Source of the DNA: Desulfoscipio gibsoniae DSM 7213
Lineage (GTDB): Bacteria; Bacillota; Desulfotomaculia; Desulfotomaculales; Desulfallaceae
DNA: 64,000 nucleotides
Assembly: GCF_000233715.2 (NCBI RefSeq)
Contig: NC_021184.1
Span: 2,504,001 to 2,568,000 of the forward strand
Direction: 5' to 3'
Made by a program: the position numbers and the translations under genes. The notes under the pieces were generated by a model. It was not told the DNA's origin and did no database searches. It was given only the letters and a program-made list of their open reading frames with translations. Shown here piece by piece: positions 1 to 64,000 of this stretch. The first letter of the stretch is position 1. Every line of letters begins with the position of its first letter.

Positions 1-366
1 CAGTGGTTCTCCCTTAACGGTAACTGTACCGTCCCCTGCCAGCGCGTAGTGGAAACAACTGTAATACCCCTCGTGGCAGGCCGCACCCTTTTGCTCCACC
101 AGCAAGAGCAAAGTATCCCGGTCGCAGTCAAAATACAGTTCCTTTACTTTTTGTACATTACCGGATGATTCACCCTTATGCCAAAATTTTTGCCTGCTCC
201 TGCTCCAAAACCAGGTTTCACCGGTGGAGAGCGTTCTGGCCACCGATTCGCTGTTCATATAGGCCAGCATCAGTACTTCTTTGGTCGCCACATCCTGCAC
301 AATGGCCGGTATCAATCCATCACTGTTATATTTAAGTTCTTCAGGTCTTATTTGCTTTACTTGCAC
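1..366 (-). CDS. hisI: HisI, phosphoribosyl-AMP cyclohydrolase (partial, runs off window)
   Basis: This enzyme opens the purine ring of phosphoribosyl-AMP, the third step of histidine synthesis. The reverse complement reads from GTG at 366 through 122 codons with no stop before base 1. Family signatures are visible: WFWSRSR near residue 49 and the metal-binding segment [10 protein letters not shown] near residue 100. A second in-frame GTG at 378 is also possible. It is the last visible gene of the his operon, 39 bp after hisF. The C-terminus lies outside the window, so a fused HisE (phosphoribosyl-ATP diphosphatase) domain cannot be judged. Confidence 0.9.
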
Positions 367-405
367 CTTGTCACACACCTCAGTTATATTTAATGTTTTG
401 TTAAG

Positions 406-1164
406 CTAAATGCGCACGGGCACATTGTGTTTTTGTAAATACTGTTTGGCTTGTGCAATGGAATAGGTACCAAAGTGAAAAATGGAAGCGGCGAGAGCGG
501 CATCGGCCTCGCCAATTGTGAGCCCGTCAACAATATGATCAAGGTCACCGACCCCGCCGGAGGCAATCACCGGTATTTGCACAGACCGGGCAATAGCCTT
601 GGTCAGTGGTATGTCATAACCATCCTTGGTTCCGTCCCGGTCCATGCTGGTCAGTAATATTTCACCAGCCCCCAACTCTTCCATCCGCACCGCCCAGGAC
701 ACAGCATCAATGCCGGTAGGTGTACGTCCCCCGTGAATATATACTTCCCATTTATCTTGCCCCACACGGCGGGCATCTATGGCCACCACAATACACTGGC
801 TGCCGAACCGGGCCGACGCCTCGGCGATCAGGCGGGGATTTTTCACTGCAGCGGTGTTAATAGAAACTTTATCCGCACCGGCGGAAAGCATGGCCCGGAT
901 GTCCTCCAATGTGCTGATTCCCCCGCCTACGGTGTAGGGGATAAATACCTCGGCAGCCGTGCGGTACACCATATCCAGCACAGTTTTACGCCCCTGGGCG
1001 GACGCGGTGATATCCAAAAAAACCAGCTCGTCCGCACCCTCCCGGTCGTAAAATGCGGCCAGTTCCACTGGATCCCCCGCATCCCTTAAATTAACGAAGT
1101 TGGTACCCTTGACCACACGCCCGCCGGTGACGTCCAGGCAAGGGATGATTCTTTTCATTAACAT
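406..1164 (-). CDS. hisF: HisF, imidazole glycerol phosphate synthase cyclase subunit
   Basis: HisF is the (beta-alpha)8 cyclase that takes ammonia from HisH and converts PRFAR to imidazole glycerol phosphate and AICAR. Seen: the N-terminal [14 protein letters not shown] with the catalytic Asp, the second catalytic Asp in VVAIDARR, and phosphate-binding glycines in VIASGGVG. Length 252 matches the family. The second ATG at 1158 overlaps the hisA stop (TAATG), and [10 protein letters not shown] is the usual family N-terminus, so 1158 is as likely a start as 1164. This implies translational coupling to hisA. Confidence 0.95.
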
Positions 1165-1904
1165 GATACTGACTGTTTTTTCCCTTCTAATGCCAGGGCC
1201 TCGTCAATGTTTACAGTACCGGCGTATAGCGCTTTACCTACGATAACTCCCTCAACACCAAGGGGAGCCAGCTCATTAAGCGCAACAATATCCTCTATGG
1301 TGGACACACCACCCGAGGCAATCACTTTCATTTTACTGGACATAGCTAACTTTTTAATAGCCTCAGTGTTTGGCCCCTTTAAAGTACCGTCGCGGGAAAT
1401 ATCAGTGAATACCACCCTGGTGATCCCCATTTGGCTGATTTCATCAGCCAATTCCAATGCATCCTTTTCCGCAGTCAGCCCCCAGCCCTCAATGGCCACT
1501 TTACCATCGCGGGCGTCAATACCCACCACAATATGTTCGCTGCCGAAGCGCGCACAGGCATCCGCCACCAGCGCCGGGTTCTGGATGGCCACCGTACCCA
1601 AAATAACCCTGGCCACTCCCATTTGCAGTAACCGTTCAACGGTGATCAAATCACGAATGCCGCCCCCTACTTGCACTGGTATATTTAAAACTTTGATAAT
1701 TTCCTGAATAGTTTCCAGGTTCCTGGGCGAGCCGGCAAAGGCGCCATCCAGGTCTACCAGGTGCAGCATGCGGGCACCGCTGCCCTGCCATACTCGGGCT
1801 ACAGCGGCCGGATCATTGGAATAGACGGTCTCGCGGTCCAGTTTACCCTCCACCAGGCGTACACACTTCCCAGCCCGCAGGTCTATAGCCGGGATAATTA
1901 ACAT
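1158..1904 (-). CDS. hisA: HisA, ProFAR isomerase
   Basis: HisA isomerises the aminoaldose ProFAR to the aminoketose PRFAR. Seen: N-terminal [15 protein letters not shown] with the catalytic Asp, the second Asp in [11 protein letters not shown], and GGGIRD and ASGGVS phosphate loops of the half-barrel repeats. 248 residues is normal. It overlaps hisH upstream by a few bases and hisF downstream, as expected for a tightly coupled operon. Confidence 0.95.
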
Positions 1905-2509
1905 TTTTCAACCAACCTCCCAAAATTCTCTAAAATGCGCAGGCCCAGGGCGCTGCTTTTTTCCGGATGAAATTGAATACCAAACACATTGGCCTTGGCG
2001 GCAACGGAAGTAAATTCCATGCCGTACTCAGTGGTAACCACCGTCAACTCCGGATCGGCAGGTTCCACATAATAGGAATGAACGAAATAAAACGCGGCAT
2101 GTTCTGGGATATCCCGAAAAAGCGGACAGTTTTTTTTATACGACAATGTATTCCAGCCCATGTGCGGAATTTTGAGCCCGGGCGGCAAACGCCTTACCCG
2201 ACCAGGAAACACACCCAGTCCGGCGGTAGTGCCCCATTCCTCACTGGACTGAAACAACAGCTGCAGCCCCAGGCAAATACCTAAAAAAGGCTTACCTGCA
2301 TTAATAACACCATATATAGCATCCACCAGGCCATGCGCTTTAAGGTTATTCATGGCATCGGAAAATGCCCCCACACCGGGCAAAACAACCCCCGAGGCTT
2401 TTTTAAGCACCTGTGGGTCTGAGGTTACTTCCACGGTGACGCCCGTCTTTTCAAAACCTTTGGCAACGCTGCGCAAATTGCCCATACCATAATCAATAAT
2501 GGCAATCAA
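1898..2509 (-). CDS. hisH: HisH, imidazole glycerol phosphate synthase glutaminase subunit
   Basis: HisH is the class I glutamine amidotransferase that feeds ammonia to HisF. The nucleophile Cys lies in GICLGLQLLFQ and the His/Glu pair in FHPEKSSALG. The frame is open to 2530. The TTG at 2509 is preferred as start because it gives the family N-terminus LIAIIDYGMGN and has a purine-rich GGAGAGGGG ribosome binding site just upstream. The gene sits between hisB and hisA with minimal spacing. Confidence 0.92.
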   Translation of the reverse strand: MIAIIDYGMGNLRSVAKGFEKTGVTVEVTSDPQVLKKASGVVLPGVGAFSDAMNNLKAHGLVDAIYGVINAGKPFLGICLGLQLLFQSSEEWGTTAGLGVFPGRVRRLPPGLKIPHMGWNTLSYKKNCPLFRDIPEHAAFYFVHSYYVEPADPELTVVTTEYGMEFTSVAAKANVFGIQFHPEKSSALGLRILENFGRLVEKC

Positions 2510-2530
2510 AAGATTTTTCCCCTCTCCCAA

Positions 2531-3130
2531 TTAAAGTACACCTTTAGTGGAAGGCAATCCCCTTTGGGGGTCTTTAATTTCAGCAGCTGAGCGCAAAACA
2601 CGGCCCAATCCCTTAAAAACAGCTTCTATGATATGATGTGTGTTCTTGCCGGCCATCATGTGCACGTGCAGGGTTAACGCACCGTTTGTAGCAAAGGCCC
2701 GCAAAAACTCCTCCACCAGCTCGGTATCGAAATCCCCCACTTTTGCGGTGGGCAGCGGCACATCAAAGGCTAAATAGCCGCGACCGCTAAAATCCAGGGC
2801 TACCGCCACCAGTGCCTCATCCATGGGCAGCAGCACGTGTCCATATCTTTCTATGCCGTGCTTGTCACCCAGCGCTGTTTTAAGCGCCTGTCCCAGGCAG
2901 ATGCCCACATCCTCTACGGTATGATGGGCATCCACCGCCAGGTCACCCCGGACCAGCAGCTTAAGCTGCATGCCGCCATGCTTGGCCAGCAGGTCCAGCA
3001 TGTGATCCATGAAACCCACGCCTGTATTGATTTCAGATTTACCGGTACTATCCAAGGCCAGGTACAGCGATACACAGGTTTCGTTTGTTTCCCGATTGAT
3101 TTCCGCACTGCGCATATTTTTTATTTCCAT
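2531..3130 (-). CDS. hisB: HisB, imidazoleglycerol-phosphate dehydratase
   Basis: This dehydratase converts imidazole glycerol phosphate to imidazole acetol phosphate. It is the monofunctional type of 199 residues, without the histidinol phosphatase domain of enteric HisB. Manganese-binding motifs are present: DAHHTVEDVGICLGQAL in the first half and THHIIEAVFKGLGR in the second. It abuts hisC directly (hisC stop region at 3131). No separate histidinol phosphatase gene is visible in the window. Confidence 0.95.
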   Translation of the reverse strand: MEIKNMRSAEINRETNETCVSLYLALDSTGKSEINTGVGFMDHMLDLLAKHGGMQLKLLVRGDLAVDAHHTVEDVGICLGQALKTALGDKHGIERYGHVLLPMDEALVAVALDFSGRGYLAFDVPLPTAKVGDFDTELVEEFLRAFATNGALTLHVHMMAGKNTHHIIEAVFKGLGRVLRSAAEIKDPQRGLPSTKGVL

Positions 3131-4213
3131 TCAATCTTTCTCCCCAAGCATGGCAATAACCTGCTGTAATGAGCGTAAAAAAATCACATTTTCCTCGGTT
3201 TGCCCCACGGATACTCGCAGATATTGAGATAACAGCGGATCACCAAAATTACGCACCAGTACACCCCGCGAGAGTAAACCATCAAAAACATCCGCGGCCG
3301 AATAACCAGTTTTAAACATTAAATAGTTGGCATCCGAAGGCAGCACATCAAAACCTGGCATTTGTTGCATTGTATTATATAATATGTCCCTTTGCCTGGT
3401 TATCTCAGCCACCTGCGGGGCGAAGACATCCCGGTGACGCAACACGGTAAGCGCAGCCACCTGGGAGAAAGTATTTAAGTTAAACGGTTGTTTAACTTTA
3501 AAAAGATACTGCAGCACTTGAGACTGAGCAAATAAATAGCCCACCCTAAGACCCGCCAGACCGTAAGCTTTTGAAAAGGTACGCAAAATTACCAGGTTGG
3601 GATACCTGTCCAGAAGCGGCAGGAAATCCGGACCGCCAAATTCAACGTAAGCCTGGTCCACCACCACAGGGCAGGGACAGTTATCCAGTATGGACTGCAC
3701 TTGTTCCACTGTGGCCGAATTACCGGAGGGGTTATTAGGTGAACAAAGTACCACCAAAGCTGCATCGCCGCTTGCCCTGACAATCTCCGGCACATCCAGT
3801 TCAAAATCAAACTGCCTGGGTATTTCCACTATTTCAGCACCGGCCACCCGGGCATGGATACCATACATGGAAAAGGTGGGCACGGCAATCACCACCCGGT
3901 TTCCGGCACCAAAAGTCAGCATTAGATCCAAGATCAGCTCATCCGAGCCATTGCCCACCATAATTTGTTCAGCACTTACACCGTGACAGTGGGCCAGTTC
4001 TTGCACGAGCTGTTGCGCCATGGCATCCGGATAGCGGGTAAAAGACTGCGGTCCCAGCATTTCATTAATGGCCAGCCGTATTTCCTCGGGAAAGTCATAG
4101 GGGTTTTCATTCGCATTAAGTTTAATCACCCCCGGATAAGTTATCTCTTGATAAGGGACCAGTTCCTGAAGACCTTTCCGCACCAACCGGCCAGGGTCAA
4201 ATCGATTTTCCAT
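3131..4213 (-). CDS. hisC: HisC, histidinol-phosphate aminotransferase
   Basis: This fold-type I PLP aminotransferase converts imidazole acetol phosphate to histidinol phosphate. The PLP lysine is in TFSKAYGLAGLRVGY; the family segment KLNANENPYDFP lies near residue 26 and CSPNNPSGN near the middle. The frame stays open upstream inside hisD, but ATG 4213 (MENRFDPG) gives 360 residues, the normal length. It begins 1 base after the hisD stop. Confidence 0.95.
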   Translation of the reverse strand: MENRFDPGRLVRKGLQELVPYQEITYPGVIKLNANENPYDFPEEIRLAINEMLGPQSFTRYPDAMAQQLVQELAHCHGVSAEQIMVGNGSDELILDLMLTFGAGNRVVIAVPTFSMYGIHARVAGAEIVEIPRQFDFELDVPEIVRASGDAALVVLCSPNNPSGNSATVEQVQSILDNCPCPVVVDQAYVEFGGPDFLPLLDRYPNLVILRTFSKAYGLAGLRVGYLFAQSQVLQYLFKVKQPFNLNTFSQVAALTVLRHRDVFAPQVAEITRQRDILYNTMQQMPGFDVLPSDANYLMFKTGYSAADVFDGLLSRGVLVRNFGDPLLSQYLRVSVGQTEENVIFLRSLQQVIAMLGEKD

Positions 4214-4214
4214 A

Positions 4215-5747
4215 TCAGCGTCTTTCCCCTTCCCCCGGGTTGTTATTCCACCGGTTAAAATTAGTTGCCGGGTTATTGCTCCCCTTTTGCGGCGGCGTCC
4301 GCCCGGGCAAGTCGCCAAAGCCGGGCTTGATCCCAGACATGCCCGGCAAATTACGCGGAGCATATTTATTATCGGTTAATGCGGGTAGGGTAGGCAGCCC
4401 GTGGCTGATTGCACCGCTATTAATATTCTGTGCACCGGACAATCCATCATTCAAGCTTTCGGCCAGCACCGACAATCTACATTGCACGGATGCCGCGTGG
4501 GCGTCCAGCCCTTCCGTGCCGGCCAGTGCAACAATATGCTCACCGTCCCTGGCCAGTGCCCTGGGGGAATACCCAATTAAACTGGTTTTTTTCATAAAGG
4601 TATCTACATTGAGGGGTGAGAAAAATCTGGCCGTACCACCTGTAGGCAACACATGATTAGGACCGGCCATGTAATCGCCCACCGGCTCGGGTGAATAATG
4701 TCCAAGGAAAACAGCCCCGGCGTTGTTCACTGACCCCAGCCAGCGATAGGGATCGGACACCAGCAACTCCAGGTGCTCGGGAGCAAATGAATTGGCCACC
4801 TGGACAGCCTCATCCAGGGTAGCAGTGATAATGATGGCCCCTCTTTCGTTAATTGATTTTTCGGCTACCTTGCGCCGGCTCAATTTAGCGAGCTGCTTAC
4901 TGATTTGCTGCTGCACCTTTTCGGCTAACCCAACCACCGGCGTCACCAGTATGGATGAGGCCAGTTCATCATGCTCTGCCTGGGCCAGCATATCCGCAGC
5001 CACAAACTCTGGACTGGCCGATTCATCGGCAACAATAAGCACTTCACTGGGGCCGGCCAGCATATCTATATCCACCGCGCCAAACACCTGCCGTTTGGCC
5101 GCCGTTACATAAATATTTCCCGGACCCGTTATTTTATCCACCCGGGCAATGGTTGGAGTGCCATAGGCCAGCGCAGCTACAGCCTGGGCCCCGCCCACCC
5201 GGTAAATCTCTGTCACCCCCGCCTCGGCGGCCGCCACCAGTGTATAGGGGTTCACCGCGCCGCTGGAGTCGGGTGGCGTAACCATCACTATCTGCTTAAC
5301 CCCCGCCACTGCAGCGGGAATTGCGTTCATCAACACCGAGGAAGGATAGGACGCCTTACCCCCGGGCACATAGATACCCACCCTGCTCAGGGGCGAGATT
5401 ATCTGCCCCAGCATGGTACCGTCGGGTTGCGGGTCGATCCACGAATTGCGCAGCTGGCGGCAGTGATAACGATAAATATTTTGGGCGGCCACACGCAATG
5501 CTGCTAAAAAACGATCACTTACCTTTTGATAAGCAGCCTTTATTTCAGCATCCCCCACCGGAAGGTCCGAAGGTGCCAGATCAGCACCGTCCAACCTGTT
5601 GGTTATGGCACATAATTGGTCATCTCCACCATCCCGGACAGCATTAATAATATCCTTCACTACATTCTCAACCTTTTCCAAATCCACAGTTCTACTTTGT
5701 AACAGATTGGACAGGGCTTTATCCACTGATCTTATTATGCGAATCAA
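4215..5747 (-). CDS. hisD: HisD, histidinol dehydrogenase with long C-terminal tail
   Basis: HisD carries out the final two NAD-dependent oxidations from histidinol to histidine and needs zinc. Seen: ITGPGNIYVTAAKR, GPSEVLIVAD, the catalytic SFAPEHLEL segment and GPNHVLPTGGTARF. The start is a TTG with a strong AAAGGAGG upstream. The core ends around VQCRLSVLAESL near residue 433. About 75 further residues follow, rich in Pro, Gly and Asn, which normal HisD proteins (about 430 residues) lack. It is the first structural gene after the promoter at 5790-5818. Confidence 0.95.
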   Translation of the reverse strand: MIRIIRSVDKALSNLLQSRTVDLEKVENVVKDIINAVRDGGDDQLCAITNRLDGADLAPSDLPVGDAEIKAAYQKVSDRFLAALRVAAQNIYRYHCRQLRNSWIDPQPDGTMLGQIISPLSRVGIYVPGGKASYPSSVLMNAIPAAVAGVKQIVMVTPPDSSGAVNPYTLVAAAEAGVTEIYRVGGAQAVAALAYGTPTIARVDKITGPGNIYVTAAKRQVFGAVDIDMLAGPSEVLIVADESASPEFVAADMLAQAEHDELASSILVTPVVGLAEKVQQQISKQLAKLSRRKVAEKSINERGAIIITATLDEAVQVANSFAPEHLELLVSDPYRWLGSVNNAGAVFLGHYSPEPVGDYMAGPNHVLPTGGTARFFSPLNVDTFMKKTSLIGYSPRALARDGEHIVALAGTEGLDAHAASVQCRLSVLAESLNDGLSGAQNINSGAISHGLPTLPALTDNKYAPRNLPGMSGIKPGFGDLPGRTPPQKGSNNPATNFNRWNNNPGEGERR

Positions 5748-5789
5748 AAAATGCCCTCCTTTAATACATTAAAGCGATGATACAATAAA

Positions 5790-5818
5790 ATATTAAAGCA
5801 GTATCTCTCTACTGTCAA
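5790..5818 (-). promoter_or_regulatory. Sigma-A promoter of the his operon, with dyad
   Basis: On the minus strand TTGACA and TAATAT are separated by exactly 17 bp, ahead of the hisD ribosome binding site. A dyad GATAC...GTATC overlaps the -10 and spacer (about 5778-5805). Because a TrpR-like regulator gene lies immediately upstream, this dyad is a candidate operator. The promoter is seen; the operator role is inferred. Confidence 0.7.
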
Positions 5819-5820
5819 CA

Positions 5821-6141
5821 TTAATTTTTATCTTCACCTGCATCACCTGCGCTTTGCAGCCTGTCCAGTACTGTCTTATAACCATCCGCGCCGTAATTCA
5901 AAGATCTCTTCACTCTGCTAATGGTGGCCGTGCTGGCCCCCGTACGGGAAGCAATTTCACCGTAAGTGAAGTTACCTTGCAGCATTCTGGCCACCTCCAA
6001 CCGCTGCGCCATGGTTTTTAATTCTGTAACCGTGCAAACGTCCTCAAAAAATTGATAACACTCATCGGTATTGTTGAGCTTTAAAATAGCGTCAAAAAGT
6101 TGATCCAGTAAAGGATCGCGTAATTTTCCGGTGTAAGCCAC
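5821..6141 (-). CDS. yerC: YerC/YecD-type TrpR-superfamily regulator (HisR-like)
   Basis: A 106-residue all-helical protein of the TrpR/YerC family. Residues 20-50 resemble the family core (FFEDVCTVTELKTMAQRLEVA), and the helix-turn-helix is TYGEIASRTGASTATISRVKRSL near residues 59-81. Firmicute YerC proteins have been linked to regulation of histidine genes under the name HisR. Its position directly upstream of the his promoter on the same strand supports that role here. The effector is unknown from sequence. Confidence 0.85.
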   Translation of the reverse strand: MAYTGKLRDPLLDQLFDAILKLNNTDECYQFFEDVCTVTELKTMAQRLEVARMLQGNFTYGEIASRTGASTATISRVKRSLNYGADGYKTVLDRLQSAGDAGEDKN

Positions 6142-6298
6142 CTTATTATTCCTCCCAGGTTTATTAATACATATTTAGGTTGTTATTTCTGGTTACCTAA
6201 TATGCAGTTCGACAACCTGTAAACAAATCCTTTTTTTCGGTAAAGTGTTAATATAAAAAAGAGAGGCTCCGTCCCTTAAAGCTTTCGTCGACTTGATA

Positions 6299-6357
6299 GG
6301 TGCCGGGTGTTGAAAGGTTGAAAATCTTTGATTTTCAACCTTTCAACATCCGGCACC
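6299..6357. repeat. Dispersed intergenic palindrome, family 1 (full)
   Basis: A nearly perfect inverted repeat: arms beginning GGTGCCGGGTGTTGAAAGG and its complement flank an AT-rich loop. Related copies occur at 58446-58508 (full) and at 34200-34222, 44892-44918 and 59793-59821 (half sites). All lie between genes. It could be a MITE or REP-like element or fold as a transcript hairpin. Confidence 0.8.
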
Positions 6358-6410
6358 AAAGCCTACCTTTTCGAACAAGCTCATTAAGAAAAAATCAAGA
6401 GTCTATCGAA

Positions 6411-6833
6411 TTAGAAAGGAAACTTATGTAAAAATTCTCCCGGTGAACTAATTTTCATGCCGATTTTATCCCCCAGGTCCAGTTCTAGAAAATGTTTGTC
6501 CAAGCTTAGCAACCAATCAACTTTCCCCGTTATGGCTGCTGCTAAAATAGCAGCATCTTTCTCGTTAATCATTTTTTTAGCTTTTTCTATATCTTCCTCG
6601 GTTGGGTCTATTAATTTAAATGGCAAATTTTTAAACAGCGAATATACATGCACCAGACCAGCAGGAAGCTTCTTTTGCACATTACGATATACTTCGCTTA
6701 CAACATTCTCACAAATGCACGGGATTATAATGTTTAACTCAGCCAGTACCAAGACCTCATAAGAACCACCCTTTTTTGAAGCTAGACCTGCTATAATCAC
6801 GCTGCTGTCCAAGAAGATGTTATTCCGTTTCAT
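6411..6833 (-). CDS. PIN-domain toxin (VapC-like ribonuclease)
   Basis: 140 residues with a PIN fold. The first acidic residue is in IFLDSSVIIAGL, a central Glu lies in ENVVSEVY, and the third acidic site is in NEKDAAILAAAI, followed by DWLLSLDKHFLELD. These Mg-dependent RNases usually act as toxins. Its start overlaps the upstream antitoxin gene by 14 bp, the usual order for type II systems of this kind. The RNA target cannot be read from sequence. Confidence 0.85.
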   Translation of the reverse strand: MKRNNIFLDSSVIIAGLASKKGGSYEVLVLAELNIIIPCICENVVSEVYRNVQKKLPAGLVHVYSLFKNLPFKLIDPTEEDIEKAKKMINEKDAAILAAAITGKVDWLLSLDKHFLELDLGDKIGMKISSPGEFLHKFPF

Positions 6834-7113
6834 AAGCGTGATTGCCTTCCCTCAACTCTAGAAGTAATTTCTCTAGATCAATGTCATCGTTAAACATTTC
6901 TTTCTGAAAATTATCAGCCAACTCTTTGATAAGCAACCTTTCAGGTATTGCAACGATAGCCTTACCAATTTGAAATACTTCCAAATAAGAATCCTCTTTG
7001 ATACCAAGCCTTTCTCTAATTTCAACCGGTATGGTTAGCTGTCCTTTTCCCCAGACCCTTACTTTTTTAGATTTCACAGAATCCACATATCTAACAACTC
7101 TATTATCCGACAT
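6820..7113 (-). CDS. AbrB/MazE/SpoVT-family antitoxin
   Basis: 97 residues with a swapped-hairpin DNA-binding segment around residues 15-50: KVRVWGKGQLTIPVEIRERLGI, then a hydrophobic strand and IVAIPERLL. The C-terminal half is acidic and likely wraps the partner PIN toxin. Antitoxin-first order and overlap with the PIN gene support a toxin-antitoxin operon that probably autoregulates. Confidence 0.85.
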   Translation of the reverse strand: MSDNRVVRYVDSVKSKKVRVWGKGQLTIPVEIRERLGIKEDSYLEVFQIGKAIVAIPERLLIKELADNFQKEMFNDDIDLEKLLLELREGNHAYETE

Positions 7114-7170
7114 ACTATAATTCCACCTTTCAGACTTTTTAATATTATATAATGTATAAAACGGAAAGGC

Positions 7171-7198
7171 AAAAACCCCCGGGGAAAACCCGGAGGTT
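7171..7198 (-). terminator. Rho-independent terminator facing leftward
   Basis: On the minus strand AACCTCCGGG pairs with CCCGGGGGTT across a TTTT loop, followed by a T-run. It directly follows the purD-tail fragment, so it may be the displaced original purD terminator. Confidence 0.65.
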
Positions 7199-7233
7199 AT
7201 AGTTCGGATACATTTGTAAATCGTATACGTTGG

Positions 7234-7485
7234 CTACCTGTTCATTAGCTTTTTACCTATATCCTTGCGGTAATGCATACCGCTGAACTTCACCCGAGAT
7301 ACGCCTTGATAAGCGAGTTCAATGGCCTCGGGGATACCCACAGCCCGCGCGGTTATGCCCAGCACCCGGCCACCCGCGGTAAAGCCGGATTTTACTGTTC
7401 TGCTTTCGGGCTATTAGGGCCCAAAAGCCGGCAAAAATCGTCAGGGTTATTAAACCCTAACGCTAGTATTAGCTTTTCATACTCT
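7234..7485 (-). repeat. purD 3'-end copy 1 plus hairpin-rich 97-bp segment
   Basis: Bases 7234-7388 on the minus strand encode a PurD C-terminus (TAGGRVLGITARA ... HYRKDIGKKLMNR, stop). The last residues differ from the intact purD, which ends KKAINK. The adjoining 97 bp (to 7485) is not purD; it contains three small hairpins (GCTA/TAGC, GGGTT/AACCC, GGGC/GCCC). The same 97 bp recurs at 16870-16966. The fragment has no start or N-terminal domains, so it is not a functional gene. Confidence 0.85.
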
Positions 7486-7596
7486 TACTTAATACTTTTG
7501 CAAACATTTTGAAGTATTGGTTTGGCTTCGAGGCAAATTTAGGGAAACATTTTAGGACATTATACAACCATATAGTTGCATAATAGGCAAAGCTTG

Positions 7597-7626
7597 TTGA
7601 CTATTTATTTGTCCCTTAGATATCAT
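7597..7626 (+). promoter_or_regulatory. Possible promoter for the secreted protein at 7739
   Basis: TTGACT and TATCAT with an 18-bp spacer lie about 110 bp upstream of the 7739 start. The -10 match is imperfect. No other feature is seen in 7486-7738. Confidence 0.35.
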
Positions 7627-7738
7627 AAAGAAAGGCATGACTAAAGCTTATAACGGCGATGGATACTATTCATATTACACATATCAAAGCCCGAATATTA
7701 AGTATACCGAATAATTAAGTATTAAGGGGGGAAACAAA

Positions 7739-8158
7739 ATGTGGCTTAAGTCGTTTGTTGGACGAATAGTAATTACCGGTGTTGCCCTTATTTCCGGCTT
7801 ATCATTAGGAATCTTTGGCTTTGGCCCTGCAATAGCTAACCAAAACCAAGAACTCGCTCCCGTTTATCAGATAAACGAGAATGGCCAGACATATGGCTCT
7901 GCAGCAAACGCAACGACGGAAGAAAATGAACCAGATTTAATTCTTGCAGAAGGTGAGGACGGCACTATTGGTTACGTTCTATCTAAAGATTTAAACGGAA
8001 AGCAGCCCAAGACGCCAAAGGAAGCTTTGGAAATACAGCGTAACACACCTAGCACTAGAATTATTCCGCTATATGATGTCGACGGTAAAACTGTCATTGG
8101 CGAATTCAAAATCAGCAAAGGAACGACAAAAATATTTCTTAATGAACAAAGCAATTAG
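7739..8158 (+). CDS. Small secreted protein of unknown function
   Basis: 139 residues. An N-terminal signal peptide is clear: K/R-containing start, hydrophobic stretch VITGVALISGLSLGIFGFG, and a likely cleavage after AIA at about residue 33. The mature part is polar and contains VYQINENGQTYGSA and repeated short beta-like stretches, with no Cys. A strong AAGGGGGG ribosome binding site precedes the ATG. No family was recognised. It is followed by a strong terminator, so it is a single-gene unit. Confidence 0.75.
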   Translation: MWLKSFVGRIVITGVALISGLSLGIFGFGPAIANQNQELAPVYQINENGQTYGSAANATTEENEPDLILAEGEDGTIGYVLSKDLNGKQPKTPKEALEIQRNTPSTRIIPLYDVDGKTVIGEFKISKGTTKIFLNEQSN

Positions 8159-8206
8159 TTGTATCATTTTAACGCGCACTCTATAAGGAAACGTGATATT
8201 ATCTAT

Positions 8207-8240
8207 GAGACCAAGGAAAAGGTAATCTTTCCTTGGTCTC
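8207..8240 (+). terminator. Terminator after the 7739 gene
   Basis: GAGACCAAGGAAA and TTTCCTTGGTCTC form a perfect 13-bp stem, followed by an AT-rich ACTAAATTTT tail. Confidence 0.75.
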
Positions 8241-8280
8241 ACTAAATTTTGGGGTAAATTGAGTTTTCATAAGCTGGGGG

Positions 8281-8752
8281 TAATGCCTCAGGGGCCGGGT
8301 AAAACCCGGAGGGCAGGGCGCTCATCGTGAGGTGAGGTCTGAAGGGCTTGAGGAGAAGTACCAGGCCGTAATTAAAGGCTACCCCAAGGATGAACCGGTC
8401 GGCCAAAGACGGGGCAAGGTTGAGCCTGCACTATGGAGGCGAAAGCGTTCTAGTCTACCCGTCGTACCAAGGTGTGTGCGGGCGGCATGGTATGGAAGAC
8501 AACCACGTGATTCAAGAGACCTCGTATCGTCTGGGAAAGATGCACCGAAAAGGGCCGGTGGGTAAACATAGTTGGAATGATGGTTACTAACGTGCACGGC
8601 CATTCCGTACAGACAAGCACGAACCAGTAAGAAATTCTATAAAGTAACCCCGAAGTGAATTTCGAAGCGGTGCGAGGAGTCGGAGAATCGCATATTACAC
8701 CACGCGTTTTTGATGGCAGGAAGGGCAAAAGTGCCGGCGTTTACAGGAAAAC
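8281..8752 (+). ncRNA. Group II intron-like structured RNA, 5' part only
   Basis: About 470 bp of GC-rich, non-coding sequence with many short pairings stands out from its AT-rich surroundings. It resembles in style the domain I-III region that precedes intron-encoded reverse transcriptases (GGTCTGAAGGGCTTGAGGAG; GTGCGAGGAGTCGGAGAATC near the end). No reverse transcriptase and no domain V hairpin follow; an unrelated gene starts at 8924. It is best read as a truncated intron remnant. Identification is from general resemblance only. Confidence 0.45.
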
Positions 8753-8923
8753 AGGGTTGACTTGTCAATGCCCAGCTTGACTTAATTTATATCTAGAAAG
8801 TAGGTTAACTAGAGGAACCTAATGTAGATCATTATCACCAATTACCGGTAACGTGTAATGGAACCTAAGAGAGGCTTTAAACGTCAAGTAATTGAAGATA
8901 ATTACTCAGGTGGAGGATGCAAC

Positions 8924-9871
8924 ATGAAAAATCCATTTTTGTTTGCACTTGTGTTATTGTTAAGTGTTTCTCTCTTTGGTTATACCAGTGGGGGGAACGA
9001 GGCTGATAAAAAAGATGAACTACCCCAAGAAAGCTCTCAACAAACCGGTGAAAGCGATAAGGAGGCAGTTGCCGACCTGGTTGAGGATTTCGGCAGCAAA
9101 CTCCAAAAAGTCTCGCTTCAAGCCCCTAAGGATATAGTGAGTAAGAGTATGCAAGAAAACTATAGCGATTTCGTATCCCCCACACTTCTTGCAGAATGGC
9201 AAAGCGATCCTCTAAATGCTCCCGGGCGGATGCTTTCAAGTCCGTGGCCGGAGCGCATAGAAATTTTATCCATTGAAAAATTATCGGAAGATACGTACGA
9301 AGTTGAAGGCGAAATCATTGAAATAACGAGCACGGAGAAGGTGAGCGGCGGGGTTGCCGCAAAGTGGCCAATTACTCTCGTGGTAAAGAAAATCGATAAT
9401 CGCTGGCTTATTGACGCTGTCACGCTCGTCGCGTACGAGAAAACTAACTCAATTGCCTACAGAAATACCCAATATGGCTTTAGTTTTTCCTTACCGGAGA
9501 GTTGGAAAGGTTATTCGATCGTAACTGACAAATGGGAGGGTTCCGCTCCAGAAAGCCCACAAGGTGTTAAGACTGTTGAAACTGGTCCGATGATTTCCAT
9601 TAGACATCCTCAATGGACTACTCAAAACCAGCGACAGGATATACCTATCATGATATTTACTCTTACCCAATGGAATTCACTTCAGCAAGGAAAATTTCAT
9701 ATTGGTGCAGCGCCTATGGGGCCTAATGAACTTGGCCGTAACACCAGACACGTTTTTGCGCTTCCTGCACGTTACAATTACGCATTTCCAACAGGATTTA
9801 AAGAAGTGGAAAATATATTAGAAAGTAATCCTCTCCAGACGAACGATAAAACCCCCGAGGATAACCAATGA
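8924..9871 (+). CDS. Secreted protein with lipoprotein-like leader lacking the lipobox Cys
   Basis: 315 residues from ATG 8924, which has GGTGGAGG upstream; the frame also extends to 8858 without a good site. The leader reads LLLSVSLFGYTSGG, where a Cys would be expected in place of Tyr for lipid attachment (one base change, TGT to TAT). A charged linker follows (residues about 25-45), then a segment with DTYEVEGEIIEI and WPITLVVKKIDNRWLIDAV, typical of small NTF2-like or DUF-type beta domains. A second half begins YGFSFSLPESWKGYSIV. Function unknown. Confidence 0.75.
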   Translation: MKNPFLFALVLLLSVSLFGYTSGGNEADKKDELPQESSQQTGESDKEAVADLVEDFGSKLQKVSLQAPKDIVSKSMQENYSDFVSPTLLAEWQSDPLNAPGRMLSSPWPERIEILSIEKLSEDTYEVEGEIIEITSTEKVSGGVAAKWPITLVVKKIDNRWLIDAVTLVAYEKTNSIAYRNTQYGFSFSLPESWKGYSIVTDKWEGSAPESPQGVKTVETGPMISIRHPQWTTQNQRQDIPIMIFTLTQWNSLQQGKFHIGAAPMGPNELGRNTRHVFALPARYNYAFPTGFKEVENILESNPLQTNDKTPEDNQ

Positions 9872-9890
9872 ATATTCGGGGGTGTTTATT
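9851..9890 (+). terminator. Terminator overlapping the end of the 8924 gene
   Basis: ACCCCCGA and TCGGGGGT form a stem whose left arm lies within the last codons of the gene; GTTTATT follows. Confidence 0.7.
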
Positions 9891-9960
9891 CGTTATTGCG
9901 AGAGAACGTAATTAATTTAGTGTAAATGGTTATAACTACCAATAAAGGAGATGACCATTT

Positions 9961-11178
9961 ATGCAAGCCATGCAAGACAAAACGATCAAGGAATTAGCAA
10001 AGGATTGCCGCACCGTAGAAGACGTACATGAGATGCTCAAGAATCTATTCAAGGACACCTTGCAGCAGATATTCGAGGCTGAAATTGAAGAGCACCTCGG
10101 GTATAAAAAACACAGCATTGAAGGCAATAATACTGGCAACAGTCGCAACGGTTACAATAAGAAAACTATCCAGACTAAGTTCGGCAAGACAGAAGTGGAA
10201 ATCCCACGGGATCGTAATGGTGAATTTGAACCAAGGCTTATCGGTAAATATGAAAAGACATCCAACCAGCTTGAAGACCAAATTATAGCCATGTACGCCA
10301 AGGGTATGTCTACACGTGATATTGAGGACCACATGAGGGATATCTACGGTATCGACGTATCCCCTACCATGGTCAGCAAGATAACAGACAAAATACTACC
10401 ACTGATTGCAGAGTGGCAGTCCCGGACACTTGACCGTATATACCCTATTGTTTTCCTTGATGCTATCCATTTCAAGGTACGTAAAGATAACCGGATAATA
10501 AACAAGGCGGCCTACAGTGTGTTGGCCCTAAATATGGCAGGCCAAAAAGAAATACTTGGCATCTGGATTGGGGAAAATGAAAGTGCCAGCTTTTGGCTTG
10601 GTGTATGTAATGACCTCAAAAACAGGGGGGTGCAAGATATCCTGATTACCTGTAAAGACGGGCTTTCCGGGTTTTCTGAGGCCATAAACACTGTTTTCCC
10701 CCATACCGAAATTCAGCTTTGCATAATCCATCAAATCCGTAATTCCCTGAAGTATGTGCCATACAAAGAACAAAAGGAGTTGATGGCTGATCTTAAGCAA
10801 GTGTACCAGGCATTAACCCTGGAAGAGGCTGAGTTAGCCTTTGAAATATTCAAAGAAAACTGGGGTAAAAGACATCCCATTATAATTCGTTCCTGGGAAA
10901 AGAATTGGCTTGAGTTAACAGCTTATTTTAAATACCCATATGAAATCCGTAAAATGATTTATACTACTAATATCATCGAGGGTTACCACCGGCAACTACG
11001 GAAAGTAACCAAAACTAAAACTGCCTATCCAACAGACGATTCACTGAAGAAAATTATTTACCTGGCCACCGTTGAAGCAGCAAAAAAATGGACTATGCCA
11101 GTTAAAGATTGGAAAAATTGCATCTCCCAATTTGTCATATACTTTGGTGATAGGATAGAATCAGAGATGGCCATATAA
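9961..11178 (+). CDS. IS256-family transposase (mutator type)
   Basis: 405-residue DDE transposase. Seen: N-terminal DNA-binding part, RNGYNKKTIQTKFGKTEVEIPRDRNGEFEP, first Asp in YPIVFLDAIHFKVR, second Asp in DILITCKDGLSGF, CIIHQIRNSLKYV, and the Glu region near YTTNIIEGYHRQLRKVTKTK. The length and motifs are complete and the element has clean ends, so it may be active. AAAGGAG precedes the ATG. Confidence 0.95.
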   Translation: MQAMQDKTIKELAKDCRTVEDVHEMLKNLFKDTLQQIFEAEIEEHLGYKKHSIEGNNTGNSRNGYNKKTIQTKFGKTEVEIPRDRNGEFEPRLIGKYEKTSNQLEDQIIAMYAKGMSTRDIEDHMRDIYGIDVSPTMVSKITDKILPLIAEWQSRTLDRIYPIVFLDAIHFKVRKDNRIINKAAYSVLALNMAGQKEILGIWIGENESASFWLGVCNDLKNRGVQDILITCKDGLSGFSEAINTVFPHTEIQLCIIHQIRNSLKYVPYKEQKELMADLKQVYQALTLEEAELAFEIFKENWGKRHPIIIRSWEKNWLELTAYFKYPYEIRKMIYTTNIIEGYHRQLRKVTKTKTAYPTDDSLKKIIYLATVEAAKKWTMPVKDWKNCISQFVIYFGDRIESEMAI

Positions 11179-11203
11179 AAGTTAGCCGGCCAACAAACCG
11201 ACC

Positions 11204-11326
11204 GGTAGCCCTTGACATGGAGCCTCTGGGCCTGTGTTTCTGGGAGCCCACCGGGGAGTCCACGCTACGCTTTGGTCTCCCGCCGCAACAGGCTAACACA
11301 GGCCCCTCTCCATATAAAGGGCTACC
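11204..11326. other. Composite long hairpin inside the IS256-family element
   Basis: Three nested perfect stems enclose a GC-rich core: 11204-11213 with 11317-11326 (GGTAGCCCTT), 11217-11222 with 11308-11313 (ATGGAG), and 11228-11237 with 11296-11305 (GGGCCTGTGT). A GGGGAG/CTCCC pairing lies in the apex. It sits between the transposase stop and the right inverted repeat. It could be a structured RNA, a terminator-like insulator or a DNA cruciform. Confidence 0.75.
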
Positions 11327-12203
11327 TAGTTGATTCTAACTAAGATAGTTTTGTGTTAAGAGGAAAAATCATTTACACGTAATATTTCACATTCCCTATT
11401 GCGATACAATTTTAATACACTTTCCACCATTTCACACATGTCCTCCTTGAGCCAGTCCGGCTCCAGCACTTCAACGGCATCCCCCCACTGCACTATCCAA
11501 GTCTTCATTTCAGCAATGCCGTACACATAAAAGGAAACGATAACTGACCCATCGTCCATTTCCTCTTAATTACCTGGGAAGGATGGTAGATAATGTTTTT
11601 AACCCGAAATGCCACGTTAGGGCTAAATTTAAGCCTTACCTGGCATACCTCTCCGTCGTTAATCACTCCCCAGCTTTGCGCCATATGATCTTTAAGTTTA
11701 AAGTTCTCTGGATAATTAAACTTTTCCGTCATATAAGGAATGGTATCAATAATTTGGTCAACTCTAAACACCTGTATATCCTGGCGCTTCAGGCAGAAAG
11801 CTACCAGATACCAGTTTTGCCTCTTACAAATAAGGCCGTAAGGCTCTACCACCCGCTCTGTTATCTGTCTACTATATGCAACAAAATACCTGATCTTGAC
11901 CCGGTAACAATATTTTAGCGCTCCCACCAGCTTGGCAAATATATCACCCACCCACTCCGGCTTAGCCGGTTCCTCCTCCACCAGGTGAATACGGTTCTGC
12001 AATTTTTCCACCGCCAGTTCAGCGGGGTTATAGTGGTATTTAAACAAAGTGGAAACCAGAACATCTTTAAGTTCATTCAGGTGGCCGGCAAGAGCGGACC
12101 CTTTCTGCTGCAACAAACTTAAGAAAAGGATTGTGGCCTTTTCGGGGCTTAAACTGGGTAAATATCCCACTTCCAGGTAATAATAAGTGTTTTTACGCCC
12201 ATG

Positions 12204-12349
12204 TGAACTACCCCCTCCCTTCGCTCCGCTCAGGAAGGGGCTTCCATGAGTAAAACAAAGTTACGGAGTTTCCTGGTTCATAGTAGGTCCTTACTGCAAC
12301 CTAGCTCCCCAGGCATGTGACCGCCGTCCCAGCGGCACAGTTTTTTGAA
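12204..12349 (-). ncRNA. Candidate omega RNA / right end of the IS605 element
   Basis: About 145 bp of non-coding sequence lies between the tnpB stop and the right end, containing the terminal hairpin. In characterised IS200/IS605 elements the TnpB guide RNA comes from this position and ends at the element boundary, so its guide would read into the flanking WYL sequence. Position only; the scaffold was not folded. Confidence 0.4.
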
Positions 12350-13474
12350 CTATGATGCTTTAGACTTATGTAGAATATTTATTGCTGCATTGTGGTCCCT
12401 GTCAAGGACAAGGCCACAATGTGGGCAGGCATGTATTCTTACCGACAGGTCTTTCTTGACAATACTACCGCACCGGCTGCACTGCTGCGTTGTCCCGTAA
12501 GGGGGTATTTTCTCCACCATCCTACCGGCACTCTCAGCCTTGTAGGTTAGCATGGAGATGAATTCGCCCCACCCGGCGTCGGATATGCTCTTGGCCAGTT
12601 TATGGTTTTGTACCATGTTTGTTATTTGCAAGTCTTCCACTACGATCTTGCCGTATCTCCATACCAATTGATCGGATATCTTATGGTGGAAGTCTTTGCG
12701 CTGGTGGCGTATCTTTTCGTGTTGCCTGGCAAGTTTATTCCTGGCCTTGGCTCGGTTCTTTGAACCTTTCTTCTTACGTGATAAGCTTCTTTGCAGTGTT
12801 TTCAGTTTTCGTTCGGATTTTTGCAGATGCTTGGGGTTGGCTATTTTCTCTCCATTGGAGAGTACGGCAAACTCCTTTATTCCCACATCCAGGCCAATGG
12901 TCTGCCAATTGGGGGAGAATAACACCGGGTATTCTTCCACCGCCAGTACGGCGTACCATTTGCCGGACTGTTCACGCTTTATGGTACATATCTTGACTTG
13001 ACCGTGTATCTCCCGGTGCAAATCTATTTTAACCAAGCCGATCTTGGATAGTTTTAGTTTATCATTTTGGAACGAGGCACCAAGGCCATCGCCAAACTGG
13101 GTGAAGGTAAGGGATTTATACTGCCCCGGTCCTTTGTATCTAGGATAACCGGGTTTCTCTCCGGCTTGCACGCGACGGAAAAAGTTGTTATAGGCGCGTT
13201 CCACGCGGAACAAAACCTCCTGGGCTACTTGCGAATGAACTTCTTTAACCTTCGGGTGCTTTGCTTTATCGGCTTTGAGAGTTTCTTGTTGTGCTATCCT
13301 GGTTAGCCCGTTGCCCGTGCGTTCATAGTAGTTTTTCCGGTCGGCCAGTGCCGAGTTGTAAATTATACGGCAGGTGGTCAACCAATTAGTTAGCTTACTT
13401 TCCTGCTCTTTATTTGGGTAGATACGAAATTTGTAATTACGGATTTCCTTGGGACTGGACATATTATTTGACAT
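12350..13474 (-). CDS. tnpB: TnpB, RNA-guided nuclease of the IS200/IS605 family
   Basis: 374 residues. N-terminal helical part begins NYKFRIYPNKEQESKLTNWL; the RuvC-like domain has Asp in TIGLDVGIKEFAVL, Glu in IVVEDLQITNM, and Asp in LDRDHNAAINI. The zinc ribbon is CSRCG ... CPHCG. All catalytic residues are present, so it is likely functional as a nuclease. Its start overlaps the end of tnpA by 11 bp. The protein belongs to the ancestors of Cas12 and helps the element survive excision. Confidence 0.93.
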   Translation of the reverse strand: MSNNMSSPKEIRNYKFRIYPNKEQESKLTNWLTTCRIIYNSALADRKNYYERTGNGLTRIAQQETLKADKAKHPKVKEVHSQVAQEVLFRVERAYNNFFRRVQAGEKPGYPRYKGPGQYKSLTFTQFGDGLGASFQNDKLKLSKIGLVKIDLHREIHGQVKICTIKREQSGKWYAVLAVEEYPVLFSPNWQTIGLDVGIKEFAVLSNGEKIANPKHLQKSERKLKTLQRSLSRKKKGSKNRAKARNKLARQHEKIRHQRKDFHHKISDQLVWRYGKIVVEDLQITNMVQNHKLAKSISDAGWGEFISMLTYKAESAGRMVEKIPPYGTTQQCSRCGSIVKKDLSVRIHACPHCGLVLDRDHNAAINILHKSKAS

Positions 13475-13839
13475 CCTCCAGTTTCACCTCCCCCACAGTG
13501 GATAAGAAATAGCTTGGCGACCAGAAGTTGCCGCCCCAAAGCTCTTTTTTAATTTCGGGATGATCTCGGAATATCAGCCTGGCTGAAGTGGACTTTAAGG
13601 AGTTGATGAACTTGGAAAGCTGAACTTCCGGTTTTGATGCAAAGATAATGTGGATGTGATCCCTATCAGTTTCTTGCTCAATTATCTGTACACCAAACTT
13701 GCCGGCTATGTCTTGGTTTACCTTCTTTAGATACTCTGATATTTCCGGCGTGAGAAATTTGCGCCGGTATTTGACGCAGCAGATGTAATGGACGAAGGGA
13801 ATATACTGAATGACAGCCTCTATCAAGTTGGTATTTCAT
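13464..13839 (-). pseudogene. tnpA: TnpA, Y1 (HUH) transposase with 5' frameshift
   Basis: Reading from ATG 13839 gives MKYQLDRGCHSVYSL, the usual family N-terminus, but one extra base near 13793 shifts the frame; the rest (HYICCVKYRRKFLTPE ...) continues in another frame. The HUH motif (DRDHIHIIF) and the catalytic Tyr (WSPSYF) are retained. Unless this is a sequencing error or programmed shift, TnpA is inactive. An alternative start inside the second frame would lack the first beta strand. Confidence 0.8.
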
Positions 13840-14408
13840 GGCTATATTGTAACAACAGAACCAAAATAAGACAAGGGTTCCTGGAAAAACAAGGCCCGCC
13901 TCTCATCCCCGCCCTTCGCCCTCGCTTCGCGAGCAAGGAAGGCTCAGGACGGGGACTTCCCGGCGGGAAAGTTAAAAATCGCTCATTTTTTATTAGCGGG
14001 ACTTTTAAGTCATTTTGAATAGTGTTCAGATCACGATGAATTTGCCGCTCAGATACCTCATATTTTTTTGCAAGATCCTTAACAGTTACACCACCATACG
14101 GCGTTTTTTTATTTATGTAATCAAAAATCATATTTAGTCTTAGGGCTTTTGAAGCATCCTTATTTAGGCCTTGTGCCCATAATTAAAACCCCCCGGGAAA
14201 CTCTTACAATATGGACATTTGTATATTATGAAAATTTCGCCAGGATTTTAGCAAATACCTGCCAGATGTATCTTTCAATACTTAGCGTTATTTCGACAAA
14301 TAATTATATACCTAAAATAGTTATTCTATAATACACTTATAAAAAAGTAAATTAAATTTTAAGCAAAACCAAAATAAAAGTTCCAAAGTTTCGGGGGTAT
14401 GACTTATC

Positions 14409-16229
14409 ATGACAACTACAAAAGCATCAATGGATAAAATTTTGGAATTAGCATTTGATCACACTATCTCTCCTATGGCTATATTAGATAAAAACTTTAA
14501 TTTTATAAAGGTGAACGAAGCTTATACTAAAGCCGATAATCGTGAAGTATCAGAATTTTCCGGACGCAACCACTTTGATTTATACCCGTCTGATTGTATA
14601 TCAATATTTGAAGAGGCTATAAAAACTAAAAAGGTATATCAAGCTTTTGCAAAACCTTTTGTATACGAAAAAAACCCAGAACGTGGAGTTACATATTGGG
14701 ATTGGACACTAGTACCGATCATAGGCGATACGGATGAAGTAGAATATCTTATTTTAACCCTTAAAGACGTAACAGCCAGTGAACGAGCAAAGATAGAAAT
14801 AGAAAACTTCTTGGAACTCTCCAATGATTTAATGTGCATAACAGATTGTGAGCCCAGCTTCAAGCGTACTAACCCAGCCTTTATGCAAATACTTGGATAC
14901 ACAAAAGAAGATCTCATTAATAAAAAAATTATAGATTTTGTCCATCATAATGATAAAGAGAAATTAATTTTGGCTAAAAAAGAAGCCATTGCCACCGGTA
15001 AGCTAGTAGCAAATTTAATAGTTAAAATCCGTTGCAGGAATGGAACATATAAATGGATTGAGTGGTCATGTGTACCTGAAATAGGACTAAATAATTTCTA
15101 CTGTATTGGGAGAGATATAACTGAACATGAAAAAAATCAAGAAAATTTGCTATTAATGAAAGAACGTTTTTCAAAAGCTTTCAATGCCAGCCCAAGCCTT
15201 ATGATAATATATGAATTTAAAACCGGGAGAATCATTGACGCTAATAAAAGTTTTTTACAAACAACTGGTTATAAGCTAGATGAGGTTTTAGGACATACGT
15301 CACTAGAATTAAAGCTATGGCCAAAAACCAAACAAAGAGAATTAATTAGATCAAAGATATTAAAAAAGGGGCATGTAAACAATCACGAAATAAAGTTCTA
15401 CTCAAAATCGGGTGCTATTCATATAGGGCTTTATTCGGCAGAGCTATTGAAGATAAATAACAAGACATACGCTTTAGCGTCAATAAATGATATTACAGAA
15501 GTCAAAAAAGTAGAAAAAGAAATGGCTAAACTGGACCGGTTAAATCTCGTTGGACAAATGGCAGCAGGTATTGGCCATGAAGTAAGGAACCCAATGACAA
15601 CAGTGCGTGGTTTCCTACAACTCATTTCTTCTAAAAAAGAAAGCACTAAATATAAAAATTACTATGATTTAATGATTGACGAATTGGATAGAGCTAATTC
15701 TATAATTACTGAGTTTTTATCTCTTGCCAAGCATAAGCCTGATAATCTGCAAAATAATAATCTTAATAAAATTATAAAAAATATTTACCCGCTAATTGAA
15801 GCTGAAGCTAGACGTCAAGACAAATTTTTTTCTTTAGATTTAGATGAAATCCCGGAAGCTTTATTAAATGAAAATGAGATTCGGCAGTTAGTCTTAAACC
15901 TTGTCCATAATGGCCTTGAGGCTATGTCTACTGGTGGAAAACTCACAATTAAAACAAGCATAGACTTGAACGAAGTCGTTTTATCCGTTAGTGACGAAGG
16001 ACCTGGGATAGATCCCGAAGTCCTAGAAAAAATCGGTACGCCTTTTTTTACAACTAAATGTAATGGAACAGGTCTAGGGCTGGCAGTTTGTTATAGTATT
16101 GTAAAAAGACATAACGCTATTGTAAATATTACTACCAGTCCTAAAGGAACCACTTTTCATGTGCGGTTCCGGAACCCTTTAGTCTGCAGTTCAAATTATG
16201 AAAGGATAAGCCATATTCAAGAAGGTTGA
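14409..16229 (+). CDS. PAS-domain sensor histidine kinase (sporulation-kinase-like)
   Basis: 606 residues, no membrane segments, so cytoplasmic. Three PAS domains are visible at about 10-125, 135-245 (with a PAC-like RCRNGTYKWIEWSC) and 255-370. The HisKA dimerisation box GIGHEVRNPMTTVRGFLQL is near residue 390, followed by the HATPase N box (LVLNLVHNGLEAM), G1 (DEGPGIDP) and G2 (TGLGLAVCYSIV). The H-E-x-R-N-P box is typical of Bacillus KinA/KinE kinases that feed the sporulation phosphorelay. No response regulator is adjacent, which fits an orphan kinase. Confidence 0.88.
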   Translation: MTTTKASMDKILELAFDHTISPMAILDKNFNFIKVNEAYTKADNREVSEFSGRNHFDLYPSDCISIFEEAIKTKKVYQAFAKPFVYEKNPERGVTYWDWTLVPIIGDTDEVEYLILTLKDVTASERAKIEIENFLELSNDLMCITDCEPSFKRTNPAFMQILGYTKEDLINKKIIDFVHHNDKEKLILAKKEAIATGKLVANLIVKIRCRNGTYKWIEWSCVPEIGLNNFYCIGRDITEHEKNQENLLLMKERFSKAFNASPSLMIIYEFKTGRIIDANKSFLQTTGYKLDEVLGHTSLELKLWPKTKQRELIRSKILKKGHVNNHEIKFYSKSGAIHIGLYSAELLKINNKTYALASINDITEVKKVEKEMAKLDRLNLVGQMAAGIGHEVRNPMTTVRGFLQLISSKKESTKYKNYYDLMIDELDRANSIITEFLSLAKHKPDNLQNNNLNKIIKNIYPLIEAEARRQDKFFSLDLDEIPEALLNENEIRQLVLNLVHNGLEAMSTGGKLTIKTSIDLNEVVLSVSDEGPGIDPEVLEKIGTPFFTTKCNGTGLGLAVCYSIVKRHNAIVNITTSPKGTTFHVRFRNPLVCSSNYERISHIQEG

Positions 16230-16263
16230 TCATTGCAATACATAAACCTAACCGAGCCCACCC

Positions 16264-16366
16264 TTCAAATATTGCCAATAAAAAACGGTGAAGCTGGGTA
16301 ATTAATTGCTATTGCTTGCGCAACATAACTTCCCATTGAATGACCAACAACAAACTGATTCCAAAT
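16264..16366 (-). pseudogene. Alpha/beta hydrolase fragment
   Basis: The minus strand encodes NQFVVGHSMGSYVAQAIAINYP, containing the nucleophile elbow G-H-S-M-G, and then stops. Neither the N- nor C-terminal parts of a hydrolase are found nearby. It is a relic about 34 codons long. Confidence 0.65.
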
Positions 16367-16369
16367 GAT

Positions 16370-16648
16370 ACAAAAGAGATAATCGCTGGGGGCTCTGAAG
16401 GCGTAACTGAGGCTTCTCCTCAGCTTTTTAAGCAAGATAGCGTGTGGAACCGCCTTATTAGATATTTATCATATACTTTTTAGAACAGTTTAATCTCATT
16501 AGGTCGGTGTTATGAATGGGCCATGCCCGCGTATAGATAACACAGCCTTCATTTTTTAATGAAAGCTGTGCTCGAGAAGTTTTTGAAAGAGCCAAAGGCC
16601 CTTCCAAAAACTCTCTAAAGAGAACAGTCCGCGCGTCCGAGATAAGTT
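16370..16648. other. Non-coding stretch with two hairpins
   Basis: No gene seen. CACAGCCTTCATT pairs imperfectly with AATGAAAGCTGTG (about 16538-16571), and GTTTTTGAAAGAGCC with GGCCCTTCCAAAAAC (about 16578-16611), both in the plus-strand direction. These may be terminators of lost genes. Confidence 0.5.
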
Positions 16649-16966
16649 AAGATAACCGCGTTGGCTGGCAGTACCCTCAAATATTTTTACTAATCTTAAA
16701 TTAGCTCAGGTTAACTACTTATTGATAGCCTTTTTACCTATATCCTTGCGATAATGCATGCCGCTAAACTTCACCCGAGATACGCCTTGATAAGCGAGTT
16801 CAATGGCCTCGGGGATACCCACAGCCCGCGCGGTTATGCCCAGCACCCGGCCACCCGCGGTAAAGCCGGATTTTACTGTTCTGCTTTCGGGCTATTAGGG
16901 CCCAAAAGCCGGCAAAAATCGTCAGGGTTATTAAACCCTAACGCTAGTATTAGCTTTTCATACTCT
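16649..16966 (-). repeat. purD 3'-end copy 2 (mosaic) plus 97-bp hairpin segment
   Basis: The left part (16649 to about 16795) matches the intact purD 3' end and its downstream flank at 27032-27178, including the KKAINK ending. The right part (from about 16769 to 16966) matches copy 1 at 7288-7485, including the 97-bp hairpin segment. A 27-bp stretch (16769-16795) identical in all three copies contains the switch point. The fragment has no purD N-terminus. Confidence 0.88.
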
Positions 16967-17160
16967 AAATAACTCCCTTTCTGTAACAGATAGTATCTCA
17001 CATTCATTTTCTTTAATTAAAACCATATCTTCCAATTTTACGGCACCATGTTCTGGATGTGTCAAATGAATTTCAATAGTTACTACATAATCACTTCTTA
17101 ATACAAAGTCCGACTTTTCAAATAATATAGGTGGCTCGTTAGTGGAAGAACCCGACAACC
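16958..17160 (-). pseudogene. M24 (Xaa-Pro dipeptidase-type) metallopeptidase, C-terminal fragment
   Basis: Residues such as YVVTIEIHL, GAVKLEDMVLI and ENECEIL match the end of creatinase-fold peptidases, including the Glu of the R/KLED metal site. The gene is cut on its 5' side by a transposase remnant near 17150 and on its 3' side by the purD-tail repeat, which supplies the stop codon. Confidence 0.6.
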
Positions 17161-18192
17161 TAGAAAGGAAAGCTTCTTCCTTTGAGGTATATCCGGCAAA
17201 CAAAGGCAAACTCATCCTGGACGCCACCTGCGCCCCGGCAGATATACGCTACCCCACAGACCTATCCTTGCTTAACGAAGCCAGGGAGAAGTTAGATGAC
17301 ATTATCGACATAGTGCATAAGACCCTTGGTAAGCCAGGTAAAAGACCGCGCACTTATCGTTAGATAGCCCGTAAAGCATATCTCAGCGTTGTTCACAACA
17401 AGAAACCTGTTAAAGAAAGCTATCCGTAAAGCCGTCGGTAAGCAGCTGCGCTATGTAAGTCGTAACCTGCATGCTATAGACCGCCTGCTTGCTATAGCCG
17501 GTGATAATCATGGCCTGGGTCGGAAACATTAGGAAACATTGTGCACCATACGTATGGTCTACGAACAGCAACTCTACATGTATACCCACCGTACCCACAA
17601 GATAAATGACCGTATTATCAGCATCAGCCAGCTGCATGTGCGTCCCATTGTTCGGGGTAAAGTCACTGCCGATACCGAGTTCGGTGCCAAAGTCGCCATC
17701 AGCATTGTAGACGGCTACGCCTATGTGGAAACGCTGAGTTGGGACGCCTTCAATGAAGGGATAACCTTAAAAGAATCGGTGGAATATTACCGCCAAAAGT
17801 ACGGGTGCTACCCTGAAGCTGTTCTGGCCGACAAGATCTACCGAAATAGAGAAAACCTGCGCTACTGCGAACAATATAGTATACGACTTAGTGGGCTAAG
17901 GCTAGGGAGACCACTTGTTGATAAAGTGCTACAGAAAGAACAGAAACGTTTGGAACGGCAGGACGCTAGCGAACGTAATGCTGTAGAAGGAAAATTCGGC
18001 GAAGCCAAGCGACGCTATGGTTTGGCTCGTATTATGGCGCGTTTGAAAGAGACCGCCGAAAGCGTAATCTGTCTACAGTTCCTGGTGATGAACTTGGAGC
18101 ATAGACTCCGTGTTCTTTTGTTCTATTTTCTGCGATATCTATTTCGGAGTAATCTGGCATTCGGGAGACCATCATTATGGTGTTTTAGTTGA
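17150..18192 (+). pseudogene. IS5-family transposase remnant
   Basis: DDE transposase pieces in at least two frames. 17160-17363 encodes GKLILDATCAPADIRYPTDL with the first Asp; stops near 17361 and 17530 and a frameshift near 17425 follow. 17539-18150 encodes the second half: the second Asp at AVLADKIYRNREN and the Glu region NAVEGKFGEAKRRYGL. The N-terminal about 150 residues and both ends of the element are not found. Confidence 0.8.
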
Positions 18193-18288
18193 AATTAGGA
18201 TCGGTTCAGCAAGCCCTAATTATGGTTGCGTAAAGGTTTCAGTAGTTAAGCAACCACCCAATAAAAACGGCAGGTATAGTACTTCTAA

Positions 18289-18987
18289 TTATTCCATATT
18301 AATTGCCAATTTTACCATTGGTGCATATTTTCGGCTTATAAAGACCTCTTTTGAAGTGCCTTCGAGTTTAACTAGGTAAGTCTTATTACCCCATGGCAAT
18401 ATTTTCTTAATCTTATTTATATTTACAAGGAAACTCTTATGTATACGTACAAATCCGGATTTACCCAGTTTGAATTCCAGGCTGTTTAAGCTAATGTTCG
18501 AATTATAAATGTTATTATTTGTATAAATAGTAACCTTTTTTAATCCTTTCTGCTTCTCAATTAGAAGTATTTCATCTGTATCTAAAAAAATAATTTCACT
18601 ACCTACCTTTATCGGTAACATATCTTTCTTTTTCGGCATGCACAATTGTCGAAGGCGTTTCAGGGTCAACTGGAACCGTTCTTCATCAATTGGCTTCAAT
18701 ACATAATCAACTGAACCTATTTCAAACGCCTCTACTGCATGATCGTGGTGGGCGGTAATAAAAACAATCTTAATGTTCTGGTCAATAGCCTTACTAACCT
18801 CAACACCCGAAACACTGGGCATTTGTATATCTAAAAAAACCACGTCAGGTTTTAGTATATTAATCTGTTTTATGGCAGTATCACCATCATATGCCTCACC
18901 AATAACTGTGAACCCAGTTTCATATGACAGTAATTTTTTTAAATAACTTAGTTCGATTGGGTTATCTTCTGCAATTAAAACCCTCAT
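18289..18987 (-). CDS. LytTR-family response regulator (AgrA-like)
   Basis: 232 residues. The receiver domain (1-120) has phospho-acceptor Asp in KPDVVFLDIQMPSVSGVEV and Lys in DYVLKPID. The LytTR DNA-binding domain (about 130-230) includes EILLIEKQKGLKKVTIYT and GFVRIHKSFLVNINKI. It lies downstream of the agrD- and agrB-like genes on the same strand, past a perfect 12-bp hairpin. By analogy with AgrA it would bind direct repeats upstream of the locus; no such repeats were confirmed. Confidence 0.92.
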   Translation of the reverse strand: MRVLIAEDNPIELSYLKKLLSYETGFTVIGEAYDGDTAIKQINILKPDVVFLDIQMPSVSGVEVSKAIDQNIKIVFITAHHDHAVEAFEIGSVDYVLKPIDEERFQLTLKRLRQLCMPKKKDMLPIKVGSEIIFLDTDEILLIEKQKGLKKVTIYTNNNIYNSNISLNSLEFKLGKSGFVRIHKSFLVNINKIKKILPWGNKTYLVKLEGTSKEVFISRKYAPMVKLAINME

Positions 18988-19004
18988 AATAACACTCCCA
19001 CTAG

Positions 19005-19032
19005 CTAAAGGGGACCTGATGGTCCCCTTTAG
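19005..19032 (-). terminator. Hairpin between agrD-like and response regulator genes
   Basis: CTAAAGGGGACC and its exact complement form a 12-bp stem with a 4-base loop. The minus-strand 3' side is CTAGTGGGAG rather than a T-run, so it may be a weak attenuator or an mRNA-stabilising hairpin that separates expression of agrBD from the regulator. Confidence 0.6.
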
Positions 19033-19075
19033 TCTAACTTAAAAAACAATTAGAATAAGTAAAACTAATTTGGGT

Positions 19076-19198
19076 CTATCTTAGTAATTCCGGCGGAGAT
19101 TTAGGTTGATAAATCGTTGACCAACTGGTCGGGTAAATTCCAATATAAGCTACGACACTGGCTGCACAGACTATCATACTCAATATAAATTTTTTCAT
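19076..19198 (-). CDS. agrD: AgrD-like cyclic autoinducer precursor peptide (40 aa)
   Basis: A 40-residue peptide from ATG 19198 with AAAGGAGG 10 bp upstream. It has a basic, hydrophobic amphipathic leader (MKKFILSMIVCAASVVAY), a central stretch containing PTSWSTIYQPK, and a tail SPPELLR. Leader, a Ser/Cys-containing core followed by a Pro-containing C-terminal tail is the layout of cyclic lactone autoinducer precursors in clostridia (YQPK is a recurring element in that family). The Ser in TSWSTIY may form the lactone. It is 23 bp after the agrB-like gene. Confidence 0.8.
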   Translation of the reverse strand: MKKFILSMIVCAASVVAYIGIYPTSWSTIYQPKSPPELLR

Positions 19199-19221
19199 TT
19201 GTCTTAAAAGCCTCCTTTCTT

Positions 19222-19824
19222 TTAAATAATTTGGTCGACCAACTTAAAAAACTTGGCGCCACTTTTAGTAACCGAAAACACCTGGAACAATATCCCCAAC
19301 CCTGAAGCTACATAAATCTTATCCTCAAAGTGCCAGTAAACTGAAATAAGCATGTATAGACCGACTACCAAGCAGGATGCAATTTTAAGGCATAGTCTCC
19401 TTTTAGGATTGATAATCGGCTTTTCTTGTACGTCTACCGGAGCTTTGGTTATCACCACTAAAAACGAAAATACTAGTATGCCCCAATATATTTCCTGGTA
19501 TGTGTATGGTAGCGCATAAGAACTGATATATATAGCGATAAAGGCAATCGCCAGGTAAGATGTCACCGAAACAATTAAACATCTGTAGAACTTAGAACAA
19601 TGAACCCCTCCAGCGACTATGCGCAAAATGGCAAAGCTAAAGTAAGCAACCATAAATTCTACTAAAACCCCTAACATCCAAGGCACAATAATAAAAACAG
19701 TAAATTTTATTAAGGCACCTATTATCACCTCAATACCGTAAGATACGATAGCCATTGTTTTATCGTCCAGGTCCAACTCTTTACCAATGTAGCCAGCCAC
19801 TTTTACAGACCATGAGTTTATCAA
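19222..19824 (-). CDS. agrB: AgrB-family autoinducer-processing membrane protease
   Basis: 200 residues, several membrane helices. The conserved catalytic His and Cys are in VAGGVHCSKFYRC, seven residues apart as in AgrB. The protein cleaves the C-terminal tail of AgrD and forms the thiolactone/lactone ring. Start TTG 19824 follows AGGTGA. It lies between the sensor kinase gene and the peptide gene in one minus-strand cluster. Confidence 0.93.
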   Translation of the reverse strand: MINSWSVKVAGYIGKELDLDDKTMAIVSYGIEVIIGALIKFTVFIIVPWMLGVLVEFMVAYFSFAILRIVAGGVHCSKFYRCLIVSVTSYLAIAFIAIYISSYALPYTYQEIYWGILVFSFLVVITKAPVDVQEKPIINPKRRLCLKIASCLVVGLYMLISVYWHFEDKIYVASGLGILFQVFSVTKSGAKFFKLVDQII

Positions 19825-19840
19825 AATTTTGTCACCTGCT

Positions 19841-20677
19841 CTATTTAGGGATAGTTACGTTGAATGCTTTAATGCCGGGGTCATATACTATATCCCCTCT
19901 GTATTCTTTAAGAGTTTGTTTAACTAGCGCTAAACCGTAACCACGGTTTTCTCCCTTAGTTGAAAAGCCGCTATCAAATATCCGATGGGTAATTTCCTGA
20001 CTAATCGGTGGGGCCGAGTCTATAACCAAAAAGCTATAGTAGTTTTTGGTTTGGTGAATTTCAAAGCGTATTTCTTTTTTTTCGATAACATCTGTCGCTT
20101 TTATAGCTTCCGTAGCATTATCAATCAGGTTGCCGAAAATGGTGGTGATCGACATTGGTTTTAAAATAAAATGTTCAAGTCGGCTGTTTACCTCAATGAT
20201 TAAGTCAATACCCTGCATAAAAAGATCTTGTTTTTTGTTTTGTAATAAGGTTCTGAGGTATGGGTTATTAATAGTCAGCAACTGGCTGTTAAAACGGTAG
20301 TCGGCACCCATGCTTTTTAGATAGTTAGCGGCTTCCTCATTATTACCGACTGCAATGAGACCATATATGGCCTGGAGATGGTTGATAAAATCATGTCTTT
20401 CACTGCGCATGGTTCTCATTGCCTCTTCAACCGAATAAAGGCTTATTTTGTGTAACTGGGCCTCACGCTGTAAACTCTCTATCCTGGACATCCATAAATA
20501 AAAAAGCAGGGCTATGACAAAATTGATTACCGTTACCAGCGGAAATAATAATTCGTTTATACTGTGCTGAGTACTATAATAACTTGACGTCCTGGCTCCT
20601 ACTAATATTAGTAGGTTAAAAGCCAATAAACTCACGGTAAGCTTATGAATGTTATTGTTGGATTCAAAATAGACCAT
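19841..20677 (-). CDS. AgrC-like sensor histidine kinase, short membrane part
   Basis: 278 residues. Only two membrane helices are seen (about 10-28 and 42-63). The phospho-acceptor region is MRSERHDFINHLQAIYGL near residue 115, as in the Spo0B/GHKL type, and the ATPase has NLIDNATEAI (N box) and GYGLALVKQTL (G2). Classical AgrC has six or more membrane helices for peptide sensing; here the next gene upstream (20691-21158) may supply them. The stop lies 16 bp before agrB. Confidence 0.88.
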   Translation of the reverse strand: MVYFESNNNIHKLTVSLLAFNLLILVGARTSSYYSTQHSINELLFPLVTVINFVIALLFYLWMSRIESLQREAQLHKISLYSVEEAMRTMRSERHDFINHLQAIYGLIAVGNNEEAANYLKSMGADYRFNSQLLTINNPYLRTLLQNKKQDLFMQGIDLIIEVNSRLEHFILKPMSITTIFGNLIDNATEAIKATDVIEKKEIRFEIHQTKNYYSFLVIDSAPPISQEITHRIFDSGFSTKGENRGYGLALVKQTLKEYRGDIVYDPGIKAFNVTIPK

Positions 20678-20690
20678 CTTTCCCTCACTA

Positions 20691-21158
20691 TTAACAGACT
20701 GTTGTTTGATTGGTTAAATATTTTTTCTTAATAAAGAAAGTTAAAACCGCCCAAACGAATAGGTGTGGCCAACCTATGAGCGTTTTATCCAAAGGAGATA
20801 ACGCTATAACATCTTTCACACTAAAGTGTAGATAGTACTGGATAAAGTTAAGAATAGTGTTTTCTAAGGCCACAAGTGTGCCAAGGCTTAAGAGAGCAGA
20901 AAGTAAGCTTTGTTTAATACTTAATCCTAAAACCGTATAAAACAAGATAAATACTACTAAAAAACCAATTATCGTGTGAACACCATAGGGTAAAGGCAAT
21001 AATCTAGCAATATATGAACTCAGCACAGAGCAGACGGTTGCTAACACAATTGGGGCGGGTTTTATAACCTTTTTATAAATAACCAATCCAAATGAAAAAA
21101 TGAGAAAGCTTTCTGGTAAAGAATAAAACAATAGTGTTATTAATGGTACTTTATCCAT
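20691..21158 (-). CDS. Polytopic membrane protein of the agr-like locus
   Basis: 155 residues from ATG 21158 (GGGGTG upstream); the frame extends to 21197 without a better site. Five or so hydrophobic helices are visible, ending with a positively charged IKKKYLTNQ tail. No catalytic motif was recognised. It is the first gene of the cluster (membrane protein, kinase, AgrB, AgrD, LytTR regulator). Its size and place resemble the N-terminal sensor half missing from the adjacent kinase, which is an inference. Confidence 0.75.
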   Translation of the reverse strand: MDKVPLITLLFYSLPESFLIFSFGLVIYKKVIKPAPIVLATVCSVLSSYIARLLPLPYGVHTIIGFLVVFILFYTVLGLSIKQSLLSALLSLGTLVALENTILNFIQYYLHFSVKDVIALSPLDKTLIGWPHLFVWAVLTFFIKKKYLTNQTTVC

Positions 21159-21593
21159 TGATACACCCCTTTTCTTTTTAATTACTATATTTGACACGGA
21201 TTTCCTTTTTTCTTTAGGTGTATTTTATGGCTATAAAAGGGCATCTTGGGGTGGTTTCTAGTAATTGGTTATATTTTATCAGTTATAGATATGTCTGTAA
21301 TTGGAAAACTTCAAAATGAGTTAGCCAAAATCGTGGAAAATTAAAGCACTCTTCAAGTCAAAACTACCAAGTTTGAGTAGGCCGCTCCGGAAAAGGGATA
21401 AAGGGATCATTAAAAACGTGCGCCTCCTGGCATTAATTAATCCAGGGGGGTTCTTTATGACCCGTTTACCAAGGTTTTATCACGAAGAAATTACTAAAGG
21501 TAATTTTTTTTAAATACCGTTTTTAAAAAGAGCTTTTTTAAACAATCTGCTAACTCTATAACCGCTTATCGGCTGGTGGTCGGGTGTTAAGGA
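21159..21593. other. Intergenic region upstream of the agr-like locus
   Basis: AT-rich. A hairpin CCTGG...CCAGG lies near 21427-21447, followed by an 18-codon reading frame (21457-21513, MTRLPRFYHEEITKGNFF) that resembles only the beginning of a REP-associated transposase and then stops. The promoter of the agr-like locus should be on the minus strand in 21190-21320, but no clear -35/-10 pair was identified. Confidence 0.4.
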
Positions 21594-21745
21594 TGTTTGT
21601 TGTAAGATAAAAATACCGAAAGTTGCAAGTTAAAAATCCATAATGTTGCAATTGGAAATTCCATAGTAATGCAAAAATCCATTGCAGGCATAAACCATAA
21701 CCAATATCCTTGTATTTGACCAAAGAATGCAAGGAGGAGAGGAGC

Positions 21746-23275
21746 ATGCTTACAATGGACAAGATACATGATATCAGATTCCGTTTCTTCGTGAAAGGAG
21801 AAAACATTTCCCAAATCGCAGATGCATTGCATTTGGATTGGAAGACGGTACAGAAGTATGTCGACATGGCGGACTTCAACAAACCGGCTCCCAAACCGGC
21901 TTCGGAACAGCGTTTCTGTCCCAAGTTGGATCCCTACAAGCCGACTATTGATAAATGGCTTGAAGAGGACAAACAGGCACCCCGTAAACAGCGGCATACC
22001 GCCAAGAGGGTATTTAACCGTCTTAGGAAGGAATCCCCCGGGTTTAACTGTTCATACAGGACGGTTGCTTCCTACTATGCTGTAAAACACAAGGAACTTT
22101 TTAACGGTGCCAAGGGCGGATTCCTTCCACTGGAACACCGTCCAGGTGAGGCGCAAGTTGATTTCGGCACAGCCGATTTTTATGAAAATGGCACACGGCT
22201 AACCGGAAAATATCTTGAAGTGTCATTCCCATACAGCAACAAAGGCTACTTGCAACTGTTCTATGGTGAAAACATGGAATGCCTTCTGGAAGGACTTGAC
22301 GCCATCTTTCGGCACATTGGTGTTGTACCCGACGAATTGTGGTTTGATAACACCAAAACCATCATAACAAAAGTAATTCGGGGTGGCGGACGTGAGACCA
22401 CCGAACGGTTTGATCGTTTCCGGGAACACTACATTTTTCAAGCCGTATTTATGAACCCCGGTGAAGGCCATGAAAAAGGCAATGTCGAAAACAAAGTCGG
22501 TTACCAGAGGCGTAACTTTCTTGTCCCCATGCCGCACTTTCTTGCGCTTTCCGATTTCAACCGGCAGCTTCTCGACATGTGCGAGGAAGATGCCAACAGG
22601 GAGCATTACCGCCGCAATGAGACCATTGAGGAATTGTTTGCGGAAGACTTAAAACACTGCCATCCTCTTCCTGAAATCGAGTTCGACCTAAGTGGCAAAG
22701 GTAATGCTACCACCAACAACTGGGGCAAATTTTATCTGAACAAAGGGATGCACGAATACTCGGTTTCACCGAAATATGCAAATACAGTGGTTAAACTGAA
22801 ACTGACATCATCGCTTGTCATCGTCATGGACGAGAACTACCGTGAAATCGTAAGACACCGTCGCCTTTACGGCGATACCAAAAAGCAGAGCATGGACTGG
22901 CTTCCATATCTCAGGCAGCTTTCCATACGTCCACGCGCATTGAAATATTCGGGTATCTATGACATGATGCCGCCTGCAATGAAACAATTCCTTGAGGGCT
23001 GCTCCAATACGGAAACAGGAAAGGTTCTTAAAGTTCTGGCAGAACTCACGGACAGAACAGGCTTTGACAGTGCGCTCAGTACCGTCAATCAGGCACTCTG
23101 TTACGGCGCATCTGATGCGGATAGCCTTAAGAACCTCTACCGGCGTATTTACGCTGATGTGCCGGAACTTCCGCCGATGCCGCTCAATTCGGAAATACCG
23201 GATGTCGGTCAGATGACAACCAACCTTATCGCTTACGATACCTTCCTGAAGAAGGGGGGTGCCGCAAATGCCTGA
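21746..23275 (+). CDS. istA: IstA, IS21-family transposase
   Basis: 509 residues from ATG 21746 behind GGAGAGGAG. N-terminal HTH (NISQIADALHLDWKTVQKYV), then the rve catalytic domain: first Asp in PGEAQVDFGTADF, second Asp in PDELWFDNTKTII, Glu in GHEKGNVENKVGYQRR. A C-terminal Mu-like domain follows. The gene appears intact and overlaps istB by a few bases, as normal. Confidence 0.95.
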   Translation: MLTMDKIHDIRFRFFVKGENISQIADALHLDWKTVQKYVDMADFNKPAPKPASEQRFCPKLDPYKPTIDKWLEEDKQAPRKQRHTAKRVFNRLRKESPGFNCSYRTVASYYAVKHKELFNGAKGGFLPLEHRPGEAQVDFGTADFYENGTRLTGKYLEVSFPYSNKGYLQLFYGENMECLLEGLDAIFRHIGVVPDELWFDNTKTIITKVIRGGGRETTERFDRFREHYIFQAVFMNPGEGHEKGNVENKVGYQRRNFLVPMPHFLALSDFNRQLLDMCEEDANREHYRRNETIEELFAEDLKHCHPLPEIEFDLSGKGNATTNNWGKFYLNKGMHEYSVSPKYANTVVKLKLTSSLVIVMDENYREIVRHRRLYGDTKKQSMDWLPYLRQLSIRPRALKYSGIYDMMPPAMKQFLEGCSNTETGKVLKVLAELTDRTGFDSALSTVNQALCYGASDADSLKNLYRRIYADVPELPPMPLNSEIPDVGQMTTNLIAYDTFLKKGGAANA

Positions 23276-24035
23276 AGAAGAAATCATTGGCTGCTGCAAA
23301 AAACTGAAGCTGAGCCGCAATCTGGCCGATATGTCACAGACAACGGAGGGCGAATCACATCAGGAATACTTATATAAACTACTGTCTGCAGAACTGAAAA
23401 ACCGTGAACAGGGTCGTACAGCCAAATTGATTAACAGTGCTGGTTTCTACAGCATCAAAACATTTGACGGATTTCGTTTTGATGAAATCACGCTCCCTTC
23501 CGACCTGGCACCGGAAAGCCTAAAGTCCCTTGATTTCATCAAGGAAAAGAAAAATGTCATCATGTACGGCAGGACAGGTACCGGGAAAACCATGCTTTCC
23601 ACTGCGCTTGGCGTGAGCGCTTGCCAGAAAGGAATTCCCGTCAAATTCTACCGCACTGCAGCACTGGTCAACCAGCTTTCGGAAGCCAAGAAGGCCGGCA
23701 CACTGGGGACGCTGTTGAAAAAACTGAATAAAGCATCTGTCATTATACTGGACGAGTGGGGCTACGTACCATACGACCGTACCGGTGCCCAGTTGCTCTT
23801 TGACTATCTCTCCGAGATACATGAGCACAAGTCCATCATACTGAACACGAACCTGGAGTTTTCCAGGTGGGTCAATGTACTCTATGATGAGCAGATGACT
23901 GTCGCCCTTGTAGGCAGACTCATGCACCACTGCTATCTTCTCCTGTTTCCGGGAGAGAACAACCGGTTAAGGGAGTCCAGTATCAATGATCTTTACCGCT
24001 CAATAGCGTCAACAGATAAGAAGGAGGGTCACTGA
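23268..24035 (+). CDS. istB: IstB, IS21-family helper ATPase
   Basis: 255 residues. Walker A is MYGRTGTGKTMLSTALG, Walker B is ASVIILDEWGY. The DnaC-like AAA+ protein assists IstA in strand transfer. ATG 23268 is preferred over 23259 because of GGGGGG eight bases upstream. It overlaps the istA end. Confidence 0.95.
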   Translation: MPEEEIIGCCKKLKLSRNLADMSQTTEGESHQEYLYKLLSAELKNREQGRTAKLINSAGFYSIKTFDGFRFDEITLPSDLAPESLKSLDFIKEKKNVIMYGRTGTGKTMLSTALGVSACQKGIPVKFYRTAALVNQLSEAKKAGTLGTLLKKLNKASVIILDEWGYVPYDRTGAQLLFDYLSEIHEHKSIILNTNLEFSRWVNVLYDEQMTVALVGRLMHHCYLLLFPGENNRLRESSINDLYRSIASTDKKEGH

Positions 24036-24036
24036 T

Positions 24037-24423
24037 ATGACCATAAACAAACCAATTATCAGAGAACTTGAACATACATACAGGAGGTCTTTTCCCAATG
24101 ACCTTAAGCGGTATCTGCTCGTGAAATATGCAGAAGAGCCATTTCCGTATGAATTCACCGAACAGGATCTTTATGCTAACATCCGGCGGGATATTCGTGA
24201 TTATGAGGCCGGGGAACTGGATGTCACAGTAAAAAGCCCGTCCGAACGCTGGCAGGAAGAGCGTGAGCACCTTAAGAATCTGTATATTGAAAAATCCTGC
24301 GAGGCACGTGATCTTAAGGAATATGTTGCCGAATTGGAACAAATGCTTTCAGATCACGGTCTGGAATCTTCCAGAATGGCAGAACGGCGGATTGAATACT
24401 TAACCGAATCACTGTCTTTTTAA
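24037..24423 (+). CDS. Hypothetical protein carried by the IS21 element
   Basis: 128 residues. The ATG overlaps the region just after the istB stop and has AAGGAGG upstream, so it is likely co-transcribed with istAB. The sequence is charged, with a predicted coiled coil in the C-terminal third (EREHLKNLYIEKSCEARDL and on). No domain recognised. A third gene is not part of the minimal IS21 and marks a subgroup or passenger. Confidence 0.7.
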   Translation: MTINKPIIRELEHTYRRSFPNDLKRYLLVKYAEEPFPYEFTEQDLYANIRRDIRDYEAGELDVTVKSPSERWQEEREHLKNLYIEKSCEARDLKEYVAELEQMLSDHGLESSRMAERRIEYLTESLSF

Positions 24424-24570
24424 TTAATTCAGGTAACAAATGCCTGCAAGTCTTCTCTTTCCCTGTAGAACATGGCGGGGAAAGAGAACTTGCAACATTG
24501 TGGAAAATGGAGATGCAATACTATGGAAAAATTACTTGCAACTTTCTCCAAAAAGCTCTTGCAAAAAACA

Positions 24571-24790
24571 GACCGGGGTAGCCCATATAAGAGCAAATCT
24601 TTAAAAAGAGCGGCTACCATTCTGGGCTGTAATATAATACACACTGCCAAAAGTGATACCCCAGTCAAGGGCAAAGTAAAAGGGGCTGCGCCTTTTCTGG
24701 GAACGCTTGGAAAGTGAATTGGCTTTGTACAAGCCAGCAGTTACCATCAGCCAAGCTAATGAATACCTGGCCGGCCCTAATTGGCCTATC
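24571..24790 (+). pseudogene. Integrase-core (rve) transposase fragment
   Basis: The translated stretch DRGSPYKSKSLKRAATILG, then IIHTAKSDTPVKGKVKG, follows the second Asp to catalytic Glu segment of rve transposases, but the Glu-containing KGKxER motif is changed to KGKVKG and a stop follows at 24715. Further similarity (ALYKPAVTISQANEYLAG) continues in the next bases. The IS21 element abuts its 5' side. Confidence 0.6.
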
Positions 24791-25199
24791 AGTACATTCT
24801 TGAAATAGTTTTAATTAAACTAGTAAATTTTTTCATCTTTCGTATTTAGTTATAATATCTATATTTTATTTTATCAAAATATTTAACTCTCCTGTTGTAT
24901 GACATTACTCAACTCTCTTATGTACTTAATCAGTATGGTAAGGGTAATTTAAAGTTCCGATTTGCGCTTTATAAGTACAGAAAGGTGTATGTTGGGAAAA
25001 CTGGGTAGAATTGATGGTAATAATATACTAAAATTTAAATCAGTAAAGTGGTTCATGCAAATTTAATAACAAGGAGGTAGATAGAGAAAAACGAAGTCTA
25101 TTAAGGGAGGAATTTAATGTTGATGGTTCAAGCAAAGCCTTATGTCTTCTAACTCGGCAAATGCTGAGAGTCTATTACTATTTTGTGGAGGGTGATGAG
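24791..25199. other. AT-rich intergenic region
   Basis: No gene of convincing length. Two ribosome-binding-like sites are seen, AAGGAGG at 25072 and AAGGGAGG at 25102; the latter precedes an 11-codon frame (25117-25152) that could be a leader peptide for the 25200 gene. No confident promoter assigned. Confidence 0.4.
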
Positions 25200-25709
25200 A
25201 TGGTAAAATATTTAAAAAAATACTTAGTCGCTTTTTTGTTTTTAACAAGCTTTTTATTAGGTAGTACTGTAGCATATGCCTCAATATCCTTTATAGTTCA
25301 TAACGGGGAGGTTGATCAAGGTTGGCAAGGAGTTGGTAGATTTTATACAACATCTGGGTCCGGTCATGGTTATGACGGTACAAGTTATTGGAATTATTCA
25401 TCAAGTGGAAGTAGTTCTAACTATGGCTATGGTTTATGGGAATGTCCGGTAGCTAATGATACATTAGCCACCTATGTATTTGTTCCAGATTATTATACAA
25501 CTGCTTCATCAGTAAAATATACGATTCTTCACGAAGGAAGAGCAACTACTATCAATATTTCTAGTTATAACAATAGAGTTAATGAGTTTGTATACATGGG
25601 TAGTTTTCAAGATACTTCAAGTTCTTCGCTTATAGTTCAAATGGATTCTAGATATCAATTAAGTGACGGTGAGTATATTGATTGGGACGAGGTTAAATTT
25701 ACAGCTTAA
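25200..25709 (+). CDS. Secreted golvesin C-terminal-like domain protein
   Basis: 169 residues from ATG 25200. Signal peptide: KYLKKYLVAFLFLTSFLLG, likely cleavage after AYA near residue 25. The mature part is a single beta-sandwich resembling the golvesin/xanthan-lyase C-terminal domain: it opens FIVHNGEVDQGW, has SGSGHGYDGTSYW, then YVFVPDYYTTASSVKYTILH and closes YIDWDEVKF. That family is thought to bind cell-wall or surface polymers. It is rich in Ser, Tyr and Gly. The next gene starts 20 bp later and is likely co-transcribed. Confidence 0.7.
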   Translation: MVKYLKKYLVAFLFLTSFLLGSTVAYASISFIVHNGEVDQGWQGVGRFYTTSGSGHGYDGTSYWNYSSSGSSSNYGYGLWECPVANDTLATYVFVPDYYTTASSVKYTILHEGRATTINISSYNNRVNEFVYMGSFQDTSSSSLIVQMDSRYQLSDGEYIDWDEVKFTA

Positions 25710-25728
25710 GACGGAGGAGGTTAAAAAT

Positions 25729-26514
25729 ATGAAAAAAATTAAATTTTTGGCCACTTGTTTTACGATATTTTTAGCATTTGTTGGCGGTTATTTTCTAACT
25801 AATAAAGTCTTTACAACTGCTCAAGCAGGAGAAGAAAAAGAACCGCCAACTCATAGAATACATTCACTTGATGAAATGATAAAAGACCCCATTTTAGCTA
25901 ACGCCATGCATACTAACGATAATTATAAATTCTTATACGGAAAAGTGAGGCAAAAAGGGGATAAAGGTGAGTCTTTTGCCGAAGTATGGATAAACCAAAA
26001 CGGTGACGGGAAGTATAAGGTTATTTGGTACCGTGATGTAAACGACTCCGAAAACGTTTATGAATCTACAAACAGAGGTGACAAAGTAAAAACCACTTTA
26101 AAAAAGCATGGTAAAGTAGAAATTACGGATTCTTTGAAAAAAATGAAATTACCTACACCGGAAAAGCGGCTACAAAACGCTGTTTATCCTAATTGGAATG
26201 GAACTTTTACAGGAACAATCGTTGATAGCCTTATCCACCCAGAATCTGATATTCAATCACTATTCTTGCGGTCAAAAGTTTCTAATGATGGAGTTGTGGA
26301 AATATTAGGCCGTAAGGTTACAAAGTTTATTGTAGACCCTCAATATAAGAAAGATAAGGTTGATACCGGGCACTATGAATACTATTTCGATAATGAAACT
26401 GGAATTCTTTTAAAGATAATAAGTTATGATGGAAATGAAGTTAAGGAAGAAACCTGTTTTGAGGAGCTAGAGTTCAAAGTAATTAACGATAATAAGTTTG
26501 ATTTTAAATTGTAA
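25729..26514 (+). CDS. Secreted or membrane-anchored protein, LolA/RseB-like fold
   Basis: 261 residues from ATG 25729 behind GGAGGAGG. An uncleaved anchor or signal peptide (KIKFLATCFTIFLAFVGGYFLT) is followed by a polar domain. The sequence FAEVWINQNGDGKYKVIWY and the C-terminal HYEYYFDNETGILLKIISYDG resemble the beta-barrel proteins of the LolA/RseB group that read or carry lipids. No Cys lipobox. Translationally near-coupled to the golvesin-like gene, so the two may form a surface pair. Confidence 0.65.
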   Translation: MKKIKFLATCFTIFLAFVGGYFLTNKVFTTAQAGEEKEPPTHRIHSLDEMIKDPILANAMHTNDNYKFLYGKVRQKGDKGESFAEVWINQNGDGKYKVIWYRDVNDSENVYESTNRGDKVKTTLKKHGKVEITDSLKKMKLPTPEKRLQNAVYPNWNGTFTGTIVDSLIHPESDIQSLFLRSKVSNDGVVEILGRKVTKFIVDPQYKKDKVDTGHYEYYFDNETGILLKIISYDGNEVKEETCFEELEFKVINDNKFDFKL

Positions 26515-26589
26515 AATTATAAAAGCGTAAAATAAGCCCAACCTTGATTACAAATTGGGGATTAAATATGCTTATTTATATACTCGGCA

Positions 26590-26735
26590 GACAATGGGTA
26601 AAGTATCTGACCAGGGGAGATCTTATCTAAGTCCCTGATCCTTAGTATCCAGGTTGGGAAGTTTCTCAAAGAGATAGCTTAGATAGATAAAGGGATTAAG
26701 CCCACTCTCCTTGGCTGTTTCAATAATGCTGTAAA
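26590..26735 (-). pseudogene. IS66 transposase C-terminal remnant
   Basis: The minus strand encodes YSIIETAKESGLNPFIYLSY and FEKLPNLD, the signature end of IS66 TnpC proteins. A stop and frameshift follow, and the rest of the element is missing. Confidence 0.7.
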
Positions 26736-26812
26736 AATAATACTAGCGAATGAGCCACGCGGGGTGTTTGCGAATGTCCAATTTTTTCCTATTACGAATG
26801 GCTTAATGTTCA

Positions 26813-26839
26813 AAGGTACATTTATGTGCCTTTTTTTTA
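26813..26839 (+). terminator. Terminator-like hairpin
   Basis: AAGGTACA and TGTGCCTT pair across TTTA, followed by eight T residues. It could end transcription from the 25200-26514 pair. Confidence 0.6.
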
Positions 26840-26874
26840 TATTTAGGAAGGGGGGGGTTCTTTAAGAACAAAAA

Positions 26875-26965
26875 AATATTTGCATAAAGGTTAAAAGAGT
26901 TGCGAGAGGAAAATAGGTATAACTCAAAAAGCATTGGTAGATTTTCTTGAAGTTAAACAAAGTAC
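26875..26965 (+). pseudogene. XRE-type helix-turn-helix remnant
   Basis: RLKELREE in one frame continues as GITQKALVDFLEVKQSTVG after a one-base shift near 26915. This is the start of a Cro/CI-type DNA-binding domain; no continuation is found. Confidence 0.55.
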
Positions 26966-26987
26966 AGTTGGTTCAGGACATATAAAC

Positions 26988-27026
26988 AAAGTGGAGACCC
27001 TCATTTTACAAGGGTTTCCACTTTTT
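26988..27026. terminator. Hairpin downstream of purD
   Basis: AAAGTGGAGACCCT pairs with AGGGTTTCCACTTT and is followed by a short T-run on the plus strand and preceded by one on the minus side (AACTTAAAAAG), so it may act mostly rightward and weakly for purD. Confidence 0.55.
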
Positions 27027-27031
27027 AAGTT

Positions 27032-27250
27032 AAAATAACCGCGTTGGCTGGCGGTACCCTACAATATTTTTACTAATCTTAAATTAGCTCAGGTTAACTA
27101 CTTATTGATAGCCTTTTTACCTATATCCTTGCGATAATGCATGCCGCTAAACTTCACCCGAGATACGCCTTGATAAGCCAGTTCAATAGCCTCGGGGATA
27201 CCCTCGGCCCGCGCGGTTATGCCCAGCACCCGGCCGCCCGCTGTAACCAC
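27032..27250 (-). repeat. purD 3'-end copy 3 (in the intact gene)
   Basis: The last about 150 bp of purD and 66 bp downstream. Bases 27032-27178 recur at 16649-16795, and the purD part also recurs, with more differences, in copy 1 at 7234-7388. All three are in the same orientation. Confidence 0.88.
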
Positions 27251-28363
27251 CTGACTACCTTTAAATGCCGTGCCCGCATGAAAAGCCACCACATTCTCGG
27301 GCAGATTATCAAGCCCGGTGATCACCTCACCTTTACCGTACGAACCGGGATACCCGCCGGAGGCCAGCACTACACAGACACAGGCGCCGTCATACCAGCG
27401 CAAATCAACTTTATATAATTCGCCCGCCAGGAGAGCCTCCATCACATCAACCAAATCTGACTCCAACATCATCAGCAGAGGCTGGGTTTCCGGGTCACCG
27501 AAGCGGGCGTTAAACTCCAACACTTGCGGTCCCTGTTCAGTCATCATCAGCCCGGCGTACAGCACCCCCCGGTAGGGGCGATCCTCGGCGGCCATGCCGC
27601 GCACAGCTGGGATCATCACTTTCTCCAGCACCTGCTGCCTAAGCTCCGGGCTTAAAACAGGTGCCGGTGCATAAGCCCCCATGCCGCCGGTATTCGGGCC
27701 AGTATCATTGTCATATACCTGTTTATGATCCTGAGCCGCCAACATGGGCACCACATGCTCACCATCGGTGAAGGCCAGCATGCTGACCTCTTCGCCCCGC
27801 AAGCACTCTTCCACCACCACACGTTGGCCCGCTGCACCGAATATTTTGCTTTCCATGATATCATTTACCGCAGCCAATGCCGTTTGCTCATCCCCGGCCA
27901 CGATTACACCTTTACCGGCCGCCAGCCCGTCGGCCTTGATTACACAAGGACCTCCAAGCTGCTTAATATAATCTTTGGCCTGGTGGGCACTGTCAAAAAC
28001 AGCGTACCGGGCAGTGGGTATAGCATACTTATGCATGATTTCCTTGGCCAGCACTTTGCTGCCTTCTATTTCCGCCGCCCGCTGCCGGGGTCCGAATACA
28101 GGGTAGCCCTCTTTTTCCAGCGCGTCTACCAGACCGGCTACCAGCGGCACCTCCGGCCCCACCACGGTTAAATCAATTTTCTCCCTCCGAACCAGATCAA
28201 TAATGGCCGGTATGTTTTTGTCCTTGATATCCACGCATTCCGCCAGCTGCGCAATACCGGCGTTACCCGGCGCACAGAATATTTTTTTTGCCCGGGGACT
28301 TTGGCTGATTTTCCAGGCCAGTGCATGCTCCCTGCCGCCGCCCCCCACGATTAAAACCTTCAT
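27098..28363 (-). CDS. purD: PurD, phosphoribosylamine-glycine ligase
   Basis: 421 residues from ATG 28363 (GGGGGG upstream; an ATG six bases earlier is also open). ATP-grasp ligase that makes GAR from phosphoribosylamine and glycine. Seen: N-terminal VLIVGGGGREHALAWK, the A-loop region VIKADGLAAGKGVIVA, GPNTGGMGAYAPAP and EFNARFGDPETQPLL. It ends the pur operon, 33 bp after purH. Its 3' end is the site of the repeat array in the accessory region. Confidence 0.95.
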   Translation of the reverse strand: MKVLIVGGGGREHALAWKISQSPRAKKIFCAPGNAGIAQLAECVDIKDKNIPAIIDLVRREKIDLTVVGPEVPLVAGLVDALEKEGYPVFGPRQRAAEIEGSKVLAKEIMHKYAIPTARYAVFDSAHQAKDYIKQLGGPCVIKADGLAAGKGVIVAGDEQTALAAVNDIMESKIFGAAGQRVVVEECLRGEEVSMLAFTDGEHVVPMLAAQDHKQVYDNDTGPNTGGMGAYAPAPVLSPELRQQVLEKVMIPAVRGMAAEDRPYRGVLYAGLMMTEQGPQVLEFNARFGDPETQPLLMMLESDLVDVMEALLAGELYKVDLRWYDGACVCVVLASGGYPGSYGKGEVITGLDNLPENVVAFHAGTAFKGSQVVTAGGRVLGITARAEGIPEAIELAYQGVSRVKFSGMHYRKDIGKKAINK

Positions 28364-28402
28364 TGGCATTTCCCCCCAAAGCTAATCCATACCAGCACTA
28401 AA

Positions 28403-29944
28403 CTAGTGCCGGAAGTGACGCATGCCCGTAAATACCATAGCTATATCGTGCTCATCAGCCACGGTAATGGACTCAGCATCGCGCATTGAGCCGCCGGGCT
28501 GAATAACAGCACTAATACCCGCCGCCACCGCTTCCTCCAGGGTATCCGAAAATGGGAAAAAGGCATCCGAGGCCAGCACTGCGCCACGGGCCCCGTCACC
28601 GGCCTGTCCCAGGGCTATTCGGGCTGAAGTGACCCGGTTCATCTGCCCGGCCCCCACGCCCAGCACTTTTTTATCCTTAACCACCACGATAGAGTTGGAT
28701 TTAACGTGTTTCACCACGGCCATAGCAAAAATCAAATCGTCCATTTCGGCCTGGGAAGGAGCACGTCGGGTAACTACTTTGATTTTCTCGGAATCAACCA
28801 CGCCCCGGTCAAAGCCCTGCATCAACAGACCACCGTTCACTTTACGCAAATCAAAGCGGTCGCTGGTCGGGCCGGTCAGGGGTCCGGTTTTTAAAATGCG
28901 CAGGTTTTCCTTTTGCTTCAATATGGCCAGAGCATCATCATCATAATCCGGCGCGATCACCGCTTCCAGGAATATTCTGTTCATTTCACGGGCCGTGTCC
29001 GCATCAACTGCGGCGTTAAAAGCCACGATACCGCCATACGCCGACACCGGATCGCCCTCATAAGCCATGCTATAGGCATCAACCAGTTTGGACGCACTGG
29101 CCACCCCGCACGGGTTATTGTGCTTTACTATTACAGCCGATGTGTCATCAAATTCTTTTACTGCCTCAAAGGCAGCGTTAATATCCAGTATATTGTTATA
29201 GGAAAGCTCTTTGCCATGCAGCTGCACAGCGTTGGCCACGCAGGCCCCGGCCACCGAAGGATCGCGGTAAAACGCCGCCTGCTGGTGGGGATTTTCACCA
29301 TAGCGCAGTGTTTGCACCAGCTCATATTTTTTCTCCCAAACCGCAGGAAATTCACCGGCCGGCTGGTCGAGACCGGTCAGATAAGCGGTTATGGCTGTAT
29401 CATAAGATGCAGTGTGGGCAAAGGCTTCTTTGGCCAGGTTCAAGCGAAATTGCTCATCAATATCACCCTTTTGGACAGCTTCCAATACTTCGGCATAACG
29501 CTGCGGGCTTACCACCACCAACACATACCGATAGTTTTTAGCCGCCGCGCGCACCATCGTGGGACCGCCGATATCGATATTTTCAATGGCCTCTTCCAGA
29601 GTAACCCCGGGTCTGGCTACCGTTTCCTTGAAGGGGTAAAGGTTGACTACCACCAGGTCAATGGGGGTAATGTTTTGTTCCTGCAGCTGGTTTAAGTGCT
29701 CATCAGTACGCATGGCCAAAATACCCCCGTGTACATTGGGGTGCAGGGTTTTGACCCGGCCGTCCAGTATTTCCGGAAAGCCGGTGACATCAGTTATGTA
29801 GGTAACGGGAATGCCGGCCCCGCGCAGCGCCTTGGCGGTACCGCCGGTGGAAACTATCTCCACCCCCGCCTGCACCAGCCCCCGGGCAAATTCCTCCAGC
29901 CCGGACTTATCCGAAACGCTGATTAACGCACGCTTCACTGTCAT
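28403..29944 (-). CDS. purH: PurH, AICAR transformylase / IMP cyclohydrolase
   Basis: 513-residue bifunctional enzyme for the last two steps to IMP. The N-terminal MGS-like cyclohydrolase domain (1-150) has ALISVSDKSGL and STGGTAKALR; the transformylase domain includes LRYGENPHQQAAFY, VKHNNPCGVA and SNSIVVVKDK. It uses 10-formyl-THF and also consumes AICAR released by HisF. Starts after an AGGAGG ribosome binding site. Confidence 0.96.
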   Translation of the reverse strand: MTVKRALISVSDKSGLEEFARGLVQAGVEIVSTGGTAKALRGAGIPVTYITDVTGFPEILDGRVKTLHPNVHGGILAMRTDEHLNQLQEQNITPIDLVVVNLYPFKETVARPGVTLEEAIENIDIGGPTMVRAAAKNYRYVLVVVSPQRYAEVLEAVQKGDIDEQFRLNLAKEAFAHTASYDTAITAYLTGLDQPAGEFPAVWEKKYELVQTLRYGENPHQQAAFYRDPSVAGACVANAVQLHGKELSYNNILDINAAFEAVKEFDDTSAVIVKHNNPCGVASASKLVDAYSMAYEGDPVSAYGGIVAFNAAVDADTAREMNRIFLEAVIAPDYDDDALAILKQKENLRILKTGPLTGPTSDRFDLRKVNGGLLMQGFDRGVVDSEKIKVVTRRAPSQAEMDDLIFAMAVVKHVKSNSIVVVKDKKVLGVGAGQMNRVTSARIALGQAGDGARGAVLASDAFFPFSDTLEEAVAAGISAVIQPGGSMRDAESITVADEHDIAMVFTGMRHFRH

Positions 29945-29977
29945 TTTTTTTACCTCCTCATATTAAACGAATAATCT

Positions 29978-30159
29978 GAAGCAACGGGGACGGCCCTGTT
30001 GCTTCCTTTGATTGCCTGGAAGCAGGGGGACGGTTCTGTTGCTTCTTTGGTTGCCTAAGTCAAAGGCATTTTTCTCCAGTAAAACTTCCAATTGAACCTT
30101 TTGAGAACTTTTACTCTGCTCCCCCCTGGAGGAAGCAGGAGAACCATCCCCGTGCTTCC
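29978..30159. repeat. Dispersed short hairpins, family 2 (three copies)
   Basis: Three related stem-loops lie between purN and purH: 29978-30005 (GAAGCAAC...GTTGCTTC), 30018-30046 (GAAGCAG, GGGGGACGGTTC, TGCTTC) and 30131-30159 (inverted orientation, GAACCATCCCC core). A fourth relative is at 63857-63888. The shared core is GGGGACGGTTC or its complement. They are not coding. Confidence 0.7.
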
Positions 30160-30169
30160 CCCGTGCTTC

Positions 30170-30781
30170 TTACGCCCCTATACGTACTATTCTTCCCTCA
30201 ATCACCAGCTTATCAGTGCAGTAAAGGTTAATTGCCTCGGGATATATCCGGTGTTCCTGTTCCAAAATACGCGCAGCCAGGGTATCTGCGGTATCATCGT
30301 CGTAGACCGGTACCACTGCTTGCAGTATAATGGGTCCTGTATCCATGCCATCGTCCACAAAATGCACCGTACAGCCACTGTATTTAACTCCGTAGCGCCA
30401 GGCCTGCTCCTGCCCGTGTAGCCCGGGAAACGCCGGCAGCAGGGCGGGATGGATATTCATGACTCGCCCGGCAAATGCATCCAGCATTGTAGTGCCCACC
30501 AGCCTCATGTAGCCGGCCAGGCACACCAGGTGAACACCATGTTCCATTAAAACCTTGACAATATATCTTTCATATTCCGCCTTGTCGGTATAATCATCAA
30601 TGTTTACCGCCACGGCGGCAATACCTGCCCGCCGTGCCCTTTCCAGAGCGTAGGCATCGTTATTATCACTAATTACCACCGCCACCCGGGCTGGTATTCG
30701 TCCTGCCGCGCAGGCATCCATAATGGATTGCAGGTTGGAACCCCGACCCGATGCAAGCACACCTAGATTTTTTTTCTCCAT
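30170..30781 (-). CDS. purN: PurN, GAR transformylase (formyl-THF dependent)
   Basis: 203 residues. Converts GAR to FGAR using 10-formyl-THF. Seen: LASGRGSNLQSIMD near residue 9, catalytic Asn-His in VMNIHPALLPAFPGLHG, and GCTVHFVDDGMDTGP with the catalytic Asp. It lies between purM and purH, separated from purH by the repeat cluster. Confidence 0.95.
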   Translation of the reverse strand: MEKKNLGVLASGRGSNLQSIMDACAAGRIPARVAVVISDNNDAYALERARRAGIAAVAVNIDDYTDKAEYERYIVKVLMEHGVHLVCLAGYMRLVGTTMLDAFAGRVMNIHPALLPAFPGLHGQEQAWRYGVKYSGCTVHFVDDGMDTGPIILQAVVPVYDDDTADTLAARILEQEHRIYPEAINLYCTDKLVIEGRIVRIGA

Positions 30782-30822
30782 GTGACCTCCCCCGCAAAAA
30801 CCACCAAAATATTTAAGGCAAT

Positions 30823-31866
30823 CTAGATTAACTGCACTTTTCCATTGCCCTCAATAACCCTACCGATCACGCGGGCATCTTCACCGCGGGATTTGAGTTC
30901 AGCAATAATATCTTCGGTCTGTGCAATAGGCACCACCAGCACCATGCCAATGCCCATATTAAACACCCGGTACATTTCACCGGTTTCTACCGGCCCTTCC
31001 TGGGCGATAACTTTAAATACCGCCGGTATTTCCCATGTACCGGTATCTATTTGTACCGCTGTTCCTTTAGGTAGTATCCGGGGCAGGTTTTCCACCAGGC
31101 CGCCGCCGGTGATATGGGCCATTCCTTTGACTTCAAACTTATCCAACAGCGGCAGCACAGCTGATACATATATCCTGGTGGGGCGCAGCATTTCCTCGCC
31201 CACGGTACAACCCAGTAACGGGTGCACTTGATGCACTTGATATCCCGTTTTATCAAGTAATACGCGGCGGGCCAGTGAATAACCGTTGCTGTGCAAACCC
31301 GAGGCGGCAAGTCCGACCAACACGTCGCCCGGCATAATGGTGCTGCCGTCGATGATCTTGTTTTTATCCACTACTCCTACTGCAAAGCCGGCAATATCGT
31401 ACTCACCAGCCCCATAAAAATCAGGCATTTCGGCAGTTTCCCCGCCGATAAGAGCACAGCCCGCCTGGCGGCAGCCCTCAGCCACTCCGGACACAATATC
31501 CGCCACCTGCTCCGGCTTTAGCTTGCCCACAGCCAGATAGTCCAGGAAAAAAAGCGGCTGGGCACCCAGGGTAAGTATATCGTTAACACACATGGCCACG
31601 GCATCAATGCCAATGGTATTGTGCTTATCCGTCAAAAAAGCCACCCGTAGTTTGGTACCCACCCCATCTGTGCCGGAAACCAACACAGGCTGGCGATACC
31701 TTGCGATATCCAGTGCAAATAACCCGCCAAAGCCCCCAATGCCGGTGAGCACCTCGGGACGCAAGGTGCTGTGGACAGATTTTTTCATCATGGCCACAGC
31801 GCGGTTGCCGGCATCAATATCCACACCTGCATCCGCATAAGTCATTGTTTTTTGTTTTTGTTCCAA
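30823..31866 (-). CDS. purM: PurM, AIR synthetase
   Basis: 347 residues from TTG 31866, chosen because GGGGGA lies eight bases upstream; ATG 31845 gives the family N-terminus [14 protein letters not shown] but lacks a site, and the frame stays open to 31902. PurM cyclises FGAM to AIR with ATP. Seen: [14 protein letters not shown], the [16 protein letters not shown] motif and [16 protein letters not shown]. Confidence 0.94.
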
Positions 31867-31916
31867 ACATGCATTCCCCCAATGGTTCATGTTGCTAACC
31901 ATAGCCAGTAACCGGT

Positions 31917-33353
31917 TTACTCAAGGCTGTATTTGCCTGTTTCCTGTGGTTTCACTACCTCTACCGGGTAATTACCGTCAAAGCAGGCGGTACAAAAACT
32001 ATCCCTGGAGGCGCCGAATATATTTAATAGCCCCTCCAGAGAAAGATAATGTAAACCATCGGCGCCGATTTGACGGCGAATATCTTCCGTGGACATCTTG
32101 GCGGCAATCAACTCCTGCTCATTGGAGGTATCAATGCCGTAGTAACATGACCGGGTAATGGGGGGAGAACTGAGACACATGTGCACTTCTTGCACACCAC
32201 AGTCCCGTAACAAAGCAACGATTTTATTGCTGGTGGTACCCCGTACAATAGAATCATCCACCATGACCACCCGTTTGCCGGCCAGCACCTCCCTTATCGG
32301 GCTGAGCTTAATGCGCACCGCCAAATCCCGCATATCTTGAGTAGGCTGAATGAATGTACGCCCAATATAGCGGTTTTTCATTAATCCCTCTTCAAAGGGA
32401 ATACCGGATCTTTCAGCAAAGCCCCGGGCCGCTGCAGTGCCGGAGTCGGGCACAGGTATGACTATATCAGCCTCCACCGGGTATTCTTCAGCCAGCACCC
32501 GCCCCATGGCACGGCGCACCTGGTTGACGTTAAATCCATCGATGGAGCTATCCGGCCGGGCAAAATAAATGTATTCAAAAATGCAGTGGGAGCGCCGGCG
32601 CGGTTGAAGTACCTGAAAGGACTCCAGGCCGTTTTCGTCTATAATAACAATTTCCCCGGGCTCTACGTCCCGGAGCAGGCCGGCACCCACAGTGCCCAGG
32701 GCGGCGGATTCTGAGGCCACTACATAGCCTTTATCCAACTTACCCAGGCACAAAGGCCGGAACCCGTTGGGATCACGCATGGCAATAAGTTTATCCTCAG
32801 TAAGTATTACCAGCGAGTAAGCGCCCTTGATATCAATCATGCATTTGGTCAGGGCATCCTTTAAATCGCCCCGGTTTGAGCGGGCAATGACATTGACAAT
32901 TACTTCACTGTCCGTTGAGGATTGGAATACCGCACCGCCGGCCATTAACTGAGAACGTAATTCCGTTACATTGGTTAGGTTGCCGTTATGAGCCAGTGCC
33001 AGCACCCCTTCGGCATAGCGAAAAAGCAGCGGCTGGGCATTCACCGCGTGGCTGGCCCCGGTGGTGGAGTAGCGCACATGACCGATGGCTATATTTCCCT
33101 TTAATTGGCTCAACTGATCACCGGAAAACACCTCCGGCACCAGGCCCATGCCTTTATACAGCTGCACTTTTTTCCCATCGGCCACAGCAATACCCGCGCT
33201 TTCCTGGCCGCGGTGCTGCAGGGCGTAAAGCCCGTAGTAAGTAAGTCTGGCCACATCGCACCCCGGGGCGTAAATACCGAAAACACCGCACTCTTCCCTG
33301 GGCTTGTCTGGAAAAGTTATATCGTTTGGCAATCCGGGCCGAAAGCGTTCCAT
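31917..33353 (-). CDS. purF: PurF, glutamine PRPP amidotransferase (Fe-S, propeptide type)
   Basis: 478 residues. First committed step: PRPP to phosphoribosylamine. A propeptide of about 22 residues precedes the catalytic Cys of ECGVFGIY, so it is probably matured by cleavage as in Bacillus. The PRPP motif is [13 protein letters not shown], and Cys residues in RSCYYGID and FCTACFDG match the 4Fe-4S ligands of the oxygen-sensitive class. Directly upstream of purM. Confidence 0.96.
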
Positions 33354-33390
33354 TTTATCTCCCCCAGATTTTTATATTTAATAACCAGCA

Positions 33391-34095
33391 CTATTTCGTT
33401 AACCGACGATATACTTCCTGGTAAGCTTCCTCCACGTTACCCAGATCCCGGCGAAAACGATCCTTGTCCAGTTTTTCCCGAGTATGTTTATCCCAGAATC
33501 TGCATGTATCAGGTGATATTTCGTCACCCAACATCAGCTCACCTTTATGCAGCCCGAACTCCAATTTAAAATCCACCAATTCAATATCCCGCCCGGCCAG
33601 GTGATCCCGCAGCACATCATTGACTTTTAAAGCAATTTCTCTAATCTTAGCCATCTGCTCAGGGGTGGCCAGGTTAATGGCCTGAATGTGGTCATCATTG
33701 ATCAGCGGGTCGCCCAGTTCATCGCTCTTATAATAATATTCCACCACCGTTTTTTGCATCGGGGTGCCTTCTTCCAGACCCAGGCGCTTGGCCAAACTAC
33801 CGGCGGCGATATTGCGCACCACCACTTCCACTAAAATAATTTGCAGTGCCTTGACCACCATTTCCCGGTCGGATTTCTCCTCCACAAAGTGAGAATCAAT
33901 GCCGTTTTGGGCGAGCATACGGAAAAAATAGGCTGATATACGGTTATTTAGTGAGCCTTTATTGGTGATGGTGCCCTTCTTCAAACCGTTAAACGCGGTG
34001 GCATCGTCCTTGTATTTCACCCAGTAATAATCGGGATTGTCAGTGCGGTATACTTTTTTGGCTTTACCTTCGTAAATCTGTTCCAATTTTTCCAT
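33391..34095 (-). CDS. purC: PurC, SAICAR synthetase
   Basis: 234 residues from ATG 34095 (GGAGGCCG upstream). It joins CAIR to aspartate. Seen: N-terminal [42 protein letters not shown] and [12 protein letters not shown]. Lies between purB and purF; purS, purQ and purL, often found here, are absent. Confidence 0.95.
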
Positions 34096-34199
34096 TAAAA
34101 TCGGCCTCCATATCAAATATTTAAACCACTGTCCTGATACTAGAGTGAAAGTGATTTATCGGGCCATCGCCTAAGATATTTCCACTTCCCCTGCTATTG

Positions 34200-34222
34200 T
34201 TCAACTTTCAGCACCCGACACC
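34200..34222. repeat. Family 1 palindrome, half site
   Basis: Reads TTCAACTTTCAGCACCCGAC, related to one arm of the palindrome at 6299-6357, in the purB-purC gap. Diverged. Confidence 0.45.
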
Positions 34223-34249
34223 AGAGTAAACAAAACCAATATTCCACTT

Positions 34250-35545
34250 TTACAGACCAAACCGCTTATAAATCTCATCCACGTTTTTCAAGTGATAACC
34301 TATATCAAATATCTCATTGATTTCTTTTTCAGGCAGTATGGCGGCCACTTCTGCATCAGCCAGCAGCAACTGCCGGAAATCCTCTCCCGTCCGCCAGCAC
34401 TGCATTGCGTTGCGCTGTACCAGTTCGTAAGCTTTTTCACGGGTGAGACCGTGGTTTTCCACCAGGGCCAGCAGCACCCGCTGCGAAAAAATCAGACCGT
34501 GGGTCTTTTCCAGATTCTTTTTCATATTTTCAGGATAAACCAGTAAATTTTCCATAATGTTAATGAATTTATACAGCATATAATCAAGGGTGGTAGTACT
34601 ATCGGGAATAATCACCCTTTCCACCGAAGAGTGGGAGATGTCACGCTCATGCCACAGGGGCACGTTTTCCATAGCTACCAATGCATTACCACGGAGCAAT
34701 CGGGCCTGACCGCTGATGCGCTCCACCGTGATGGGATTGCGCTTATGGGGCATGGCCGATGAGCCCTTTTGCCCCTTTTTGAAATGTTCTTCGGCCTCTA
34801 AAATATCGGTGCGCTGGAGGTTTCTAATCTCGGTGGCAAACTTGTCCAACGAGCTGCCAATAACAGCCAAGGTGGTTAAAAACTCAGCATGCCGGTCCCT
34901 CTGCAGAACCTGGGTGGAAACTCGAGCCGGCTTAAGGCCGAGCCGGGCACAAACGTGCCGCTCCACCGCGGGGTCAATGTTGGCGTAGGTGCCCACAGCC
35001 CCGGATATTTTCCCTGCACTGATGGTGGCGATAGCATTTTCCATGCGCTTAATGTTGCGCTCAGTTTCCGCCACCCACAGTAACATTTTTAAACCGAAAG
35101 TGGTGGGTTCGGCGTGGATGCCATGAGTACGCCCGATCATAACGGTATAGCGATGTTCTTTGGCCTTTTCCAGTAAAACGTCCCGCAATTCATTGAGGCG
35201 TTTGAGGATTAGTTCTCCCGCTTCCTTAATCTGCAGTGCCAGAGCCGTGTCCAGCACATCCGAGGATGTCATGCCCAGATGTATATACTTGGAGGCATCT
35301 CCCACATACTCAGCTACACAGGTAAGAAAAGCAATAACATCATGGTTGGTAACTTCTTCAATTTCGTCAATACGCTCAACTGTAAAATTGGCTTTTTCTT
35401 TAATCTCCCGCAGTGCTTCAACGGGTACCACGCCCATTTCAGCCAGCGCCTCACAAGCGCAGATTTCCACCTCCAGCCATTTACGGTACTTGTTTTCTTG
35501 CGACCAGATGGCTTTCATTTCCGGTAAAGTATAACGTTCAATCAA
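34250..35545 (-). CDS. purB: PurB, adenylosuccinate lyase
   Basis: 431 residues, fumarase superfamily. Cleaves SAICAR and adenylosuccinate. The signature flexible loop GSSAMPHKRNPITVERISG is complete; catalytic His lies in GRTHGIHAEPTTFG. Start TTG 35545 overlaps the purE stop, indicating coupled translation. Confidence 0.96.
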   Translation of the reverse strand: MIERYTLPEMKAIWSQENKYRKWLEVEICACEALAEMGVVPVEALREIKEKANFTVERIDEIEEVTNHDVIAFLTCVAEYVGDASKYIHLGMTSSDVLDTALALQIKEAGELILKRLNELRDVLLEKAKEHRYTVMIGRTHGIHAEPTTFGLKMLLWVAETERNIKRMENAIATISAGKISGAVGTYANIDPAVERHVCARLGLKPARVSTQVLQRDRHAEFLTTLAVIGSSLDKFATEIRNLQRTDILEAEEHFKKGQKGSSAMPHKRNPITVERISGQARLLRGNALVAMENVPLWHERDISHSSVERVIIPDSTTTLDYMLYKFINIMENLLVYPENMKKNLEKTHGLIFSQRVLLALVENHGLTREKAYELVQRNAMQCWRTGEDFRQLLLADAEVAAILPEKEINEIFDIGYHLKNVDEIYKRFGL

Positions 35546-36075
35546 GCTTTACTTCCTCCCTTAGCGTTTAGATACCCCTCTATGCCCAACTCCTGCAGCC
35601 GGGTTGATTTCTCTTCCACCTGCCGGGCCATTTTCTCTTTGTAGGCAATTACTTTGTCCCGCACCTCCGGTTGGCCCGCACTAACTATCTGGGCCGCCAG
35701 AATGCCGGCGTTTTTGGCCCCGTTTAACGCCACCGTGGCCACGGGTATGCCAGGAGGCATTTGTACAGTGGCATACAGAGCGTCCACACCGTTTAATGCT
35801 CCTGATGCAATGGGTACACCTATCACGGGCAGCGGCGTATGCCCGGCAATAACACCGGCCAGGTGAGCCGCCCCGCCTGCACCCGCAATAATTACCGCCA
35901 AACCCCGTTCAGCAGCCCGACGGGCGTAATCAGATGTTTTTTCCGGTGCCCTGTGCGCGGAAGATATCAAAACTTCCCAGGGAATACCGAACTCATCCAG
36001 TATATCGGCCGCCCCGCGCATTACCGGCAGGTCGGAATCACTGCCCATTACAATACCTACCAATGGTTTTTTCAT
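35542..36075 (-). CDS. purE: PurE, N5-CAIR mutase
   Basis: 177 residues, class I PurE. Seen: [27 protein letters not shown] with the catalytic His, and [24 protein letters not shown]. It moves the carboxylate to C4 of AIR. First structural gene of the pur operon, about 120 bp after the riboswitch terminator. No purK is seen in the window. Confidence 0.95.
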
Positions 36076-36192
36076 CTGTCGCCTCCTCGTGGAAATATAT
36101 GTACTTAAATATCATTCCCCGCCACATTGACAAGTTATATACTAAAAACAAAAATTACGCCATCGCCGGCAAAGTTACCATATCCTCTGCAA

Positions 36193-36352
36193 CAAAAAAT
36201 ACCCAAGCGAGCAGGTTCATAGGAGTGAAACCTACCCGCCTGGGCTTTTATCCCGACCGGTGTAGCCGCACATGGTAATCACCCGGTGCTGCCTGTACCG
36301 CTTGGACCGAACCACCGCCACTTAGCGGTGTGGAACCCTAGGCACACTTTCT
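36193..36352 (-). ncRNA. ykkC-class riboswitch, probably PRPP type, with terminator
   Basis: On the minus strand the conserved CTAGGGTTCC segment (about 36331-36340), a GGTCC element, and the 3' core ACACCGG...GGGATAAAAGCCC (36241-36261) match the ykkC aptamer. The 3' end overlaps an intrinsic terminator, CCCAGGCGGGTAGG pairing with a complementary arm (36201-36244) followed by TATTTTTT. Of the ykkC subtypes, the PRPP-sensing one is known upstream of purine genes, and here purE follows. The subtype is inferred from context. Confidence 0.8.
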
Positions 36353-36391
36353 CTCATGCTGAATATTAATTTTAAATAGCATTCCAAATTA

Positions 36392-36420
36392 ATATTAACC
36401 CAGGGTATTAAGCTAGTCAA
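36392..36420 (-). promoter_or_regulatory. Sigma-A promoter of the pur operon
   Basis: TTGACT and TAATAT with an exact 17-bp spacer on the minus strand, about 40 bp before the riboswitch aptamer. Confidence 0.8.
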
Positions 36421-36695
36421 GTACAACCATGTGAACCACCCTTCCTTTTATATATCCTTGTAAAATCATAGCAAAAGTAAAAATGGAGAGCGGATGCTCC
36501 CCAATCGCATTTCATCTTCTTTTTCTAACCCAACAATATTTCCCAAGGCACAAAAATCATCATAGTTTTGTTTTAGGTCTCGCAGAATAAAGGTTGCTAC
36601 AATAGTTTATCATCTTTACCAGCTCCTTTTATCTTTGTAAGCTGGTAAAACATAAAAGTTTCTTAATGTTTATATATAAATAAAAAACATATACA
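36421..36695. other. Divergent intergenic region, pur operon / Fic cassette
   Basis: No gene seen. A hairpin TTTACCAGCT...AGCTGGTAAA spans about 36615-36649. The remainder is AT-rich. Confidence 0.5.
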
Positions 36696-36724
36696 TTGAT
36701 TTTTTAAATATATACGTTTATAAT
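36696..36724 (+). promoter_or_regulatory. Sigma-A promoter of the HTH/Zn-ribbon/Fic cassette
   Basis: TTGATT and a perfect TATAAT with a 17-bp spacer, 27 bp upstream of the first start codon. Confidence 0.8.
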
Positions 36725-36750
36725 TAAACCATTGAAAAGGAGTGGTTAAT

Positions 36751-36966
36751 GTGTCGGTATCTGAACAGCTTAAAATACTGTGTGTCAAGCTCGGGATAAG
36801 CGTTTCCGAACTCGGACGAATATCAGGGAAAAGCCCGCAGGCTTTTAGCCAAAAAATGAAGCGGGAGAGTTTTACGGTTGACGAATTGAAGCAAATTGCG
36901 GAGGCTGCTGGTTGCCAATATGAGGGGACTTTTATTATGCCTTCCGGCGAAAAGGTCACATACTAA
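36751..36966 (+). CDS. Small XRE-like helix-turn-helix protein
   Basis: 71 residues from GTG 36751 (AAAAGGAG upstream). Almost all of it is one HTH domain: SEQLKILCVKLGISVSELGR, then SPQAFSQKMKRESFTVDELKQIAE. A short beta tail ends the protein. Likely a transcriptional autoregulator of the cassette; it precedes the zinc-ribbon gene by 16 bp. Confidence 0.8.
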   Translation: MSVSEQLKILCVKLGISVSELGRISGKSPQAFSQKMKRESFTVDELKQIAEAAGCQYEGTFIMPSGEKVTY

Positions 36967-36982
36967 TAAAAGGGAGGTTGCT

Positions 36983-37186
36983 GTGTTGGATAATAGTAAG
37001 AATATTTATAAATGCAAAGCATGCGGAAAAAGCTTTACCGTGAAAATTTCAAACGCTGGATATCCTGGGGGTAAAGAGCGGGAGAACATAGATTGCCCCT
37101 GGTGCAGTGTTGAAAATGGCAGCGAAATAACAAGCGGCATTATTACCACGCATAAAGTAATTACGGAGGGCGATGTTGTCCAATGA
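36983..37186 (+). CDS. Small zinc-ribbon protein
   Basis: 67 residues from GTG 36983 with GGGAGG upstream. Two metal-binding pairs, YKCKACGKS and CPWCS, form a likely zinc ribbon; the C-terminal 20 residues are polar with a beta tendency. Its stop overlaps the fic start (ATGA), so the two are translationally coupled. Role unknown; it may be a Fic partner or target-recognition protein. Confidence 0.75.
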   Translation: MLDNSKNIYKCKACGKSFTVKISNAGYPGGKERENIDCPWCSVENGSEITSGIITTHKVITEGDVVQ

Positions 37187-37932
37187 CTTTATATGATAAA
37201 ATCGACCGCTACAAGGCGTCGATTGATAAGCAGCGTCCTTTTGAGGGCCACCTGCTCAATGAAATAAAGGGCTATTACCGTATTGGTCTCACCTGGTCGA
37301 GCAATGCCCTGGAAGGAAATACCCTCACCATTAGCGAGACAAAGGTGCTGCTGGAGGATGGGCTGACTGTTGGCGGTAAACCGCTTAAAGACACATTTGA
37401 GGCGCTGGGGCATGCGCAGGCGTATGACTTTATGTTCACGCTGCTGGGTAGCCGTCGTATCACCGAGGCTGATGCTCTCACAATGCACCGAATGTTTTAT
37501 ACAGGAATAGATGCCAAAGAAGCCGGCCACTATCGTGACCGCCCTGTATTCATAACCGGTTCCAAGTATAAAGTGTGCGACGCGAAGCTGATCGGGCAGG
37601 AGATGGCGAAACTATTTCAATGGGTCGCAGAGGAGCGGGACAAATATCACCCAGTCAAGTTCGCAGCTCAGTTACACAAGCGATTCGTATTTATTCATCC
37701 TTTTATCGACGGCAATGGTCGAATTTCCAGACTGCTGATGAACACGGCTCTCATTCAGGACGGGTACATGCTGGCTGTGATCCCGCCGGTTTCGCGTCAG
37801 GAGTATATCAGCCTGCTGGAGCGAGCCTATAAAGATGACCGACCGTTTATGGATTTCATTGCCGAGCGGGTATACGAAACACAGAAGGAAATCATGCGGC
37901 TGCTGCACATTCCATTTCCTAAAATGGCATAG
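37183..37932 (+). CDS. Fic-family AMP transferase with inhibitory motif
   Basis: 249 residues. The catalytic loop HPFIDGNGRISR (residues 172-183) matches HxFxDGNGRxxR exactly. An N-terminal S-N-A-L-E-G (residues 40-45) matches the autoinhibitory (S/T)xxxE(G/N) helix of class II Fic proteins, whose Glu blocks productive ATP binding. Such enzymes move AMP from ATP onto protein Ser, Thr or Tyr hydroxyls. The preceding two small genes make a compact cassette. Confidence 0.92.
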   Translation: MTLYDKIDRYKASIDKQRPFEGHLLNEIKGYYRIGLTWSSNALEGNTLTISETKVLLEDGLTVGGKPLKDTFEALGHAQAYDFMFTLLGSRRITEADALTMHRMFYTGIDAKEAGHYRDRPVFITGSKYKVCDAKLIGQEMAKLFQWVAEERDKYHPVKFAAQLHKRFVFIHPFIDGNGRISRLLMNTALIQDGYMLAVIPPVSRQEYISLLERAYKDDRPFMDFIAERVYETQKEIMRLLHIPFPKMA

Positions 37933-37939
37933 CTAACCG

Positions 37940-37974
37940 AGCGGGCATCCCTCCATCGAGATCCCGCTTTTTTC
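37940..37974 (+). terminator. Terminator of the Fic cassette
   Basis: AGCGGG and CCCGCT form the stem, followed by TTTTTT. Confidence 0.75.
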
Positions 37975-38017
37975 GTACGAAAACGGTACGTTTTTGGTAC
38001 GCTTTCATAGAAAACAA

Positions 38018-38052
38018 GACCGGAAATCCAGTGTTTAAGCTGGTTCCCGGCC
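38018..38052 (-). terminator. Terminator of guaA
   Basis: On the minus strand GGCCGGGAACCAG pairs with CTGGATTTCCGGTC, followed by TTGTTTTCT, just past the guaA stop. Confidence 0.7.
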
Positions 38053-38061
38053 TTTATGCTG

Positions 38062-39603
38062 TCACTCCCACTCAATGGTAGCCGGAGGCTTGGAGGTGAT
38101 GTCGTATACCACCCGGTTGATGCCCTTTACCTCGTTGACAATACGGTTTGAGATGCGCTCCAGCACGTCATAAGGTATTTTAGCCCAGTCGGCGGTCATG
38201 CCGTCATGGGAGTGAACGGCCCTGATGGCAACTGTATGGGCATAAGTGCGTTCGTCACCCATTACACCGACACTATACAAATTAGGCAGCACGGCAAAAT
38301 ACTGCCAGATTTCCCGGTCCAGCCCGGCCCGGGCGATTTCACCGGTTACAATGGCGTCAGCTTCCTGGAGCAAAGCTATTTTTTCAGGGCTAACCTCGCC
38401 AAGTATACGCACTGCCAGGCCGGGCCCGGGGAACGGCTGGCGCCAGACTATATCGGTGGGCATACCCAGCTCCTCACCCACCTGGCGCACCTCGTCTTTG
38501 AACAGCCAGCGCAACGGTTCAATCAAAGACAGGCGCATATCCTCGGGCAGACCGCCCACGTTATGGTGGGATTTAATCACTGCCGCTGTGGCCGTACCGC
38601 TTTCCACCACGTCAGGGTACAATGTACCCTGCACCAAAAAATCTATTTCCCCTACTTTAGCGGCTTCTTCCTCAAATACCCGTATAAACTCCTCACCGAT
38701 TATTTTGCGTTTGCGTTCCGGATCGGCAACCCCCTGCAGTTTATTTAAAAACCGCTGCGATGCATCCACATAAATTAGGTTGATATTAAAACCGTCACGG
38801 AAAAATTGCTGTACCGCCTCAGCTTCCCCTTTGCGCAAAAGCCCGTGGTTAACAAATACACAGGTCAGCTGATCTCCTATGGCCCGGTGCACCAGTACAG
38901 CGGAAACCGATGAGTCCACCCCACCGCTAAGGGCACAAAGCACCCGCCGGTTGCCAACCTCTTCCTTAATTTCCGCCACTGTATGCTCAATAAAGGATCC
39001 CATTGTCCAGCTTCCGGTGCAGCCGCAAATATCATACAAGAAATAATGCAGTATATCCTGCCCCCTGGGGGTGTGCACCACTTCAGGGTGAAACTGCACC
39101 GCGTACAGCCCGCGATCTTTATCTGCCATAGCGGCAACCGGGGCCTGCCCGGTGCGGGCCAGGATACTAAAACCAGGCGGCGGTGACTCCACCAGATCAC
39201 CGTGACTCATCCAGCACTGATCCCGCTCGCTCATGCAACAAAGCAGGCCATCCCCGGGCATAACCTCAAGCTCTGTTTTGCCATATTCGTGCCTGTTGGC
39301 CCGGTTTACCTCGCCGCCCAGTTGAAGAGCCATTAACTGCATACCATAACAAATACCCAAAATGGGTATATTTAGTTCATATATCGCCTTGTCCACCACC
39401 GGAGCACCTTGTTGGTACACACTGGAAGGGCCTCCGGAAAATATAATGCCCCGCGGTTTTTTAGCCTTTAATTCAGCCAGCGGGGTGTTAAATGGCAGCA
39501 TCTCACAAAAAACATGGCCCTCGCGAATGCGGCGGGCAATCAGTTGGCTGTACTGTCCACCAAAATCCAGTACTACGACCATCTCCCGTTCGGGTACAGA
39601 CAT
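38062..39603 (-). CDS. guaA: GuaA, GMP synthase (glutamine-hydrolysing)
   Basis: 513 residues from ATG 39603 behind GGAGGAAAG. N-terminal class I amidotransferase ([17 protein letters not shown] with the catalytic Cys; FHPEVVHTP), then the ATP pyrophosphatase with [13 protein letters not shown], and the GMP synthase C-terminal dimer domain ending IEWE. It aminates XMP to GMP. It stands alone, between the Fic cassette and hpt. Confidence 0.96.
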
Positions 39604-39705
39604 CTTTACTTTCCTCCAATACACATACTATTTACAGTGGTCCGGTGTTGAAAGATGAAAAAATTGAAAGATTGGTACCAGGTGTCACGTAATATTTCGC
39701 AAGTT

Positions 39706-40251
39706 CTACTTGACGCTTTGGTAGATCTCTTTTTTCAATACGTAAATCTCAGGTAAATGACGGTACTTTTCATTGTAATCAAGTCCATATCCCACCACAA
39801 ATTTATCAGGTATAGCAAAGCCATTGTAATCCACCGGCACATTTACTTCCCGCCTGGAGGGCTTGTCCAGCAGTGTGCAAATACGCACACTGGCCGGGTT
39901 ACGGGCCTGTAAAATATCCAGCAGATAGTTCAAAGTAAGTCCGGTATCAACAATATCCTCAACAATAAGCACATGGCAATTTTCAATACTCTTATCCAGG
40001 TCCTTTAATATGCGCACCACACCCGTTGATTTACTGGAGGCCCCGTAACTGGACACCGCCATAAAGTCAATTCGCACATCGATATTCATGGCCCTGGCTA
40101 AATCAGCCATGAACACCACAGCACCCTTAAGTATACCCACCATCAAAAGCTCTTTACCGGCGTAGTCCCTGGAAAGAATATTTCCTAGTTCATGCACCTT
40201 TTCATCAATTTCCATCCTGGAGATTAAAACTTTTTCCACATCCGGGTGCAA
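39706..40251 (-). CDS. hpt: Hypoxanthine phosphoribosyltransferase
   Basis: 181 residues. Purine salvage enzyme making IMP and GMP from PRPP. The PRPP-binding motif is [30 protein letters not shown] near residue 40 is the loop that binds pyrophosphate. It uses the same PRPP pool as the pur and his operons. A diverged family 1 repeat may lie in the gap to guaA (about 39641-39688). Confidence 0.95.
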
Positions 40252-40328
40252 AATAAATTCCTCCTGATATCAAAATCTGGATTATTATAACAAAGCTTTG
40301 AAAACATTGTCAATATACCACGTCCCTA

Positions 40329-41024
40329 TTACATAGAAGGCGGTGTTACTTTTATCTGTTTGCCGAAATCCCACATTTGCATATTAATCTCCAGCTTATC
40401 TTTCTTACTATGCTTGCCGGTGGCCTCGATATGCGCTTTTTTAATAAACTGCTCGCCGGGGTGCACCCAAATCCGGTATTTAAAATCATCATAGTTTAAT
40501 TCCATCAAGGCATTCTGGACGATGGGCTGCAATTCAAAAACTCTAAATTTATCGCCTTCAATTTCCTCAGCTGGCAGCTCTTTAATTATGGGAACATCTT
40601 TAAAATTGAAATTGCCCAGCGGGTTAAATTCAGTGACAAAAAGCTCGGACTCCACCATTTTATTCCCTTCCAGGCTGATCCAGTTATCGGACCAGTAACC
40701 TTTGATAAAGGTTTGCTCGCCAGTATGGATAAATTCCACCGGCATATCCTGCATGGTGCCGGTGATATGCACACTATCCGGGGCTACCCGCTCGCCTTTA
40801 ACGTCAGAGACAACATTATCCCCTATTGTAACCAGCATGCTAAAACGAAATGAGCTGGCGTTAAGGGTTTTCTCCATAGCTAAGGCAAATAATTCTTCCG
40901 GCGGCACACTAATCTTGGCATAATATGCCCCGCCAATCCGATAAATACCTAATACCAGCAACATTGCCGCCAGTAGAGCCAACAATATCTTTTTATCCAC
41001 CACCAGCCAGTGTGGCTTAGCCAA
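40329..41024 (-). CDS. Membrane-anchored LolA/LppX-like protein
   Basis: 231 residues from TTG 41024 (AAGGAGTG upstream). One N-terminal membrane helix (KKILLALLAAMLLVLGIYRIGGAYYA) without a Cys lipobox, then an extracellular domain with regular beta strands: SSFRFSMLVTIGDNVVSDVKG, EFIHTGEQTFIKGYWSD and FKYRIWVHPGEQFIKK. The layout resembles LppX/LprG- or LolA-like proteins. Function unknown. Followed at once by hpt. Confidence 0.7.
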   Translation of the reverse strand: MAKPHWLVVDKKILLALLAAMLLVLGIYRIGGAYYAKISVPPEELFALAMEKTLNASSFRFSMLVTIGDNVVSDVKGERVAPDSVHITGTMQDMPVEFIHTGEQTFIKGYWSDNWISLEGNKMVESELFVTEFNPLGNFNFKDVPIIKELPAEEIEGDKFRVFELQPIVQNALMELNYDDFKYRIWVHPGEQFIKKAHIEATGKHSKKDKLEINMQMWDFGKQIKVTPPSM

Positions 41025-41164
41025 ATTAATTCACTCCTTATATAAAACTATGCTACATTAAATTTATACGATATTTGGCTTGTAAATATTCCTTTTGGTA
41101 GAGCTATCCTGTTTTTTAAATATCAATTGTGTTAAAATAGGAATGTTTTAAAAATAAAGAGGGA

Positions 41165-42820
41165 GTGCTTGGCAAGTTGGACATACAGGAAATGCAAAAA
41201 GAAGTTGATCGCTGGATCGGTCAATTTGAAGAAGGTTACTGGCCTCCTCTGGCCATGCTGGCCCGCCTGACAGAGGAAGTCGGAGAGCTGGCCCGGGAAG
41301 TCAATCACCGGTTTGGCACCAAACCCAAAAAGCCAGACGAACCGGAAGGTGAGCTGGACATGGAATTGGCTGATATTTTATTTATTATTATCTGTTACGC
41401 CAACTCACTGGGCATTAACCTTAACGAAGCATTTATAAAAATGATGGAAAAATATCAAATAAGAGACTCCCACAGATGGACCAGAAAAAAACATACAGGA
41501 GGAAAAAAAATGGCCACCATCATTCCCCTGCACGGCCTGCGGTACAACGAAGAAAAAGCCGGAAACATCAAAGACCTGGTAACACCACCCTACGACGTGA
41601 TTGACGCCACTGCCCAGGAAAAATATTATCAACTTAACCCGCATAATGTTATCCGCCTGGAATATGGCAAAAAAATACCCTCCGATAACGATACAGATAA
41701 CCGCTACACCCGGGCAGCAGATTTTTTCCGCCGGTGGCAGAGCGAGGGTATCTTAAAGCAAGAGGATGAACCGGCCCTTTACCTATACCAGCAGCAGTTT
41801 GATGTCGATGGTAAAACAATGGTACGCACCGGTATAATTTGCGGTGTAAAACTGGAACCTTACGAAAATGGAGTAGTTTTACCTCACGAAGAAACCATGC
41901 CCAAGCATAAAGCCGACCGGCTGGCCTTGATGCAGGCCTGCGGGGCTAATTTCAGCCCCATATTCGGGTTGTACAGTGACCAGGAGCGTAGGATTGACCA
42001 TTTGCTCCTTAATGCGGTGCAAGATTCACCCGGCAGCATTGACTTTACCGATGAGCTGGGACACGGGCACCGTCTCTGGGTAATTACAGACACAGCACTG
42101 GTTGAACAAGTACAGAAGTTAATGGAAGAGCAGCGCATCTATATTGCCGACGGTCACCACCGTTACGAAACCGCGCTGAATTATGCCCGTCAAAACCCCG
42201 ACAAACCCGCTGCCGGTTATGTAATGATGACCCTGGTTAATCTATACGATCCCGGCCTGGTTATACTACCCACCCACCGGCTGGTTGTGGAAAACAAGGT
42301 GGATAAACAAACACTGTTGGCTAACTTACAAGAAGATTTTGTGGTGGAAAAAACAAATGCCACAGATGTTGGCAAAGTTATAGAATTAATGGCTGGTTTA
42401 GCGGGATTCCAGGATGATGGCGGCACCGTACACCGGCAGGTTTTCGGGCTGTATGTGGGAGAAAACGTTTATTATACATTAACATTGCGAAGTGAAGATA
42501 TTATAAGTCGTAAAATGCCTACTGAGCGCTCAGCTGACTGGCGCAAGCTAGATGTATCTGTCCTACAAAAACTAATCCTGGAAAACCAGCTGGGCATAGA
42601 TATGCAGGCCCTGGCCGGCGGTGATGCTATTAAATACACCCGTGACGCCCGGGAGGCAGTACAGGTAGTGGATCAAGGCCATTGCCGGTTGGCATTTTTA
42701 ATGAATCCCACACTGATCGCGGAAGTTACCAAAGTAGCAGCCAACGGGGAAAAAATGCCGCAAAAATCCACTTTCTTTTACCCCAAGTTAATTACCGGGC
42801 TGGTTATTAATAAGTTTTAA
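41165..42820 (+). CDS. In-frame fusion: MazG-like pyrophosphohydrolase and DUF1015 protein
   Basis: One open frame joins two proteins that are normally separate. Residues 1-115: MazG-type all-alpha domain with LTEEVGELAREV and the metal-binding ELADILFIII. From 41510 (MATIIPLHGLRYNEEKAGNI) onward: a 436-residue DUF1015 protein (VTPPYDVIDA, EETMPKHKADRL, YIADGHHRYETAL). No stop codon lies between them, although AGGAGG precedes the internal ATG at 41510, so DUF1015 may also be made alone. The junction has two A-runs. MazG start could be GTG 41165 or TTG 41177. Confidence 0.88.
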   Translation: MLGKLDIQEMQKEVDRWIGQFEEGYWPPLAMLARLTEEVGELAREVNHRFGTKPKKPDEPEGELDMELADILFIIICYANSLGINLNEAFIKMMEKYQIRDSHRWTRKKHTGGKKMATIIPLHGLRYNEEKAGNIKDLVTPPYDVIDATAQEKYYQLNPHNVIRLEYGKKIPSDNDTDNRYTRAADFFRRWQSEGILKQEDEPALYLYQQQFDVDGKTMVRTGIICGVKLEPYENGVVLPHEETMPKHKADRLALMQACGANFSPIFGLYSDQERRIDHLLLNAVQDSPGSIDFTDELGHGHRLWVITDTALVEQVQKLMEEQRIYIADGHHRYETALNYARQNPDKPAAGYVMMTLVNLYDPGLVILPTHRLVVENKVDKQTLLANLQEDFVVEKTNATDVGKVIELMAGLAGFQDDGGTVHRQVFGLYVGENVYYTLTLRSEDIISRKMPTERSADWRKLDVSVLQKLILENQLGIDMQALAGGDAIKYTRDAREAVQVVDQGHCRLAFLMNPTLIAEVTKVAANGEKMPQKSTFFYPKLITGLVINKF

Positions 42821-42853
42821 ATACCCGGCATACAAGCCAAGCTCATTGATAAA

Positions 42854-42888
42854 AAAGGGACAGGCTGTCTAAATAGCCCGTCCCTTTA
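42854..42888. terminator. Bidirectional terminator
   Basis: AAAGGGAC...GTCCCTTT stem with GGCT/AGCC pairing, A-run before and T-run after; it can serve the fusion gene (plus) and the DUF1540 gene (minus). Confidence 0.7.
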
Positions 42889-42990
42889 ATACTTTTTCGT
42901 TGCCTAAATCATAATAAGATTTTTTGCTGGTGCAGATTGAATAACTGCTACAGATTTATTTAAATGTTTTAGTTTAGCGCAAAATACTTA

Positions 42991-43140
42991 TCATGGTAAT
43001 GGCCGATACTGCGAGCACAATACATGTTCGGCTGTATTATGAGATTGATTGCTTCGAAGTTTGAAAGATACCTTGGGTGCGTTACATTTCATGTTATTGT
43101 TAAACCGGCAGTCCTCTATAAAACAATTGACCCTGCTCAT
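42991..43140 (-). CDS. DUF1540-like small Cys protein
   Basis: 49 residues from ATG 43140 with GGAAGG upstream. Cys spacing VNCFIEDCRFNN..KC and a later Cys near the end match the DUF1540 pattern (C-x4-C-x7-C...C). These small proteins probably bind a metal. It follows the ABC1 kinase gene by 14 bp and may share its transcript. Confidence 0.65.
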   Translation of the reverse strand: MSRVNCFIEDCRFNNNMKCNAPKVSFKLRSNQSHNTAEHVLCSQYRPLP

Positions 43141-43154
43141 AACAGTACCTTCCT

Positions 43155-44828
43155 TCAATAAAATTTAGACCTGATAATCATAACCAGCAACCAGAACCCC
43201 AATACCCCGGCAAATACAAAACCTATTTCCGCCAGGGGGACGCCCCAGAAAGTAATCCGCTCCCTAATCAACCATGAAGAACTTATCACCATGGCTCCTA
43301 CAATAATGCTATATACCAGGCGGTTTACCATAGTGTTTAATTTTAATAAAGCCCGCCCTAAATCGGGGTTCTCAGTTTTAACCTTGATTTCTCCCCTGGT
43401 GAACAGTTCAATAATCTGGCTTAATTGTCCGGGCAGGCGGGTAAAAAGAATGTGGTAATCGTTAATATTATCCCAAAAGAACTTTCTTATACTTTCCGGA
43501 CTGAACCGGTGCCGCAGCAACTTTTGCCCCAGGGGCTCAATAACTTGTACGATGCTGATTTGGGGGTCCAGCCGAGTGGCGATACCCTCGGTGATGATCA
43601 GTGCTTTGATAACCATATTAAGTTCAATAGGCACCTTGATACGGTAGCGGTAAGCCAGGTTCATAATATCCCCCAGCGATTCTGCAGCACTGACCTGCCC
43701 CAGGGGAACCTGGTAGTATTTTTCCCGCAGCTGTTCAATGTCCCTGCGTAATTGATACATGTTTATTTGCGCGGGCAGTACGCCAAAACTCATTATCGCC
43801 CGTAAAATTTCCGTGGAATCTTTGTTGATTAAGCCAAATACCAGTTTAATGACTTTATTGCGCAATTCCTTTTCCAGGTAGCCCATCATGCCAAAATCCA
43901 GAAAAGCCAGTCTCCCAGCCGGCAGTGCCAGTAAATTGCCTGGATGCGGGTCTGCGTGAAAAAAGCCATCCATTAGTATTTGTTTTAACACAGCTTCCAC
44001 CAGCTGCCGGGCCATTACCGCCGGGTCGTGGCCCGCTGCCACCAGTTTGTGACTTTCTGTCAGTTTAATGCCCTCCAGAAACTCCAGGGTTAATACTTTT
44101 TTGGTTGTATAGTCCCAGTAAACCGCAGGGATGACCACATGCCGTTCCCCGGCGAAATTATGGGCCAATGTTTCGGCATGCCTGGCTTCCAGTATAAAAT
44201 CCAGCTCTTCGTGTAGGATATGTTCAAACTCTTCCACCATCTCGGTAAATTTATAAATCTCCCCCCAAGTGGTGTGCCTCTCCGCCAGGCCGGCCAGGTC
44301 ATACATTATTTCCATATCCACTTCCATTTTAGCCCGGATATTTGGTCGCTGTACCTTTACCGCCACCCGGCGGCCATTAACCAGCTGAGCCTCGTGCACC
44401 TGACCGATGGATGCAGCGGCCAGAGGCATGGGATTGAAATAATTAAATATTTGAGACAGCGTCTGACCAAGCTCCAGCTCCAGCAATTCTTTAATGTCCG
44501 CAAAAGATGCCGGGGGTACTTGATCCTGTAATTTTTCCAACTCTTTAATAAATACAGGTGCAAATAAGTCTGACCTGGTGGAAAAAAGCTGGCCTAATTT
44601 AATAAAGGTTGGACCCAATTCCTCCAACACCATGCGCAGGCGTACCGCTTTGGTCTCCACGGGAGCGTTTTTTTCCTCTGCGGCCAACCGCCTGGGAGGT
44701 GAAAATTCCGCCAAACCAAGGCTATTTAGCAGAAATCCAAAGCCATGCTTAACCAGCACATTGGCTATTTCACGGTAGCGCTTAAAATGCTTATAACGTT
44801 TTTGAAGCTGCAAACGCAAAAAAACCAC
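43155..44828 (-). CDS. ABC1/UbiB-family atypical protein kinase-like ATPase
   Basis: 557 residues. Seen: the A-rich nucleotide loop AAASIGQVHEAQLVNGRRVAVKVQRP, the FFHADPHPGNLLAL catalytic segment, and AFLDFGMMGYLE. Two hydrophobic helices end the protein (about 500-555), so it is a membrane-bound member. UbiB/AarF proteins support quinone synthesis or lipid movement; in a Gram-positive anaerobe the menaquinone link is an inference. Confidence 0.92.
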   Translation of the reverse strand: MVFLRLQLQKRYKHFKRYREIANVLVKHGFGFLLNSLGLAEFSPPRRLAAEEKNAPVETKAVRLRMVLEELGPTFIKLGQLFSTRSDLFAPVFIKELEKLQDQVPPASFADIKELLELELGQTLSQIFNYFNPMPLAAASIGQVHEAQLVNGRRVAVKVQRPNIRAKMEVDMEIMYDLAGLAERHTTWGEIYKFTEMVEEFEHILHEELDFILEARHAETLAHNFAGERHVVIPAVYWDYTTKKVLTLEFLEGIKLTESHKLVAAGHDPAVMARQLVEAVLKQILMDGFFHADPHPGNLLALPAGRLAFLDFGMMGYLEKELRNKVIKLVFGLINKDSTEILRAIMSFGVLPAQINMYQLRRDIEQLREKYYQVPLGQVSAAESLGDIMNLAYRYRIKVPIELNMVIKALIITEGIATRLDPQISIVQVIEPLGQKLLRHRFSPESIRKFFWDNINDYHILFTRLPGQLSQIIELFTRGEIKVKTENPDLGRALLKLNTMVNRLVYSIIVGAMVISSSWLIRERITFWGVPLAEIGFVFAGVLGFWLLVMIIRSKFY

Positions 44829-45214
44829 CCCCTACTTACCACAGCCTATTAGTTTATAGAATGCCTGCATTTGCAAATCACATACAAGCAAGTGCCGGGT
44901 GTTGAAAGGTTGAAAGACAAAGCCATAGTATAATAATTGAATATATTTAGTTGTTGACTAAATACACTGTTAATAGCTTTAGTAAGAGCTTTCGAGAAGC
45001 GCAGAGACGGTTTTTGCTTTCTCATGACTTTTAGGAACCCATGTTTCCTCAAAAAAACGGAGGTTTTTCTTTTTTTTAATACGTACAATTTATGAAATAT
45101 TCAAATAAATGAAGCAAAAACCCAGAGTGAGCATTAAACGTAAAGAATGCTTTATCAAAACGGGCAGATTTCTTTTGCTATTTTTAGTTAATTAAGATAC
45201 ATTATTTTTACCAC
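44829..45214. other. Intergenic region with a family 1 half site
   Basis: Non-coding. 44892-44918 (GTGCCGGGTGTTGAAAGGTT and on) matches one arm of the family 1 palindrome. A small hairpin CCTC...GAGG with a following T-run (about 45052-45080) may be a terminator. No gene seen. Confidence 0.55.
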
Positions 45215-47158
45215 TTGTATTTGGCACGGGAGGTGAACATTTTTAACACAACCGAGTTACTTGAAAAAATCCACCCTTTTAATGAACTGCCCGGCAGCCT
45301 GCTGGGGGATGTTGTAAAGCAGGTACGGGTGAAGACCTTTCCTAAAGGCGCATATATCTTCCGTCAAGGGGAGGCCGGACGCGGTTATCTTTATTTTATT
45401 AGTCGCGGTTCGGCGGAAGTGTTGGTAGAAAACGAGAAAGGTACTGTTTCCGTTGTCAGCCACCGGCATGAACAGGACTTTTTCGGTGAAACCGTTTTCA
45501 TGACTGAAAAAAATTATCCGGGATCGGTACGAGCCAGGGAAGAAATGACTTGCGTGCTGGTTCCCAATACGGTTTTTGAACATCTTATAGATAAACAACC
45601 AGGCTTTGCGAAGCACTTTATCAAGGTTACCACCAACCGGATGCGGAGCCTTTATGAAGAACTGGTGGAAGGGCAATCGGCCGATACGGAACTTTTTACG
45701 GAAACACCGGTTTTCAGACGGCGCCTGGGCGAGATAATGGTTTCTCCGGTCATAACCTGCAAAGCAGATGAAACGGTCCATTCTGTAGCCCAAACGATGA
45801 AAGACCATGGTATTAGTTCGGTCATTATTGTTGACGGGGATAACCGGCCCATCGGTTTGCTTACAGAACGGGACCTGGTTCGCCGGGTGCTAGTGCAAGG
45901 AGCGGACTACCGTCCTGATTTACCGGCCCGGAAAGCCATGAACCCCAAGTTGGTCGTGGTGACGGTGAATGATTTCTTCTACGAGGCCCTGCTGGTCCTG
46001 GTAAAAAACCAGGCTACCCATCTGGTGGTAATGGATGAGGATAAACTGGTGGGGATTATCTCCCTAAGACACATGATTAAAACCCGCAGCACCGGTACGC
46101 TCTGGCTGTCAGACAAAGTGCGGGAACTCTCCTCCAAAAAAGACCTACCCTCTGCCGGACAGGAAATAGATAGCTTTTTAAACGGTCTGGTGGCGGAAAA
46201 AGCTTCGATTAACGAAATCTTTGAAATTATGGCCAATATACATGACCGGCTTACCCGTCGTATCCTTAAGCTCTGCGAGGAGGAAATGATACGGGAAGGC
46301 TATGGTCCCCCGCCTGTCGACTACTGCTGGTTTGAAATGGGGAGTTCGGGCCGCAAGGAACAGGCGCTGCGCACGGATCAGGATAACGGCATTATTTATG
46401 AGACCGTGCCGCCGGAATACAGCGATTTAGCTATGACCTACTTCTTACGGCTAGGTAACAAAGTTGTGGATTGGCTGGCTTTGAGCGGCTTTAAACGGTG
46501 TAAGGGAAACGTTATGGCCAACAACCCTGATTGGTGTATGGCGCTGGACAAGTGGGAAGAATTGGTCGAAGCCTGGACCCGTCGGGGGAGACCGGAAGAC
46601 ATCCGGAAGCTGACTATTTTTCTTGACTTCCGAGGAATTTACGGAAAGCTCTCCCTGGCCGCCAGACTGCGGGAGCACGCCATGCGTACCGTGGGCCCGT
46701 CCAAATATATTATAAACCTGCTAATTGAAGACGGGACCGGTTACCGGGTCCCACTTAACCTATGGGGTGGGTTTATGACGGAAAAATCGGGACCAAACCG
46801 GGGCGGAATAAATTTAAAGAACTCTGCCTGTATCCATCTCGTCAATTGCTTGCGCATTTTTTCCTTAAGATATGATATTCGTGAAACACCTACACTGGCC
46901 AGGCTGGCCGCCTTGGTGCAACTGGACATAATACCTCAGGGGGACGGGGAGTATTTTGAAGCGGCTTATCAAACCTTGATGCACCTGCGACTGCTGGAAA
47001 ACCTGAAAAAAGTAAAGGAAAACAAAGCGCCGGACAACTTTATTGATCCGCGCCGGCTGAGCAAGCGCGAGCAGGGAATGCTTAAAGATGCATTCCAGGC
47101 CATAACCCGTCTGCAAAAAATCACCTCCACCTATCTCGGATGGCCATTGCTGCGCTAA
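45215..47158 (+). CDS. cNMP-binding / CBS / DUF294 nucleotidyltransferase-like protein
   Basis: Up to 647 residues; the start may be TTG 45215 or GTG 45233 (MNIFNTTELLEKI). Cyclic-nucleotide-binding fold at about 10-140 (FRQGEAGRGYLYFISRGSAEVL), two CBS domains at about 175-300 (VSPVITCKADETVHSVAQTM), the DUF294 nucleotidyltransferase-like domain (GSSGRKEQALRTDQDNGIIY) and its C-terminal helical part. Such proteins sense adenyl nucleotides and may regulate transport. The exonuclease gene follows 23 bp later. Confidence 0.9.
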   Translation: MYLAREVNIFNTTELLEKIHPFNELPGSLLGDVVKQVRVKTFPKGAYIFRQGEAGRGYLYFISRGSAEVLVENEKGTVSVVSHRHEQDFFGETVFMTEKNYPGSVRAREEMTCVLVPNTVFEHLIDKQPGFAKHFIKVTTNRMRSLYEELVEGQSADTELFTETPVFRRRLGEIMVSPVITCKADETVHSVAQTMKDHGISSVIIVDGDNRPIGLLTERDLVRRVLVQGADYRPDLPARKAMNPKLVVVTVNDFFYEALLVLVKNQATHLVVMDEDKLVGIISLRHMIKTRSTGTLWLSDKVRELSSKKDLPSAGQEIDSFLNGLVAEKASINEIFEIMANIHDRLTRRILKLCEEEMIREGYGPPPVDYCWFEMGSSGRKEQALRTDQDNGIIYETVPPEYSDLAMTYFLRLGNKVVDWLALSGFKRCKGNVMANNPDWCMALDKWEELVEAWTRRGRPEDIRKLTIFLDFRGIYGKLSLAARLREHAMRTVGPSKYIINLLIEDGTGYRVPLNLWGGFMTEKSGPNRGGINLKNSACIHLVNCLRIFSLRYDIRETPTLARLAALVQLDIIPQGDGEYFEAAYQTLMHLRLLENLKKVKENKAPDNFIDPRRLSKREQGMLKDAFQAITRLQKITSTYLGWPLLR

Positions 47159-47181
47159 TATATCAAAAGGAGGTATATACT

Positions 47182-47913
47182 TTGTTCTTTCAACTGGTTG
47201 AAACCGGGAAAAAAAACACCTGCGGGAAGACACCCGAACTGGATAAGGAACTGTCACTCTACATAAAAAAACTTGCCAGCCGGGGTAAAATTAGGATTCC
47301 CAAACGGCTCAATTTAAGAGAGATTGACTTCGCTGTGATTGATCTGGAAACCACCGGCTTTTACCCGTCAGGCGGGGATGAAATTATTTCCATCGGGGCC
47401 GTGCTTATCCGAGGTGGCAGGATTTACCGGAGATTATCCTTTAACCGGCTGGTCAACCCATACCGGAACATTCCCGAAGAAGTAATACGGCTGACAGGGA
47501 TTAGTCCAAACCAGGTTAGCAAAGCCTGTTCAATTTACAAGGTAATGCCCGATTTTTTAAGCTTTATTGACGGGAACGTGCTCATAGGTCATATGATTAA
47601 CTTTGATCTCAGTTTCTTAAACCGCAAACTGAAGTTATGCCGGACTAAGATTTATAACAAATCGCTTGACACGGCAAACCTGGCCAAAGCACTTCTCCCC
47701 ACCCTTAGTGATTATTCACTTGATGGCCTGCTGACCCGTTTCAATATCGGGAACGAGGGCAGGCACACCGCGCTGGGAGACGCATTATTAACGGCCCAAC
47801 TTTTCCTGGCTTTGCTCGAACTGGGCTTTGAAAAAAATACCGCCAGGTGGTGCGACCTGGACAACTGCTTAAAGCTTAGTGAACAATCAGAATTCATTCA
47901 ATTCGGCATCTGA
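47182..47913 (+). CDS. DnaQ-like 3'-5' exonuclease
   Basis: 243 residues from TTG 47182 behind AGGAGG. DEDDh exonuclease motifs: Exo I FAVIDLETTGFYPSGGDEII, Exo II LIGHMINFDLSFL, Exo III RHTALGDALLTAQL. It probably forms an operon with the preceding CBS-DUF294 gene, a pairing seen in other bacteria, often beside an acetate/sodium symporter that is absent here. The substrate, RNA or DNA, is not set by sequence. Confidence 0.9.
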   Translation: MFFQLVETGKKNTCGKTPELDKELSLYIKKLASRGKIRIPKRLNLREIDFAVIDLETTGFYPSGGDEIISIGAVLIRGGRIYRRLSFNRLVNPYRNIPEEVIRLTGISPNQVSKACSIYKVMPDFLSFIDGNVLIGHMINFDLSFLNRKLKLCRTKIYNKSLDTANLAKALLPTLSDYSLDGLLTRFNIGNEGRHTALGDALLTAQLFLALLELGFEKNTARWCDLDNCLKLSEQSEFIQFGI

Positions 47914-48065
47914 AAACCTGCTCTTGCCCATCGCCTGAGGGCTGGCTGTGAAACTTCTAAGTCTCTAGCCATTTCAACAATACGATATTGAACAGAGATT
48001 GGCCAAAACCTATGCTAAATGGTTTTGTTAAGATGAAAATATAGGAATAGAAAGGATGAATTGTT

Positions 48066-48872
48066 TTGAGGGTTAAATTGATACCTGTCGCCAGCATTTC
48101 CAACCCAGATGTATTGATTGATACGATAGCGGTTGTATTTGACGTATTGCGGGCTACCAGCACAATTGTAACAGCGCTGGCCTCGGGTTACCAGCGGGTT
48201 TACCCGGTAGCCGAAGCCGATGCAGCGTTGGCTCTGGCCCGAAATCACGGCTTCACGCTGGCTGGTGAACGAGGTGGCGAAACAATAGCCGGTTTCCCCT
48301 ACGGCAATTCACCATTGGAGTTTATCAACGGGCCGGAAACAGATAGCCGGCTGACGGAAAACGGTGAAAGATCAAAATCCAGCAATAACACATTAAATAT
48401 TAGCGATGTGTTGGTACTTACAACCTCAAACGGTACTGGAGCCATACGCTGGGCGGCGTCTGCCAATAAGGTGATCACCGGCTCACTGCTAAATGCCCGG
48501 GCTGCAGCTCGAACAGTCTTGCGGGAAAAGCGTGATATAAGTCTTGTATGTGCGGGTACAGCAGGGTGCTTTTCACTGGAGGACACGCTGGGAGCCGGTT
48601 TTGTTTTAATGGAGGTAATAAAACAGCTCAATCAGGCAACCGGTAGGCAGCCTGCAGCAAGTGTGGATATGGATGACCTGGCAGCGGCGGCATACGGGTT
48701 GGCCCGTTATTACCACAACGACCCGCTTTCCGGGCTGCGTGCCGGGCAGCACGGTCAAAAATTGCTGCGCCTGAGTCATGAAGAAGACCTGCGCTGGTGT
48801 GCCCAATTAAACCGTTTTGACATAGCTCCTGTATTTACGGGGAAGTATATTGCCATTAACAACGCCACTTAA
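48066..48872 (+). CDS. comB: ComB, 2-phosphosulfolactate phosphatase
   Basis: 268 residues from TTG 48066 (AAAGGATGA upstream). Seen: VVFDVLRATSTIVTALASG, AGERGGETIAGFPYGNSPLEF, TTSNGTGAIRWA and the late SVDMDDLAAAAYGLARYY. The Mg-dependent enzyme removes phosphate from 2-phosphosulfolactate; in sporulating Firmicutes sulfolactate is made in the mother cell/spore. Monocistronic. Confidence 0.88.
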   Translation: MRVKLIPVASISNPDVLIDTIAVVFDVLRATSTIVTALASGYQRVYPVAEADAALALARNHGFTLAGERGGETIAGFPYGNSPLEFINGPETDSRLTENGERSKSSNNTLNISDVLVLTTSNGTGAIRWAASANKVITGSLLNARAAARTVLREKRDISLVCAGTAGCFSLEDTLGAGFVLMEVIKQLNQATGRQPAASVDMDDLAAAAYGLARYYHNDPLSGLRAGQHGQKLLRLSHEEDLRWCAQLNRFDIAPVFTGKYIAINNAT

Positions 48873-48960
48873 AGTAATAACGACCATCCCCTGCAGCATC
48901 ATATCAACAATTATTTCAACAGTCATGAATAATTCTTACGTCTTACTATAGCAAGGTAGA

Positions 48961-50067
48961 TTATCCATTGCTTCTGGTGCTGCCGGTACCCGTTAATATT
49001 TCTTTTACTAAACATTGGTTACCCAGGAAGTCAGCAAAGGAAAGTTTTATAAACTGCACGTTACTAGTTAAAGCGAGGTAATTATATTTCAAGGTTTTTG
49101 ATTTAGTATTGTTAATAACTATTACTTGCTGCCCACGGGACAAACTTTTTTTAAACAAAGCCTTGAAATGCACATCAGCATCGGGGAAAGAGTAGCCAAC
49201 AAATAATACTTTTTTGCAAGACCTGATTTCCCGCATAGCTTCACTAAGAATTTGCGAGATAACAAGGTGGGATATTTTCTTGATATGTGACGGTGGTATA
49301 ATCAATGTTTCAAATTCCGAGGCGTCAATAGGACAATAATATTTAGCAGAACTACCGGGGTCTTCACCATTATGCTCCTCAAATAAGTCTATCTTGGTGT
49401 CCCGGGGGGTAAGTAAAACCTGTTTACAGCAATGGCAATATTTCCAGTTTAAACTGCCATGCCCCTTCATTATTTTGACAGCCTCTGGTTTTGGGTAACG
49501 GTGCATCTGTTTTTTTTCGGTAAGATCATAATTCATCAGGTGAATGCAATAATCTACATAACCCGGGCCGGGATGTATATTGCTAAATGCATCTTCCAGC
49601 AAAGTGTCATAGTTCAGGGTAAGTATTGCTATATTAGGATTATACCGACATACAGCTTCCCAGAAGGAACGATATGTTTTCCCCTGCTGGTTTGATTTGA
49701 CGCTGATAACGTAATGGATAAGTTTTATTAGTCCTTCTTTTATGGCGCGAATGCGTGCATTGGGATATTGAGCATTCAGGTGTTCGTCCTGGCTAATAAA
49801 GTAATCCAAAAAGCCAAATACAGTTTCCAGCGTGGGGTAAATTCGGGCATTTACATCCCAGGCAAAGTTTTCTGCTATAAATTCCGTGACTGTTTGCCCG
49901 ATTTTTGACTTGCGTATATCCGGAAGTTCATCAGACATAATTAAAGGCAATATATCCGCCTGCAGGGGGGCACCATCAGCATAAGAGGCTCCGGCACCAA
50001 ATACAAAAACCACGTCCCGCCCAATGAAGTGCCCGGGATAATTAGAACTAGTTTTTGGTATGTACAT
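48961..50067 (-). CDS. SIR2-like domain protein, possible NAD-degrading defence effector
   Basis: 368 residues. SIR2_2-type core: VVFVFGAGASYADGAPL near residue 20, ILTLNYDTLLEDAF near 150, KGHGSLNWKY near 205, with a Cys cluster (CHCC, later YYCPID) forming a probable zinc finger, and VLFVGYSFPDADVHFK near 290. Such domains can hydrolyse NAD and appear in several anti-phage systems (for example ThsA, DSR), but also in other roles. No partner gene adjoins it. C-terminus continues past 300 without a recognised effector domain. Confidence 0.82.
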   Translation of the reverse strand: MYIPKTSSNYPGHFIGRDVVFVFGAGASYADGAPLQADILPLIMSDELPDIRKSKIGQTVTEFIAENFAWDVNARIYPTLETVFGFLDYFISQDEHLNAQYPNARIRAIKEGLIKLIHYVISVKSNQQGKTYRSFWEAVCRYNPNIAILTLNYDTLLEDAFSNIHPGPGYVDYCIHLMNYDLTEKKQMHRYPKPEAVKIMKGHGSLNWKYCHCCKQVLLTPRDTKIDLFEEHNGEDPGSSAKYYCPIDASEFETLIIPPSHIKKISHLVISQILSEAMREIRSCKKVLFVGYSFPDADVHFKALFKKSLSRGQQVIVINNTKSKTLKYNYLALTSNVQFIKLSFADFLGNQCLVKEILTGTGSTRSNG

Positions 50068-50335
50068 ATATGCATCACCTGTTATGCACCAGTGGTAATC
50101 GGAACGCTATACCGGTGCATTTTTATTTAGTGTACGAACTTAAAAAGAAACCACCAAGTCCTTTGCCGGTGGTTTTATAAATTAATTGTTTCAATTTTGG
50201 GTTTCATTTATACTAGCGCCAGCATAAACCGTTATCTTTATAAAAGATATTAAGAGCGAAATGGGTTAAGTCTCAATTATTTATTTTATAAATTGTTAAT
50301 TTTAGATAATTTCAAATAGCAAATTTAACCATTCT
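50068..50335. other. Intergenic region between SIR2-like gene and modC
   Basis: Two hairpins: ATGCACC...GGTGCAT (about 50094-50122, in the leader of the SIR2-like gene) and ACCACC...GGTGGT followed by TTTTA (about 50148-50176). The second could terminate plus-strand transcription. No gene seen. Confidence 0.5.
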
Positions 50336-51013
50336 TTAAATGTCCGCAGACAACTGCGCCACCGGTCCTGCGACAGGTACGCCCTTATTCAGAGTTAGTA
50401 TCCGATCCCCCAGAAAGCCTGCGTCCTCTTCATCATGAGAAACAAGGATGAAAGGGATTTGCCAGAGTGTGTGGATATCCTTAAGCTCCTGTCTGAGTTT
50501 AAGCTTAGATTTTTTATCCAGGGCGCTGAAAGGTTCATCCAGTAACAGCAGTTCTGGTTGTACTGTCAGGGCCCTCGCCAGAGCAACTCGCTGTTTCTCA
50601 CCGCCGGAAAGCTGGCTGGGGTAGCGGTCTACCAGATGGCCTACCCCGAAGGAGTTAAGCAACTCCAGGGGGTTAACCGGGGTTTCGGTCCGGTGGCGAC
50701 TCTTATGGTTTTTTAGACCATACATGACGTTTTGTTTGACGGTCATGTGAGGAAACAATGCGTAATCCTGAAAGAGATAGCCCACGTTCCTCAGTCGGGT
50801 AGGTATGTTAACTTTATCCACAGAAGAATAGAGGGTCCTGTCATTTAGTAAAATGACTCCGGATGATGGTTTGCGCAAGCCGGCCAAGCAATGCAAAAAT
50901 GTTGTCTTACCGGCTCCGGAGTGGCCCCAGAGCACCAGGATACGGTTGTCCAACTTCAATTCAAGTTCAAGGGTAAAGTGCCATAATTTTTTTGTAATCT
51001 TGACTTTAAGCAT
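50336..51013 (-). CDS. modC: ModC, molybdate-type ABC transporter ATPase
   Basis: 225 residues from ATG 51013 (frame open to 51052). Walker A GHSGAGKTTFLHCL, signature LSGGEKQRVALARAL, Walker B ELLLLDEPFSALD. It lacks the C-terminal TOBE/MOP regulatory domain found in longer ModC proteins. Last gene of modABC; overlaps nothing. Metal could be tungstate as well as molybdate. Confidence 0.92.
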   Translation of the reverse strand: MLKVKITKKLWHFTLELELKLDNRILVLWGHSGAGKTTFLHCLAGLRKPSSGVILLNDRTLYSSVDKVNIPTRLRNVGYLFQDYALFPHMTVKQNVMYGLKNHKSRHRTETPVNPLELLNSFGVGHLVDRYPSQLSGGEKQRVALARALTVQPELLLLDEPFSALDKKSKLKLRQELKDIHTLWQIPFILVSHDEEDAGFLGDRILTLNKGVPVAGPVAQLSADI

Positions 51014-51027
51014 TATACCACCGCATA

Positions 51028-51699
51028 TTAATATTTTTTTCTCTTGGCCCAACGGTTAACCCAATAAATAACCAGGAAGCTAAAAATGGTAATTATGGCC
51101 ACCAAGATACGGGCAGCGTCGGTATTGCCGGATTCCACGGCAAAGTAAATGGCCAGGGGAATGGTCTGGGTCTGGCCGGGTATATTGCCCGCCACCATCA
51201 GAGTGGCCCCAAACTCACCCATCGCCCGGGCAAAGGAAAGTACCAACCCGGCCAGTATGCCGGGCCAGGCCAGAGGGAGAGTGACGGTAAAAAAAATTTT
51301 AACTTCGCTGGCACCAAGAGTACGAGCGGCCTTTTCATAATTTACATTAACGCTCAGGAAAGCCGCCTTGGTACTTTGGTACATCAGAGGAAAGGACACG
51401 ACGGTAGAGGCAAGCACCGCCGCCCACCAGGTGAAAATAATGGAAAGCCCCAGATTGGCCAAGGTATGGCCCAGCAGGCCGTTTTTACCGATGATCATCA
51501 ACAAGCCGTAGCCAATGACCGAAGGAGGCAGCACCATTGGCAGGGTGATAGCCGCCTCCACCACATCTTTGCCGGGAAATTCCAGCCGTGAAAGCAACCT
51601 GGATAAGGGCAGGCCAGTTATTAGAACCACCAAGACTGAGATCAAGGCCACCTTGACAGAAAGTATAACCGGATACCAATCGGTTAGTTGAATAAACAT
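51028..51699 (-). CDS. modB: ModB, molybdate-type ABC transporter permease
   Basis: 223 residues with five to six membrane helices. The coupling motif region is AARTLGASEVKIFFTVTLPLAWPGI. Starts MFIQLTDWYPVILSVKVA. Lies between modA and modC with short gaps. Confidence 0.93.
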   Translation of the reverse strand: MFIQLTDWYPVILSVKVALISVLVVLITGLPLSRLLSRLEFPGKDVVEAAITLPMVLPPSVIGYGLLMIIGKNGLLGHTLANLGLSIIFTWWAAVLASTVVSFPLMYQSTKAAFLSVNVNYEKAARTLGASEVKIFFTVTLPLAWPGILAGLVLSFARAMGEFGATLMVAGNIPGQTQTIPLAIYFAVESGNTDAARILVAIITIFSFLVIYWVNRWAKRKKY

Positions 51700-51707
51700 T
51701 TTAACTG

Positions 51708-52499
51708 TTAATCATCCAATCTTTTGAAGCCGTATTTGATAAAAACTTTACTTGCCTCTTGGCCAGAAAGGAAATTGGCAAATGACTCTGTTTCCGCCTG
51801 ATGTTTAGTTTCCTTAATTATAGCCATAGGATATACAATGGGTTTATGTGAATCCTCCGGAGCCACCGTCACCACCTTGATATTCTTGCCCATCAGCGCA
51901 TCCGAGTGGTAAACCAAGCCTGCATCCACGTTTCCAGTTTCCACATAGGTCAAAACCTGGCGCACATCTTTAGCCAACACCAACTTGGATTGGATAGCAT
52001 CCCACAGGCCCATATTATCCAAAGCCTCCTGTGAATATTTTCCTGCAGGAACCGATTCCGGTGCACCTATGCTTATTTTAGCGACTTTATCTCCGGTAAG
52101 TTCGTCAAAGCCGGCCAGGGAGCTATCATTGCCGGTGATCAAGACTAAATCATTGCCCAGCAGGTCTTTTCTAGAGTCCTCAATAATAAGGCCCTTTTCA
52201 GCCAGGGCATCCATTTGAGATTTACCGGCGGAAATAAACAGATCCGCCGGTGCCCCCTCCTCGATCTGCTTCTGTAGGGTGCCCGAAGAGGCAAAATTAT
52301 AAGTGATAGTAACATTTGGATTTTCCCTGGTATATATCTCCTTGAGTTCCCTAGCGGCATCCTGAAGGCTGGCGGCGGCGGAAATAGTCAGGTTCACCGG
52401 CTCTGCTCCAGCATTAGGTTGTCCCTTATCAACCCCGCAACCGACCCCAGTAAATACAATAAGTACAATAAAACTCAATAAAAGTAATAATCTTCTCAT
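51708..52499 (-). CDS. modA: ModA, molybdate-binding lipoprotein
   Basis: 263 residues from ATG 52499 (AGGAGG upstream). Signal peptide and lipobox FTGVGC (Cys near residue 20). Binding-protein fold: ISAAASLQDAARELKEIY, FNFASSGTLQKQIEEGAPADLF and PAGKYSQEALDNMGLW contain the Ser and other oxyanion ligands. Captures molybdate or tungstate outside the membrane for ModBC. Confidence 0.94.
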   Translation of the reverse strand: MRRLLLLLSFIVLIVFTGVGCGVDKGQPNAGAEPVNLTISAAASLQDAARELKEIYTRENPNVTITYNFASSGTLQKQIEEGAPADLFISAGKSQMDALAEKGLIIEDSRKDLLGNDLVLITGNDSSLAGFDELTGDKVAKISIGAPESVPAGKYSQEALDNMGLWDAIQSKLVLAKDVRQVLTYVETGNVDAGLVYHSDALMGKNIKVVTVAPEDSHKPIVYPMAIIKETKHQAETESFANFLSGQEASKVFIKYGFKRLDD

Positions 52500-52535
52500 T
52501 GTTTTATTTCCTCCTTTGAGCACTACAAGTTTTAG

Positions 52536-52712
52536 TTATAAAAGAGCTTTTTCAAATGTTGATTCAACCTCTATACTTTGTGAACCGCAATACCTTTGTT
52601 TGAGAAGAGAAAACAACCTTTGCAGAACGAAATCAATAATAACTGAAAATATAACCAGAAAAGCCATCACTAAAAATACGTTAAATAATGGTATAATTAC
52701 AACACTCTGCAT
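52536..52712 (-). CDS. Small membrane protein upstream of modA
   Basis: 58 residues from ATG 52712, with GAGTGAGG upstream. One membrane helix (VFLVMAFLVIFSVIIDFVL) then a basic segment RLFSLLKQR and a polar tail. No family recognised; possibly part of the mod operon leader or an independent micro-protein. It stops 36 bp before modA. Confidence 0.45.
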   Translation of the reverse strand: MQSVVIIPLFNVFLVMAFLVIFSVIIDFVLQRLFSLLKQRYCGSQSIEVESTFEKALL

Positions 52713-53019
52713 TTACCTCACTCCGCTTTAAAATTATTTCTCAACTCAAATAACTACGTTTATGTAGAAAACTTTCCCCCTTCAGTTTTTTTTATTTAAT
52801 TCCTCCGAAGGGAAACAGAGTAAATTTAAATAAACGCAACTTAATATTAAATAAGCAACTAATAAATAAATAAACAAAAATGCTCTGATTTTTATCTTTA
52901 AAGCATTTAAGAATAAAGAGATAGCCATGCGAAACATTACTTAACATAACAAAACATTACTATGAAATAATCATAAATTAAGTTATAATAATTGTCAACA
53001 TACTAGGAGGGAATAAACT
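52713..53019. other. Divergent control region between mod genes and regulator
   Basis: AT-rich. AACATTAC occurs twice in direct repeat (about 52933-52940 and 52953-52960), a possible operator for the divergent regulator. TATAAT at 52984-52989 is a likely -10 for the 53020 gene, but the -35 is poor. Confidence 0.45.
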
Positions 53020-53991
53020 ATGAAGGCGGAAGAAATTTCTTTAACACCTCAAGAAGTAGCAGATATATTAAAAATCACTAAAAACACGGTCTATGAATTA
53101 ATTAAGCGGGGAGAGCTTCCGGCTTACCGGGTGGGCCGTAAAATCAGGGTTGATTTGCAGGATGTTGAAGCCTATAAGAGACATGGTAAAAATATCGAAA
53201 TAACCCCGGATCCAGGCATAGCTTCCTGCCGCACCCTACCTTTAAATCCGCGGGGCTACCGTCCAGAGGAAACAGTATCATACCAACAGGGACTAGTGAT
53301 TTGCGGCCAGGACGTGATCCTGGATATTCTAACCCGCCACCTTGAGCGACACCCAAATGGCGTTCATGCCTTTCGTCATTACGTGGGAAGCTTCACCGGC
53401 CTCTTGGCCCTATACCAGGGCAAAGCCCATATGGCAGCCATCCACCTATGGGACGGGGACACTGGTATATATAATATCCCTTTCGTACGCCGCCTTCTCC
53501 CCGGGATTCCAGCAATCATCGTACACCTGGCCTACCGGATGCAGGGATTTTACCTGGCAAAGGATAATCCTAAGAACATTAAAGAATGGAAAGACCTGAC
53601 CCGACCTGACGTTTGTTTCATCAACCGGGAAAAGGGCTGCGGCACCCGGGTTCTGCTGGACGAACAACTCCGCCGCCTGGGACTAGATAGACGGCTCATT
53701 ACGGGATACGAAAAAGAGGAGTTATCGCATCTGGGCGTGGCCAGCACCGTTGCCAGGGGAGAGGCTGACGTTGGCCTAGGTAACGAAAAAGCAGGCCTGC
53801 AGGTACGAGGACTTGAGTTTCTTCCCCTGCATAAGGAACGCTACGAACTGGTCATTAAAAAAGAAGACATGGAAAAACCTCATACGCATGCCGTAATCGA
53901 AATTCTCCAGTCCGAAGCGTTTAAAAAGGAGGTCCAAGGCTTAGGGGATTACGATTTAACCGAAACAGGCAGAATCGTTGCCGAAGTGTAA
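53020..53991 (+). CDS. HTH and substrate-binding-like molybdate/tungstate regulator
   Basis: 323 residues. N-terminal excisionase-type HTH (SLTPQEVADILKITKNTVYEL, YRVGRKIRVDLQDVEAY), then a periplasmic-binding-protein-like domain (about 80-320; FRHYVGSFTGLLALYQGKAH, NREKGCGTRVLLDEQLRR, ASTVARGEADVGLGNE). Proteins of this design sit beside ModABC-type transporters and probably bind the oxyanion or a molybdenum cofactor derivative to control them. Divergent from modABC; AGGAGG upstream. Confidence 0.88.
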   Translation: MKAEEISLTPQEVADILKITKNTVYELIKRGELPAYRVGRKIRVDLQDVEAYKRHGKNIEITPDPGIASCRTLPLNPRGYRPEETVSYQQGLVICGQDVILDILTRHLERHPNGVHAFRHYVGSFTGLLALYQGKAHMAAIHLWDGDTGIYNIPFVRRLLPGIPAIIVHLAYRMQGFYLAKDNPKNIKEWKDLTRPDVCFINREKGCGTRVLLDEQLRRLGLDRRLITGYEKEELSHLGVASTVARGEADVGLGNEKAGLQVRGLEFLPLHKERYELVIKKEDMEKPHTHAVIEILQSEAFKKEVQGLGDYDLTETGRIVAEV

Positions 53992-54183
53992 CAATCCCAT
54001 CAAAAGTGAACAACTTCCTCTTCGCTCGGGAAAGAGTTTACATGAGCGCAAGCACCCTTGATTGTTAAATGATATAGTTTCTCCCATAGTTCCGAAACTA
54101 ATGAATGTAACAATGCTTCCCTGGTTTATATTAAATGAAGAAGCGGTTTGCAAAGGCTGACATTGAGGGTGTAAATCAAAATA

Positions 54184-54219
54184 AAAAAACCAGCCGGATG
54201 CTTTACCCGTGCTGGTTTT
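54184..54219 (-). terminator. Terminator after tRNA-Val
   Basis: AAAACCAGC and GCTGGTTTTT form a stem directly past the 3' end of the tRNA; the minus-strand side ends in seven T. Confidence 0.7.
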
Positions 54220-54223
54220 TGCT

Positions 54224-54298
54224 TGGTGGGGCTAACTGGTTTCGAACCAGTGGCCTCTTGAATGTGAGTCAAGCGCTCTCCCGCTGAGCTATAGCCCC
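54224..54298 (-). tRNA. tRNA-Val (anticodon CAC)
   Basis: A 75-nt cloverleaf on the minus strand: acceptor GGGGCTA/TAGCCCC, D arm GCTC/GAGC, anticodon stem CTTGA/TCAAG with loop CTCACAT (anticodon CAC, Val), T arm ACTGG-TTCGAAA-CCAGT. CCA is encoded. Reads codon GTG. Confidence 0.95.
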
Positions 54299-54586
54299 AT
54301 TTGCTGACAAAAGAAAGTATACCACACTTCATGAGCATATGCAATATAAAAAGTAAAAAAAGCTTCAGCATTATTAAATGTGACACATTAAATTTTTGCC
54401 CATAATTAGTTATTAATCCTTATGACATAATAACGCTGAACTACAATCCCTTTACCTCACTTTCATTACCTTAGTAATAATATCCCACTGCACTCACCGC
54501 AGCAAAATCCGTTGCATTATCTGCAGTATATAGTAATATAAACTTAATTGCGGTAAAATATTAACCTCATGAAGGAGTGATTTTTC

Positions 54587-55693
54587 ATGTCAGAATTTTC
54601 AGAAGTTTATTTTACTGATTTAAGAACCAATAGCAAGGAAAATTTACTCAAAAAATTGGCCAAGTTGTGTAACCGGGTGGGGTTAAAGGAAATTATTAAA
54701 CCCAGTGAGCTGGTAGCATTAAAAGTTCACTTTGGGGAAAAGGGCAATTTAGCGTACATTCGACCTCAATTCATACGTCAAATTGTTGATAAGGTCAGGG
54801 AATATGGCGGTAAGCCGTTTCTTACTGATGCCAATACCCTTTATGTAGGCTCCCGGGCTAACGCAGTGGATCACCTGGAAACCGCCATCCAGAACGGGTT
54901 TGATTTTGCGGTAGTCAATGCACCGCTGATCATTGCCGATGGCCTCAACGGTAAGGATTATGTTAACGTGCCCATTGAGGGAAATCATTTTAAGGAAGTA
55001 AAAATAGGGAGCGCTGCATACCATGCGGGAGCTATTATATCTATAACCCATTTCAAGGGCCATGAAATAACCGGTTTTGGCGGTGCATTAAAAAACCTGG
55101 GCATGGGACTTGGCTGCCGGAGTGGTAAACAGATGATGCATTCTGACGTTCTGCCGGAGGTTACTGCTGAAAAATGTCTGGCTTGCGGTTTATGCGCCAA
55201 GTGGTGTCCGGCCGCTGCCATAAATATTGAGGAACACGCCGCCATTGACCACAATGTATGCTGGGGCTGCGGAGAGTGTACTATCACCTGTCCTGAGGGA
55301 GCAATCAAAATTAGCTGGAAGACTCAACCCAATATCTTACAAGAAAAGATTGTTGAGTACACTATGGGTGTCCTTAAAAATAAATTAAATCAAGCCGTAC
55401 ACATTTCCTTTATTATGAACGTTACCCCGGAATGTGATTGTTGTTCATATAATGACGCCCCTATAGTGCGGGATATAGGCATTGCCGCTTCCCGGGATCC
55501 CATAGCCCTGGATCAAGCATGCATCGATCTGGTTAACAGCGAGGTAGCGCTTAATGGTTCCCGGTTAGGTGATAATTTACATACAAATGATAAGTTTGCT
55601 GCGCTGCATAAAGGCGTTGACTGGTCAGTACAGTTGGCTTATGGAGAAAAAATGGGCTTGGGTTGCAGAAAGTACCGGTTAGTTAAAATTTAG
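54587..55693 (+). CDS. DUF362 ferredoxin-domain protein
   Basis: 368 residues. DUF362 domain across most of the length (KVHFGEKGNLAYIRPQFIR, ITHFKGHEITGFGGALKNLGMG), then two 4Fe-4S motifs: CLACGLCAKWCPAAAI near residue 195 and CWGCGECTITCPEGAI near 225. Two further Cys near PECDCC may contribute. Such proteins are widespread in anaerobes and presumed electron carriers or redox enzymes; substrate unknown. Monocistronic with its own terminator. Confidence 0.9.
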   Translation: MSEFSEVYFTDLRTNSKENLLKKLAKLCNRVGLKEIIKPSELVALKVHFGEKGNLAYIRPQFIRQIVDKVREYGGKPFLTDANTLYVGSRANAVDHLETAIQNGFDFAVVNAPLIIADGLNGKDYVNVPIEGNHFKEVKIGSAAYHAGAIISITHFKGHEITGFGGALKNLGMGLGCRSGKQMMHSDVLPEVTAEKCLACGLCAKWCPAAAINIEEHAAIDHNVCWGCGECTITCPEGAIKISWKTQPNILQEKIVEYTMGVLKNKLNQAVHISFIMNVTPECDCCSYNDAPIVRDIGIAASRDPIALDQACIDLVNSEVALNGSRLGDNLHTNDKFAALHKGVDWSVQLAYGEKMGLGCRKYRLVKI

Positions 55694-55783
55694 TAAATTT
55701 AATTGAAAATATAGCACTTATAATAGAAGCATCATAGGCGTGAAAAATTATCCTTTACTGCCTGTAACTAAAAAACATGCTTA

Positions 55784-55831
55784 CTTCCATACAAAAAACC
55801 GCCACAAATAGGGCGGTTTTTTGTATGGAAG
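55784..55831. terminator. Strong bidirectional terminator
   Basis: CTTCCATACAAAAAACCGCC and its exact complement across ACAAATA make a 20-bp stem; A and T runs on either side let it work in both directions (DUF362 gene on plus, LysM gene on minus). Confidence 0.85.
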
Positions 55832-55925
55832 ACTTTTATAGCGTTTTCATCAACGTTTTTAATGCTTTATTGTAAACCCAATTTAACCTTCAGCTTCCAT
55901 AGTAAGTTACGTAAGCTCTATTAAT

Positions 55926-56738
55926 TTAATACGAAAATGTAAATGCATCCATGACAGTGCTCACCGAACGTGATTGCAAAAACTTATTGGGCACCCAAGA
56001 TTCAAAAAAGTAGAGCGCACCGTTGGTGGGATCCCAACCGTTTAGCGCATCCTGGGCGGCCTTTTTACCGGACTCACTGGCCGGGTTATTGATCCATCCG
56101 TTTAGTACCGGCTCAAACTGGTACTTTCCAACTTGATCAACCTGATAAACAACGCCCCGGATAGAATTGGGGAAAAGTGAGCTATCCACACGGTTTAACA
56201 CGGTGGCGCCGACGGCCACCTGGGTGGCGTAGGATTCAGAATCCGCCTCGGCAGTAATGATACGGGCCAACAGGTCGAAATCATCCCTGCTCAGGTTTGA
56301 ACCACCCCTGCTTACGGTGTAGTTATTGCTTTGGGCAGTTGACCCCGATGACGATGCATTCTGAGATTTATATTGTGGTATGTACAATATTTGACCTGGA
56401 TTTATTATGTCGCTCTTTAATTGATTGATTGCCCGGATGCCACTAACATCGGCGCCATATTTTTTTCCGATCAGATATAGGGTATCACCTTTCTGAACCG
56501 TATACCGGGTCGGTATATTCAACTTCTGGCCGGTATATATAACATCCGACCATAAGTTATTGTTATAACACAGAGCAAATTGGCTAACATTATACCACTG
56601 GCTTAGCTTATATATAGTATCGCCTTTATTAACCGTATGCACCTGTGCTAAACTAACCGCCGGAAACAGCAACAATAATACCGGTAACAATAAAAAACAA
56701 AGAAACTTTCTTTTACATGTCTTTATCTTTTCATCCAT
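55926..56738 (-). CDS. LysM and SleB-type cell wall hydrolase (spore cortex-lytic)
   Basis: 270 residues. Signal peptide (FLLLPVLLLLFPAVSLA), two LysM repeats (VHTVNKGDTIYKLSQWYNV; YTVQKGDTLYLIGKKYG), a Ser-rich linker, and a Hydrolase_2/SleB domain (LLARIITAEADSESYATQVAV with catalytic Glu; GVVYQVDQVGKYQFEPV). It probably lyses modified spore cortex during germination or acts in sporulation. Supports a spore-forming host. Confidence 0.9.
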   Translation of the reverse strand: MDEKIKTCKRKFLCFLLLPVLLLLFPAVSLAQVHTVNKGDTIYKLSQWYNVSQFALCYNNNLWSDVIYTGQKLNIPTRYTVQKGDTLYLIGKKYGADVSGIRAINQLKSDIINPGQILYIPQYKSQNASSSGSTAQSNNYTVSRGGSNLSRDDFDLLARIITAEADSESYATQVAVGATVLNRVDSSLFPNSIRGVVYQVDQVGKYQFEPVLNGWINNPASESGKKAAQDALNGWDPTNGALYFFESWVPNKFLQSRSVSTVMDAFTFSY

Positions 56739-56832
56739 ATGCCTGTAACCTTACCCCCTTGTCCAAGTTGTCGGGTTTAATTATATAAGCCAGGCGTTAC
56801 TTGGCCAAGAGGTAAATTTTGGCATACCAATA

Positions 56833-57168
56833 TTAGTTTAGTCTTTTAGCTCGTTCTCCGTACATTTTTTCATTGATATGCTCTACCAAAAACATGGTTG
56901 AAAAAACGTGATAAATCCTGATAACTACACTTTCTACGGACCCGTCCATTGTACTTAGAGGATCCTCTATCAAGGGACGAAAACCAAAACTTTTTTCCAA
57001 TACTTTCATGAATGACTCAATGATTTCCGCACGGATTTCATCGTTGCCCACATCGGACCACGACATGTAGGAATTATCAATATTATTTTTGCTATACCGA
57101 TTAACTTCATCCATAAACCAAACCTTGAATTGATCAAAAGTTGGTCTTTTTTTACTAAAGCTTTCCAT
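56833..57168 (-). CDS. Hypothetical acidic protein
   Basis: 111 residues starting MESFSKKRPTFDQFKVWFMDEVNR. It is helical, with no Cys pairs and no membrane segment; the final region YGERAKRLN is basic. A GGGAGGC site precedes the start. No family recognised. Confidence 0.55.
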   Translation of the reverse strand: MESFSKKRPTFDQFKVWFMDEVNRYSKNNIDNSYMSWSDVGNDEIRAEIIESFMKVLEKSFGFRPLIEDPLSTMDGSVESVVIRIYHVFSTMFLVEHINEKMYGERAKRLN

Positions 57169-57406
57169 TTTATGCCTCCCTCATTAGATTATGTTTTACC
57201 AATAAGTTTCGATCTACGAAAAAGCGCTCTAACGCAGTATGCACCTGTTTTACCTGTTATGTCCATTGGAGTGATATTAACCATTCTTTACCGTACTGAT
57301 CTATCTGTTTGACTGAGCGCATAACATATGTATGCCTCCCCCACCTATAGTTTGCTTGAGGTGAGGGTATACGCTAAGTTTTGCCAGAAGTTAAATTATT
57401 AACAGC

Positions 57407-58087
57407 CTACTTTTCCAGGCCTCGATACAGCAGATAAGAATAAATTACCGGCACCACCACGGCCACGATTAGTCCACCGAACAATAAGACAGCCGCTGTT
57501 TGCCCTCCGATGATCGCACCCACGACCCCGATGAGGCCCGCAATCACCCATAAAGGGGCCGCCATACGGTGAGTCTTTCGCCAAACAGCCTCATTAGCAA
57601 GTGTCCAGGGTAATTTAATGCCGACAAAATAGTTATGATGTATTTTGCCCATTAAATTACCTATCACTATGATCAGCAATGACACTCCCAGGGGCACAAG
57701 GCGTTCCATAGAAATATTATACCCCAGTGCTGACAAAACCGTAATTAGATATAGACCGGTAAAAAAACAAATCATCATTATTTTAAGAATACGATACGTT
57801 CCGGCAAACTTGGCGTAATTATTGCGCCGGGGGTCAATACGCGGTGTAATCAGCATCAACAGGTAAATTCCAGCATTTAACAGCGGTATGCCATAAGCAC
57901 CCCATAGGCGCGATGAATAACCATCCACCTCCCCCTTTATGTTCCAATGCGAAGGAACCTGATCGGGCAAATAGGGATAAACTAGTACACCGGCCACCAG
58001 AGATGCCAAAACCAGTAGTATGGCAGGCCAATCCTCGCGCATCTGCCGTCCTATCGTTAGGTTTAAGTTATCTCTTTTATTTGACAA
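57407..58087 (-). CDS. SdpI-family membrane protein
   Basis: 226 residues from TTG 58087, whose codon overlaps the end of the ArsR gene; AGGGGTGA precedes it. The DUF1648 segment YPYLPDQVPSHWNIKGEVDGY is followed by about six membrane helices, as in Bacillus SdpI, which gives immunity to the SdpC toxin and controls SdpR by sequestration. Paired here with an ArsR-type regulator, as in Bacillus, but no SdpC gene is seen. Confidence 0.85.
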   Translation of the reverse strand: MSNKRDNLNLTIGRQMREDWPAILLVLASLVAGVLVYPYLPDQVPSHWNIKGEVDGYSSRLWGAYGIPLLNAGIYLLMLITPRIDPRRNNYAKFAGTYRILKIMMICFFTGLYLITVLSALGYNISMERLVPLGVSLLIIVIGNLMGKIHHNYFVGIKLPWTLANEAVWRKTHRMAAPLWVIAGLIGVVGAIIGGQTAAVLLFGGLIVAVVVPVIYSYLLYRGLEK

Positions 58088-58364
58088 TATTATCACCCCT
58101 ATCCTTGTTATCAATAATATCCGCAAACCAGGCCCACACATCCTGAAACACCGTTGTGTTAAGGGAATAGTATATATACTGGCCTTTTCTTTCATCCAGT
58201 ACCAAATCCGCCTGTTTTAATACATTTAAGTGATGAGACATGCTGGGTTTCGTAATGTTAAAGTGTTCAGCGATTTCACCTGCAGTCAGGTCTTTTTGGC
58301 GCAGCATCTTGAGTATCTTTCGCCTGGTGGGGTCAGACAGCGCTTTAAACAAAGCGTCAAGCAT
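58077..58364 (-). CDS. ArsR-family regulator (SdpR-like)
   Basis: 95 residues, winged HTH: ALFKALSDPTRRKILKMLRQKDLTAGEIAEHFNITKPSMSHHL. No metal-binding Cys (one near none), consistent with the SdpR rather than arsenic group. Overlaps the sdpI start by 11 bp, so both are translated together. Likely represses its own operon unless titrated by the membrane protein. Confidence 0.88.
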   Translation of the reverse strand: MLDALFKALSDPTRRKILKMLRQKDLTAGEIAEHFNITKPSMSHHLNVLKQADLVLDERKGQYIYYSLNTTVFQDVWAWFADIIDNKDRGDNIVK

Positions 58365-58445
58365 AGCATCACCTGTCCATTGTTAGGTATTTAGACAAAT
58401 ATCTAAATACATTATAGCATTTTCATCAAGCACTGGCAATAGAAA

Positions 58446-58508
58446 GGTGCCGGGTGTTGAAAGTTGAAAGATTGTGTTACAATCTTTCAACTTTCAACAC
58501 CCGGCACC
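58446..58508. repeat. Dispersed intergenic palindrome, family 1 (full)
   Basis: GGTGCCGGGTGTTGAAAG and its complement flank a loop with an inner AAAGATTG/CAATCTTT pairing. Same family as 6299-6357; located just after the apgM stop on the minus strand. Confidence 0.8.
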
Positions 58509-58513
58509 ACAGC

Positions 58514-59725
58514 TTAGTCAAGAAACTTGCGCATTAACGTGGGGCCGTCGGACACCATTATTCCGGTGGCAACAGCGGACAATTCGCTATAGGTTTTACT
58601 GGCCGCATTAGCAGTATTTGCAGTAATGCTGCCCGCCATTACATAGGGAACCGGCTCGGCGGTATGGGTGCGGATGCTTAGCGGGGTTGGGTGGTCCGGC
58701 AGCAACATTAACCGGTATTCGGAAAGGTCCGCCAAACCATCCAGCAGCAGACCCAGCACCTGACTGTCTATTTGTTCTATGGCCCGTACTTTGATTTCGG
58801 TATCTCCCTGGTGACCGGCCTCATCCGGAGCTTCAACGTGGAGATAGACAAAATCCGCCCCGTCACGCAATGCAGCCAGCGCGGCCTCGGCTTTGCCTCT
58901 AAAATTAGTATGGATATTGCCGGTAGCACCGGGTACTTTGACCACCTGCATACCAGCGCATATACCAATACCCATGATCAGGTCCACTGCGGAAATAACG
59001 GCACCCTCCAGGTGATATAAATCCTTAAACAGCGGCAGCTGCGGCCTCTTACCCTGTCCCCACAACCATACCGAATTGGCCGGGTGCAGTCCCCTGTTCA
59101 CCCGGGCCCGATTCACCGGGTGTTCCTTCAGCACATCATAACTTTGTTTCATGATCTCCAACAGAGTGTCCGTACCTGCACCGCCGGGCAGGTAATCCTT
59201 TACGACACGACCCGAAATATCATGAGGGGGCGTTAAAACAGTTTTTTCCGGGCCCTGCTGCCAAACCATCAAGTGGCGGTAGCTAATCCCGGGGTAAAAG
59301 CTTTTATCCCCGGCGCCCATCATTAATTGCACGGTTTCTATCAGTTCCCGGGCTTCCTCACTGGTTATTTCTCCGGCGCTATAATCAACCATCTGTTTAA
59401 GTGTGTAATCAGGCTCGTCCGACAGTGTCACCAGATTACAGCGAAACGCCACATCCTCGTCGGCCAGATCTACGCCCATACTTACCGCTTCCAGAGGTGA
59501 ACGCCCGGTGTAATACTTCTCGGGAGCATAACCCATTACCGAAAGATTAGCCACATCACTGCCCGGGGCAAACCCGTCCGGAACGGTCTTAACCAGCCCA
59601 ATTTCCCCGCGTGATGCCAAGTCGTCCATATGGGGGGTACTGGCATACTGCAGCGGTGTTTGATTATCCAGCTCGGGACGCGGGTAATCGGCCATCCCAT
59701 CGCCCAAAACTACTATATACTTCAT
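58514..59725 (-). CDS. apgM: ApgM-type cofactor-independent phosphoglycerate mutase
   Basis: 403 residues, alkaline-phosphatase superfamily. Seen: VVLGDGMADYP at the N-terminus, the nucleophile Ser region PGSDVANLSVMGY, HVEAPDEAGHQGDTEIK and LLPDHPTPLSIRTHT with metal ligands. The archaeal-type enzyme interconverts 2- and 3-phosphoglycerate. It is the last gene of the lysC-thrB-hom cluster, a neighbourhood in which this family has been suggested to act on homoserine; thrB is also present here. Confidence 0.88.
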   Translation of the reverse strand: MKYIVVLGDGMADYPRPELDNQTPLQYASTPHMDDLASRGEIGLVKTVPDGFAPGSDVANLSVMGYAPEKYYTGRSPLEAVSMGVDLADEDVAFRCNLVTLSDEPDYTLKQMVDYSAGEITSEEARELIETVQLMMGAGDKSFYPGISYRHLMVWQQGPEKTVLTPPHDISGRVVKDYLPGGAGTDTLLEIMKQSYDVLKEHPVNRARVNRGLHPANSVWLWGQGKRPQLPLFKDLYHLEGAVISAVDLIMGIGICAGMQVVKVPGATGNIHTNFRGKAEAALAALRDGADFVYLHVEAPDEAGHQGDTEIKVRAIEQIDSQVLGLLLDGLADLSEYRLMLLPDHPTPLSIRTHTAEPVPYVMAGSITANTANAASKTYSELSAVATGIMVSDGPTLMRKFLD

Positions 59726-59792
59726 TACATACCTCCGGCAAAATACGTTAAAATCAGTATTTGATTCCTGATAAATAATAATGGACTCTTTT

Positions 59793-59821
59793 AATCTTTC
59801 AACCTTTCAACACCCGGCACC
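59793..59821. repeat. Family 1 palindrome, half site
   Basis: AATCTTTCAACCTTTCAACA, then CCCGGCACC, matches the right arm of the full palindromes; it touches the lysC stop codon. Confidence 0.65.
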
Positions 59822-61044
59822 TAGTTTTGTCCAACGCTGTCCAGCGCAAATTTTGTATGCAATGTTTTAACCGCCTGCTCTGCTTCACTGTTTTTGACAA
59901 TGCAGGATATTTTGATGTCCGAGGTGGAAATCATGTCGATGTTAATATCTGTGTCCGCCAGCGCTCCAAACATCATGGCAGCTACACCGGGATTGCTGTT
60001 CATTCCGGCTCCCACTACAGAAACCATGGCCACATCGGCGTCATGGGTATAACCCTGGGCCCCCACCACTTTGATAATTTCCTCGATAGTTTCCAGTGAT
60101 TTACGCAAATCATCCTGAGCTACTGTGAAGGATATATCATTGACACCATCGCGCATGGAACTTTGTACAATCATGTCTACGCTGATGTTGTTATCGGCTA
60201 GAGTTTTAAACACCATGTAAGCAATGCCCGGTTGGTCGGGCACGCCAAAAATACCCAGCTTGGCGACATTTTTGGTATATGTAACACCGGTAATAACCAT
60301 ACTTTTTTCCATATCGATTTCCTCCTTTACAATGGTGCCCGGGTGATTGTTGAAACTGCTCCGGACATGCAGCGGTATATTGTAAAGCTTGGCGCATTCA
60401 ACCGCCCGGGGATGCAGCACCGCCGCACCCAGATGGGCCAGCTCCAGCATTTCATCGTAGGTAATGGTGTCCAGTTTACACGCTTCGGGCACTACCCTTG
60501 GGTCAGTGGTATAGACACCGTCCACATCGGTGAAAATTTCGCACAGATCTGCCTGCAGCGCCGCAGCCAGTACCACTGCTGTGGTGTCCGAGCCGCCCCG
60601 GCCAAGGGTAGTGATATCACCAAATTCGTTCAGCCCCTGGAAACCGGCTACAATCAGTATTTTACCCTTGGCAATTTCGGCCCGCATGCGGGTATTATCC
60701 ACAGCGGTTACGCGAGCTTTGGAATAATATATGTCCGTTTTAATACCGGCCTGCGGTCCGGTTAGGGAAATCGCCTCTACACCCAGGTTTTTGATAGCCA
60801 TTGCCAGCAGTGCGATTGATACCTGCTCTCCGGTGGACAGCAGCATATCCATCTCCCGGGGAGACGGATTATCGGTTATTTGCCGGGATAAGTCTATCAA
60901 ATCGTCAGTGGAGTCACCCATGGCCGAAACCACCACCACCATTTGATTACCCTTGCGATACTGTTCCACCACCCGCCGGGCCACATTTTTAATTCGCGAG
61001 GAGTCCCCCACTGATGTACCGCCGAATTTTTGTACAATTAACAT
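59821..61044 (-). CDS. lysC: LysC, aspartate kinase
   Basis: 407 residues from ATG 61044 (GGGGTGG upstream; GTG 61053 also open). Kinase motif VQKFGGTSVGDSSRIKNVA, FTDVDGVYTTDPRVVP, and two C-terminal ACT domains (ISVDMIVQSSMRDGVNDISF; INIDMISTSDIKISCIV) for feedback by lysine or threonine. Shared first step for Lys, Thr and Met. Confidence 0.95.
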   Translation of the reverse strand: MLIVQKFGGTSVGDSSRIKNVARRVVEQYRKGNQMVVVVSAMGDSTDDLIDLSRQITDNPSPREMDMLLSTGEQVSIALLAMAIKNLGVEAISLTGPQAGIKTDIYYSKARVTAVDNTRMRAEIAKGKILIVAGFQGLNEFGDITTLGRGGSDTTAVVLAAALQADLCEIFTDVDGVYTTDPRVVPEACKLDTITYDEMLELAHLGAAVLHPRAVECAKLYNIPLHVRSSFNNHPGTIVKEEIDMEKSMVITGVTYTKNVAKLGIFGVPDQPGIAYMVFKTLADNNISVDMIVQSSMRDGVNDISFTVAQDDLRKSLETIEEIIKVVGAQGYTHDADVAMVSVVGAGMNSNPGVAAMMFGALADTDINIDMISTSDIKISCIVKNSEAEQAVKTLHTKFALDSVGQN

Positions 61045-61056
61045 TTCATCCACCCC

Positions 61057-61971
61057 TTATATTACTTCCAGTGCTCTTGCTCCAACCGGGCTGGGCGCCA
61101 GAATCAAGGAACGAGCGCTGACGCCGCTTTCCCGGAAAGTATCTTTCATTACTTCCGCAATTAATCCCTGGTTATTATCAGCCAAAGCGACTATGGCGGA
61201 CCCGGCACCGCTCAGGGCCACACCCCGGGCACCGGCCAGCCTGGCAGCTGATATAACCTTTTTAAAACCAGGGATCAACCCGGCGCGAAAAGGTTGATGC
61301 AGTTTATCATCCATAGCCGTACCCAGCACAGATAGGTCTCCCTTTTGCAGCGCAGCCACCAACAATGCCGCCCGGCTAATGTTGAACACAGCATCTCGCA
61401 TGGTTACCATATGCGGCAGCGCCTCCCTGGTATCCCTGGTACTCATGGTAAAATCGGGCACAGCCACAACTGCCTTCAGTCCCGCCGGCAGATCTATCTT
61501 GGTCCAGGTAATTTCCCCCTCCACAGAAGCATATATTACCAGGCCACCCAACAGCGCCGGAGCAATGTTGTCCGGGTGCCCTTCCATAGAACAGGCCAGG
61601 GCCAACATTTCCCGTTTATTTAGACCGGCATCGCATAACCTGTTGGCGGCAATTATGCCACCGATAACGGCAGAAGCACTGCTGCCCAGCCCCCGACCCA
61701 CTGGTATATTATTAACCAGCCGAATGCGCAGCCCCGCTGGTGAGTAGCCTACTTTATCAAAAACCCGCTTGGCAGCCCGGTAAACCAGATTACTCTCATT
61801 GCGCGGCAGTTCCCCAGCACCTTCGCCATCTACTTCGATAACCAGGCCCCGGGTAATTTTAGTAAACTCCACTATATTATACAGTTCCAGCGCCATGCCC
61901 AAGCAATCAAAGCCCGGGCCCAAATTAGCAGTGGTGGCCGGCACCTGAACTCTAATCACAGATTTAATCAC
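61057..61971 (-). CDS. thrB: ThrB, homoserine kinase (GHMP family)
   Basis: 304 residues. ATP loop PVGRGLGSSASAVIGGI, N-terminal VPATTANLGPGFDCLGMALEL and a late ARGVALSGAGSAIVAL. Makes O-phosphohomoserine. Overlaps the hom stop by 8 bp. thrC, the next step, is not in the window. Confidence 0.95.
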   Translation of the reverse strand: MIKSVIRVQVPATTANLGPGFDCLGMALELYNIVEFTKITRGLVIEVDGEGAGELPRNESNLVYRAAKRVFDKVGYSPAGLRIRLVNNIPVGRGLGSSASAVIGGIIAANRLCDAGLNKREMLALACSMEGHPDNIAPALLGGLVIYASVEGEITWTKIDLPAGLKAVVAVPDFTMSTRDTREALPHMVTMRDAVFNISRAALLVAALQKGDLSVLGTAMDDKLHQPFRAGLIPGFKKVISAARLAGARGVALSGAGSAIVALADNNQGLIAEVMKDTFRESGVSARSLILAPSPVGARALEVI

Positions 61972-63256
61972 CCTCCACGCGGATTATATTGGCTACCGCA
62001 TTGACCGAAGATAAATGTTTAATGATTTCCAACGCCTCCTGCATGTTTTTTTCATGCACTCTGTGGGTAACCAGCACAATTTCCGCCTTATTACCATCGG
62101 TTTGCTTTTGCAGCACCGAAGCCAGGCTGACTTCCTTATCCCCAAAGGCATAGGCAATAGAAGCCAGCACACCGGGCCTGTCGGTCACATCCAGGCGCAC
62201 ATAATATTTGCTCTCCGTGGATCCCATATCTTTAACGGGCTTTTCTTCATAACAGGTGCAGGAGATAAGCCCCGGCACATTGCGCAATAAATCACGTGCA
62301 GCGTCCATGACATCAGCTACCACAGCACTCGCCGTGGGCATTTCCCCTGCTCCCCGGCCGTAAAACATGGTATCCCCCACAGCGTCGCCGGTGACAAAAA
62401 TAGCGTTATACACATCATTAACCGACGCTAGGGGATGATCTCGGGGTATCAAGGTAGGATGCACCCGCACCTCTACACCATCCCCGGTCTCCTTGGCAAT
62501 GCCAAGCAATTTAACAATGTAGTTAAGCTCACCGGCGTAAGCAATGTCCTCGGCGGTAATTTTTGTAATGCCCTCAACATATACATCGTCCAATACAATT
62601 CGCGAGTTAAAGGCAATGGAAGCCAATATGGCCAGCTTGCGAGCCGCATCATAGCCCTCAATATCCGAGGTGGGATCGGCCTCAGCATAGCCCTTGGCCT
62701 GGGCTTCCCGCAGTACATCGGCAAAATCTGAACCCTCTTCGGTCATTTTAGTCAACATATAATTGGTAGTACCGTTAATAATACCAATGATTTGCGTAAT
62801 GCGATTGGCTGACAGGCATTGCTTCAGCGGCCTAATAATGGGTATGCCGCCGGCTACGCTGGCTTCAAATAACAGGTCGGCATTATTGGCCTCAGCCATA
62901 GCAAAAAGCTGCTTGCCGTAAACAGCGATCATATCTTTATTGGCGGTGACAACGCTTTTACCGTTCTCCAGCGCCCGGCTGACATAGTCCAGCGTGGGCT
63001 CTATACCACCCATAACCTCCACTACTATTTTTATCTCGGGGTCATTAAGTATATCCTCTACTTTGTTGGTCAGCTTGCCCGGGTCGATTTCAATACCACG
63101 CTGCCTTGAGGTGTCCCGTACCATTATTTTTTTAATTTCCAAGCCCACCCCGACTTTGCGTTTGATATTCTCTGCATTGCCAGTGATGATGCGATATACC
63201 CCCCGGCCTACCGTACCAAGGCCAAGAAGGCCAATTTGTATATTTTCAACCGACAT
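61964..63256 (-). CDS. hom: Hom, homoserine dehydrogenase
   Basis: 430 residues. NAD(P)-binding LLGLGTVGRGVYRII, catalytic-region GTTNYMLTKM, AYAEADPTSDIEGYDAARKLAILA, and a C-terminal ACT domain (YYVRLDVTDRPGVLASIA) for threonine feedback. Converts aspartate semialdehyde to homoserine. Confidence 0.96.
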   Translation of the reverse strand: MSVENIQIGLLGLGTVGRGVYRIITGNAENIKRKVGVGLEIKKIMVRDTSRQRGIEIDPGKLTNKVEDILNDPEIKIVVEVMGGIEPTLDYVSRALENGKSVVTANKDMIAVYGKQLFAMAEANNADLLFEASVAGGIPIIRPLKQCLSANRITQIIGIINGTTNYMLTKMTEEGSDFADVLREAQAKGYAEADPTSDIEGYDAARKLAILASIAFNSRIVLDDVYVEGITKITAEDIAYAGELNYIVKLLGIAKETGDGVEVRVHPTLIPRDHPLASVNDVYNAIFVTGDAVGDTMFYGRGAGEMPTASAVVADVMDAARDLLRNVPGLISCTCYEEKPVKDMGSTESKYYVRLDVTDRPGVLASIAYAFGDKEVSLASVLQKQTDGNKAEIVLVTHRVHEKNMQEALEIIKHLSSVNAVANIIRVEGD

Positions 63257-63396
63257 AGTTAAAGCCCCTTTCCTGTCATGTTGCGAGACGCATGAAAAAT
63301 TAATGGATAATATTATAATCTTGCAATTCCCAACACAAAACTGTCAACTCTTACCCCGCACCATTAATATATCGTTAATTTGTGCATTATACTATA

Positions 63397-63840
63397 CTAT
63401 GCGCCCAGCACCTTGGCTGTTTTAACGCCCAGGGTATTACGCAGCAGTTTGAGCATATTTTCCACATCACATTTTAAATTAGCAGTCTCAATGGTTACAG
63501 TAGCCATGGCCACACCCTGCTGGGGTATATTCTGATTAATGGTTATAATATTACCCCCTACCGCAGCAATGCTATTAAGCACCGCAGATAAAACGCCTGA
63601 GCGATGTTCCAGCAACATTTCCAGAATAACTGTTTGATCGCGGTTCCAGCGATAAAAAGAGTAAACTTTATCTTTATATTTATAAAAGGCGCTACGGCTC
63701 AACTGCACCCTTTCCACCGCTTCATTAACAGTGGCTGCCTCACCGCTCATCAACAGTTCCTTGGCCTGGACCGTTTTATATAAGGCCTCTGGCAGAATAT
63801 CCTCCTGAACTAAAAAAAACCGCGGTTCCTTGCCCGCCAC
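63397..63840 (-). CDS. ACT-domain protein with N-terminal HTH (UPF0735 type)
   Basis: 147 residues from GTG 63840 (GGAGGTG upstream). N-terminal HTH-like segment (GEAATVNEAVERVQLSRSAFYKYKDKV), then an ACT domain (VILEMLLEHRSGVLSAVLNSIAAVGGNIITINQ). Members lie next to hom or pheA genes and are thought to be amino-acid-sensing regulators. Heads the hom-thrB-lysC cluster, 140 bp upstream. Confidence 0.9.
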   Translation of the reverse strand: MAGKEPRFFLVQEDILPEALYKTVQAKELLMSGEAATVNEAVERVQLSRSAFYKYKDKVYSFYRWNRDQTVILEMLLEHRSGVLSAVLNSIAAVGGNIITINQNIPQQGVAMATVTIETANLKCDVENMLKLLRNTLGVKTAKVLGA

Positions 63841-63856
63841 CTTTTTACACCTCCGT

Positions 63857-63888
63857 GAGGCAAGCGGAGACGGTTCTTGCCCTGCCTC
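63857..63888. repeat. Family 2 hairpin, fourth copy
   Basis: GAGGCA...TGCCTC stem around a GGAGACGGTTC core, related to the three hairpins at 29978-30159. Lies in the leader of the ACT gene. Confidence 0.55.
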
Positions 63889-64000
63889 TCATGAAATCAC
63901 ATTTATCAACTATATTTCATATATTGCCTCTGATTAATAATTGTCGTCCATGCTGCGCGGATATATTTCCATGCACGGTAGACATTATAACATTATTTAT

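Follow-up and report, generated by a model that had tools for sequence, protein, structure and literature searches.

The stretch of DNA analysed here (the window, 64,000 nucleotides) corresponds to positions 2504001-2568000 of the one-contig genome of Desulfoscipio gibsoniae, which comprises 4,855,529 bases; all further coordinates are counted within the window. It carries an operon of five genes, all on the minus strand, which encode in the order N-K-B-D-A a 155-aa protein with five predicted membrane helices, here named AgrC-N (20691..21158), a 278-aa kinase, here named AgrC-C (19841..20677), the 200-aa cysteine peptidase AgrB (19222..19824), the 40-aa autoinducer precursor AgrD (19076..19198), and a 232-aa AgrA-like response regulator with Response_reg (PF00072) and LytTR (PF04397) domains (18289..18987). 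A first-pass annotation had placed five minus-strand frames in this order and at these places, as the ORF coordinates bear out. The operon is flanked on one side by the 3' portion of a transposase gene of the IS5 family (17539-18192), of which longer copies exist elsewhere in the genome, and on the other side by a transposase gene pair (21710-24035), which we take to be IS21. Upstream of the first gene, a block at 21159..21260 (minus strand) is kept in the nearest relatives (L076, L077/L032) and is a possible promoter or regulator region. In some relatives near repeats with a spacing of 21 bp occur upstream as candidate regulator-binding sites; in the five best loci 16 to 36 of 200 shuffles were equally good, and at the window locus 199 of 200; the repeats are not significant. 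The gap between agrD and the regulator gene contains a perfect 12-bp hairpin without U-tail (19005..19032, minus strand), and the surrounding 96-nt stretch folds far better than its shuffles (z -4.7); the hairpin perhaps sets the ratio of signal to regulator. Scans for promoters and terminators gave no excess over shuffles, and Rfam yielded no match within 16000-24500.

The sequence features by which an agr locus is recognised, namely AgrB with catalytic His and Cys, AgrD, and a LytTR response regulator, are present. AgrB was assigned by Pfam (PF04647, E 1.1e-42), and its H75 and C82 are invariant in all 144 aligned AgrB proteins longer than 180 aa; by spacing they correspond to H77 and C84 of Staphylococcus aureus, as given in the accessible part of the source (PMC10196373). 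AgrD exceeds the cut-off of the NCBIfam model TIGR04223 quorum_AgrD (32.2 versus 19 bits), and model and alignment together support the leader, the Cys/Ser ring and the Pro-rich tail of an AgrD. The first-pass annotation had called this frame an AgrD-like peptide with the core PTSWSTIYQPK. Its identity as AgrD stands, as does its conservation beside AgrB in relatives, a check that was run and passed; the core has to be narrowed, since the ring likely comprises only S25-W-S-T-I29 (19112..19126, minus strand). This predicted lactone ring of the mature peptide is an inference from the alignment and from analogy with known five-residue rings, and it resembles the Ser ring of S. pseudintermedius, RIPT[STGFF], as far as the latter is covered by the available text (PMC12312760).

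The kinase carries the Pfam domains SPOB_a and HATPase_c_5, with H95 as the phosphoacceptor candidate; its N-box lies at 183 and its G-box at 245. Two hydrophobic segments precede the GHKL domains, in agreement with the earlier description of a 278-residue GHKL kinase with two membrane helices. Among NCBIfam models the kinase scores best with DcuS/MalK (113 bits, cut-off 520), which covers only the dimerisation and histidine phosphotransfer (DHp) and ATPase part, while the Staphylococcus AgrC model ranks third (52 bits) and spans the helices as well (7-255 of the kinase). Of this AgrC model, NF046015, positions 47-394 are matched by a one-piece kinase from this genome and positions 134-392 by the window kinase; the scores of 55.7 and 48.4 bits are far under the cut-off of 500, and at the threshold used the model also matches Escherichia coli and Bacillus subtilis among 14 control genomes. 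In an alignment with 21 one-piece proteins, the two helices of the kinase coincide with the final two helices of their sensors (hydropathy r 0.86, positions 10-75). In the AlphaFold prediction (pLDDT 77.7, pTM 0.56, five-sequence input) there are two helices, the second of which is continuous into the DHp domain, and a Foldseek search ranked the S. aureus AgrC kinase module 6e52 fourth, amid many kinases.

For AgrC-N, the ATG at 21158 is preferred over a longer GTG frame (21197) because the initial M-D is shared by all 19 aligned relatives and because an AAGGGG stretch lies 5' of this ATG. The protein reaches the cut-off of no Pfam or NCBIfam family. Relatives were found in 39 of 60 related genomes searched, both as separate frames of approximately 150-200 aa and as the starts of frames of approximately 440-500 aa, and profile A1 matches 122 of 398 genomes of the phylum at E 1e-8. 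When the family of separate AgrC-N proteins lying next to a kinase (split) was compared with the N-termini of one-piece AgrC-type kinases from the same genome, order and phylum, hhalign returned E 1.9e-27 over 149 columns; in the one-piece proteins the N profile spans the initial 150 or so residues, followed by the kinase profile from about 160-215 onward. The link to AgrC runs via these one-piece kinases of the phylum, and no direct comparison with Staphylococcus AgrC was made. The split N family is also related, profile versus profile, to N proteins without such a kinase (solo; E 1.7e-31). The residues kept are S or G13, P15, E16, R52, G59, H61, E99, and P131. Of the 60 split and the 21 fused N parts, 53-60 and 18-21 retain P15, E16, R52, G59, and H61, 52 and 21 retain E99, and 59 and 19 retain P131, respectively. 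Solo N proteins are less strict, with 83 to 97 of 102 retaining each kept residue except at position 13, which is G in 70. AlphaFold predicts five helices for AgrC-N (pLDDT 85.5, pTM 0.80, six-sequence input); the N-terminus is predicted to lie outside and the C-terminus inside. Among solved folds no Foldseek match was below E 0.001 (best E 1.9), and the best VIA-align Z of 6.0 over 76 residues carries little weight for a helical protein; structure searches with both halves gave AgrC solely as its cytoplasmic part.

How the two genes are arranged in relatives was assessed in 161 annotated regions (the window, 100 taken from N hits and from loci of its own genome, and 60 from agrB hits). These contain 191 N domains, of which 60 are split, 21 fused, 102 solo, and eight have a more distant short kinase. 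The 60 adjacent pairs of AgrC-N and short kinase, distributed over 20 family codes, answer the check for a conserved gene pair that the first-pass annotation had suggested. In 57 of them the genes are separated by no more than 25 nt, half of those overlapping, with the overlaps depending on the chosen start codon (the first start was taken). By regular expression, 43 of the 60 split kinases have the H-box, 55 the N-box, and 57 the G-box; the H-box count reflects the search pattern, since the aligned H95 column shows H in each of the 58 split rows that have a letter there. No AgrB lies within 2.5 kb of nine split pairs, seven of which have over 3 kb of downstream sequence; some of the nine are possibly receptor-only loci, others are truncated or degenerate. 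A quickly built tree of 84 kinases, which carries a long-branch warning and in which two long branches meet, needs 6 to 7 changes of form, three forced by starred branches, and places the window kinase within a clade that comprises ten split kinases (SH-aLRT 99). The genome of the window itself holds the split form twice, the fused form twice, one solo N gene with agrB, and one N fragment.

Of 113 genomes in the order, 93 contain AgrB. A less biased sample was drawn by taking the odd rows among the best-scoring agrB matches listed, which gave 68 loci: 41 with a solo N, 16 with a separate kinase, seven fused, and four with no N. Within this sample of best-scoring matches the fetched region thus contains an N gene in 64 of 68 cases, and the commonest arrangement in the order is, unexpectedly, an N part beside agrB without an AgrC-type kinase (41/68). 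The 16 separate-kinase loci include L042, L043, and L220, as well as L040 with a degenerate kinase and L234 with fragments; L043 holds a fused locus as well. The loci L042, L043, and L220 show two tandem N genes ahead of agrB-agrD, followed by a separate kinase of 281-304 aa and a regulator; five of their six N proteins measure 224-248 aa by first start, and the tandem genes possibly encode paired receptors. The L040 kinase (5202-5918, minus strand) lacks the usual H-box in the alignment and is a possible pseudokinase. At L076 an AgrC-N gene (4342-4806), 59% identical to that of the window, has no kinase or agrB found beside it; it could be a remnant or a subunit that stands alone. Of 74 solo loci, 41 gave a kinase match within 4 kb on the same strand; the eight kinases from solo loci that were examined all contain HisKA, and seven contain a PAS domain.

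Carriage of these genes on mobile elements was searched for as well. No AgrC-N was found in viral contigs with alignment A1 and two solo N proteins, nor by tblastn in phages, and the window AgrC-N had no match in plasmids. One solo N protein gave a single plasmid match, in a record named Klebsiella; with AgrB, each query matched one phage record, and seven plasmid records were matched. The plasmid-named Klebsiella pneumoniae record (L254, 3364-4747) carries AgrC-N, AgrB, and AgrD frames of clostridial type and probably reflects contamination or a wrong label. Two uncharacterised proteins from phages (BFVD A0A8S5PKY4 and A0A8S5S981; 165 and 158 aa) match the fold of the AgrC-N model with TM 0.69 and probability 1.00, but with E values of 0.012 and 0.036; on the basis of the models, it is possible that they are phage-borne receptor modules.

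We consider it probable, with good confidence, that the operon encodes an agr-type quorum sensing system in which the AgrC receptor kinase is distributed over two polypeptides; the association of the two and the sensing of the peptide are inferred. What can be read from sequence is that each half is homologous to one-piece AgrC-type kinases, that the pairing is conserved, and that the catalytic motifs, AgrB and AgrD are present. The homology of AgrC-N to one-piece sensors, itself a sequence-level result, outweighs gene order as support, and it counts against the objection that the membrane protein might be unrelated to the kinase type. The chain break is best explained as falling into the loop that connects sensor helices 5 and 6. 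In our reading by the positive-inside rule this loop is cytoplasmic, so that neither half need change its topology. Homology, pairing, topology, and cut point are all accounted for by an AgrC in two chains. Sensing and kinase functions had been suggested to sit on two proteins: the two-protein split holds and is supported by homology, but two sensor helices stay on the kinase, and a separation into one sensor and one kinase protein is inexact because the cut runs through the membrane sensor (5 + 2 helices); the arrangement is, moreover, widespread. Most likely, the halves reassemble in the membrane as a seven-helix peptide receptor, although their contact was not modelled. The distances of N and K are correlated (Mantel r 0.88, with none of 1000 shuffles as high), which common descent and linkage can also produce.

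In the proposed mechanism, AgrB would cyclise and cleave AgrD to yield a Ser-lactone peptide with the ring SWSTI, whose structure is inferred. The five helices of AgrC-N and the two of AgrC-C would join in the membrane to form the seven-helix sensor, and binding of the peptide would shift the helix that runs unbroken into the DHp bundle. The kinase would then phosphorylate H95 and the phosphate would pass to the LytTR regulator, which is inferred to control target genes and probably the operon, too.

Compared with a classical AgrC, the kinase has the SPOB_a-type DHp domain and the GHKL ATPase, does not score over the NCBIfam cut-off (48.4 versus 500 bits), and is no single chain, the sensor and kinase ORFs lying in different frames with stop codons between them; an N-terminal sensor module homologous to that of the phylum's one-piece kinases is supplied in trans. 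The locus shares AgrB, AgrD, a GHKL sensor kinase, and a LytTR regulator with agrBDCA of the S. aureus type and differs from the Staphylococcus operon in its two-chain receptor and the order N-K-B-D-A. The match to the Staphylococcus AgrC model begins, below cut-off, at position 134, and this boundary coincides with that of the laboratory construct AgrC-TM5-6C (134-430), which likewise consists of two helices and the kinase and, according to the portion of the report at hand, is constitutively active in liposomes (PMC3841183). That construct is a man-made fragment, whereas in the window the missing half is encoded just upstream. A single kinase function is spread over two proteins also in CheA3/CheA4, where the available text describes phosphoacceptor and catalytic domains apart (PMC3591291); in the window H95 and the ATPase boxes share the 278-aa protein, and the membrane sensor is cut instead. 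No two-chain AgrC was described in the titles and abstract starts of the literature searched, subscription papers and preprints being outside that scope, nor in the accessible parts of PMC5322536, PMC3673130, PMC8895600, PMC8748961, and PMC10301443. One-piece agr systems and split CheA are already known, and an AgrC in two chains is a variant of the agr kind.

That AgrC-N instead works with AgrB to make or export the peptide, which the two-helix kinase would sense alone, appears unlikely to us. An N gene occurs at 64 of the 68 agrB loci sampled among the best-scoring matches listed, 41 of them without an AgrC-type kinase, so that AgrC-N may have a role of its own; moreover, AgrC 134-430 alone gave an about two-fold response to the peptide in the part of the study available (PMC3841183), and the N part may therefore not be strictly needed. 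The one-piece proteins, however, join the AgrC-N module to a kinase, and AgrB is missing within 2.5 kb from the nine split pairs mentioned above, including the seven with ample downstream sequence. LiaS and BceS are families of two-helix intramembrane-sensing kinases. A kinase of this type with an unrelated accessory membrane protein would fit the two helices, the short outer loop, and the polytopic partner on a separate chain, yet it is very improbable given that this partner shares homology with the N-terminal part of AgrC-type kinases in one piece, that the AgrC model match spans the kinase helices (7-255), and that the operon contains AgrB and AgrD.

Next to no weight remains for a one-piece agrC broken by a frameshift or a sequencing error. 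Transposase genes do flank the operon, and degenerate or fragmentary kinases exist at other loci (L040, L150, L234). Against such decay stand the 60 pairs in 20 family codes, the well-supported ten-row split clade including the window (SH-aLRT 99), and a further split pair elsewhere in this genome; at the locus itself each half has its own start and ribosome-binding stretch, AgrC-N ends in three consecutive stop codons, and the catalytic motifs of the kinase are present.

Among the AgrD frames from loci of a single class, the ring position is S in 45, C in 12, and another residue in three frames of split loci, S in 14 and C in two frames of fused loci, and C in 61, S in one, and unreadable in four frames of solo loci; the loci are related, descent was not corrected for, and some frames may be spurious. 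Published peptides match this trend in part, as judged from the accessible text of one source: Clostridioides difficile agr1 and Clostridium perfringens, given without agrC, have a Cys ring, C. difficile agr2 with agrC has a Ser ring, and S. aureus, Listeria monocytogenes, and Clostridium acetobutylicum have a Cys ring although agrC is present (PMC12312760). The agr-like operon of C. perfringens, as outlined in the available parts of two reports, consists of two hypothetical genes, agrB, and agrD without agrC, and VirS is the reported receptor; how a peptide is sensed at agrBD loci that lack agrC has been debated for this species (PMC2706048; PMC7492741). This is the layout of N-N-B-D loci found here, a likeness of layout only, as the proteins were not compared.

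A wider reading, which we put forward tentatively and hold to be possible rather than probable, is that the N-module of AgrC serves generally as a separable receptor subunit for cyclic peptides, with interchangeable kinases, and that the form of the receptor tracks ring chemistry. The partners of N-modules would be two-helix AgrC-C proteins or neighbouring HisKA kinases, often PAS-bearing and possibly feeding Spo0A; Cys (thiolactone) rings would go with the solo module, and mostly Ser (lactone) rings with AgrC-type kinases. A solo N protein may be either the receptor for another kinase or a partner of AgrB. The data suggest that some agr systems regarded as receptor-less may have a receptor part after all. 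If this is true, agrBD systems called AgrC-less would not lack a receptor, and the unannotated solo N-module is a testable candidate for peptide sensing at agrBD loci without agrC. The natural two-part AgrC, if confirmed, would mark the internal joint of the receptor and would yield two smaller proteins for its study.
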